Positions 1 through 35,784 of a DNA stretch of 35,784 nt are shown in pieces. The DNA is from an uncultured Bacteroidales bacterium (lineage in GTDB: Bacteria; Bacteroidota; Bacteroidia; Bacteroidales; Paludibacteraceae). Position 1 is the first letter of the stretch, and each line of letters opens with the position of its first letter. A model generated the notes under the pieces. It was not told the origin of the DNA. It made no database searches and was given only the letters and a program-made list of their open reading frames with translations. Location of the stretch: positions 1 to 35,784 of the forward strand of contig ONJT01000025.1 in assembly GCA_900318245.1 (NCBI GenBank), written 5' to 3'. The position numbers were made by a program, and so were the translations under genes.

Positions 1-137
1 TCTTCCGTCTTGACGTGCTTCGACCGGTCCGGACATTTCTGTACTATCTGCTGACCTCGGTACTTCCGGAAGTAAAACCCGTCTTGCCGTAATTTGCCTT
101 TTAGGCTTTCTATTGGAATAATAAGTTCTACCTTCAT
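1..137 (-). CDS. Partial small protein (5' end only), mobile-element type
   Basis: The reading frame opens at an ATG at 137-135 and runs off the window edge, giving 45 complete codons that begin MKVELIIPIESLKGKLRQDG. An A/G-rich stretch (AAGGAAG) lies just upstream. The visible part is basic and has no domain I can name with confidence. It vaguely resembles short Bacteroidales proteins found in integrative elements and prophages, which is weak recollection rather than a match. It lies downstream of, and in the same direction as, the AAA ATPase, so it may belong to the same element. The product could also be an ordinary hypothetical protein. Confidence 0.5.
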   Translation of the reverse strand, partial: MKVELIIPIESLKGKLRQDGFYFRKYRGQQIVQKCPDRSKHVKTE

Positions 138-241
138 CTCTTTTCTTCCTTTCTTTTTTTGCTGTTAATTCCGCGACCATTTCGCGACCATTACGGACGT
201 CTCTGTATGGTCTCTGTCCGACTGCTTGGCAGTGGTGGCCC

Positions 242-300
242 GGCTCCTTAGTAGGTCTATCCCTATTACATAGGGAATAGACTACTCTACTAAGGGAGCC
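242..300. repeat. Long imperfect inverted repeat (hairpin)
   Basis: The left arm 242-265 and right arm 271-300 are complementary over about 24 pairs, with a 5-nt loop (TTACA) and three bulges on the right arm. The ends are GGCTCC and GGGAGCC. It begins 8 nt beyond the ATPase stop codon and lies before the next gene on the minus strand. There is no T-run after it, so it is not a classical terminator. It could be an RNA processing structure, a terminator of another kind, or a site used by the mobile element. Confidence 0.6.
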
Positions 301-307
301 TGCGGGG

Positions 308-1381
308 CTACCCGCCAAAATCCAACTGAGGCTCTATCATTTGCGGTCCCGGTTGGTAATAGACCTCACGGTCTGAAACCGCTCTGCGGATCAATACGCC
401 TTGCTGCAAGGCTGTGCCTAACAGTCCGCCGTAGATGCTATCGCTTCGGAGGTTTTGGCGCATCATCACTTGCGCCTTCAGTGCCCCTGCGCGCATCTCG
501 CTTTGACCCATCATCGCTGTGCGGAATATCTCCTTTACACCAGGTTGGCTGGTATCCGCATGGCTGGCTTGCTCCGGTTCTAAACCGGCCGCGCATCCCA
601 CCGGCAAACCCTCCTTGTCCACGCAGAACTGGATCTTGTTCGGCATGTCGTATTTGCGGGTAGCCGTTTGCTGGATACTGAAGATACGCGTTTCCGGATC
701 TTTCTTGCATTCGTACGTCTCAAAACTCTTGTTCTGCAACTCTGTACCTAATGCTCCGCGAAGCGTCTTGTCCTCTGCCGCCTTGTTCTGGTGCAGTACG
801 CATACGATACAGGTCTTGTACTCTGACGCCACCTTCAGCAACTGACCAATCGTGTTCTGCGCTTCTTCGTAGTTGTTGATATCGCCTACTACGTCGCGTA
901 TCCCGTCGAAGATCACCAAGTCCGGCATACATATCGCTATCGCGGCTAACACCAATGTCATGCGGTCTTGCCATCTCACCTGACGCAGGTTAAACACGTG
1001 ATACGCATCCTCGCTCGCCTCTGCACCCATCATCGCTCCTATGCGGTCACGCAGTATCTCATGCGTGCTGTCCGCACTCTGCTCCGTGTCTATCCATACC
1101 ACCCGCAGCGGCTTCTCCCGTATCCTTTCCAAACCCAAGAAATGTCCTTTGTCCGTTAGCCCGGCATTCAATGCCGGTTCTAAACCTGCCGCCGCCATCA
1201 GTATCGAGTTAAGGTACGTCTTACCGCTTTTCGCCTTACCGGTCACCGCCACCAACTCACCCCGTGCAAAGCACGGCACTCCGTTCCAGGTGTACAAGAA
1301 CTCATGCGGCGGAATCTCCGAACTACTCGTGATACGTAGCTTCTCCAACTGCTCGATAATCGTTAAATTCTCGCTTTCCAT
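308..1381 (-). CDS. AAA/RecA-like ATPase (RepA/AAA_25 type) of an integrative element
   Basis: This 357-aa protein has a P-loop GKAKSGKT at residues 48-55, a DTEQS segment at 98-102, a Walker B strand LVIFD at 155-159, and HQNK near 197-200 where RecA/DnaB-like ATPases carry a sensor residue. This layout fits the RepA/DnaB-like AAA_25 family, which is common in Bacteroidales mobilizable elements and probably acts as a replication helicase or loader. It starts 7 nt after the stop of the 130-aa protein at 1388-1780, so the two form an operon read from the promoter at 1955-1987. Short repeated palindromic stretches based on CCGGTTCTAAACC occur twice inside the gene (near 574 and 1172) and encode GLEP-containing segments. 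The family assignment is good; the role in a specific element is inferred. Confidence 0.8.
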   Translation of the reverse strand: MESENLTIIEQLEKLRITSSSEIPPHEFLYTWNGVPCFARGELVAVTGKAKSGKTYLNSILMAAAGLEPALNAGLTDKGHFLGLERIREKPLRVVWIDTEQSADSTHEILRDRIGAMMGAEASEDAYHVFNLRQVRWQDRMTLVLAAIAICMPDLVIFDGIRDVVGDINNYEEAQNTIGQLLKVASEYKTCIVCVLHQNKAAEDKTLRGALGTELQNKSFETYECKKDPETRIFSIQQTATRKYDMPNKIQFCVDKEGLPVGCAAGLEPEQASHADTSQPGVKEIFRTAMMGQSEMRAGALKAQVMMRQNLRSDSIYGGLLGTALQQGVLIRRAVSDREVYYQPGPQMIEPQLDFGG

Positions 1382-1387
1382 AGTTGT

Positions 1388-1780
1388 CTAATTTTGGTGC
1401 AAAGATACTACATTTTTAGGGTTCGTGGAATTCCATCTGCCACAAACTGCATCCCAGTGAAAATCCGGGACATACAGTGCCTTATCTCCGATTAGTTCGA
1501 AGATACGTTGCCGTACAGAATGATCAAATCGATGCACCCGTCGCAGTTGTCTGGAGAGGGAGCGATAGTCCAATTCCCAACCTAATTCCGCGCTCAGAAT
1601 TCGTGCCAATTCGGGCTGTGAACTCCATGGTTGATCCGGCCAATGACGATGCGTAATGGCCAAAACCGATGATGAATTACGTGCGTAATACTCGATGGCT
1701 ACATCGCGATACGCGTTCCTCCGCACTCTCGTGCGTTTCTCACTTGCCTGCCTTGCAGGACTTTTCTTCTTTGTTGTCAT
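1388..1780 (-). CDS. Small basic protein of unknown function, operon partner of the ATPase
   Basis: This 130-aa protein has a strongly basic N-terminus (KKKSPARQASEKRTRVRRNA) followed by a mixed helical region ending in NVVSLHQN. I do not recognise a domain. The basic N-terminus and a segment near residues 55-85 (SQPELARILSAELGWELDYR) that could form a helix-turn-helix would fit a DNA-binding accessory protein or an excision/replication cofactor. It is the first gene after the promoter at 1955-1987, behind a leader of about 170 nt, and is followed within 7 nt by the AAA ATPase. Both observations support a shared function, but the function itself is inference. Confidence 0.6.
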   Translation of the reverse strand: MTTKKKSPARQASEKRTRVRRNAYRDVAIEYYARNSSSVLAITHRHWPDQPWSSQPELARILSAELGWELDYRSLSRQLRRVHRFDHSVRQRIFELIGDKALYVPDFHWDAVCGRWNSTNPKNVVSLHQN

Positions 1781-1832
1781 AATGCAACAGCGTTTGTTGT
1801 GTCGGGTATTATCCGACGGTTGTTAAACATTA

Positions 1833-1846
1833 TGACACCGGTGTCA
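1833..1846. promoter_or_regulatory. Perfect 14-bp palindrome, possible operator
   Basis: TGACACCGGTGTCA is a perfect palindrome lying between the promoter (1955-1987) and the first gene (ATG at 1780), in the untranslated leader. A nearby smaller inverted repeat (GTCGG at 1801, CCGAC at about 1813) adds to it. Such a site suits a dimeric repressor of the mobile-element operon or a leader hairpin. No regulator gene is visible in the window. Confidence 0.45.
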
Positions 1847-1954
1847 GCTGCTCCGAGTGTATAACGATCGATCATTCTCGGTACACAGCCTTGATAATGT
1901 TTTGTTGTTTTCTATATTACGTTTTTTTAGTTGCTCAGGTTAGCTGATTCTTTT

Positions 1955-1987
1955 GCAAAGGTACTATTTTTATTTGAAATATCAAAA
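1955..1987 (-). promoter_or_regulatory. Bacteroidetes-type promoter of the ATPase operon
   Basis: On the minus strand TTTTG at 1987-1983 is followed after 19 nt by TACCTTTGC at 1963-1955. This matches the Bacteroidetes -33/-7 consensus. It points to the 130-aa protein and the ATPase. The roughly 500-base stretch 1781-2278 otherwise holds only the palindrome at 1833-1846 and the hairpin near 2152. An open frame on the plus strand here has no coding character. Confidence 0.75.
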
Positions 1988-2151
1988 GACACTATTTTCT
2001 CGCGTGCGTGCGCAGGCCTAGCTGATGCGCGCGCCGTATTTATAGACCTTTACTTTTTTTTGTCGGGGCATTTTTTGCCCCTCTCAACACCACTGTGTCT
2101 ACTATACCTGCAAATCATAAAAACGAGTTTACTTTTGGGCAAAATAAAAAA

Positions 2152-2175
2152 TGCACCCGATCAAAATCGAGTGCA
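2152..2175 (-). terminator. Rho-independent terminator downstream of the 272-aa gene
   Basis: The arms 2152-2161 and 2166-2175 pair over 10 positions with one mismatch and a 4-nt loop. On the minus strand the hairpin is followed by TTTTTTATTTT. It lies about 100 bp beyond the stop at 2279. The sequence just upstream on the minus strand (2171-2191) is identical over 20 nt to the core of the tRNA promoters elsewhere in this window. Confidence 0.7.
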
Positions 2176-2278
2176 AAAGTACTGCTTTTTTATGGTATAT
2201 TCAGGATACTTCTATAACTTTTGTGAATACCAATTTAATGACATTAGATTACTAAACTCATCTATGTATATTACTAAA

Positions 2279-3097
2279 CTACTCTCCGTATGTGTATTGA
2301 TTGTTGGCCATATCGAGCATCTTTTCAAAGACATCCGTAAATTTGGGCTCTTGTGCTGCCTTACCAATTATCTGAGCATATTTTCCAAAATCTGCATTGA
2401 AGAACTGACCCATTGCAAGCATGAAATGTTTTTTCTTGCGGCTAAGTTCCTGCCCGTCTTGATCAACAAATAAACCCATATCATACATATAAGACAATAC
2501 CTTTAGCACGTCTGCTTTGTGATTCTCGGCAACTCGGAATGAGGCTGTTAATAATTCCTTTTTCTCTTTTGTTATATTTTCTAATTCTTCTAATCGTGTT
2601 TGCATGTGTATTTGTTCTGCTAAACCGATAAAGTCCTCAGCCGCAGGCGCACTAACGGTAATAAATTTCTTCACCCATTCCTGTTTCTCTACATAATACT
2701 TCCTAATATAGTTTGCTGCTGATTCCATTTCTGCTTTTATCGTTTTGTTAGGCTGCAGTTCTAATATCTTCGGGAGCATAACCTTTTGCCAAAACTCATC
2801 TTCGTATAGGACAAAGTCTGCAATTACATACATTCGCCCCCATATGACACAACTATCTGATATAAGAGGTGTCACGCATGAGTCGGTAGTTACATTATGC
2901 CCGATCTTAACATCTGCAAATGTTTCCATCAATGTCTCATACAAGTCCGGTATCTCAGCATTCAAGATTCTTTCTAAATACGGAATGGAAGCAAGACCGT
3001 TTTTATCTGTATTAATCGCAGATTTATACAGATACGTAGTGTGTCGAAAAGCAACTTCGTTTAGAATTTTGAAACTCTTAATTTCGATTTTTTTCAT
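2279..3097 (-). CDS. Unknown 272-aa protein beside the type III R-M system
   Basis: I do not recognise this 272-aa protein. It has no signal peptide or membrane segment. A charged, probably coiled-coil stretch lies near residues 160-190 (QTRLEELENITKEKKELL). The C-terminal part, with a segment beginning GQELSRKKKHFMLAMGQFFN followed by a KMLDMAN-type helix, resembles the C-terminal halves of small helical proteins often carried by Bacteroidales accessory elements. It has its own promoter (3140-3171) and terminator, so it is a separate unit from res. The gene is AT-rich like the R-M genes, which suggests shared acquisition. It could be a regulator or a defence accessory protein; neither is demonstrated by sequence alone. 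Confidence 0.7.
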   Translation of the reverse strand: MKKIEIKSFKILNEVAFRHTTYLYKSAINTDKNGLASIPYLERILNAEIPDLYETLMETFADVKIGHNVTTDSCVTPLISDSCVIWGRMYVIADFVLYEDEFWQKVMLPKILELQPNKTIKAEMESAANYIRKYYVEKQEWVKKFITVSAPAAEDFIGLAEQIHMQTRLEELENITKEKKELLTASFRVAENHKADVLKVLSYMYDMGLFVDQDGQELSRKKKHFMLAMGQFFNADFGKYAQIIGKAAQEPKFTDVFEKMLDMANNQYTYGE

Positions 3098-3139
3098 AGT
3101 TTTTTCTATTACCAGTGACTTCTTCTTGTATTTACGCCT

Positions 3140-3171
3140 GCAAAGTTACTAAAAATTTTTGATTTATGCAA
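3140..3171 (-). promoter_or_regulatory. Promoter of the 272-aa gene
   Basis: TTG at 3171-3169, a 20-nt spacer and TAACTTTGC at 3148-3140 on the minus strand match the Bacteroidetes consensus. The predicted start lies about 35 nt upstream of the ATG at 3097. Confidence 0.7.
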
Positions 3172-3195
3172 GTGGAACGTGGCATGAGAAACATG

Positions 3196-3219
3196 CGCAG
3201 CCATCTATTGATGGCTGCG
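3196..3219 (-). terminator. Perfect 10-bp hairpin after res
   Basis: CGCAGCCATC (3196-3205) and GATGGCTGCG (3210-3219) form a perfect stem with a TATT loop, 40 bp past the stop of res. The minus-strand side is followed by only a weak T-run, so termination is likely but not certain. Confidence 0.5.
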
Positions 3220-3259
3220 AAAACTAAAAAATAACATTTTTTAGGGGGAATTTTGAGTT

Positions 3260-5281
3260 CTATTTTAACGAATCACGAAATGAATCTTCTGTAAGCATAT
3301 CTTCCTCTCCATTTCTGAAACGCGTGATTTGCCACGTATCGTCTTTGAGAAGTGGTAAGTAGAAGATGTAGCCATCCAGTTTCTTGGAGCATACGCGATA
3401 ACAATCTTTCAGTTGGCGCACTTTGTCTTCATATTCCGTGGAATCTATAGTAGAGGTTGACAAGCGGTTAACACTCTTCACCTCGAATAAATGAATACGT
3501 CCCTTGTGGTCTTTCATAACGAAATCCGGATAGGAAGAGTATACACCATCTGCATAGTACTCATAGCGTATCTCGGAATTCGGAAGAAAGTTCTTGCCCC
3601 ACAAATAGCGCGTCTCCTCATTGAAAAACTCGCCGGGTTCTATGCGTACACTATACTTAGTAGCCACCTCTTGTAATATACCTGCCCATTCGCTTTCTGC
3701 GTCACTATCGAATGTAAATGCGCCGTTGGTAGTCTTACGCCATACCCAACTCTTAACAGCAGAGTTTTTATTGCCGGTTTCCAGATAGTACGACCGCGCG
3801 GGGAAAGAAGTTTCTTTCTCAGCGATGACCATACTCTCCTCATAATTGCAGATATATTGGTTGTATTGATGCCGCACAGCACCTATATTCATCATAAACT
3901 CTTTCCAACGATCTACACTATTAGCAGCGTACGTATAGCATAAGTCTTGTAAATCCGTCTCTGCGCCTTGCAGTTTGTGGTAAAGCGTGAAAATGTCTTC
4001 AGGAGCGACCGCATTCTTGCGTTGCTCAAAGAACTTTTTCACATCAAAATCTTTTCGTTCGGTAGGCGATTTGAGACGAATGGTTTTTAGTGTTATACTG
4101 CTTTGTATCGCCTCGTCATTCCACAGACTCACTTGAGTGGAACGTGTACGCTCTTGCGGAGGTATACCCCATATCCACGCAGTAGTAGCTAATTCTTGCT
4201 GCTCGGCATTCAGTTGCTCAAAGTCTAACAACCGAGGGTTGCGTCTCACACGTCCCATGACTTGCTCATCCAACTGCTTGCTCTTGGTATCTCGCACTTG
4301 GTACAACATACAAGCACGCGGAATGTCCCAGCCCTCAGAAATCACCATTTTGAAAATGATAACATCAATGGTCGAAGCCGGTAACTTGGCATACTCTTTC
4401 CATTTCTCGACTTTCAGTTTCTTGAGTTCGTCGTTGGTGTCGCAGTCTTTGTCTTTATCGACAATCAACATCCATTTGAGGCGTTGATGCTCCGTCTTGT
4501 TTAGAACGGGTTTGATGTTCCGCAGCCACTCTTCTTCCGCTTTCTCCTTGTTGGAGATTTGAATGATGAGACACGGATTGATGTCTAATGAGAGATATTG
4601 CTGCTTGATTTCCTCGTACTTACGGATAGCATCTTCCACCGTAGCCGTTTCTTCTCCAAACTCCACTCGTTTGATCAACTTGGCTTGCACGGCTTCATCA
4701 TCGCTTATCTGTACATCCGGCATCTGTCCGCGTTTGAGATTAGGTGTCGCGGAGAAGTTAAATACTTTGGCAAAGAACTTCGGCGAGATCTCATCGAGGT
4801 TATTGGTCGCCTGATGGCACTCATCTTTGATGAGATAGATACGTTGGTTCTTCCCACCAAACAACTCTCCGCGGGTCAACTGCTCCAAAAATGCGGTCAT
4901 CGGACCTGCCATCAAACGACCGTTCTTTTTGAATAAGTCACGCGGCAAAACATAGACATTGTAGTCCGTTGGAATATAGAGCGTTTCCTCACCGCTTATC
5001 TCTGTAGAAATGAGATACGGGTTGAGCTTCGGAAATACTCCTTCTTCTTTACGTTTGCAGAATGAGCGGTAATTTTGTCCTGCCAAGTCTCCTTTGGAGA
5101 GTGTAGAAACAAGAAAAACCACATCCGAATTAGCGGCGAGCACTTGGTTCATGAAGTCCGCCATCATATAGGTCTTTCCGCTACCGGTAGGCGCACGGAA
5201 AGTCAGTTCTTGTTTCTTCGCCGATTTAAGCAGCAATTCGTTTACCGCACGGCGTTGCAGGTCTTTGATTTCTTGCAGCAT
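3260..5281 (-). CDS. res: Type III restriction enzyme, Res subunit (compact)
   Basis: This is the DNA translocase/endonuclease subunit of a type III restriction-modification system. The 673-aa protein shows a superfamily 2 helicase core: APTGSGKT at 30-37, DECH at 153-156, SAT at 177-179, and a motif VI segment QVMGRVRR at 340-347. Near the C-terminus a PD-(D/E)xK nuclease is visible, with PD at 585-586 and ExK as E600-K602 in HLFEVKS. It is much shorter than the roughly 970-aa EcoP1I/EcoP15I Res proteins, mainly between motif VI and the nuclease. Its ATG follows the mod stop after a single base (TGATATG), so translation is coupled. Res acts only with Mod, which supplies recognition. All motifs look intact, so the enzyme should be active. 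Confidence 0.93.
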   Translation of the reverse strand: MLQEIKDLQRRAVNELLLKSAKKQELTFRAPTGSGKTYMMADFMNQVLAANSDVVFLVSTLSKGDLAGQNYRSFCKRKEEGVFPKLNPYLISTEISGEETLYIPTDYNVYVLPRDLFKKNGRLMAGPMTAFLEQLTRGELFGGKNQRIYLIKDECHQATNNLDEISPKFFAKVFNFSATPNLKRGQMPDVQISDDEAVQAKLIKRVEFGEETATVEDAIRKYEEIKQQYLSLDINPCLIIQISNKEKAEEEWLRNIKPVLNKTEHQRLKWMLIVDKDKDCDTNDELKKLKVEKWKEYAKLPASTIDVIIFKMVISEGWDIPRACMLYQVRDTKSKQLDEQVMGRVRRNPRLLDFEQLNAEQQELATTAWIWGIPPQERTRSTQVSLWNDEAIQSSITLKTIRLKSPTERKDFDVKKFFEQRKNAVAPEDIFTLYHKLQGAETDLQDLCYTYAANSVDRWKEFMMNIGAVRHQYNQYICNYEESMVIAEKETSFPARSYYLETGNKNSAVKSWVWRKTTNGAFTFDSDAESEWAGILQEVATKYSVRIEPGEFFNEETRYLWGKNFLPNSEIRYEYYADGVYSSYPDFVMKDHKGRIHLFEVKSVNRLSTSTIDSTEYEDKVRQLKDCYRVCSKKLDGYIFYLPLLKDDTWQITRFRNGEEDMLTEDSFRDSLK

Positions 5282-5282
5282 A

Positions 5283-6935
5283 TCAGTCCAGTTGTTTACG
5301 GGCGTTACTGAAATGCGTACATACCCAATCTATTTTCTCTTGCAGTGTAGCAAAACGAGGCAGACCATACAGCGTCTCGTCTATCACATCAAATGGTGAC
5401 TTCCCTTCTGTGTATTCAAAATCCGCCACTCTGTCTATCTCATAGACATCAAGGTTTCCGCCGTAAGGCTTGTTCTTCTTGATCCACTCAAAATCCTTGG
5501 TTCCATCATAGCACTCGCCCGTCATAATCCGTTTGAGCCGCTTGGCAGTCACATCGTACACAATACCATTGGGCGTTGTTTCCGTCTTCTCGTTCATCTG
5601 ACAAAGAATGAACGTACGGTTGCCTCCATTGTTTGTTTCAGCAAACAAATCGCCTTCTTTCTCCTCACTACGGTTCAAATCCAATACTGCATGCCCTGTT
5701 GTTCCGCTACCTGCAAAGAAATCAAGGATAATAGAGTCGGGCTTAGAAGATAATTCTATTGCTCTGCGCAATAACCACATTGATTTAGGATAGTCAAAAA
5801 CGCCATACCCTAAAATTTCCTTTACCATTTCAGAGCCTCGTTCGTTCACGAATTCTTTTTCATCCCAAATACTACGCTGCATTTTGGTGGTTTTTCTGTA
5901 TTTCTGTACAATCATATAACCACCATTTTGATTCGCTTTGCCAAATATAACTTTGTTAAGATTTTCTCTGGACTTCTCCTCTTTCCCCCATCTCCATACC
6001 GTTTGAATTCCTTGCGAAATAGCAGGTCTTACTTCTACGCAAAAATCATCACTTGGCTCCAATGCAATTTGATATAAACCATTCTTGTCTACACTATTCG
6101 GGTTTAAATAGAATGGATAATATAAATTTGGACGATTTTGAGAATTAAACTTCACGTTACGATTCCTTAATTCCATTAAGTTAAAACCACCCTCATCGTC
6201 TTGGTAGTCAAATTTTTTATCACTTTCCTCTATCTCGTTTAGCTCATAGCCAAAGATATTTTTTGCATAAATTAACAAGTATTCATGCTGGACGGCAATA
6301 CCGCCATAATCTCGTCCTCCGCGGTTATTTATTATAATTGAATTTGCCACAAAGTTCCGTTCTCCAAATACTTCATCAAACAGACATTTGACGTACGCTT
6401 GGTTTTTATCGTCTATAGAGCAGAAGATAACACCACTATCGGACAAGAGTTGTTTGGCGAGTTGCAGACGCGGATAGAGCATCGAAAGCAGGTTATCACG
6501 CGTGATAGCATTCTGGTAGTTCGTTTGCGCAAACTCACCCATACTGTCCTTGCCATAAGGCGGATCAATATATATAACATCTATCGCGCCGGTATATTGC
6601 ACCAGCAAGTTCTGCAAAGCCTCATAGTTATCGCCGATGATGAGCTTGTTTACAGGTTTGTTATTATCCGTATAGAAACTAAGTTTCTCATTCTTGCGGA
6701 AATACCGGATGTCATGCGTCAACCGCTCTAACCGTTTGTCAAAATGCAAACCGGTACGCTTATAGGTCGTGCCCAACGCAGCAATCGAAATTGCCTCGTT
6801 GTCATTGTCCGCCTGTGCGATGAGTTTACTCAACAACTCAGCGTTCGACGGTTCCAACACATGGTCTTCCACCCGTTTATCAATCTCCGCAATGAGATCT
6901 TGTTTTACTTTGCTTAGTGTCATATTGTATGCCAT
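5283..6935 (-). CDS. mod: Type III DNA methyltransferase, Mod subunit
   Basis: This is a site-specific adenine-N6 methyltransferase that protects host DNA and provides sequence recognition for Res. In the 550-aa protein the catalytic motif DPPYG is at residues 124-128 and the AdoMet-binding motif DFFAGSGTTG at 405-414. This order (catalytic before AdoMet) is the beta class used by type III Mod proteins. The central part between them (about 200-400) should hold the target recognition domain. The gene is followed directly by res. No clear consensus promoter is seen upstream; a 116-nt hairpin (6982-7097) occupies that space. The gene is more AT-rich than the housekeeping genes to the right, consistent with horizontal transfer. 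I see no simple repeat tract of the kind used for phase-variable mod genes. Confidence 0.93.
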   Translation of the reverse strand: MAYNMTLSKVKQDLIAEIDKRVEDHVLEPSNAELLSKLIAQADNDNEAISIAALGTTYKRTGLHFDKRLERLTHDIRYFRKNEKLSFYTDNNKPVNKLIIGDNYEALQNLLVQYTGAIDVIYIDPPYGKDSMGEFAQTNYQNAITRDNLLSMLYPRLQLAKQLLSDSGVIFCSIDDKNQAYVKCLFDEVFGERNFVANSIIINNRGGRDYGGIAVQHEYLLIYAKNIFGYELNEIEESDKKFDYQDDEGGFNLMELRNRNVKFNSQNRPNLYYPFYLNPNSVDKNGLYQIALEPSDDFCVEVRPAISQGIQTVWRWGKEEKSRENLNKVIFGKANQNGGYMIVQKYRKTTKMQRSIWDEKEFVNERGSEMVKEILGYGVFDYPKSMWLLRRAIELSSKPDSIILDFFAGSGTTGHAVLDLNRSEEKEGDLFAETNNGGNRTFILCQMNEKTETTPNGIVYDVTAKRLKRIMTGECYDGTKDFEWIKKNKPYGGNLDVYEIDRVADFEYTEGKSPFDVIDETLYGLPRFATLQEKIDWVCTHFSNARKQLD

Positions 6936-6981
6936 TAGTTTTCAATTAGGAGCATACAAAAACGTGAGCCTTTTGCATTGG

Positions 6982-7097
6982 GTCTTTCCGGCTACCACAC
7001 CGATCACATCCAATATACGCAAAAAGCCCACGCGCAAGCGTGAGCGTTTTGCATTACTTTCGGAATGTGATTTTCAAGTTGTGGTAGTTTGAAAGAC
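6982..7097. repeat. 116-nt imperfect hairpin element upstream of mod
   Basis: Nested complementary blocks are: GTCTTTC 6982-6988 with GAAAGAC 7091-7097; CTACCACA 6992-6999 with TGTGGTAG 7080-7087; ATCACAT 7003-7009 with ATGTGAT 7065-7071; GCAAAA 7019-7024 with TTTTGC 7047-7052; CACGC 7029-7033 with GCGTG 7038-7042, around a GCAA loop. The right half also contains a degenerate direct copy (7040-7064) of the sequence 6964-6991, sharing GTGAGC, TTTTGCATT and CTTTC. It could be a mod leader RNA, a small RNA, or a miniature inverted-repeat element. Confidence 0.6.
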
Positions 7098-7151
7098 TCC
7101 TCAAATAAAGCAAACGCTTTTAGTATGTTATGTTATACAGAGACACTTCTC

Positions 7152-7182
7152 TGTCACCCCATTTTACGTCTAAGGTCTGACG
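7152..7182. repeat. Direct repeat, copy 1 (duplicated gene leader)
   Basis: This 31-bp sequence (starting TGTCACCCCATTT) matches 7844-7874 with one mismatch, in the same orientation. Weaker similarity continues a further 15 bp or so. The second copy is the 5' leader of the 151-aa gene; this copy has no gene and no consensus promoter behind it. Confidence 0.85.
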
Positions 7183-7238
7183 ATTTTATATCATTTTCGC
7201 TTAAAAATGCAGAAATTTTGCGTTTTTTTGCTCAAATA

Positions 7239-7270
7239 TTTGCATATGTCAATTTTTTGCAGTACTTTTG
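7239..7270 (+). promoter_or_regulatory. Orphan plus-strand promoter
   Basis: TTTG at 7239-7242, a 20-nt spacer and TACTTTTG at 7263-7270 match the Bacteroidetes consensus. The core GCAGTACTTTTGCA is the same as in the tRNA promoters of this window. No plausible protein-coding gene follows on the plus strand; the next gene is convergent. Confidence 0.75.
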
Positions 7271-7276
7271 CAGTCG

Positions 7277-7460
7277 CAAAAGATTATTGAGCGCGTGTGG
7301 CTCACTACCTGCGTCTGGTTGCATTCCGTTTTTACTTGTTGCAATTCAGCGGCACAGAGGTAAGGCTGAACGGAAGTCTTATGTTAAGAGCGGGGTTTAA
7401 CACACACCAACTCAATTTTACGCAGCCTGCCCCAATTCATCGGGCGGGCTGATTTTATTA
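7277..7460 (+). ncRNA. Candidate structured small RNA (about 120-185 nt)
   Basis: The orphan promoter would start a transcript near 7277. The first 110 nt can form an elongated hairpin: TACCT pairs with AGGTA, then after an internal loop CTGG-TTGCA pairs with TGCAA-T-CAG. A smaller GAGC/GCTC hairpin is at the 5' side. A GC-rich 10-bp hairpin (7423-7432 with 7442-7451) followed by ATTTTATT could end the transcript; it lies inside the 3' end of the convergent 151-aa gene. The extended shape and strong promoter would be compatible with a 6S-type RNA, but I cannot match its sequence to any family. End points are estimates. Confidence 0.4.
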
Positions 7461-7839
7461 CATAGACTTTCTTTTTGCCCATCCACTCTAGTTTCAATTC
7501 CACTACCGCACATTGCTCCAAATCACTATCTGTCTTGCGCGCACCGCTTACGACAAAGAATAAAGCATTGCGATCATCCTTGCGCACCTCGTTCGACTGA
7601 TTGATAATCATCGTTACATAATTAAATGCTTCCATTCCCAGCGAAGCCAATTCATGGCTGTGCTTGTTGGCAATATGCACAATCTCACGCTCCGATATAA
7701 TGATATCTGCAGCCGGCAATTTCTCGTTTATCCAGCTATGTAGGCGCACACGACCAATCTTGATAAATTGGCTCTCGTTATGCGCTTTCTTGCCGCTGGT
7801 AGCATTCGTGCGTTTATGTAATTGTATGTTTGCTTTCAT
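7384..7839 (-). CDS. Unknown 151-aa protein, possible BECR-fold nuclease/toxin
   Basis: This 151-aa basic protein has no signal peptide or membrane segment. Its centre reads SEREIVHIANKHSHELASLG, followed by two predicted beta strands (ALFFVVSGAR, CAVVELKLEW) and KKVYVIKSARPM. A His-rich helix followed by several strands is reminiscent of the phage-associated Barnase/EndoU/ColicinE5/RelE-like (BECR) nuclease domains. This is only a resemblance of pattern. It is a single gene with a good promoter (7893-7924) and a GGGGTGA motif 10 nt before the ATG, lying inside the leader that is duplicated at 7152. No antitoxin-like partner is visible, which argues against a simple toxin-antitoxin pair. Confidence 0.65.
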   Translation of the reverse strand: MKANIQLHKRTNATSGKKAHNESQFIKIGRVRLHSWINEKLPAADIIISEREIVHIANKHSHELASLGMEAFNYVTMIINQSNEVRKDDRNALFFVVSGARKTDSDLEQCAVVELKLEWMGKKKVYVIKSARPMNWGRLRKIELVCVKPRS

Positions 7840-7843
7840 TTGT

Positions 7844-7874
7844 TGTCACCCCATTTAACGTCTAAGGTCTGACG
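7844..7874. repeat. Direct repeat, copy 2 (leader of the 151-aa gene)
   Basis: This copy lies between the promoter at 7893-7924 and the ATG at 7839. On the minus strand it can fold weakly (GTCA and ACC with GGGT and TGAC) and carries the GGGGTGA motif that could act as ribosome-binding site. It matches 7152-7182 at 30 of 31 positions. Confidence 0.85.
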
Positions 7875-7892
7875 GCATTTTCATTTTGCGCT

Positions 7893-7924
7893 GCAAAGGT
7901 ACAACAAAAAAATGACATACGCAA
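7893..7924 (-). promoter_or_regulatory. Promoter of the 151-aa gene
   Basis: TTG at 7924-7922, 20 nt, then TACCTTTGC at 7901-7893 on the minus strand. The match to the Bacteroidetes consensus is complete, with a leader of about 45 nt. Confidence 0.75.
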
Positions 7925-7963
7925 GGACGCATGTCATTTTTAACAGAATAGCTATTATTTTCC

Positions 7964-8980
7964 TCAGAAGATGCTCTGCTGGCCGTCGGCGCTGATGGGG
8001 GTCTTGCCGAGGTGTTTGTAGGCGAGTTCGGTGGCTTCGCGGCCACGCGGGGTGCGCTTGATGAAGCCTTCCTTGATGAGGTAGGGTTCGTAGACATCTT
8101 CGATGGTGCCTGCGTCCTCGCCCATAGCGGTAGCGATGGTGTTCAGGCCGACCGGTCCGCCGCGGAACTTGTCGATGATGGTGGTAAGCAGTTTGTTATC
8201 TATCTGGTCGAGGCCGAAGGTGTCGATATTAAGTGCCTCGAGCGCATACTGCGCTATCTCGAGGTCGATGGAGCCGTCGCCCTTGACCTGCGCGAAGTCG
8301 CGCACGCGGCGCAACAGGGCATTAGCGATACGGGGCGTGCCGCGCGAACGGCGCGCTATCTCGCCTGCTGCTTTCTCATTGATCTCCACACCCAGGAGCC
8401 GTGCACTGCGCTTGACGATACCGGCGAGGATGTCGGCATCGTAGTACTCGAGATGGCAGTTGATGCCGAAACGGGCACGGAGCGGACTGGTCAAGAGACC
8501 GCTGCGCGTGGTAGCACCGATGAGGGTGAAATGGTTGAGATCAATCTGTATAGTGCGCGCCGAAGGACCTTTGTCGATCATGATGTCGATGCGGTAGTCC
8601 TCCATGGCCGAATAGAGGTACTCCTCGACAATCGGACTGAGACGATGGATCTCGTCGATGAACAGCACGTCGTTGGGTTCGAGCGAGGTGAGCAGTCCCG
8701 CGAGGTCACCGGGTTTGTCGAGCACGGGACCGGAAGTGACCTTAAAGCCCACACCGAGTTCGTTCGCGATGATATTACTGAGGGTCGTCTTACCGAGTCC
8801 CGGAGGGCCGAAGAGCAGCACATGGTCCAGGCTCTCACCACGCAGTTTGGCAGCCTCCACGAAGATCTTGAGGTTGGAGGTCACCTTGCTCTGGCCGGCA
8901 AAGTCGGCGAAGCATAACGGGCGGAGCGCATTGTCCTGCTCCTTTTCGGACATTTGTTGTCGGATATCAAATTCTGCCAT
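7964..8980 (-). CDS. ruvB: Holliday junction branch migration ATPase RuvB
   Basis: RuvB is the hexameric motor that drives branch migration with RuvA at Holliday junctions during recombination repair. The 338-aa length is typical. Walker A is GPPGLGKT at 58-65 and Walker B FIDEIH at 107-112. The sensor segment GATTRSG and the arginine-finger region (PLRARFG) follow, and the C-terminal winged-helix domain ends with [17 protein letters not shown]. The ATG overlaps the last 14 bp of the upstream GldA-like gene, so the two are cotranscribed and probably translationally coupled. ruvA and ruvC are not nearby. Confidence 0.98.
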
Positions 8981-9632
8981 TATTCGTCGCGTTATGGAAT
9001 AATTGTTCTAAGTCGTTTATTTCGTCTATCGGTTGGTCGGCTTTTATCTCGCCATGGTCGAGAATGACGACGCGGTCACACATGGCGCTGACCTCTTGCA
9101 TGATATGCGTGGAGAGAATGACCGTACGCTCTTTGCCCAGGTCGCGAATGAGAGACCGGATCTCGACGAGTTGGTTGGGGTCGAGGCCGGTGGTGGGTTC
9201 ATCGAGGATGAGCAGTTGGGGGTTGCCGAGGAGCGCTTGGGCGAGGCCGACACGCTGGCGGTAGCCTTTGCTTAGTTCGCGGATATGCTTATGGCGCTCC
9301 GGCGTCAAGCCGACGCGGTCGATGAGTGTCGAGACCGTTTCGCTGACAGACCGCTTCGCTGACAGACCCGCCATGAACTCGAGGTACTCGGCGACGTACA
9401 TCTCGTCGTAGAGGGGGTTGTTCTCGGGGAGGTAGCCGATGCGTTCGGGTACGGCCACGGAACCGCTGTCAGCGCGCCAGAGGCCGATGAGGATCTTCAT
9501 CAGCGTGGACTTACCGGCACCGTTGGGTCCGAGCAGTCCGAGGACTTGGCCTTCGGGAATAGACAGCGTGACGTCGCGCAGGACTTGCTGCGACCCAAAA
9601 GACTTGTTGATATGCTCAATTACTACCGACAT
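8967..9632 (-). CDS. gldA: GldA-like ABC transporter ATP-binding protein (short)
   Basis: This is an ABC ATPase of the kind paired with GldF/GldG membrane proteins in Bacteroidetes, or a related ABC-2 exporter. From the chosen ATG at 9632 it is 221 aa: Walker A GPNGAGKS at 35-42, signature LSKGYRQR at 120-127, Walker B LLILDEP at 140-146, H-loop His176. The [15 protein letters not shown] segment is characteristic of GldA. Known GldA proteins are near 300 aa, so the C-terminal extension is missing here. An upstream frame extension to 9788 is rejected because it passes through the promoter (9641-9672). An in-frame 15-bp tandem duplication lies near 9338-9368. No membrane partner gene is present. 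The start codon is only about 10 nt from the -7 element, so the mRNA may be leaderless. Confidence 0.85.
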
Positions 9633-9640
9633 AACAGGCT

Positions 9641-9672
9641 GCAAAGGTACACAAAAAAAATGACTTATGCAA
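9641..9672 (-). promoter_or_regulatory. Promoter of gldA-ruvB
   Basis: TTG at 9672-9670, a 20-nt spacer and TACCTTTGC at 9649-9641 on the minus strand. The predicted start site falls 3-6 nt before the ATG at 9632. Confidence 0.75.
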
Positions 9673-9706
9673 AAAATTACATATTTTTTAAAAAAAATAC
9701 CAAAAT

Positions 9707-9751
9707 ATTTGGTCAATTCAAAAAAAAGCAGTACCTTTGCACCCGCTTTTG
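9707..9751 (+). promoter_or_regulatory. tRNA-type promoter module of tRNA-Lys
   Basis: TTTG at 9708-9711, 20 nt, TACCTTTG at 9732-9739. The entire 45-bp block, from ATTTGGTCA through the A-tract and GCAGTAC to CACCCGCTTTTG, is repeated almost exactly before tRNA-Asp and tRNA-Arg. Confidence 0.85.
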
Positions 9752-9793
9752 GAAAAGACGAGTCTTTGAGACTCAGTTCGTGAAACACGATCT

Positions 9794-9866
9794 GTCTCCC
9801 TAGCTCAGTTGGTAGAGCAACTGACTCTTAATCAGTGGGTCGAGGGTTCGAGCCCCTCGGGGGACA
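9794..9866 (+). tRNA. tRNA-Lys (CTT)
   Basis: All arms are visible: acceptor GTCTCCC/GGGGGAC, D stem GCTC/GAGC, anticodon stem ACTGA/TCAGT with loop CTCTTAA (anticodon CTT), and T stem GAGGG/CCCTC with loop TTCGAGC. The discriminator is A, and CCA is not encoded. The precursor leader contains a small hairpin (GAGTCT/AGACTC near 9760-9775). The gene overlaps 35 bp of the convergent nucleotidyltransferase gene. Confidence 0.97.
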
Positions 9867-10623
9867 CAAGCAGAGCTGCAAATTGCTCTGCTTTTTTTAT
9901 CTCATCTATTTTTCCGACATCCATCATCTTGTAAGCGTTCGGGATGAACGCTTTTAATGATGAGTGAATGATGGAATGATGGAATGATGGAAGTATACTC
10001 AGATAGAAATCTATCAACGAGAATTTCTCTTGAGGCATCTTCGCTAAGAGCGCCAAAACCTCCGGACTGAGAATCTGCATGCCGGAGAAGGCGAGTTTTT
10101 GGAAATTGGAGATTGAAGATTGGAGATTGGTAGGACGCACTTCGCCGGTAGCGATATTCGTCCAGCCGCATAGGCAGTCTCTCTCATCGAAGCAGAGATA
10201 GCGCTGAGTCTTTCTTTCGCTCACCACCAACTGACTAATGCCGGTACGCTCATATTCAGCGATTAGCGCACGTATGTCGATATTGCTTAATATATCTACA
10301 TTGCAAGCGAGGATTGGTGTAGGGTGTAGGGTGTAAGGTGTAAGGGCTTTCTTGAGGCCACCGCCGGTGTCGAGGAGTTGGTCGCGCTCGTCGGAGATAG
10401 TGATGTTACAGCCCCATCCGTCGTTCGCGCGAACGGTTTCGATGATCTGGTCGGGAAAATGGTGCACATTGACGATGATATCGGTGATGCCGGCTTCGCG
10501 TAGTTTCTCCACCTGCCACTGCAGCAAAGGTTTGCCGGCCAGCGGTACCAGCGCTTTCGGCATCGTGTCCGTGAGGGGTTTGAGGCGCGTGCCAAGGCCC
10601 GCACAAAAGATCATCGCTTTCAT
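9832..10623 (-). CDS. MurU-like sugar-1-phosphate nucleotidyltransferase
   Basis: This 263-aa NTP-transferase makes an NDP-sugar from a sugar-1-phosphate. The signature GLGTRLKPLTDTMPKALVPL is at residues 9-28, and the metal-binding Asp is in ACNVDIL near 108-114. Following a kinase and a RapZ domain, it resembles the AmgK-MurU pair that activates salvaged N-acetylmuramic acid to UDP-MurNAc; the substrate is inferred. Its ATG overlaps the RapZ-domain stop by 4 bp. The family normally ends shortly after a WxDVG-like motif (here MMDVG). The last 23 codons here are the antisense of the tRNA-Lys terminator and the tRNA itself (tail VSPEGLEPSTH). Three degenerate repeat tracts are embedded in frame, near 9965-9990, 10107-10132 and 10316-10348. 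Confidence 0.85.
   Translation of the reverse strand: MKAMIFCAGLGTRLKPLTDTMPKALVPLAGKPLLQWQVEKLREAGITDIIVNVHHFPDQIIETVRANDGWGCNITISDERDQLLDTGGGLKKALTPYTLHPTPILACNVDILSNIDIRALIAEYERTGISQLVVSERKTQRYLCFDERDCLCGWTNIATGEVRPTNLQSSISNFQKLAFSGMQILSPEVLALLAKMPQEKFSLIDFYLSILPSFHHSIIHSSLKAFIPNAYKMMDVGKIDEIKKAEQFAALLVSPEGLEPSTH
9869..9898 (+). terminator. Terminator of tRNA-Lys
   Basis: AGCAGAGC (9869-9876) pairs perfectly with GCTCTGCT (9885-9892), followed by a run of seven T. It also encodes, on the other strand, part of the C-terminus of the nucleotidyltransferase. Confidence 0.9.
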
Positions 10624-11021
10624 AACTCTTTCTCTATGCCGCGCTCGCGGTGAATAAGATGAATAGCAACGTTATACTTCTCTTTCAGGTGCTTTGCCAG
10701 GTGCTCGGCGCAATAGACGGAACGGTGCTGACCGCCGGTGCAACCGAAGGCCACCTGCAGGTGGGTGAAATCGCGCTCGATGAACCGCTCTACATGATGG
10801 TCGATAAGGGCATAGACGGATTTCAGGAACGTGAGTATCTCGCCGTCTTGCTCGAGGAAGTCGATGACGGGTTGGTCCAAGCCCGTGAGGGACTTGAACT
10901 GCTCGTACTTACCGGGGTTGTGGGTAGAACGGCAGTCGAACACATACCCGCCGCCATTACCGGATTCATCGACCGGGATACCGCGCTTAAACGAGAAGGA
11001 GTAGATCGTTACTGAGAGCAT
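10620..11021 (-). CDS. Stand-alone RapZ C-terminal domain protein
   Basis: This 133-aa protein corresponds to the C-terminal domain of RapZ (YvcJ family), with the hallmark GCTGGQHRS at residues 93-101 and FDCR at 28-31. In E. coli this half of RapZ binds glucosamine-6-phosphate and controls GlmS synthesis; the N-terminal P-loop kinase-like half is absent here. In many Bacteroidales I recall this domain fused behind a phosphotransferase. Here it is a separate gene overlapping the kinase by 35 bp in another frame and overlapping the nucleotidyltransferase by 4 bp. The operon setting points to amino-sugar sensing or signalling in cell-wall precursor salvage, which is inference. Confidence 0.85.
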   Translation of the reverse strand: MLSVTIYSFSFKRGIPVDESGNGGGYVFDCRSTHNPGKYEQFKSLTGLDQPVIDFLEQDGEILTFLKSVYALIDHHVERFIERDFTHLQVAFGCTGGQHRSVYCAEHLAKHLKEKYNVAIHLIHRERGIEKEL

Positions 11022-11901
11022 ATAGATAAGGATATTCGTCTTTGAGTTGCTCGAGTACCTCGCGCAGGTTTTTCAGCGCGAGCGGAATAGACTCGAGGAA
11101 ATGTGGTTTGCGCTCGAAATAACCGCGGTAACCGTACGCACCAAGGACCTGGAGGGTGCGCAAGAGGACAAAGTGCGGCAGAGCCGCACGCCAAGCGGCT
11201 TTATTGATGATAGCAGATTGAAGATTGAAGATTTTCTCCAATTCGTCCAAATAGGCGTCGATGAGTTGTTCGCGAATAGCGGGCGAGAAGTTCGCTTTGG
11301 CTTGCCAGAGGAAAGAGGCTACGTCGTACTGGGTTGGTCCACGGCGTCCGCCTTGGAAATCGATGAAGTACGGTTGGTCATCGCGTATCATCACATTCCG
11401 ACTCTGGCAATCGCGATAGAGGAATGTCTCTGCCGGTTGCGCCAAGATGACCTTCACCAAGGTATCGAAATCATCTTCCAGTTTGGGTTCGGAGAACTCG
11501 ATCTTCGTGCCCTTCAGGAAGCAGTATTTGAAATAGTTGAGGTCCCACCGTATCGCACGTTCGTCCATCGCGGGCACGGGAAAACAGACAGACCAGTCGA
11601 AGTCTTTCGCGCCCGTGACCTGTATATGCGCGAGCGCGCGTATCGTGCGTTCTAATAAGGTATAGTTATCGAGATGGTCGAAAAGGATGGTATCCCCCAA
11701 GTCCTCCTGCGTATAACTCATCTCGTCGTCGCTCACCGAATAGAGTTCGGGTACAGGCAGGCCGAGCGCATGAAAATGGCGCGCCATATAGATGAACGCA
11801 CGGTTCTCATCGCGGTTCGTTCCCTGTACGCGAATGACCGAACGACCATTGGCGTCCGTCTCGCGGGTGTAGATTCTATTGGAACCCTGTTGCTTTAGCA
11901 T
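10987..11901 (-). CDS. APH-family sugar kinase (AmgK-like)
   Basis: This is an aminoglycoside-phosphotransferase-fold kinase of 304 aa. The catalytic loop is YRDCQSRN (Asp164, Asn169) and the metal-binding motif DFQGG begins at Asp181, followed by RRGPTQYDVAS. The usual His of the HxD loop is replaced by Tyr, which I believe is common in this Bacteroidales group. Being followed by a RapZ domain and a MurU-like transferase suggests an anomeric sugar kinase, as AmgK is for MurNAc and GlcNAc. It overlaps the lipid kinase stop by 7 bp and the RapZ gene by 35 bp. A degenerate repeat near 11213-11239 encodes part of EKIFNLQSAI. Confidence 0.85.
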   Translation of the reverse strand: MLKQQGSNRIYTRETDANGRSVIRVQGTNRDENRAFIYMARHFHALGLPVPELYSVSDDEMSYTQEDLGDTILFDHLDNYTLLERTIRALAHIQVTGAKDFDWSVCFPVPAMDERAIRWDLNYFKYCFLKGTKIEFSEPKLEDDFDTLVKVILAQPAETFLYRDCQSRNVMIRDDQPYFIDFQGGRRGPTQYDVASFLWQAKANFSPAIREQLIDAYLDELEKIFNLQSAIINKAAWRAALPHFVLLRTLQVLGAYGYRGYFERKPHFLESIPLALKNLREVLEQLKDEYPYLYALSNDLLLLV

Positions 11902-12818
11902 CTAAACTGCAATGCGTTATGGAGGCAGGTGACTTTGCACGGACCGATGATATTCTCCAATATTCCGTCCGCCTCAAAGAGGATATGCTTGCGGTAGGAA
12001 ATCTCTATCTCTCGGCCTACTATCGGATAGACGAAGGGCAGTTCGGTCAGGCGACCGTTGAACAGGTTCGGTAGCGCCTTGAGGACCTGCGAGAAGGTGG
12101 GTTTCTTGATGAACATCGCGTGGAAAACGCCGTCGGTAGGATCGGCCTCGGGGTTCTGTCGGATACCGCCGCCCGAGAAAGGTCCATTACCGATATTCAT
12201 CGTGAAGAGTTGGTCATTGACCGCCTCTTTGCCGTCCACGGTCAAGACCATGTGCTGCGCCTTATGCTGAATGATGGCTCCAATCAGTCCGAACACATAA
12301 TTGACGTGGTGGGAACCAATATAGTACTTGAGCGCCTCGGCTTTCTTGCAGCAGAGCGGATCCACTCCGAATCCAACAGAGTTGATGAAATAGCGGTGGT
12401 GCTCGATGTTATTGCGCCAATAGGTGAGACAACCGATGTCGATCGGATGCCCTTCGCCCTCAAAGAAGCGGCGAAGCGATTCATTGTGATTCTTGGTCAG
12501 GTTCCAATACCGAGCCCAATCATTTCCCGTGCCGCGGGGCATGAGTCCGACTTGTACCTTCGCCTTCTGTTCCGGCGTAAGCACGGATCTCATAATGCCG
12601 TTTACGGCTTCGGAGAGCGTGCCGTCTCCGCCGAGGATGAGAATTTCGTCATATCCTTTTTCTACCAGTTCGCGCGCCAACTCCATCGCGTGCCCCGCAT
12701 ATTTGGTAACACGGTAGGCAAAAGGCAGATGCCGTTTACGCAACAAGTGCCACAAGTAGATACGTTGTGCGCGGAAGCGATTCTTTCCCGATTTCGGATT
12801 GATGATGATGCCCAGCAT
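11895..12818 (-). CDS. Diacylglycerol/lipid kinase family protein
   Basis: This 307-aa protein has the DAGK catalytic domain: NPKSGKN near residues 7-13, the nucleotide-binding GGDGTLSEAVNG near 63-74, and PRGTGNDWAR near 94-103. These proteins phosphorylate diacylglycerol, sphingoid bases or undecaprenol-type lipids at the membrane; the substrate cannot be told. It is the first gene of the overlapping operon with the kinase, RapZ domain and nucleotidyltransferase. A degenerate GGTGTA-type repeat tract (12822-12858) lies just before its start, and no clear promoter consensus is seen there, so expression may depend on read-through from rpmB-rpmG. Confidence 0.9.
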   Translation of the reverse strand: MLGIIINPKSGKNRFRAQRIYLWHLLRKRHLPFAYRVTKYAGHAMELARELVEKGYDEILILGGDGTLSEAVNGIMRSVLTPEQKAKVQVGLMPRGTGNDWARYWNLTKNHNESLRRFFEGEGHPIDIGCLTYWRNNIEHHRYFINSVGFGVDPLCCKKAEALKYYIGSHHVNYVFGLIGAIIQHKAQHMVLTVDGKEAVNDQLFTMNIGNGPFSGGGIRQNPEADPTDGVFHAMFIKKPTFSQVLKALPNLFNGRLTELPFVYPIVGREIEISYRKHILFEADGILENIIGPCKVTCLHNALQFRC

Positions 12819-12821
12819 GGA

Positions 12822-12858
12822 GTATGGTGTAAGGTGTATGGTGTAGGGTGTATGGTAT
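12822..12858. repeat. Degenerate tandem repeat, GGTGTA family
   Basis: About five copies of a 7-8 bp unit related to GGTGTAG/GGTGTAT lie between the rpmG hairpin and the lipid kinase ATG. The same unit occurs in frame in the nucleotidyltransferase gene (10316-10348). Confidence 0.7.
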
Positions 12859-12863
12859 AAACG

Positions 12864-12895
12864 ATTAGCGCACCACGAAAGAGTAGTGCGCTAAT
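12864..12895 (-). terminator. Hairpin after rpmG
   Basis: ATTAGCGCAC (12864-12873) pairs perfectly with GTGCGCTAAT (12886-12895), with partial inner pairing. It begins 12 bp beyond the rpmG stop. The T-run on the minus strand is short (CGTTTATA), so it may be a partial terminator. Confidence 0.6.
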
Positions 12896-12906
12896 TGTTA
12901 GGTTTG

Positions 12907-13206
12907 TTACTTAAAGTACTCGTTCACCTTTTCGTTCAGAACGATCTCTTCTTGGAAGATGTAAGCACCCGTTTTAGGCGACTTAACCATCTTGATGCAC
13001 TTAGAGTGCGCGCGTCCGGAGTTACCGGTTTGCAGTGTTGCGACCTTCTTCAAGTAGGGATTGTACTTCATGAGTTCCAAACGATCCGGAGTGTTCTTGC
13101 GGTTTTTGGTGGTGATGTAACGAGACATTCCGGGAACACCGCTGGCTTTCTGCTCTGTGCACTCGAGGATAACCTGAACGCGTGCTTCTTTTGATTTCTT
13201 TGCCAT
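12907..13206 (-). CDS. rpmG: Ribosomal protein bL33 fused to DUF4295 (bL38)
   Basis: Residues 1-54 are a normal bL33 ([20 protein letters not shown], then [18 protein letters not shown]). Residues 55-99 match DUF4295, a small Bacteroidetes protein that normally begins MAKKTVATLQ and contains [12 protein letters not shown]; here VATLQTG, then [12 protein letters not shown], then VNEYFK. In other Bacteroidetes the two are separate adjacent genes in the order rpmB-rpmG-DUF4295. I recall DUF4295 being identified as ribosomal protein bL38 in a Flavobacterium ribosome structure. Here the bL33 tail, its stop and the next start are gone and one open frame remains. It follows rpmB by 18 bp. No zinc-binding cysteine set is present (C- form of bL33). 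Confidence 0.95.
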
Positions 13207-13224
13207 TGTTTAAGCTCCTTTCGT

Positions 13225-13461
13225 TTAATAGAGATATCCCTTCTCCGCAGCCTGTTTCAGCGCGTTGTCGAGACCGATCTTGTTAATAGTTCTCAGACCG
13301 GCTGCACTCACGTTCAGCTCGATCCATACATCTTGTTCTACCCAGTAGAACTTGCGGCGGAAGAGGTTCACATCGAAGCTGCGCTTGGTATGGCGCTTCG
13401 AGTGCGAGACATTGCAGCCGACCATGGCTTTCTTGCCTGTAATTTGACAAATCTTTGACAT
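13225..13461 (-). CDS. rpmB: 50S ribosomal protein bL28
   Basis: This 78-aa protein begins [20 protein letters not shown] and contains [15 protein letters not shown], typical of bL28 in Bacteroidetes. It is the first gene of the rpmB-rpmG unit, transcribed from 13528-13560 with a leader of about 60 nt. Confidence 0.97.
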
Positions 13462-13527
13462 TGTAGTATATATTTTATATTTTCGTTCAAATCAAGGGAC
13501 TTTTCGCATAATTACACGAAAAATCGC

Positions 13528-13560
13528 GCAAAGGTACTGCTTTTTTTTGAGATACACAAA
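13528..13560 (-). promoter_or_regulatory. Promoter of rpmB-rpmG
   Basis: TTTG at 13560-13557, 20 nt, TACCTTTGC at 13536-13528 on the minus strand. The core TCA8GCAGTACCTTTGC (A8 is eight A) is the same as in the tRNA promoters. Confidence 0.8.
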
Positions 13561-13586
13561 TTTTTTTGTAAAAAAATGCGATTTTT

Positions 13587-13618
13587 TTTGGTATTTAAAA
13601 AAAATGTGCTATCTTTGC
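13587..13618 (+). promoter_or_regulatory. Promoter of the SulP gene
   Basis: TTTG at 13587-13590, 19 nt, TATCTTTGC at 13610-13618. The ATG at 13636 lies 18 nt beyond, so the leader is short. Confidence 0.75.
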
Positions 13619-13635
13619 GCCAAATTAAAGTTTGT

Positions 13636-15360
13636 ATGCAATATTCCATTAAGGATATTTTTGCTCCCAAGTTATTTAGCACGCTCCGCACGTATAATCG
13701 TGCGCAATTCGGGCAGGATGCTTTGGCCGGAATCATCGTCGGAATTGTCGCTATTCCGCTGGCAATCGCGTTCGGTATTTCGTCCGGCGTAGGTCCGACG
13801 GAGGGATTGGTGACGGCCATCATCGCGGGGCTGCTGATCTCCGTTTTCGGCGGTAGCAAAGTGCAGATTGGAGGTCCTACGGGCGCGTTCATAGTGATCA
13901 TCTACGGCATCATCCAGCAGTTCGGTTTGGCGGGTCTGATGATCGCCACCGTGATGGCCGGTATCTTGCTGATTATCATGGGTTTAGCACGCTTGGGTTC
14001 AGTCATCAAATTCGTCCCCTACCCCGTCATTGTGGGTTTCACGGCGGGTATCGCGTTGACGATTTTCAGTACGCAGATGAATGATTTCTTCGGGTTGGGA
14101 CTGACGAATGTGCCGGCGAATTTCGTAGATAAATGGATCTTCTATGCGCAGCATTTTCATATCAACGGTTGGGCTTTAGGTATCGGTCTTTTCTCGCTGC
14201 TGATATGTATCTTCATGCCGAAGCTCACGAAGCGCGTTCCGGGCAGTCTGGCGGCGATCATCTTCGCGACCTTCGCGGTATGGTTGCTCAAGACCTACGC
14301 GCCGTCAGAATGGGGCGTAGCGAGCGTACAGACGATCGGCGACTTATACGCTTTGCCGCACGGTATTCCGGCGCCGCACCTGCCTTCGCTGGAACTCGCG
14401 GAAGGTCAGAACTATTTCGGATTGGTGCGCGAACTCTTCCCGGCGGCTTTCACTATTGCGATGCTGGGTGCGATAGAGTCGCTGCTCTCCGCGATGGTGG
14501 CGGACGGTGTGATCGGCGACCGGCATAACTCGAATACGGAACTCATCGCGCAAGGTATTGCGAATGTGGTAGTGCCGTTCTTCGGCGGCATTCCTGCAAC
14601 GGGTGCGATAGCGCGTACGATGACCAATATCAATAACGGCGGACGCACGCCTGTCGCGGGTGTGGTACACGCGCTCGTGCTACTGCTTGTGCTACTGTTC
14701 TTGGGTCAGTTGGTCGGTATGATTCCGATGTCGTGTCTGGCGGCGGTACTGATCATGGTGGCGTACTCGATGAGCGGCTGGAAGACCATCGCGGGCCTGG
14801 CCAAGCACCGTACCCGTGATTTTTGGGTACTATTAGTAACCTTCTTCCTGACGGTTCTCTTCGACCTGACGATCGCCATCGAGGTGGGTCTGGTATTGGC
14901 GATGGTGCTGTTCCTGATGCGTACGAACGAGCAGACGCATATTCGCACGCTGCACGATGAGATTGACCCGAATGAAGATACGGAGAGCAACCTGAACTTG
15001 GAGCACCTGACGATACCGGAAGGCGTAGAGGTTTACGAGATCGACGGTCCGTATTTCTTCGGTATCGCTAACCGTTTTGACGAGATTATGTTACACGTGA
15101 GCGGCAAAGAATACCCCATCCGTATCATCCGTATGCGTAAGGTGCCGTTCGTCGATTCGACGGCGATGCACAACCTGAGTATGCTCATTCAGCGCTCGCA
15201 CAACGAAGGTATCACAATCATCCTGTCCGGCGTGAACGACCACGTACACAAGCAGTTACTGATCGGCGGTATAGAGCAACAAATGGACCCGCATAATATA
15301 TGCGCGAACATTCATTTCGCACTGAGACGGGCGGAAGACATCATTCAAATGAAAGGTTAG
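13636..15360 (+). CDS. SulP/SLC26 family anion transporter with STAS domain
   Basis: This is an inner-membrane transporter of sulfate, bicarbonate or a related anion. The 574-aa protein starts with cytoplasmic MQYSIKDIFAPKL, then GQDALAGIIVGIVAIPLAIA, the conserved first-helix motif of SulP. About a dozen hydrophobic segments follow to near residue 440. The C-terminal STAS domain (about 463-570) contains PFVDSTAMHNL, the phospho-regulated Ser/Thr region of STAS proteins. The upstream in-frame start at 13576 is rejected because it precedes the promoter's -7 element. Without a carbonic anhydrase neighbour the substrate stays open. The stop codon sits in a TTAG-rich repeat that continues to the next gene. 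Confidence 0.93.
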   Translation: MQYSIKDIFAPKLFSTLRTYNRAQFGQDALAGIIVGIVAIPLAIAFGISSGVGPTEGLVTAIIAGLLISVFGGSKVQIGGPTGAFIVIIYGIIQQFGLAGLMIATVMAGILLIIMGLARLGSVIKFVPYPVIVGFTAGIALTIFSTQMNDFFGLGLTNVPANFVDKWIFYAQHFHINGWALGIGLFSLLICIFMPKLTKRVPGSLAAIIFATFAVWLLKTYAPSEWGVASVQTIGDLYALPHGIPAPHLPSLELAEGQNYFGLVRELFPAAFTIAMLGAIESLLSAMVADGVIGDRHNSNTELIAQGIANVVVPFFGGIPATGAIARTMTNINNGGRTPVAGVVHALVLLLVLLFLGQLVGMIPMSCLAAVLIMVAYSMSGWKTIAGLAKHRTRDFWVLLVTFFLTVLFDLTIAIEVGLVLAMVLFLMRTNEQTHIRTLHDEIDPNEDTESNLNLEHLTIPEGVEVYEIDGPYFFGIANRFDEIMLHVSGKEYPIRIIRMRKVPFVDSTAMHNLSMLIQRSHNEGITIILSGVNDHVHKQLLIGGIEQQMDPHNICANIHFALRRAEDIIQMKG

Positions 15361-15382
15361 TGGTTAGCGGTTAGTGTTAAGT

Positions 15383-16756
15383 ATGAAAAAGTATATAGTA
15401 TTCCTTTGGATTTGTCTGCTGAGCGTAGGGATGCAGGCTGTCAATCCGTCCGGAACACTGCCGGTCGTCTATATGACGACGAATAGCGGTCAGGCGATCA
15501 CGGACAAAGAGAACTACGTACCCGGCACGGTATATATCGACCCGCTGAGTACGAGTTATGCGGCGTTGGGTTCGAGCAGCGCTCCGCTCACGGCGCAACT
15601 GAAAGGACGCGGTAACTGGACCTGGTCCGGATTCGACAAAAAACCCTATAAGATCAAGTTCGACGCCAAGCAGAAAGTGTTAGGCATGCCGAAGAACAAG
15701 CACTGGGTGCTGATAGCCGGCGCCGACGACTGGTTGGGCTATCTGAAGAACCCCGTAGGATTCATGATCAGCAAGGCGTTGGGTCTTCGATGGACACCGG
15801 GGATCGTGCCGGTAGAGTTGGTACTGAACGGCAACTACCAGGGACTCTATTTCCTGACCGAACATGTGCGTGTCGATAAGAACCGCGTGAACATCCAGGA
15901 ACAGGAAGACCTATGTACGAATGCGGATAGCATCACCGGCGGATGGATGGTAGAGATAGACAACTACTGGTCGGAGAACAATATCGAGTTCAACGAGAAT
16001 AACGGTCAGCACGTCATGGTATCGTTGGATGTGCCGGAAGTGCTCTCCAGCGTGCAGCGCGACTATATCGTTCATCAGATTGAGGCGCTCAACAACGCTA
16101 TATACGGCAACAGTTCCGCCACACTGGAGCAGATCCTCGATATCGAAGAGGCGGCTAAGTTCTACCTCGTGCAGGAGATCATGGAGGATTGCGAGAGTTA
16201 TCACGGCAGTTGCAAGCTCTATAAAGACCGCGACAGCCTGGGTATGGTGGACAAATGGAAGTTCGGTCCTGTATGGGATTTCGGCAATGCCTACGACCGC
16301 CATGCCGAGCGATGGATATACGATGGTCCGACTTGGCCGCAATACTGGATAGGACAACTCGCCACATGGCCTGTTTTCCAAAAAGCGGTCAAAGAACAAT
16401 GGTGGATCTACTATCATCAGTACAAAGACACAATCAAGCAGCAGGCGATTGATTTTGCGAACCAGCTGACCGAGGCCGCCAAGCGCGACGCGCAAGTATG
16501 GGAGGGCACCTCTAACTTCCGCAATAACAGCAATATGACCGACCGACGGAATGATTTCATCGACCGCTATAACTGGCGTATTAACTGGCTCTATAAGCAA
16601 TGGGGCGAAGGTATTCCGCCCACGACTGAGAGTTTAGAGTATAAAGATGAGAGTTTAGAGAATAAGACACAAAAGATTTTGCGGGACGGAAAGATGATTA
16701 TTCTTCGAAACGGAAAAACTTATACAGCGTCGGGGACGCTTGTTGGTGATTTGTAA
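15383..16756 (+). CDS. Secreted CotH-kinase-like protein with T9SS-type tail
   Basis: This 457-aa protein starts with a signal peptide (MKKYIVFLWICLLSVGMQA, cut before VNPSG). It carries the CotH fold: KGRGNWTW, KKPYKIKFDAKQKVLGMPKN, HWVLIAGADDWL, ELVLNGNYQGLYFLTEHVRV and KWKFGPVWDFGNAYDR. CotH proteins in spore formers are atypical protein kinases; in Bacteroidetes they are secreted proteins of mostly unknown role. The C-terminus (ILRDGKMIILRNGKTYTASG) resembles the short tail of the large protein at the right end of the window and suggests type IX secretion to the surface. The GTG at 15374 is a less likely start. A tract near 16627-16665 encodes a repeat-like ESLEYKDESLENK linker before the tail. 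It lies 22 bp after sulP. Confidence 0.88.
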   Translation: MKKYIVFLWICLLSVGMQAVNPSGTLPVVYMTTNSGQAITDKENYVPGTVYIDPLSTSYAALGSSSAPLTAQLKGRGNWTWSGFDKKPYKIKFDAKQKVLGMPKNKHWVLIAGADDWLGYLKNPVGFMISKALGLRWTPGIVPVELVLNGNYQGLYFLTEHVRVDKNRVNIQEQEDLCTNADSITGGWMVEIDNYWSENNIEFNENNGQHVMVSLDVPEVLSSVQRDYIVHQIEALNNAIYGNSSATLEQILDIEEAAKFYLVQEIMEDCESYHGSCKLYKDRDSLGMVDKWKFGPVWDFGNAYDRHAERWIYDGPTWPQYWIGQLATWPVFQKAVKEQWWIYYHQYKDTIKQQAIDFANQLTEAAKRDAQVWEGTSNFRNNSNMTDRRNDFIDRYNWRINWLYKQWGEGIPPTTESLEYKDESLENKTQKILRDGKMIILRNGKTYTASGTLVGDL

Positions 16757-16812
16757 TTTGAAATTTGTAATTTATAATAACCCTTTTTATTAACCTTTTA
16801 ATTATTTATCTT

Positions 16813-17361
16813 ATGGTAAAGAAATTTATCTGCCCGATCTGTGGTTATGTACACGAGGGCACAGAGGCACCGGAGCGTTGTCCGCAATGTAAACAAATCG
16901 TTGAGTGGAAAGTAGCATCCGACGACAAACTCTCTTTCGCATGCGAGCACATTTTGGGAGTAGCAAAAGACGAGAAGGACCCGATCATCGCAGAGGGTCT
17001 TCGTGCCCACTTCATGGGTGAGTGCACCGAGGTAGGTCAATACCTGGCTATGGCTCGTCAGGCTGACCGCGAAGGTTATCCTGAGGTAGCTGAAGCTTTC
17101 CGCCGCTACGCTTATGAAGAGGCTGACCATGCTTCCCGTTTCGCCGAACTGCTCGGAGAGATTGTATGGGATACCAAGACAAACCTCGAGAAACGCATGT
17201 TAGCGGAGTCCGGCGCATGCGAAGACAAGTTGAATATCGCTAAGCGTGCGAAAGAGTTGAACCTCGACCCGATTCATGACACCGTACATGAGATGGCACG
17301 CGACGAAGCGCGTCACGGCAAAGGGTTCGAAGGATTGTACAAACGTTATTTCGGAAAGTAA
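16813..17361 (+). CDS. Rubrerythrin with N-terminal rubredoxin domain
   Basis: This cytoplasmic peroxide-reducing protein protects anaerobes from oxidative stress. It is 182 aa. The rubredoxin-like Fe(SCys)4 site is at the N-terminus (C7-x2-C10 and C22-x2-C25). A ferritin-like diiron domain follows, with Glu in GECTE, EEADH and ARDEARHG motifs. This domain order is that of reverse rubrerythrin, often annotated as NADH peroxidase. It is preceded by an AT-rich repeat-like stretch without a clear -7 element, so it may be transcribed from further upstream or from an atypical promoter. Strong expression is likely from the even codon use, but that is inference. Confidence 0.95.
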
Positions 17362-17362
17362 C

Positions 17363-17393
17363 TAGAATCCTAGGGTCCTAGGATCCTAGGATT
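17363..17393. repeat. CCTAGG tandem palindromic repeat between convergent genes
   Basis: Three and a half copies of an 8-bp unit (GATCCTAG) give overlapping palindromes, including CCTAGGATCCTAGG at 17377-17390. It lies between the convergent rubrerythrin and mnmA stops and includes the last codons of mnmA (ILGS and the stop). It could act as a bidirectional terminator. Confidence 0.75.
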
Positions 17394-18448
17394 ATTCCAC
17401 CCCCGACGACGAGGTCGTCCTGATAAAGAACGACAGACTGACCGGGAGTGATACCCCAGACGGGGACTGCGAAAATCAAGCGGTCCCCGTCTATTTTTTC
17501 TACAGGAACGGCTTGGGTGCGATAACGGATTTTCGCAGTTAATCGAGATACCGGGATATCGATATTCCGGGATACCGAGGGTTTGAACCTCAGTTCCGTC
17601 GCATACATGTCGTCGTTGGAGCCGAGGGTGATGCGGTTGGTGGAGGCGTCGATATGTGTGATATACGCCGGATGACCGAGGGCGATGCCGAGTCCTTTGC
17701 GTTGACCGATGGTATAGTTGACATAGCCTTCGTGATGACCGAGTACTTTGCCATTCGCGTCCACGTACTCGCCCGCGTGTACGCGTTCGTTATAATCGGG
17801 CACGTTCGCGCGCAGGAAAGTCCGGTAGTCATCATCGGGAATGAAGCATATCTCCTGACTCTCGCGTTTGACCGCCAGTTTTTCATACCCATGCTGACGC
17901 GCTATCTCGCGCACCCGGTCCTTGGTAAGGTCTCCAAGCGGGAAGATGGTACGGCGGAGTTGTTCTTCGGTAAGCATCCAAAGGAAATAGGTCTGGTCTT
18001 TGCGCATATCGGCGGCGGTGCGCAGGAACACATGTCCGTCGCGTTCGGCGATGCGGGCATAATGACCGGTGGCGATAAAGTCGCAGTGGAACTCATCGGC
18101 CAGGTGCAACATCTCGCCCCACTTGATATGACTATTGCACAGCACGCAGGGGTTGGGCGTACGACCAGCCATATACTCGTCAATGAAGTTCTGAATGACG
18201 CATCGGCGGAAAGTCTCTCGGAAATCCACAATGTGGTGCTCAAACCCCATCTTCTCTGCGTTATGCCGCGCCTCCATGATGGAGTCAATGGTACAGCATC
18301 CTTTCTCTTTTGCGATACACGATTCTTTGATACTATCGAAGGTGCGGAAGGTGACGCCGATGACCTCGTAGCCCTGCTCGAGCAAGAGCATGGCGCTGAC
18401 GGTGGAGTCAATGCCTCCCGACATTCCTAAGAGTACACGCTTTTTCAT
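17378..18448 (-). CDS. mnmA: tRNA-specific 2-thiouridylase MnmA
   Basis: MnmA thiolates the wobble uridine (s2U34) of tRNA-Lys, -Glu and -Gln. In this 356-aa protein the PP-loop motif GMSGGIDSTVSAM is at residues 8-20, the first catalytic Cys is in NPCVLCN (about residue 97-103) and the second in SQEICFIPDDDY (near 200). The ATG overlaps the upstream ABC exporter by 4 bp. It is the last gene of the tamL operon. A palindromic quasi-repeat near 17543-17579 encodes SVSRNIDIPVSR. The C-terminal residues ILGS and the stop lie in the CCTAGG repeat. Confidence 0.97.
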   Translation of the reverse strand: MKKRVLLGMSGGIDSTVSAMLLLEQGYEVIGVTFRTFDSIKESCIAKEKGCCTIDSIMEARHNAEKMGFEHHIVDFRETFRRCVIQNFIDEYMAGRTPNPCVLCNSHIKWGEMLHLADEFHCDFIATGHYARIAERDGHVFLRTAADMRKDQTYFLWMLTEEQLRRTIFPLGDLTKDRVREIARQHGYEKLAVKRESQEICFIPDDDYRTFLRANVPDYNERVHAGEYVDANGKVLGHHEGYVNYTIGQRKGLGIALGHPAYITHIDASTNRITLGSNDDMYATELRFKPSVSRNIDIPVSRLTAKIRYRTQAVPVEKIDGDRLIFAVPVWGITPGQSVVLYQDDLVVGGGIILGS

Positions 18449-20313
18449 TGCTGCATATCGACGAGTTTGGTATAGTGGCCGCCGAGGGCGTATAGTTCAT
18501 CGTGCGTGCCGCGCTCGACGATGCGTCCTTCGTGGAGCAGGCATATGAGGTCGGCATGGCGGATGGTCGAGAGTCTATGGGCTACCACCAGCGTCGTGCG
18601 GTCCTTCATCAGGTGTTCGAGCGCTTCTTGCACCAATCGTTCGGACTCGCTGTCGAGTGCCGAAGTAGCTTCATCTAAAATCAAGATCGGCGGGTTCTTG
18701 AGTATCGCCCGTGCGATAGAGAGACGCTGGCGCTGACCTCCGGAGAGGCGAGACCCGCGGTCACCGATGACGGTGTTATACCCTTCCGGCATCGCCTCAA
18801 TGAAAGCATGCGCATGGGCGATACACGCAGCTTGTTCGGCTGCCTCACGCCAGGTGAGTCCGTTCGGCGCAGGTTGGGAAGTATCGACACCGAAGGTGAT
18901 GTTATTGAGCACAGTGTCATTGAACAGGATGGGTTCCTGGCACACAATCCCCATCAGGTCGCGTAGGTCGTGCGTCGTATGCTTGCGGATGTCGGTGCCG
19001 TCAATAGCGATGAGGCCTGCTGTCGGCTCATAGAACCGCGGCAAGAGGTCCGTAAGCGTCGTCTTACCACTACCCGACTGCCCCACCAGCGCAATGGTCT
19101 GACCTTTCGGTATCGTCAAGCAGATATCTGTCAGCACTTCAATATCCGGCTGGTACGCAAAGGACACATGGTCGAACGTTATCTGTTTGTCGAAATGCAC
19201 CGGCAGCGGTTGCGCGGGTTCGACGATATGCGACTCCGTATTGAGCACCGTGTCGATGCGCTCGAGGGACGCCATGCCGCGACGAATACCGTACGCCGCT
19301 TTGCTGAGGTCTTTCGAGGGGTTGATGATCGAGTAGAAGATGACGAGGTAGTAGATAAACGTCGCCGCGTCGATAGTCGCATGGTCGGAGAGGATCAGCA
19401 GACCGCCGAACCATAGGATGACAGCGATGAGGATTGTGCCGAGGAACTCCGAGAGCGGGTGCGCCAAGTAATACCGGCGGTTGATACGGTTGAAGGTCGC
19501 GCGGGTGGCGTTGATGAGGTTGTCAAAACGCGCCCGCAGTTTGTTCTGGGCATTAAAGCCTTTAACCACCCGCAGCCCCAGCAGCGTCTCGTCAACAGAA
19601 GAGAGGATCTCAGCGTTCTGCTCCTGGCCCTTTTTCGAAGCCCGCTTGAGGCTCCGCCCAATACGACCGATGAGGAAGATAGCGATCGGCATGAGCAGCA
19701 ACACGAACAGCGTCAGTTGCCACGAGATGACGAAGAGCGTGATGAGGTACACGAGAATCATGATGGGGTCCTTGAACAGGATATCCAGGGCCGACATGAT
19801 GGACGCCTCCACTTCATTCACATCGTTCGTCATACGCGAGATAATATCGCCCCGCCGCGCCTGGGTGAAATAACCCATGGGCAGCGAGAGGATCTTATCG
19901 TATAACTGCTTGCGCAAGTCGCGCAGCACACCCGTTCGGATAGGCACCATGAAGTAGTTCGCGAGCCAGGCCGTGAACACTTTGAGTCCCGTCATCACGA
20001 TAAGGAATAGCCCTAAGAGCAGCAACACATACCCCGCGCCATGCAGCGCGATCTGCTCATTGAGTACGCAGTATAGGTTCGCGCGCAGTGCCGCAATCGT
20101 CTCTTGCAGCCCGTGTACCTCACTCAGCGGGATACGCGTCACCTCCAGGCTGTTGAGCCCGAAGAGGATGCGCAGCATCGGAATGATCGCCGCGAACGAA
20201 AAGAGCGACAAAATCGTCGAGAGGAGGTTGAAGAAGATATTCCACCCCAACTGCGCGCGATACGGCGGCACAAAACGACGAAGGATACTATGTATTCTTA
20301 TGCTCGCGAACAT
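18445..20313 (-). CDS. msbA: ABC exporter, MsbA-like (TM-ATPase half transporter)
   Basis: This is an inner-membrane homodimeric exporter. Residues 1-340 hold six transmembrane helices (clear ones near 25-50, 95-120, 175-220, 290-330). The ATPase domain follows, with Walker A GQSGSGKT at 411-418, signature LSGGQRQR at 523-530, Walker B ILILDE at 543-548 and the His switch in VVAHRLS. Length 622 aa is slightly long for MsbA because of an insertion after helix 1 (about 54-90). Immediate neighbourhood with lpxK supports a lipid A flippase, but other lipid or drug exporters cannot be excluded. It overlaps lpxK by 26 bp and mnmA by 4 bp. Confidence 0.88.
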   Translation of the reverse strand: MFASIRIHSILRRFVPPYRAQLGWNIFFNLLSTILSLFSFAAIIPMLRILFGLNSLEVTRIPLSEVHGLQETIAALRANLYCVLNEQIALHGAGYVLLLLGLFLIVMTGLKVFTAWLANYFMVPIRTGVLRDLRKQLYDKILSLPMGYFTQARRGDIISRMTNDVNEVEASIMSALDILFKDPIMILVYLITLFVISWQLTLFVLLLMPIAIFLIGRIGRSLKRASKKGQEQNAEILSSVDETLLGLRVVKGFNAQNKLRARFDNLINATRATFNRINRRYYLAHPLSEFLGTILIAVILWFGGLLILSDHATIDAATFIYYLVIFYSIINPSKDLSKAAYGIRRGMASLERIDTVLNTESHIVEPAQPLPVHFDKQITFDHVSFAYQPDIEVLTDICLTIPKGQTIALVGQSGSGKTTLTDLLPRFYEPTAGLIAIDGTDIRKHTTHDLRDLMGIVCQEPILFNDTVLNNITFGVDTSQPAPNGLTWREAAEQAACIAHAHAFIEAMPEGYNTVIGDRGSRLSGGQRQRLSIARAILKNPPILILDEATSALDSESERLVQEALEHLMKDRTTLVVAHRLSTIRHADLICLLHEGRIVERGTHDELYALGGHYTKLVDMQQ

Positions 20314-21301
20314 AGGTCAGTATTTGTCGATCAAAAAGTTCTTTTGGTGTGCAGAACCGCACGCTCACAGGCAGGGCGATGAGGCGCTTGTTCTGCGCAT
20401 GCAGCCTATCCACGAGGGAAGTAGTACGCAGTCGCTGGATATCTTTCTCCGTCGTGAGGACGAAGTCAAAATCCTCCGCGCGCTGCATGATTGCGTCTAT
20501 GTCCGCCGGCGTATAGTGATGATGATCCGGATAGGCCATCAGTTCGGCTTTCGGATAGTGCTTGCTCACATACCGCATCATATACCGGGGTTGGGCGATA
20601 CCGCACAGCACGAGGGGCGTGCCCTCCTGCTCCATCGGCGCATAACTCATTCCCGCAAAATGGAGCTGCTGGAAAGTAGGCAGGTGAAGGCGGTTATCCA
20701 CCACACGCATGTCTATCGGACGAATGCTGTCCGGGCACTTGGTCACCACCACCGCATCGGCCGTCAGTGCCCTGCTCGGCAGGTCACGAAGCGTGCCCCA
20801 TGGCAACATATGATCGTCAATATAGAGATGGTCGTACGGCGTGAGCAGAATGGTAAAGCCGCAGCGCAAGGCGCGGTGCTGCATCGCATCATCAAGAACG
20901 ACGACATCCAGTTTCTGCAACTGGCGCTGCAGCTGCTTGACACCGCGCACGCGGCTCTCGCACACGGCGATAGGAACCTCCGGAAACTTCCGGTGCAGTT
21001 GCATCGCCTCGTCGCCGATCGTCTCTACCGTCGCCATACTGTCGGCTAAGAGAAAACCGTGCGTCTTGCGCTTGTACCCGCGCGAGAGCACCGCCGGATG
21101 ATAGCCATTGTCCAGCAGCAGCCGCAGCAGGTACTCCACCATCGGCGTCTTTCCTGTACCGCCCACCGCCAGGTTACCCACACATATCGTCGGCACATCG
21201 ACGCTAAACGAGGGTAACAAGCGCTGGTCGAACAGCACATGGCGGATGGCTACTCCAAAGGAGTAGAGTCCACTGAGCGGTATGGAGAGAGTTTTCAGCA
21301 T
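20288..21301 (-). CDS. lpxK: Tetraacyldisaccharide 4'-kinase LpxK
   Basis: LpxK phosphorylates the 4' position of the lipid A precursor at the inner membrane. In this 337-aa protein the P-loop-like GNLAVGGTGKT is at residues 42-52, with LSRGYKRKT near 77-85 and VVLDDAMQHRAL near 133-144, all typical of LpxK. The start follows the sppA stop with no gap, and the 3' end overlaps the ABC exporter. Its presence indicates a Gram-negative outer membrane with lipid A. Confidence 0.97.
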   Translation of the reverse strand: MLKTLSIPLSGLYSFGVAIRHVLFDQRLLPSFSVDVPTICVGNLAVGGTGKTPMVEYLLRLLLDNGYHPAVLSRGYKRKTHGFLLADSMATVETIGDEAMQLHRKFPEVPIAVCESRVRGVKQLQRQLQKLDVVVLDDAMQHRALRCGFTILLTPYDHLYIDDHMLPWGTLRDLPSRALTADAVVVTKCPDSIRPIDMRVVDNRLHLPTFQQLHFAGMSYAPMEQEGTPLVLCGIAQPRYMMRYVSKHYPKAELMAYPDHHHYTPADIDAIMQRAEDFDFVLTTEKDIQRLRTTSLVDRLHAQNKRLIALPVSVRFCTPKELFDRQILTYVREHKNT

Positions 21302-23077
21302 TTATTGGATCTTCACTTCCGGCATGAGGGCCATGATACGCGGTTTGGAGCAGAACTCACGCATTTTCAGGATGAGGCGTTCCTCGTCCGTGGTGTTATC
21401 AAACATCTTGAACAACTCCTCGTACGGGTCTTCTTTCTCCGGGAAATACGTCAGTTGATACGACTCCAGTCCGGCGAGTTCAACCGCCTTTGCAATCGCA
21501 TCGTCGATATTACCGAGTTTGTCCACGATACCGATCTCTACACCTTTGTCGCCCAACCAAACACGGCCCTCGCCGATGGATTTGATATAGGATTGCTCTA
21601 CGTGACGGCCTTGTGCACAGCGGCTTGTGAACAGGTCATAGCCGCGCTCAATCATTGTCTGCATCAGCGCGTGCTCTTCGTCATTCATGCCTTTGTAGAT
21701 CATATTGGTTCCCATATCCGAATGTTTGTTCGTGCGCACGCCGTCGATATCCAGACCCACTTTATTGCGCAGTTTGGACACGTTCGGAATAGTGCCGAAG
21801 ATACCAATCGAACCGGTAAGGGTGGTCGGTTCAGCGAAGATGTAGTCTGCGCCGCAGGATATATAATAGCCACCCGAAGCGGCAAAGTCGCCCATCGAGA
21901 CAACGACCGGAATACTATCTGCTTTGATGTTCTGAACGGCATGCCAGATCTGCTCGCTGGCGTCAGCCGAGCCACCCGGACTGTTGACGCGTAGCACGAG
22001 GGCTTTGATATCTTTCTGTTTGCGGATCTTCTTAAGGGTCTTTACGACGTCCTTGCCTACGATACCGTCGCCCGAGTCATCGGTGATCTCGCCTTCGAGA
22101 TAAAGTACCGCCACTTTGTCTTTCGCCTTCGACTCCGGACGTTTCACGTTCGCCATCTTCGCGGTGGAAAGCAGATGGTAGTCCTTCGTGCCGGCATAGA
22201 CGCGCAGCAGCGAGTCTATATCCTGGGTATAGACGATGGTGTCTACGAGTCCGGCTTTGAGGTTTTCTTCAGCAGACTGCAGCCCCATGACATGGTCAGC
22301 CAGCACATCCAATTGCGCCTCGTCGATATGACGGGCAGCCGAGACTCCGGCCTTGTACTCTTTCCAAATACCGCCGAGGTATTGCTCCGTCTGCAAGCGG
22401 TCTGCATCGGACATCGAGGTGCGGAAATACGGTTCTACGGCCGACTTGAAGGTACCCACTTTAAGGATCTGCATCTCTACACCTATCTTCTCCATCACAC
22501 GAGTGAAGTACATCTTTGTAGCAGAGAGACCGTTCCAGTCCACCGCTCCCGTCGGGTCCAGACAGATACGGTCTGCTACAGAAACGATATAGTAGTTGGT
22601 CTGACCGTAGTTCTTCGCCGAAGCGATCACCCACTTGCCGCTCTGTTTGAAGTCAAGCAGCGCATCGCGGATGGCTTTCGCATTCGCCGGCGCCGTCTCC
22701 AACTCTGCGCCGTCCAGCCAGATACCGAGGATCTTATCGTCGTTCTTCGCCAGGCGGATATTACTCAAGATAGCATCCAGACCAACCGTCTCGCCCTGAC
22801 CGGCATAGCTGCTGTAAGGCACGGAACTCATCAGCGAGGCGAACGGGTTTTCTTCCTTCGCCTGCTCTACCAACGTTCCCTTCAGCTCCAGACGATAGAT
22901 GGTCTTGTCCTCCAACTTGACGTTCGGAGAGGAGAACATATCCCCCATAATCCATCCGAGGAGAGCACTGCAGATAAAATACACTGCAAAGAAAATCAGG
23001 CAGCCGCCGAGGCAACCTACTCTGCGGCGAGGACGCTCTTGTCCTTCTACCACAACCGTTCTACGAAAGAAATTCAT
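21302..23077 (-). CDS. sppA: Signal peptide peptidase SppA (67K type)
   Basis: This membrane-anchored serine protease degrades cleaved signal peptides. It is 591 aa, the long tandem form. One transmembrane segment is near residues 24-45. The catalytic Lys is K211 in GTFKSAVEPY and the nucleophile is Ser401 in GDFAASGGYYIS, as in the Ser/Lys dyad of E. coli SppA. It starts 4 bp after the rnhB stop and directly abuts lpxK. Confidence 0.96.
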   Translation of the reverse strand: MNFFRRTVVVEGQERPRRRVGCLGGCLIFFAVYFICSALLGWIMGDMFSSPNVKLEDKTIYRLELKGTLVEQAKEENPFASLMSSVPYSSYAGQGETVGLDAILSNIRLAKNDDKILGIWLDGAELETAPANAKAIRDALLDFKQSGKWVIASAKNYGQTNYYIVSVADRICLDPTGAVDWNGLSATKMYFTRVMEKIGVEMQILKVGTFKSAVEPYFRTSMSDADRLQTEQYLGGIWKEYKAGVSAARHIDEAQLDVLADHVMGLQSAEENLKAGLVDTIVYTQDIDSLLRVYAGTKDYHLLSTAKMANVKRPESKAKDKVAVLYLEGEITDDSGDGIVGKDVVKTLKKIRKQKDIKALVLRVNSPGGSADASEQIWHAVQNIKADSIPVVVSMGDFAASGGYYISCGADYIFAEPTTLTGSIGIFGTIPNVSKLRNKVGLDIDGVRTNKHSDMGTNMIYKGMNDEEHALMQTMIERGYDLFTSRCAQGRHVEQSYIKSIGEGRVWLGDKGVEIGIVDKLGNIDDAIAKAVELAGLESYQLTYFPEKEDPYEELFKMFDNTTDEERLILKMREFCSKPRIMALMPEVKIQ

Positions 23078-23081
23078 AATG

Positions 23082-23693
23082 TTACAATTTTAAGTTAAAC
23101 GTTAATCTATGATAAGGTGTTACTCCATATTTCTTAATGGCCGCATAATGTTCGGCCGTCGGATAGCCTTTGTTATTCGCCCAGCCGTATTGGGGAAACT
23201 CCTCGTGCAGCCGCAGCATATAGTCGTCCCGATAGGTCTTGGCCAGCACACTCGCTGCCGCTATCGACATGTAGGTCGCATCGCCGTGCACCACCGTGTC
23301 TGCCGGTATCTCCAACAGCTCTCCCTTCGGCACGTAGGGCTTCCATTTATTGCCGTCCACCAGGATATGCTGCGGACGCACGGACAGCTTATCCAGCGCG
23401 CGCTGCATGCCCAATATCGAGCACTGCAATATATTCCGTTCGTCTATCTCCTTAGCCGTCACTTCTACCACCGCCCAACTGACGGCTTCGCGTTCGATGA
23501 TGGGTCGGAGCGCATAGCGCTGTTTGTCCGTCAACTGTTTCGAGTCATTGAGCCACTCGAACTCCGGCACCTCTCCTACCCTTTTCGGGTCCAGTATCAC
23601 CGCCGCCGCAAACACACTGCCTGCTAACGGTCCGCGTCCCGCTTCGTCGCACCCGGCTTCGATGAGCCCTTCTATCATCTGCGCTTTTAACAT
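23082..23693 (-). CDS. rnhB: Ribonuclease HII
   Basis: RNase HII removes ribonucleotides from DNA and RNA primers. It is 203 aa with catalytic acidic residues D16-E17 (CDEAGRG), D113 (LVDGN) and D138 (HGDAT). The start codon shares one base with the tamL stop (TGATG), which supports the first ATG over the internal Met6. Confidence 0.97.
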   Translation of the reverse strand: MLKAQMIEGLIEAGCDEAGRGPLAGSVFAAAVILDPKRVGEVPEFEWLNDSKQLTDKQRYALRPIIEREAVSWAVVEVTAKEIDERNILQCSILGMQRALDKLSVRPQHILVDGNKWKPYVPKGELLEIPADTVVHGDATYMSIAAASVLAKTYRDDYMLRLHEEFPQYGWANNKGYPTAEHYAAIKKYGVTPYHRLTFNLKL

Positions 23694-25873
23694 CAGAAGG
23701 GGTATCCTATCGCGAAGTGGAACGTCATATCATCCTTCCAACACAGGCCGTTCGGCGCAGTACGCCACTGCGTACCTAAGTCGATGCGGCTCGGGTCGTA
23801 CAGCTTCACGCCGAAGTCGATACGGAAGATCATCACCGAGAGGTCGAAACGCAATCCCGCGCCGTAGCTCCAAGCAATCTGTTTATAGAAATCCGCGGTG
23901 AACACGCCGCCCGGCTGCGAGTCATAGTTATAGATCGTCCATATATTACCGGCATCCGTGAAGGCCGCCAACTCCAGGAATCTCAGCACCTTAAAACGAT
24001 ACTCGAGGTTCATCTCGAGGTGGATATCGCCCACCTGCAAGTCATACGCCATCCTGTTGCCCGTGTTGCGGAACGTACCCGGTCCCAGCGTGCGGGCCTG
24101 CCAACCGCGTACACCACTCGCTCCACCACCGAAATAGCGCTTCTCGAACGGGATCACCTTCGCATTCAGATACGGCACCGCCGCACCAAAACCGATATGC
24201 GTCACCAGGTGATGCTTCGGCGCAATGATGCCGTGGTAGGTGAAGTTAAAATCTCCTTTGGCGTACTGCGCGAACGGTATATGGCCGATCACATACGCAC
24301 CGTCGTCGTTCTTCGGAAAATGGAACAACTCGCTCAGGGCATATAAGAAATTGCCCGCCGTCTCTACCCGGAGAGCGAACTGCAGATAGGAGCGATTCGG
24401 GAAACGCGGGTTGAAAGTCGAGTACGAACCCGTATAACTCCAATCGACGATGAAATGGTCCTCATAGCTGGCCTTCAGCACCGACGAGCGGTCGATGAAC
24501 TGGCGCTTGAACGCCTCCGACATCCACGGCACATAGATATAGTTGATATCGACGAGGTTGAACTCATGCGTCCAGCGGCTGCCGGGTTTGCGAGGAATCG
24601 TGTACGACAGGTTCGCATTCGCGATGGTACGCGTGTACTCGTCCGGGCGCTGCTGGTAGTTATAGCCTATCTCCACCGCCACATTCGACGGGAAACGCAA
24701 GCCCGCATCGGCGCGCGCCTCTATCGCCCGTCCGCCGTTAGTGCGCCACTCGTACGAAGCGCGCGCACCTATCGTCAGCACTTCCGCACCATGGAAGATA
24801 TTCTTGTTGGTATACCGCAGACCTGCTGCGATACCCCAGTCTCCGGCACTATACGTGCCTTCCACCTCCGCCGACACGGAGTTCAGCCTGCTTCGCGAAA
24901 CCGAGATATTACAGTCCAGCAAGGTGTCCCCCACCGGGGTGAAGACGATATCGACGTATTTCACCGGCGGCAAGGCATTCATGCGCGCGTACGTGCGCTC
25001 TACTTTCCACTCCGCATACCGCTCATCGGCGCGAATACGACTCGCGCGACGTAGCGCACTCTTGCGCAAGAAAGGATAGTCCTGCGTATAGTTGACCTCG
25101 CGAATCGAATAGCGGGTATTCAGACGCTTCAGTTCCGCCGAATCCAACTGCGACACATACGGCGCCATATGCAACCGGATATCCACTTGATGGGTACCTA
25201 ACGCGCTATCGGCCGTGTATTCCAGAAGCGATTTCTCGAAATAGTAATAACCCTGATTGCGCATCGCACTGGTGATACGCTCGCGTTCCTCGTCCAGCGT
25301 CGCCGTAGAGAATTGCTCGCCCGGATGCACCTTTCGCCGCTCATTCTGCGCGATCTTCGCCAGTTCCGGAATAGGGATATCCACCTCGTAGTTCCGCACA
25401 TAATACGGCTGATGCGCCGTCACCAGGTACGTCACTTCCACCTTCCGCTTCTTAAACCGCAGCTGCGTATCTACCTCCGCATGGAAATAACCCATGTTAT
25501 TCATCTGCTGCCGTATCTGCTGCATACTCGCTTCTGTCAACTCCTCGTCGTAGATGATCGGCGCCTCACCCATCTTCTTCGCATTCCGCGCCGCACGGGC
25601 ACGCGACTTGGTCGTCGTATCCATCGGAGCGGTGTTATACACATGTAACTGGAGTTTCCAGAACCCGAAGATCTCGGTGTTCTGCTTCTGGCGCACATAG
25701 TTACTCAGCGTTCCGGTAGAGACGTTCTTGTCATCCACACATTTCACCCGAACTTTGTTCAGCAAGTACTTGTCTTGCGGCACAAACTTCGTGGCATTAC
25801 ACGACGCTAAGAGCACCGCCAGAAGGGCTATACTCAAGCATCGAAAACCATATGTACGGACTGCGCCTAACAT
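23693..25873 (-). CDS. tamL: TamL, BamA/TamA-family outer-membrane lipoprotein
   Basis: This is an outer-membrane assembly protein of the Omp85 superfamily. The 726-aa protein begins with a lipoprotein signal, lipobox LLASC with Cys25. POTRA-like repeats follow (about 30-330), with YLVTAHQPYYVRNYEVDI and YSIREVNYTQDYPF. The beta-barrel is C-terminal (about 340-726), with GGGASGVRGWQARTLGPG near 595-612 as the conserved L6 (R/V)RG(Y/F/W) loop motif and a final Phe. A lipid-anchored TamA variant is the TamL type known from Bacteroidetes, working with TamB. It opens the six-gene operon. The promoter's -7 element is 10 nt before the ATG, so the leader is almost absent. Confidence 0.93.
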   Translation of the reverse strand: MLGAVRTYGFRCLSIALLAVLLASCNATKFVPQDKYLLNKVRVKCVDDKNVSTGTLSNYVRQKQNTEIFGFWKLQLHVYNTAPMDTTTKSRARAARNAKKMGEAPIIYDEELTEASMQQIRQQMNNMGYFHAEVDTQLRFKKRKVEVTYLVTAHQPYYVRNYEVDIPIPELAKIAQNERRKVHPGEQFSTATLDEERERITSAMRNQGYYYFEKSLLEYTADSALGTHQVDIRLHMAPYVSQLDSAELKRLNTRYSIREVNYTQDYPFLRKSALRRASRIRADERYAEWKVERTYARMNALPPVKYVDIVFTPVGDTLLDCNISVSRSRLNSVSAEVEGTYSAGDWGIAAGLRYTNKNIFHGAEVLTIGARASYEWRTNGGRAIEARADAGLRFPSNVAVEIGYNYQQRPDEYTRTIANANLSYTIPRKPGSRWTHEFNLVDINYIYVPWMSEAFKRQFIDRSSVLKASYEDHFIVDWSYTGSYSTFNPRFPNRSYLQFALRVETAGNFLYALSELFHFPKNDDGAYVIGHIPFAQYAKGDFNFTYHGIIAPKHHLVTHIGFGAAVPYLNAKVIPFEKRYFGGGASGVRGWQARTLGPGTFRNTGNRMAYDLQVGDIHLEMNLEYRFKVLRFLELAAFTDAGNIWTIYNYDSQPGGVFTADFYKQIAWSYGAGLRFDLSVMIFRIDFGVKLYDPSRIDLGTQWRTAPNGLCWKDDMTFHFAIGYPF

Positions 25874-25882
25874 AATGAGCGT

Positions 25883-25915
25883 GCAAAATTAGTCAAAAAT
25901 TTTGATATATCAAAA
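25883..25915 (-). promoter_or_regulatory. Promoter of the tamL operon
   Basis: TTTTG at 25915-25911, 19 nt, TAATTTTGC at 25891-25883 on the minus strand. Its -33 element is one half of the palindrome TTTTGATATATCAAAA (25900-25915), whose other half serves the divergent methyltransferase gene. Confidence 0.75.
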
Positions 25916-25931
25916 TATTTTTGTACTTTTG
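25900..25931 (+). promoter_or_regulatory. Promoter of the TrmH-family gene
   Basis: TTTTG at 25900-25904, 19 nt, TACTTTTG at 25924-25931. It overlaps the divergent tamL promoter, so only one may be engaged at a time. Confidence 0.75.
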
Positions 25932-25952
25932 TGGCGTTTTTTGAGTGTATCT

Positions 25953-26687
25953 ATGGAAAGAGTCAGCAAAACGCAGATCAAACTTATAAAAAGTTTGCAG
26001 CAGAAGAAATACCGCGACGAGACGGGTCTGTTTGTGGCAGAAGGTGAGAAATGCGTGGAGGAACTGCGGAAAGGCTTCGAACTCGTACACCTCTATCGCG
26101 AGGGCGAGAACGCCACCCGCACCGAGATCGAGCAGCTATCCGGTCTGCGCACGCCGCAGGGCGTGATCGGGGTGTTCAAGAAAGCTGATTATTCCGAATA
26201 CTCGGATTATTCCGAAAACTCCGATCTCTTATTGGTGCTCGACGGCATACAAGATCCGGGCAACTTAGGCACCATCATTCGCACTTGCGACTGGTTCGGC
26301 GTTCGCACCATCCTTTGCTCGCCGGACACCGCTGACTGTTACAATCCAAAAGTTGTACAAGCTACGATGGGCGCTTTAGCCCGCGTACGCGTCCACTACC
26401 TCGACCTGCCGTCTTTCCTCAAGAACACCACCCTTCCCGTCTACGGTACACTCTTGGACGGCCGTGACATGTATGAAGAGTTAAAGCCTGAAGGAGGGAA
26501 AGATCTAAAGAAAGAAGGAATTATCATCATGGGTAACGAAGGTAACGGTATCTCGCAGGCCGTGCGGCCGTTCATCACTCGCCCGTTGCGCATTCCTTCT
26601 TATCCCAAAGACGCAGAGACTTCGGAGAGCCTCAACGTAGCCATCGCCACCGCGATTGTTTTGGCAGAGTTCCGCCGGCAAGTGTGA
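25953..26687 (+). CDS. TrmH/SpoU-family RNA 2'-O-methyltransferase
   Basis: This SPOUT-fold enzyme methylates ribose 2'-O in tRNA or rRNA. From the ATG at 25953 it is 244 aa; the frame upstream contains the promoter. Motif 1 is LDGIQDPGNLGTIIRTCDWFG, motif 2 IIIMGNEGNGIS and motif 3 IPSYPKDAETSESLNVAIAT. The N-terminal RNA-binding domain (VSKTQIKLIKSLQQKKYRDE) resembles that of 23S rRNA methyltransferases. Between the domains, an insert YSEYSDYSENSD (26188-26226) is encoded by a TATTCCGA-type degenerate repeat, and a second charged stretch (LKPEGGKDLKKEG) is also repeat-like. The exact RNA target is not evident. Confidence 0.93.
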   Translation: MERVSKTQIKLIKSLQQKKYRDETGLFVAEGEKCVEELRKGFELVHLYREGENATRTEIEQLSGLRTPQGVIGVFKKADYSEYSDYSENSDLLLVLDGIQDPGNLGTIIRTCDWFGVRTILCSPDTADCYNPKVVQATMGALARVRVHYLDLPSFLKNTTLPVYGTLLDGRDMYEELKPEGGKDLKKEGIIIMGNEGNGISQAVRPFITRPLRIPSYPKDAETSESLNVAIATAIVLAEFRRQV

Positions 26688-26688
26688 A

Positions 26689-26724
26689 CGGGGTTAACAC
26701 GGGGTAATTACGGGGTTAAGTCGG
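26689..26724. repeat. ACGGGGTTAA tandem repeat
   Basis: Three to four degenerate copies of an 11-12 bp unit (ACGGGGTTAA, ACGGGGTAATT, ACGGGGTTAAG) directly follow the methyltransferase stop codon. The remaining gap before trpB contains only the trpB promoter. Confidence 0.7.
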
Positions 26725-26774
26725 GGGCAATTCGATATTTGGAACATTTTTTCTCTTAAAAACTCATTGCCCTC

Positions 26775-26806
26775 TTGTTTATTTCATTTTTTTGTTGTAC
26801 CTTTGC
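26775..26806 (+). promoter_or_regulatory. Promoter of trpB2
   Basis: TTG at 26775-26777, 20 nt, TACCTTTGC at 26798-26806. The leader to the ATG at 26851 is about 40 nt and shows no tryptophan attenuator. Confidence 0.75.
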
Positions 26807-26850
26807 GGTCGTTTACGTATAAAAGGTACAAAATTTACATTTTTTCTGTT

Positions 26851-28173
26851 ATGAGCAAGCAAAAACGATTTTTATTGGACGAGAGCGAACTGCCTCGCCA
26901 ATGGTATAACATCCAAGCGGACATGATCAACAAGCCGCTGCCGTTACTCAATCCGGCGACGAAAGAACCACTGACGGCGGACGATTTAGCGCACATCTTC
27001 GCCGCCGAGTGCGCCAAGCAGGAGTTAGACCAAGAGCATGCCTGGATAGATATTCCCGAAGAAGTCTTCGACCGATATAAATACTACCGTTCTACACCGC
27101 TCGTTCGTGCGTACGCCTTAGAGAAGGCCTTAGGCACACCCGCACATATCTACTTCAAGAACGAAAGTGTAAATCCGCTGGGTTCGCATAAGATCAACTC
27201 CGCCCTGCCGCAATGTTACTATTGCAAGCAGGAAGGAACGACCAATGTCACCACCGAGACGGGTGCCGGACAATGGGGTGCCGCGCTCAGTTATGCGGCC
27301 AAAGCTTTCGGACTCGAGTGTGCGGTCTATCAAGTGAAGATCTCCATGCAGCAGAAACCCTACCGCAGTTCAATCATGCGCACCTTTGGTGCGACGGTAG
27401 AAGGTTCGCCGTCTATGTCCACCCGCGCGGGAAAAGACATCATCACCCGCGATCCGCTGCACCCGGGTTCTCTCGGCACCGCTATCTCGGAGGCGGTCGA
27501 ACTCGCCACCACCACGCCGAACTGCAAATACACGCTCGGTTCGGTAATGAGCCATGTTTCGCTGCACCAGACCGTCATTGGTCTCGAAGCCGAGAAACAG
27601 ATGGCCAAAGCCGGCGAATATCCGGACACCATCATCGCCTGCTTCGGCGGCGGAAGTAACTTCGGCGGACTCGCCTTCCCCTTCATGCGCCATACTATTC
27701 TCGAAGGCAAGAAAACCGAATATATCGCAGCTGAACCGTCCAGTTGTCCGAAACTGACGAAGGGTAAGTTCGAGTACGACTTCGGTGACGAAGCCGGCTA
27801 TACACCCTTACTGCCGATGTATACACTGGGCCACGAGTTCAAACCGGCGAATATCCACGCGGGCGGTCTGCGTTACCACGGCGCCGGCACCATTGTCAGC
27901 CAACTGCTCAAAGACGGTTACATGCGCGCCGTAGATATCCCGCAGACGGAGTCCTTCGCAGCAGGCCTGCTCTTTGCGCAGACAGAGAGTATCATTCCCG
28001 CGCCGGAGAGTTGTCACGCCATCGCCGCTACGATTCGCGAAGCGAAGAAATGCATCGAGACGGGCGAAGAAAAAGTCATCCTCTTCAACCTCAGCGGACA
28101 CGGCCTGATTGATATGACGGCTTACGAGAGTTTCCTCAACGGAGACCTCACCGATCCCGAATTCAAAGGATAA
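26851..28173 (+). CDS. trpB: TrpB2-type tryptophan synthase beta-like enzyme
   Basis: This PLP enzyme converts indole and serine to tryptophan. It is 440 aa, longer than TrpB1 (about 400). The PLP lysine is in NPLGSHKINSAL, GAGQWGAA follows, and the phosphate-binding loop is CFGGGSNFGG. The segment EPSSCPKLTKGKFEYDFGDE and the N-terminal extension (about 45 aa) are characteristic of TrpB2. It stands alone, with no trpA or other trp genes around, which is usual for TrpB2, thought to scavenge indole. An in-frame start at 26767 is rejected because it lies before the promoter. Confidence 0.95.
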   Translation: MSKQKRFLLDESELPRQWYNIQADMINKPLPLLNPATKEPLTADDLAHIFAAECAKQELDQEHAWIDIPEEVFDRYKYYRSTPLVRAYALEKALGTPAHIYFKNESVNPLGSHKINSALPQCYYCKQEGTTNVTTETGAGQWGAALSYAAKAFGLECAVYQVKISMQQKPYRSSIMRTFGATVEGSPSMSTRAGKDIITRDPLHPGSLGTAISEAVELATTTPNCKYTLGSVMSHVSLHQTVIGLEAEKQMAKAGEYPDTIIACFGGGSNFGGLAFPFMRHTILEGKKTEYIAAEPSSCPKLTKGKFEYDFGDEAGYTPLLPMYTLGHEFKPANIHAGGLRYHGAGTIVSQLLKDGYMRAVDIPQTESFAAGLLFAQTESIIPAPESCHAIAATIREAKKCIETGEEKVILFNLSGHGLIDMTAYESFLNGDLTDPEFKG

Positions 28174-28178
28174 AAAGC

Positions 28179-28208
28179 AAAAAAGGCTGCCGAGAGGTGG
28201 CCTTTTTT
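28179..28208 (+). terminator. Terminator of trpB2
   Basis: A 13-bp stem (28179-28191 with 28196-28208, two G-T pairs) with a GAGA loop is flanked by A6 and T6. It starts 5 bp after the stop codon. Confidence 0.9.
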
Positions 28209-28246
28209 CATGAAAATGCACTTTTTTTGAAAAAAGTTGCCGAAAA

Positions 28247-28291
28247 ATTTGGTCATTTCAAAAAAAAGCAGTACTTTTGCACCCGCTTTTG
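28247..28291 (+). promoter_or_regulatory. tRNA-type promoter module of tRNA-Asp
   Basis: TTTG at 28248-28251, 20 nt, TACTTTTG at 28272-28279, embedded in the 45-bp block shared with the other two tRNA genes. Confidence 0.85.
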
Positions 28292-28308
28292 AGAAAGAGC
28301 AACTATCC

Positions 28309-28382
28309 GGTGCGGTAGTTCAGTTGGTTAGAATACCGGCCTGTCACGCCGTAGGTCGCGAGTTCGAGTCTCGTCCGCACCG
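28309..28382 (+). tRNA. tRNA-Asp (GTC)
   Basis: Acceptor GGTGCGG/CCGCACC, anticodon loop CTGTCAC (anticodon GTC), and T loop TTCGAGT with stem CGAGT-like pairing are visible. The discriminator is G, and CCA is not encoded. The 3' 29 nt are repeated 96 bp downstream. Confidence 0.97.
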
Positions 28383-28383
28383 C

Positions 28384-28413
28384 AAAAACATCCGAAAGGG
28401 TGTTTTTGTTTTT
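28384..28413 (+). terminator. Terminator of tRNA-Asp
   Basis: A5-CATCC pairs with GGGTG-T5 around a GAAA tetraloop, followed by more T. It starts one base after the tRNA. Confidence 0.85.
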
Positions 28414-28415
28414 GT

Positions 28416-28484
28416 GCAGAGACCGAATCTCGTGAATACCAATTCACTTGGTCGCGAGTTCGAGTCTCGTCCGCACCGCAAAAA
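28416..28484 (+). pseudogene. Partial, degenerate second copy of tRNA-Asp
   Basis: Bases 28450-28484 repeat 28354-28388 exactly (35 bp: T arm, 3' acceptor strand, discriminator and following CAAAAA). Upstream of that, a TGTGCAG segment could pair weakly with the acceptor and GAATACC is shared with the true gene, but the anticodon arm is replaced by a short GTGAAT/ATTCAC hairpin. It cannot be a working tRNA-Asp. It may be a decayed tandem duplicate or the footprint of an element that used the tRNA 3' end as attachment site. Confidence 0.8.
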
Positions 28485-28508
28485 GTCCACAGCAATGTGG
28501 ACCTTTTT
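28480..28508 (+). terminator. Terminator after the tRNA-Asp partial copy
   Basis: GTCCAC (28485-28490) pairs with GTGGAC (28497-28502), flanked by A5 and CTTTTTG. It differs in sequence from the terminator of the intact gene. Confidence 0.8.
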
Positions 28509-28563
28509 GTTTCTTATTATTACTTATCTACTATATTTGACTTTAACATTCACAAACGACTAC

Positions 28564-29493
28564 TTATGTTTTATGCGGATGCCAGATGAGCCAAGTCACA
28601 CCGAGGCCGAAGAACGCGTAGTTCTGCGGATGGGAAATCATCGGCTCTGAGTTATAGATATTGAATCCTGCGTACGTGTCCAACTGCACGCGAGGATGTA
28701 CCGCATAGGTGACACCGAAATCCATGCAGATATGGCAATGCGTATAGGTATTACCTGTCTGCAGATTTATCGCGTCGGGATCGAAGAGATTAAAACTCTC
28801 GATAAAAAGGCCCAAGTGGTCAGTAGGTATAAAATTGATGCCTAACGAGGCAAAGACATCCGGTGTCGGTGCCCACTCATTCCATTGCACGCCGACGTCA
28901 TAGCCGATAGACAACCACTCCGTGACCTCGTTCTCAAAGAGCAGGTTTATAGAACCGCTCACCGGCAAATCGGTTGCCAGCGACTTAGATATAGGCAGAC
29001 CGAGATTGCACAACAGCGCAGTACGCGGTATCCATTTCTGTTCGAGCGCCCCGCCATAGTGGTCACAGAGGAGAATCTTGGTTCCCAAGCACAAAGGCGA
29101 AGGAGCATAGAGATGCTCATCGGCCGTCCTTGGATCACCATCCGGATGATCAACCGCCATCAGCACTCCGGTATATTCCATCCGCAATTCGACCCGCTTG
29201 TGAACACCGAAACGGAAGAGCGAGGTGGGCATCGTTAGCATATGTGCTCCTAAGGTGTGCAAGCACTCGAAGCCCGTTTCCCATTGGATATAGCCTTTGT
29301 CCAACACCTCCGAACCTGTTCCTGCGCCCGGGCGGTCGGCACTGAGCCAAATCTCGTTTTGCTCGATGTGATGGTGCTCCCCCTTGTGATGTATCGTCCA
29401 TATGCTATCGGGCAAGACCGTCTTCGCCGCCACCAAAGAAGGTAGCAGCGCGAGGAGAAGAGCTATGTATCCCTTAAGGAAATTGCCGTTCAT
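28564..29493 (-). CDS. Outer-membrane transporter-like protein (Phenol_MetA_deg family)
   Basis: This 309-aa secreted protein begins at the ATG at 29493 with a signal peptide (NFLKGYIALLLALLPSLVAA, cut before KTVLP). The mature part has EIWLSADRPGAGTGSEVLDK and GYIQWETGFEC near its N-terminus, the typical opening (DRPxxxT, G-x-xQxExG) of the PF13557 'putative phenol-degradation transporter' beta-barrels. Alternating hydrophobic strands follow to the end. These are outer-membrane channels or structural barrels of poorly known role. The upstream extension to 29535 is rejected because it overlaps the promoter. It is transcribed alone. Confidence 0.82.
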   Translation of the reverse strand: MNGNFLKGYIALLLALLPSLVAAKTVLPDSIWTIHHKGEHHHIEQNEIWLSADRPGAGTGSEVLDKGYIQWETGFECLHTLGAHMLTMPTSLFRFGVHKRVELRMEYTGVLMAVDHPDGDPRTADEHLYAPSPLCLGTKILLCDHYGGALEQKWIPRTALLCNLGLPISKSLATDLPVSGSINLLFENEVTEWLSIGYDVGVQWNEWAPTPDVFASLGINFIPTDHLGLFIESFNLFDPDAINLQTGNTYTHCHICMDFGVTYAVHPRVQLDTYAGFNIYNSEPMISHPQNYAFFGLGVTWLIWHPHKT

Positions 29494-29523
29494 ATCGTTG
29501 TTATTATTTGCGTCGTTTACGGC

Positions 29524-29555
29524 GCAAAGGTACAAAAAAAAGACTATATTGGCAA
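29524..29555 (-). promoter_or_regulatory. Promoter of the outer-membrane protein gene
   Basis: TTG at 29555-29553, 20 nt, TACCTTTGC at 29532-29524 on the minus strand. Confidence 0.75.
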
Positions 29556-29601
29556 GTGTTCGCGGAAAATAATGCGATTTTTTGCATTTTTTTGCAAAAA
29601 A

Positions 29602-29646
29602 ATTTGGTCATATCAAAAAAAAGCAGTACTTTTGCACCCGCTTTTG
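29602..29646 (+). promoter_or_regulatory. tRNA-type promoter module of tRNA-Arg
   Basis: TTTG at 29603-29606, 20 nt, TACTTTTG at 29627-29634, in the 45-bp block shared with tRNA-Lys and tRNA-Asp. Confidence 0.85.
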
Positions 29647-29654
29647 AAAAGCAG

Positions 29655-29728
29655 GGTCCATTAGCTCAACTGAATAGAGTACCACACTACGGATGTGGGG
29701 GTTGCAGGTTTGAATCCTGCATGGATCA
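29655..29728 (+). tRNA. tRNA-Arg (ACG)
   Basis: Acceptor GGTCCAT/ATGGATC (one G-T), anticodon stem CCACA/TGTGG with loop CTACGGA (anticodon ACG, expected to be edited to ICG), and T stem GCAGG/CCTGC. The discriminator is A, and CCA is not encoded. Confidence 0.96.
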
Positions 29729-29730
29729 CG

Positions 29731-29755
29731 AAGAGTCGCATCAGCGGCTCTTTTT
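29731..29755 (+). terminator. Terminator of tRNA-Arg
   Basis: AGAGTCGC (29732-29739) pairs with GCGGCTCT (29744-29751) around ATCA, followed by T5. The convergent DUF4886 gene ends inside its right arm. Confidence 0.88.
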
Positions 29756-30526
29756 GTTTGCCTTGTGGGCGGCTTTCTGCGTTAAGATACGTTGTAAGCG
29801 CGTCATCTGCGCATTGCGATAACGATTCTTTCGCACGTCTTTCCCGGTCAGAATTTCATACCATACGCACGCCGCCGTATAACGGCCATAGACGTAGTTC
29901 AGGTGGTAGCCGTCACGGCATAAGGTATCTCCTAATTTCGTGTGTCGCGCATTCTGAATAGCGCTTCCACACGGAATTATTTGTAATTGGTGATTGGTAA
30001 TTGGTATTTGGGTGCAGGCCTGAATGCTATCCCACATGACCTGCTGGCTCGATTGGTAGCGCGGATAAGCGGGGTGCTTGGCATCCTTGCTATACGCCCA
30101 GGTCTGCATCCAACAGAGTTTGGCATCCGGTTGGTAGGCCCGCACGGTGTCGATGAGCATCGTGAGCCAGGGTTCGTACGTATTACGTATCCCGCTGTCA
30201 TGACTCGCCTGCTGCAACGATATGATGTCGTACTGGCCGTCGCACAAAGCTTGTCTTAGACTAATGGTATCCTTTTCCACTCTTCCCTCCGCATTGGTGC
30301 ACACGCGGTGCGAATATGCGGCTGTGTCTTTCGCGAGAAATTCCGCATGTTGCTGCAATGAGCAACCGCCGTAGTAGATGTTATGCACCTCCACTTGTAC
30401 ACCACTGGCGTCGCATAAAGGCACCAGTTCCTGTTCTACCGCATCCCAAGAAAACGAGTTTCCGATACACAGGACGCGGATGACTAATATGATGTTAATG
30501 AGCTTCAAGCCAGTTCTTGCCGACAC
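29741..30526 (-). CDS. DUF4886 protein (SGNH-hydrolase-like)
   Basis: This 261-aa protein has the DUF4886 pattern: VLCIGNSFSWDAVEQ near residues 18-32 (block I Ser in GNSFS), IISLQQASHDSG, and DGYHLNYVYGRYTAACVWYE near the C-terminus carrying the D-x-x-H type catalytic pair. It is probably an esterase acting on sugars or other acyl groups. The only upstream start is a GTG at 30526 that overlaps the polA 3' end by 32 bp; the hydrophobic N-terminus is too short for a confident signal peptide. A degenerate ATTGGT-type repeat (29981-30012) encodes CTQIPITNHQLQI. The last codons (KKSR and stop) lie in the tRNA-Arg terminator. Confidence 0.83.
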   Translation of the reverse strand: MSARTGLKLINIILVIRVLCIGNSFSWDAVEQELVPLCDASGVQVEVHNIYYGGCSLQQHAEFLAKDTAAYSHRVCTNAEGRVEKDTISLRQALCDGQYDIISLQQASHDSGIRNTYEPWLTMLIDTVRAYQPDAKLCWMQTWAYSKDAKHPAYPRYQSSQQVMWDSIQACTQIPITNHQLQIIPCGSAIQNARHTKLGDTLCRDGYHLNYVYGRYTAACVWYEILTGKDVRKNRYRNAQMTRLQRILTQKAAHKANKKSR

Positions 30527-32831
30527 CGCAGTCAGCGATCAATGGGATAGACAGATGAACGGCGTTCTGCATCTCGGATACCACGATCTCCCGCACGCGC
30601 TCCACTTCCGCCTCGGGCACGTTAAAGTTCAACTCGTCGTGCACCTGCATGATCATCTGCGCCTTCAGCCCTTCTTCTTTCAACCGGCGATGAATCGCTA
30701 CCATGGCTATTTTGATGATATCGGCTGCTGTGCCCTGAATCGGCGCATTGACGGCATTGCGCTCGGCAAAAGAGCGCACCGTAGCGTTATTCGAAAGGAT
30801 ATCCGGCAAGTAACGCTTGCGGCCAAAGAGGGTCTCGGCAAAACCGCGTTCGCGCGCAATCTCTTTCTGCTTCTCTATATAACGAATCACGCCAGGGAAG
30901 GCCGCAAAATAATCATCAATCAGTTGACGCGCTTCGGCACGCGGGCAATCGAGTTGCTGCGCGAGGCCGAAGGCTGAGATACCGTAGATGATACCGAAAT
31001 TGGCGGTCTTGGCCTTACGGCGCTCATCTTTATTGATCTCTTCAATGGGTTTCCGGAAGATACGCGCTGCCGTCGCCGCATGGATGTCTTGTCCGGAGCG
31101 GAAAGCGTGCAGCAGATGTTCGTCTTTACTCATGTGTGCAAGAAGACGTAATTCAATCTGACTATAGTCCGCGCTGAGGAACAGACATCCCTCGTCCGGA
31201 ATGACTGCCTCACGAATCAACTTACCGCGCTCGGAGCGAATAGGTAGATTCTGCAAGTTCGGATTGCTGCTGCTCAGTCGCCCCGTAGCTGTCACCGTCT
31301 GGTTATATGTCGTATGGATCTTTCCGTCCGCTGCAATATACCCGGGAAGTGCGGATATATAGGTTGAGATCAGCTTGCTCAATGCTCTATAGTCAAGAAT
31401 TGCGCCGACCACGGGGTGCTTTTCCTTCAAAGCGACCAGCACTTCTTCAGAAGTCGAATACTGCCCCGTGCGGGATTTCTTAGCCTTGTCGTCGAGCTTG
31501 AGTTTCTCGAAGAGCAGTTCGCCAACTTGCTTCGGGCTGTTGATATTAAACGGCTCACCGGCAAGTTCGTAGATGCGTTGCTCGAGGGTGGTGAGTTCTT
31601 CGGTCAGCGTCGTCTCCGCCTCATGCAGTTTGTTCACGTCGAAGCGCACACCTGCGGCCTCCATCTCGCGCAATACCGGCACCAAAGGCAACTCGACGTC
31701 GTTGTATAAGTTCCACAGGTCCGCATCCGCTTTCAGCGCCGCCCAGTTGGGTTCGACCTCAGGATTGAAGGCCACCTCCGGATTGAGGAGGTACTGACAG
31801 AGCCGGTTCTCGATGGTGTCGTAGGTCGGAGTATTCGGAATATTCGGAATATTCGGAGTATTCGGATCTTCAGCGAAGGCGCCGAAGAGATCTAACTGAT
31901 TCGGATCGGCGGGTTTGGACTTTTTCGGAGTATTCGGAGTATTCGGAGCACTCGGAGTACTTTGAGTACTCTGAGGGAGTTTCTTGAGCAGGGTGTTGAA
32001 TTCCAGTTCACGATAGAGCTCAGTAAGCGCCTCGAAGTTGGGTTCTTTCTTCGCCAAGAGCGCCTCGTCCAACGCAATGGGCACATCCGTGCGAATGGTA
32101 GCGAGAAAACGAGAGAAGCGGATATCCTCCACCTGACTCTCCACTTTGGTACGTAGCGCGCCTTTGATCTCGTCGGTATGCGCGAGCATGTTCTCTATCG
32201 AGCCAAACTGTTGCAACAGCGCCACAGCGGTCTTCTCGCCTACCCCTTTGCAACCCGGGATATTATCACTCGCATCACCCATCAGGCCCAAGAGATCAAT
32301 CACCTGCGCCTTGTCTTGCAGGCCGTATTTCTCGCATACCTCTTTGGGTCCCATCACTTCAAAACCTCCGGTATGGCGCGGGCGGTACATGAAGATATGC
32401 TCGCTCACCAGTTGGCCGTAGTCCTTATCCGGCGTAGCCATGAAGACCTCAAAACCGGCTTCTTCGCCCTGCTTAGCGAGTGTGCCGATGACGTCGTCGG
32501 CCTCAAAACCAGGTACTTCAAAGGCCGGTATATTCATAGCCTCTAATAGTCGCTTTATCACCGGTACGGCTTTGCGAATATCCTCCGGCGTCTCTTCGCG
32601 CTGCGCCTTATACTGCTCGTATGCCTCATGACGGAAGGTACCGCCCTTCGGGTCAAAGGCCACACCGACATGCGTCGGATTGACTTTCTTTAACAGGTCA
32701 TCCAGCGTGATGGCAAAACCGAAGATCGCCGAGGTGTTCTCCCCTTTGCTGTTCATGCGCGGCGCGCGGATAAAAGCGTAGTACGCGCGAAAAATCATCG
32801 CGTAGGCATCGATAAGAAGCAGTTTTTTCAT
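30495..32831 (-). CDS. polA: DNA polymerase I lacking the 3'-5' exonuclease domain
   Basis: PolA fills gaps and removes RNA primers. From the ATG at 32831 it is 778 aa, against about 930-950 in Bacteroides. Residues 1-285 form the 5' nuclease (DAYAMIFRAYYAF, then EADDVIG and DKDYGQL). Residues 286-337 are a Pro/Asn/Thr-rich linker of repeats such as PNTPNIPNIPNTP. Only about 45 residues separate the linker from the polymerase domain (from about 375, DLWNLYNDVELPLVPVL), where a 180-residue exonuclease domain should be. No DxE exo I motif is present. The polymerase is intact: TATGRLSSSNPNLQN, motif A DYSQIELR at 555-562, O-helix RRKAKTANFGIIYG, motif C VHDEL at 730-734, and the usual NWLEAH end. 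It should polymerise but not proofread. Confidence 0.95.
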   Translation of the reverse strand: MKKLLLIDAYAMIFRAYYAFIRAPRMNSKGENTSAIFGFAITLDDLLKKVNPTHVGVAFDPKGGTFRHEAYEQYKAQREETPEDIRKAVPVIKRLLEAMNIPAFEVPGFEADDVIGTLAKQGEEAGFEVFMATPDKDYGQLVSEHIFMYRPRHTGGFEVMGPKEVCEKYGLQDKAQVIDLLGLMGDASDNIPGCKGVGEKTAVALLQQFGSIENMLAHTDEIKGALRTKVESQVEDIRFSRFLATIRTDVPIALDEALLAKKEPNFEALTELYRELEFNTLLKKLPQSTQSTPSAPNTPNTPKKSKPADPNQLDLFGAFAEDPNTPNIPNIPNTPTYDTIENRLCQYLLNPEVAFNPEVEPNWAALKADADLWNLYNDVELPLVPVLREMEAAGVRFDVNKLHEAETTLTEELTTLEQRIYELAGEPFNINSPKQVGELLFEKLKLDDKAKKSRTGQYSTSEEVLVALKEKHPVVGAILDYRALSKLISTYISALPGYIAADGKIHTTYNQTVTATGRLSSSNPNLQNLPIRSERGKLIREAVIPDEGCLFLSADYSQIELRLLAHMSKDEHLLHAFRSGQDIHAATAARIFRKPIEEINKDERRKAKTANFGIIYGISAFGLAQQLDCPRAEARQLIDDYFAAFPGVIRYIEKQKEIARERGFAETLFGRKRYLPDILSNNATVRSFAERNAVNAPIQGTAADIIKIAMVAIHRRLKEEGLKAQMIMQVHDELNFNVPEAEVERVREIVVSEMQNAVHLSIPLIADCGVGKNWLEAH
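31831..31975. repeat. Degenerate GGAGTATTC repeats inside polA
   Basis: Two blocks (about 31831-31867 and 31925-31975) consist of a 9-bp unit related to GGAGTATTC/GGAATATTC. Both are in frame and encode the NTPNIP-type and STPSAPNTPNTP linker segments. The same unit appears in the trmH-family gene at 26188-26226. Confidence 0.8.
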
Positions 32832-32851
32832 GACACTTAACTTTTGCAGTT

Positions 32852-32883
32852 GCAAAAGTACAACAAAAAAATGAGATATGCAA
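32852..32883 (-). promoter_or_regulatory. Promoter of polA
   Basis: TTG at 32883-32881, 20 nt, TACTTTTGC at 32860-32852 on the minus strand, about 20 nt before the ATG. An inverted repeat CTTTTGCAGTTGCAAAAG surrounds the start site. Confidence 0.75.
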
Positions 32884-32931
32884 GAAAATGAAGATTTTTA
32901 TAAAAAATGATGCGTTTTTGAGAGCGTAAAA

Positions 32932-32963
32932 TTTGCATAATTCGGATTTTTATTGTATCTTTG
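32932..32963 (+). promoter_or_regulatory. Orphan plus-strand promoter
   Basis: TTTG at 32932-32935, 20 nt, TATCTTTG at 32956-32963. It is divergent from polA, and no coding frame follows on the plus strand. Confidence 0.7.
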
Positions 32964-32969
32964 CAGAAA

Positions 32970-33216
32970 ATTTAGAAGCGAGACAAGCAAATCGTCTAAT
33001 TTGTAGGAATTATTATACTATAAGAATAAGGATGTTAGGGTGATCTTAGGCTGAGCTGCCTTTGATCACCCTTTCAGCACCCATTGAGCACCCTTTTGGA
33101 CCAGGTGGAAACAAGGTGGCGAATGGGAGGCGGACACAGATACAGGTAATAAAAAAACGCGGATAGTAGCATTGTGACAAACAAAAAATAGGCGACTCAG
33201 ACGAGCCGCCTATTTT
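32970..33216 (+). ncRNA. Candidate small RNA between polA and the surface protein gene
   Basis: The stretch read from the orphan promoter has no usable reading frame (the first ATG is followed by only two codons). It can form a two-part hairpin: AGGGTGATC 33037-33045 with GATCACCCT 33064-33072 and, inside it, AGGC 33048-33051 with GCCT 33058-33061. A second pairing is CCCATT (about 33082) with AATGGG (about 33123). It ends in the bidirectional terminator at 33185-33216. Transcript ends are predicted, not shown. Confidence 0.4.
33185..33216. terminator. Bidirectional terminator
   Basis: AAAATAGGCG (33185-33194) pairs perfectly with CGCCTATTTT (33207-33216), with CTC/GAG pairing in the loop. 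On the minus strand it ends with T6 and closes the surface protein gene 18 bp downstream of its stop. On the plus strand it could end the RNA candidate. Confidence 0.85.
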
Positions 33217-33233
33217 CGTATAAATATGAATGG

Positions 33234-35784
33234 TTACTTCACTTCCTGTCCTATTACAGTGTATGTCCTGTCACCACGAAGAATGAGTACTTGGTCATTT
33301 TGAACGACCTTGATGGCTGATGCGCTATCGGTCTCAGGTGATTCAACATCGGTAGGCAGTTCTGCCATAGTAGTGAAAGATCCTGTGAGGGTCTCGATGA
33401 CGTCATCCGTCTCGTCGTGCGCAATGAACTCGTACTTATAGGTGGTATTCGGGATAAGGCCTTCTACCGTGAAGCTAAAGCCCAACGCTTGCGGAGTTTG
33501 CTGTTTGTTACCATTTCGTCCTGGCGCGAAGGCGATTCCCAAGAGTTTACCGCTCGCATCGAACATAATCTTACAAACAACATTATCGGACATGTCGCTG
33601 ATGACGAGCATATATGTGATTGCACCTGTGACGTAGGGGAAGGTCACGTCTGCAGTTGTACTACTCGGCACGACGTTCACGTCATCGTCCTCCGTCGGTT
33701 GGTCTACCGTATACGTAGCGCGCAGCACGATACCATTAGTGTTATCCGCTATTTCTGTCAACCAGCCGGCGAAGGTCTTACCGCTGATACTCGGTGCATC
33801 AGGGAAATGCAGGTCTGCGTGCTCGCTAAAGAGCACATCTCCGTCTTCCGCTTTGTACGTCACCTCAACGCCAACTTTGTCGTATAGAGCAATCGCAAAG
33901 GTACGAGCAATAATATGCTCAATGTCTGCCGTCCATCCCTTGAAAATATAGCCCTCACGAGCCGGCAGTTTTGGTGCTACAGCAGCGTGGTTGTAAGCGA
34001 TGGTTTGTTCAGAAAGTAGTTTGCCGTCCCAGTTGAGGAAGACAACCGAATAGTAGGTAGGAATATACGGTTCAGAAGAAGACCAACGATAGTGGTTCGG
34101 ATCACTTAAGTCAAGCACAATACTCTTATATGTCCCTGCATCCTCCCAAAGTTGACCAAAAACTAGTTGCTTGTCACCAATACCATTCCAAGTGTCATAT
34201 TCGGGATTATAGATTTCAAGATCTTGATCCCAAGAACCAGCGCTGCGGAATTTGAAGAAATCAGAAGCCTTTGCTTCCAAGGTCGCCTCATAATAGTCGG
34301 TCGAAGGATTCCAGGTCAGAGCAGTGCCCATCCATTCATCGAATGTACCAATAACCTCTACGGTTTCCGGACAATTCAATGTGGGAAGTTTCACAGCAAG
34401 TGTTACTACCACTGTTGGCTCGACAGGTGCGCAGCGAGCCCAACGGAGATCCTCTGCGCGAAGGTCAAAGAGGATATTCGGATCCTCGTGCGTCAGGAGG
34501 TTGTCGCCATCCTCACCCGGGATACGAACCCATTTCTCATCGATGAATTTCTGGAGATACGAATCATCGTTCCAACCCGGCTCAACTTCGATCTCACCGG
34601 TCTCAGCATTCTTCAACCCACTAAGAATTTGATACGCAGTTCCTTCTGCCGCTTTGCAGTTGTAATAATAAACAGGAACATTCAGTTCTGCCGATTTCTC
34701 TTCATCCAACGACATCTGCTCGAATTTCCAGGTGTTCATTCCTCCTATGATGTACGGAACAACCATACCACCGCAACCATCGCTGATAACCTGTACGGTA
34801 TAGTTGTGGTAAATAGCAGTACAAGGATTCTCTTTCCAAGCGTCTACCGTATAAACGTTCGGAGCATCAGTACCGTAGTTAACCAAGTCAATCTCACCGG
34901 GTAAACCCTCAATTACTTGTACACCACCACGAATCACCGTAGCAGCACCTGCCTGATAAGCCCAGTTGAATTTGCCATCTACATCCAGCATGATCGGTTT
35001 TCCCTCAATACCTTTTTCTACACTCGGTTCAGCTTCTGGGGTAAAGGATGTGACATACCAGCCTTCGTAGCCAGTTACGGGTACGAATTTAGCGCATTGT
35101 GCAACATCACTGCTCCACCCATTAAAAGTGCCGGTCAGCACGATGTCGTTACAAGCCATGTCAGCCGGAACGAAGATACAAACGCAGACTTTACCAGCAT
35201 CGTAATAATCAGCGAGGACTGCGTCCGTAGGGACAGAATTCGATGGGACATCATCCTTTGCAAATATGGCCTTATAGGTTTCGTCTTGGGTGACAGTAAT
35301 CGTTCGCGGGTTGTCAAAAACGCCATCGCTCCATCGAATAAAATGGTAGCCATTATTCGGGGTTGCTGAGATTTGGATTTTTTCCAGATAAGCAACACTT
35401 GTGTCACCCACGGTTATACCCCATTCCAAATTAGACGAAATAGTACGAATAGTATATATATTTTTTTCGAACTCAGCTGTAAAAGTAGTGTCATTGGTTA
35501 TTCTAACAGTGCGCGGATTGTCGGTTACACCATCAGACCACTGAGAGAAATGATAACCTGTATAAGGAATAGCCTCTATTGTAATATTCGATCCAAAAGT
35601 AGCCATCGAAAGCCCCGATATATAGCCTTTTGTAGAATCTGCTTTCAATGAAATAGTGTAATACATTGCAGGATCACTGCTACAGCGAGCCCAGCGGAGA
35701 TCCTCTGCGCGAAGGTCGAAGAGGATATTCGGATCCTCGTGCGTCAGGAGGTTGTCACCATCCTCACCCGGGATACGAACCCAT
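33234..35784 (-). CDS. Large secreted repeat protein, 3' part (5' end outside the window)
   Basis: The frame is open to the window edge, giving about 849 residues; the Met at 35666 is internal. Visible parts: a copy of a WVRIPGEDGDNLL module at the edge; two InlB-like B-repeats (YHFSQWSDGVTDNPRTV and YHFIRWSDGVFDNPRTI); a domain with GTFNGWSSD (glycan-binding-like immunoglobulin fold); the second WVRIPGEDGDNLL module; another GTFDEWMG segment; Flg_new-type repeats (PAREGYIFKGW); a fibronectin-like domain near the end; and a C-terminal tail VLILRGDRTYTVIGQEVK. The tail matches that of the CotH protein and fits type IX secretion sorting. It is probably a surface adhesin or glycan-binding protein. 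It is closed by the terminator at 33185-33216. Confidence 0.85.
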   Translation of the reverse strand, partial: WVRIPGEDGDNLLTHEDPNILFDLRAEDLRWARCSSDPAMYYTISLKADSTKGYISGLSMATFGSNITIEAIPYTGYHFSQWSDGVTDNPRTVRITNDTTFTAEFEKNIYTIRTISSNLEWGITVGDTSVAYLEKIQISATPNNGYHFIRWSDGVFDNPRTITVTQDETYKAIFAKDDVPSNSVPTDAVLADYYDAGKVCVCIFVPADMACNDIVLTGTFNGWSSDVAQCAKFVPVTGYEGWYVTSFTPEAEPSVEKGIEGKPIMLDVDGKFNWAYQAGAATVIRGGVQVIEGLPGEIDLVNYGTDAPNVYTVDAWKENPCTAIYHNYTVQVISDGCGGMVVPYIIGGMNTWKFEQMSLDEEKSAELNVPVYYYNCKAAEGTAYQILSGLKNAETGEIEVEPGWNDDSYLQKFIDEKWVRIPGEDGDNLLTHEDPNILFDLRAEDLRWARCAPVEPTVVVTLAVKLPTLNCPETVEVIGTFDEWMGTALTWNPSTDYYEATLEAKASDFFKFRSAGSWDQDLEIYNPEYDTWNGIGDKQLVFGQLWEDAGTYKSIVLDLSDPNHYRWSSSEPYIPTYYSVVFLNWDGKLLSEQTIAYNHAAVAPKLPAREGYIFKGWTADIEHIIARTFAIALYDKVGVEVTYKAEDGDVLFSEHADLHFPDAPSISGKTFAGWLTEIADNTNGIVLRATYTVDQPTEDDDVNVVPSSTTADVTFPYVTGAITYMLVISDMSDNVVCKIMFDASGKLLGIAFAPGRNGNKQQTPQALGFSFTVEGLIPNTTYKYEFIAHDETDDVIETLTGSFTTMAELPTDVESPETDSASAIKVVQNDQVLILRGDRTYTVIGQEVK
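34432..34533 (-). repeat. Internal module repeat, C-terminal copy
   Basis: It matches 35683-35784 at 99 of 102 positions. Encoded residues run from WVRIPGEDGDNLL to LRWARC. The spacing is 1251 bp, exactly 417 codons. Confidence 0.95.
35683..35784 (-). repeat. Internal module repeat, N-terminal copy (cut by window edge)
   Basis: This is the second copy of the module at 34432-34533. The similarity reaches the last base of the window, so the true repeat is longer. Confidence 0.95.

What the first reader, a model, noticed from the sequence alone, without database searches (positions are those of the whole stretch)
30495..32831. DNA polymerase I with its proofreading domain deleted
Seen: the 5' nuclease and polymerase domains are intact, but only about 45 residues lie between the linker and the polymerase, where Bacteroides PolA has a 3'-5' exonuclease domain of about 180 residues. 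Known: even Taq and Bacillus PolA keep a vestigial domain there. Inference: an in-frame deletion, perhaps at the repeat-rich linker, made a compact non-proofreading PolA. Loss of editing could favour slippage, and this genome is full of slippage-like repeats.
Basis: partly seen in the sequence, partly recalled or inferred. Interest (0 to 1): 0.85.

Follow-up and report, generated by a model that had tools for sequence, protein, structure and literature searches.

The report
Pol I that shed its proofreader
A group of Bacteroidales bacteria carries a DNA polymerase I whose error-correcting domain seems first to have died, then shrunk and finally been cut out, while a short tag that may clip the enzyme to the replication clamp was kept.

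Summary
The gene at 30495-32831 (-) encodes a 778-aa Pol I with 5' nuclease and polymerase domains and no 3'-5' exonuclease domain. It is not an assembly error: 54 of 64 sampled same-genus genomes, the window's own included, have the short form. It did not arise by one clean deletion. On PolA trees of 146 and 159 rows the short forms are one clade inside relatives whose domain has lost its DEDDy residues and part of its length. One other record, L056, shows a separate near-excision. One helix remains.

The best-kept feature was missed: QLDLF (31884-31898), the consensus sliding-clamp-binding pentapeptide, in the disordered linker. A [DSN]LF core is in 46 of 46 rows of the clade, with Q two places before it in 26, inside hypervariable linkers. 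Similar motifs are in most other Bacteroidota Pol I read. One eroded lineage has its motif inside the decayed domain.

Best reading: a clamp-tethered, non-proofreading nick-translating Pol I. Clamp binding is untested. A general link to slippage is not supported.

The parts
30495..32831 (-). polA, 778 aa, two-domain DNA polymerase I
32037..32825 (-). 5' nuclease (FEN-like) domain, residues 3-265
   Evidence: Pfam PF02739 and PF01367
31833..31967 (-). disordered linker, residues 289-333, pLDDT under 50
   Evidence: AlphaFold2
31884..31898 (-). QLDLF, residues 312-316: proposed sliding-clamp-binding motif
   Evidence: consensus from PMC12309361 passage
31924..31959 (-). 9-base tandem repeat, 4.0 copies, on the nuclease side of the motif
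   Evidence: TRF
31826..31866 (-). 9-base tandem repeat, 4.6 copies, on the polymerase side of the motif
   Evidence: TRF
31785..31814 (-). remnant helix of the exonuclease domain, residues 340-349, in the conserved RLCQYLLNPE stretch
   Evidence: AlphaFold2; alignment to relatives with the domain; conservation in 46 rows
31728..31745 (-). short helix 363-368 leading into the polymerase; this stretch aligns with Taq and Klenow from residue 363 on
30504..31634 (-). polymerase domain, residues 400-776
   Evidence: Pfam PF00476; D555, R604, K608, Y616, D732, E733 invariant in 46 rows

Best explanation
This is the only Pol I found in the genome, reduced to a 5' nuclease and a polymerase joined by a disordered linker. 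In an ancestor shared with at least two neighbouring genera the 3'-5' exonuclease lost its catalytic residues. The domain then eroded, and at the base of one subclade of the genus it was cut down to a single helix that may still pack on the polymerase. The linker keeps a QLDLF-type motif. I propose that it clips Pol I to the beta sliding clamp left behind on finished Okazaki fragments, so that the polymerase fills the gap and the nuclease removes the primer without 3' editing. Shown: the domain state, the nested series, one main excision, one separate near-excision in a single record, and conservation of the motif. Inferred: loss of proofreading activity, clamp binding, and the role in Okazaki maturation.
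For: No exonuclease domain by profile or by model. Short-form clade of 46 rows (45 of the remnant class plus L030, whose long middle is linker only): SH-aLRT 98 with 146 rows and 99 with 159 rows. It lies in a clade of 57 rows with no intact member, SH-aLRT 100 in both trees. L056 groups with three intact rows (SH-aLRT 97). Motif [DST]LF in the linker: 46 of 46 remnant-class rows (the 45 plus L056; shuffled mean 1.5), 57 of 62 intact (3.5), 11 of 14 inactive full-length (0.7), 15 of 24 eroded (1.1). In the 46-row clade: L 45, D 44, L 46, F 46 of 46, written with 6 Leu, 2 Asp, 5 Leu and 2 Phe codons, against mostly 2 to 3.8 bits of amino-acid entropy on either side. Other Bacteroidota: Q.[DST]LF in 22 of 29 loci outside the order, and Q..LF or Q..MF in 28 of 29 by eye; [DST]LF in the linker of 13 of 13 further loci of genus g32. 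The genome has a DnaN and the same pentapeptide in a Y-family polymerase. One Pol I hit in the genome, which is 92% complete.
Against: No binding or activity was measured. Q stands first in only 26 of the 46 rows of the clade (T in 17, V in 3), and positions 1, 4 and 5 matter most in E. coli (PMC12309361 passage). The codon table was anchored on [DSN]LF, so zero entropy at the last L and F is by construction, although every row had the core. Rows are related, so shuffles overstate independence. No such motif in the linker of L095 or L096 (inactive) or of the 3 acidobacterial rows; no Q..LF in L183. The trees are quick ones with SH-aLRT only (54 of 143 inner branches weak). In one search a 58-row group with L141 of genus g32 also had no intact member (89), but it fell apart when 13 more g32 loci were added, 8 of them intact. 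L056 is a single draft record. A DLF-type motif could serve another partner.
Confidence: 0.72

Rival explanations
1. A clean one-step in-frame deletion removed an active proofreading domain, by slippage between linker repeats, and made a mutator lineage.
For: Repeats flank the motif in the window's linker, and 20 short-form stretches carry more tandem arrays than 10 stretches of other genera of the family.
Against: The nearest relatives already lack the DEDDy site and have shorter domains. Linker repeats vary from species to species while the short form is shared. Array density is not raised in 5 other short-form loci or in two other inactive lineages; single inactive or near-excised loci scatter from 0.5 to 8.1 per 10 kb.
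Confidence: 0.06
2. Assembly or binning artefact: the contig lost 400-500 bases.
For: The genome is a draft of 56 contigs.
Against: Short form in 54 of 64 sampled same-genus genomes and in the named records L051-L055.
Confidence: 0.01
3. The domain is gone and the DLF-type motif binds another partner, or is kept for another reason.
For: No binding data exist, and the first residue varies.
Against: It matches the published clamp consensus. It is held with varied codons at a variable distance (13 to 43 residues) from the helix, recurs in other Bacteroidota, and the same pentapeptide is in a Y-family polymerase of this genome.
Confidence: 0.18
4. A separate exonuclease gene took over editing for Pol I.
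For: The genome has one stand-alone PF01612 protein and two PF00929 proteins.
Against: Stand-alone PF01612 proteins also occur in other families of the order whose Pol I is intact, such as G038, G040, G043, G054, G055, G057 and G058.
Confidence: 0.05

Closest known systems
Pol I orthologues with an inactivated exonuclease (PolA1 of Timinskas et al. 2026, PMC12926913)
   Same: Pol I with 5' nuclease and polymerase but without a working DEDDy site; the paper reports substitutions in the site for about half of PolA1 (section 15 read).
   Different: Here the whole domain is gone except one helix. Section 15 and the passages I saw mention no such removal; supplements and figures were not seen.
Taq and Bacillus Pol I
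   Same: Same order of parts; Taq is the best match in the PDB by sequence and by fold. Lack of proofreading there is general knowledge.
   Different: They keep a folded vestigial domain (general knowledge). Here no such fold is modelled.
PolA2 / APEX of Actinobacteria
   Same: Inactive exonuclease and a QxxLF clamp motif; [quoted passage not shown]
   Different: PolA2 lacks the 5' nuclease domain and carries the motif in a loop of the vestigial domain. Here the motif is in the linker of a Pol I. The L049 lineage has its motif inside the decayed domain.

Membership tests
DNA polymerase I (PolA1) | FEN-like 5' nuclease domain at the N-terminus | tested here: met
   PF02739 E 9.2e-58, PF01367 E 1.7e-31
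DNA polymerase I (PolA1) | A-family polymerase with catalytic residues | tested here: met
   PF00476 E 7.5e-162; D555, D732, E733 invariant in 46 rows; their catalytic role is recalled
DNA polymerase I (PolA1) | whole-protein Pol I equivalog score | tested here: met
   NF004397 982 bits (cut-off 720), TIGR00593 931 bits (cut-off 600)
[quoted passage not shown]
   no PF01612, no fold
Vestigial-exonuclease Pol I (Taq, Bacillus type) | folded but inactive domain in the middle | tested here: not met
   one helix and one short helix only
PolA2 / APEX | no 5' nuclease domain | tested here: not met
   nuclease domain present
Sliding-clamp-binding proteins | QL[S/D]LF or QxxLF motif | tested here: met
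   QLDLF at residues 312-316; consensus from a PMC12309361 passage
Sliding-clamp-binding proteins | motif in a flexible stretch | tested here: met
   pLDDT under 50 from 289 to 333
Sliding-clamp-binding proteins | measured binding to DnaN | not testable with these tools
   no complex was modelled or assayed

The most novel reading that the evidence does not exclude
Pol I of the phylum Bacteroidota is a clamp-tethered enzyme through a QxxLF motif in the linker behind its 5' nuclease. Keeping hold of the clamp is under stronger selection than proofreading: the motif persists, and in one lineage sits at a new place, while the exonuclease dies several times over, shrinks and is twice all but cut out.
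Probability: 0.65. Interest if true: 0.72.

Novelty: new variant of a known kind. Interest (0 to 1): 0.6.

Why it matters
It lays out the steps of domain loss in a core replication enzyme among close relatives (active, inactive, eroded, excised). It offers a natural Pol I without a proofreading domain for fidelity work. If the clamp motif is real, it gives a specific, testable anchor for how Pol I may find Okazaki fragments in a whole phylum, where the 2026 survey named only PolA2 as a bacterial A-family polymerase with such a motif.

Tried and rejected
Higher single loci exist among inactive or near-excised rows (L072 8.1, L057 4.1, L056 3.2 per 10 kb).

Replacement exonuclease: PF01612 searched in 61 genomes, matches in 57 (Pol I domains included). 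Stand-alone copies occur beside intact Pol I. PF00929 gave two proteins in the own genome; their partners were not studied.

Hidden vestigial fold at 338-380: rejected by the model. A PDB sequence search of residues 334-410 aligned only from residue 363 on, so calling helix 340-349 the old YLLxPE helix rests on the alignment to relatives.

Inactivation shared with genus g32: one g32 row (L141) joined the clade without intact members (58 rows, 89). I then read 13 more g32 loci: 8 intact, 5 inactive, and the wider group broke up. The claim now stops at the 57-row clade (g1 with g33, read from 2 genomes, and g34, from 1).

Motif behind the helix: [DST]LF behind the helix also occurs in 23 of 62 intact rows. 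All 23 lie 4 residues before the end of the middle, at the start of the polymerase, whereas those of the L049 lineage lie 42 to 60 residues before it. The 'anywhere' counts are therefore not used.

Own-genome motif scan: 13 matches to a DNA pattern for Q[LF][DSNG][LF]F against 12 for the reversed control, so the count is background. Exact QLDLF was in 4: PolA, a Y-family polymerase, a topoisomerase subunit A-type protein, and a 218-aa frame that I did not identify. The Y-family protein scores best with a UmuC model (269 bits) but under its cut-off of 431, and the topoisomerase piece is cut by the locus end (594 bits, cut-off 780).

Wider survey of the short form: all 147 other genomes of the phylum sample gave two or more separate pieces, and the listed frames were 907 aa or longer (match list cut). 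Of 165 genomes of other genera in the family sample, 8 had no match, 1 (G158) one weak match, and no listed hit was uninterrupted (list cut). Both are samples.

Rows dropped from the tree: L062 (broken frame) and three duplicates, L054, L076, L136. State borders of 140 and 225 aa are mine, and 'intact' is defined as DEDDY in five alignment columns. L030 was classed eroded by length and moved by content. G001 and G020 are contig-end fragments and were not classed. My linker cut was too short for L039, counted as a miss.

Literature: (47 and 71 returned no paper). I found no report of an excised Pol I exonuclease or a Bacteroidota Pol I clamp motif. Only open-licence papers are held; I saw listings and starts of abstracts, passages of PMC12926913, PMC6010275 and PMC12309361, and one whole section (15) plus the abstract of PMC12926913.

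Full report
What is there. The minus-strand gene at 30495-32831 encodes a 778-aa Pol I. Profiles find the two parts of the 5' nuclease and the A-family polymerase, and nothing in between. Whole-protein Pol I models score above their cut-offs. It is the only hit of its kind in the genome, a 56-contig draft of 2.26 Mb, 92% complete. AlphaFold2 gives residues 289-333 as disordered, a helix at 340-349, a short helix at 363-368, then the polymerase; there is no strand in that stretch. Foldseek returns Taq, M. smegmatis and Bacillus Pol I at the top.

Is it real. One search covered the window's genome and 36 of its genus, a further sample of 35 with 8 in common: 64 genomes in all. By uninterrupted hit and frame length, or by reading the sequence (G007 = L033 and G008 = L030), 54 are short-form. 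Eight have a longer middle (G011, G013, G019, G023, G024, G028, G217, G239), and all 8 read as eroded. Two are contig-end fragments. L051-L055 are short forms in named public records; the title of L051 names dairy cattle rumen. An assembly error is excluded for this clade.

How it arose. I collected 150 PolA rows, dropped one broken frame and three duplicates, and kept 146: 62 intact (DEDDY in five alignment columns), 14 full-length but without it, 24 eroded, 46 remnant. On a tree built without the middle one clade of 46 holds 45 remnants and L030, whose long middle is linker only (SH-aLRT 98). It lies in a clade of 57 rows without an intact member (100). A first, wider group of 58 with one row of genus g32 (89) did not hold. 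Adding 13 more g32 loci, 8 intact and 5 not, gives 159 rows; the 46-row clade then has 99, the 57-row clade 100, and the g32 rows fall outside. With L030 counted as short-form, the short form needs 2 changes and intact against not intact 12. So in this lineage the site was lost first, the domain shortened, and it was then cut out, while inactivation also happened several times elsewhere. L056, one yak-rumen Bacteroidaceae record of 810 aa, groups with three intact rows (97) and is a separate near-excision. Its model keeps a small strand-helix piece at 331-381. It is one draft record and not confirmed elsewhere.

What stayed. All 46 rows of the clade keep YLL and, three residues on, E, in a stretch that aligns with the AHYLLxPE helix of the full domain. 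The helix may pack on the polymerase; I had no coordinates to check.

The linker motif. Residues 312-316 read QLDLF. The clamp-binding consensus is QL[S/D]LF or QxxLF (passage of PMC12309361). In the linker, [DST]LF occurs in 46 of 46 remnant-class rows, 57 of 62 intact, 11 of 14 inactive and 15 of 24 eroded, against shuffled means of 1.5, 3.5, 0.7 and 1.1; with Q in front, 26, 52, 7 and 8. In the 46-row clade the residues L, D, L, F stand in 45, 44, 46 and 46 rows with 6, 2, 5 and 2 codons, while most positions on both sides vary freely; the next residue is A or G in 45 of 46. The distance from motif to helix runs from 13 to 43 residues, as expected of a linear motif. L026 carries four tandem PDLF copies.

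Wider. Of 30 loci returned by the phylum search (the best-scoring of 148 genomes), one was the window itself. The other 29, 24 from other orders of the class and 5 from other classes, have Q.[DST]LF in 22, and by eye Q..LF or Q..MF in 28; whether their domain is intact was not read. All 13 new g32 rows have [DST]LF in the linker, and by eye 9 of the 13 have Q..LF. Six rows of one lineage (L049, L058, L122, L126, L127, L128; SH-aLRT 100) have no [DST]LF before the helix and one behind it, 42 to 60 residues before the polymerase and inside the decayed domain. The 23 intact rows with a hit behind the helix have it at the very start of the polymerase. A loop of the vestigial domain is where PolA2 of Actinobacteria carries its motif (section 15 of PMC12926913). 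The three acidobacterial rows have none. Other phyla were not sampled.

Same motif elsewhere in the genome. A DNA pattern scan gave 13 matches, no more than the reversed control (12). Four are exact QLDLF: PolA, a Y-family polymerase nearest to UmuC models, a topoisomerase subunit A-type protein that ends in it, and an unidentified frame. DnaN is present and matches solved clamps along its length; its pocket was not checked residue by residue.

How it works, most likely. Clamps remain on DNA behind the fork (general knowledge). The linker motif would hold Pol I there; the polymerase fills the gap and the 5' nuclease removes the primer. In E. coli the loaded clamp slows Pol I nick translation and raises its cutting of short flaps (passages of PMC6010275, its abstract among them). 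Without an exonuclease there is no Pol I editing. Apart from the anatomy and the cited E. coli work, this paragraph is inference.

What was known. [quoted passage not shown] I found no report of full removal of the domain from a Pol I, or of a clamp motif in Bacteroidota Pol I, within the limits given under Tried and rejected.

Slippage. Array density was 3.05 per 10 kb in 20 short-form stretches, 2.36 in 10 eroded and 1.15 in 10 from other genera of the family (the domain state of the last ten was taken from frame length, not read). Only short-form against the last group differs (p 0.003). In the second set, 8 and 5 loci of two other inactive lineages and 5 short-form loci do not differ from 51 intact loci. 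I do not uphold the link.

Noticed in passing
L153 (own genome, G000:C10:20496-20510 -): A DNA gyrase/topoisomerase IV subunit A-type protein ends exactly in QLDLF, a possible clamp-binding tail.
   Followed up: partly
L157 (own genome, G000:C30:88203-88217 -): A Y-family polymerase, nearest to UmuC models but under their cut-off, carries QLDLF about 55 residues before its end.
   Followed up: partly
L049, L058, L122, L126, L127, L128: One Bacteroidales lineage has its DLF/SLF motif inside the decayed exonuclease domain instead of the linker.
   Followed up: partly
L237-L249 (genus g32): Within one neighbouring genus, 8 of 13 Pol I read as intact and 5 as inactive, so proofreading is being lost there too.
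   Followed up: partly
L026:1501-3873 (-): Four tandem PDLF copies in the Pol I linker, which would multiply the proposed clamp motif.
   Followed up: no
L072:8001-10634 (+), Leyella stercorea DSM 18206: A named strain with a Pol I (878 aa) that lacks the DEDDy pattern and the stretch with the third motif.
   Followed up: no
window 10099-10130, 16749-16778, 29978-30011, 33067-33096: Short tandem arrays of 7 to 14 bases scattered through the window, 16 arrays in 35.8 kb.
   Followed up: partly
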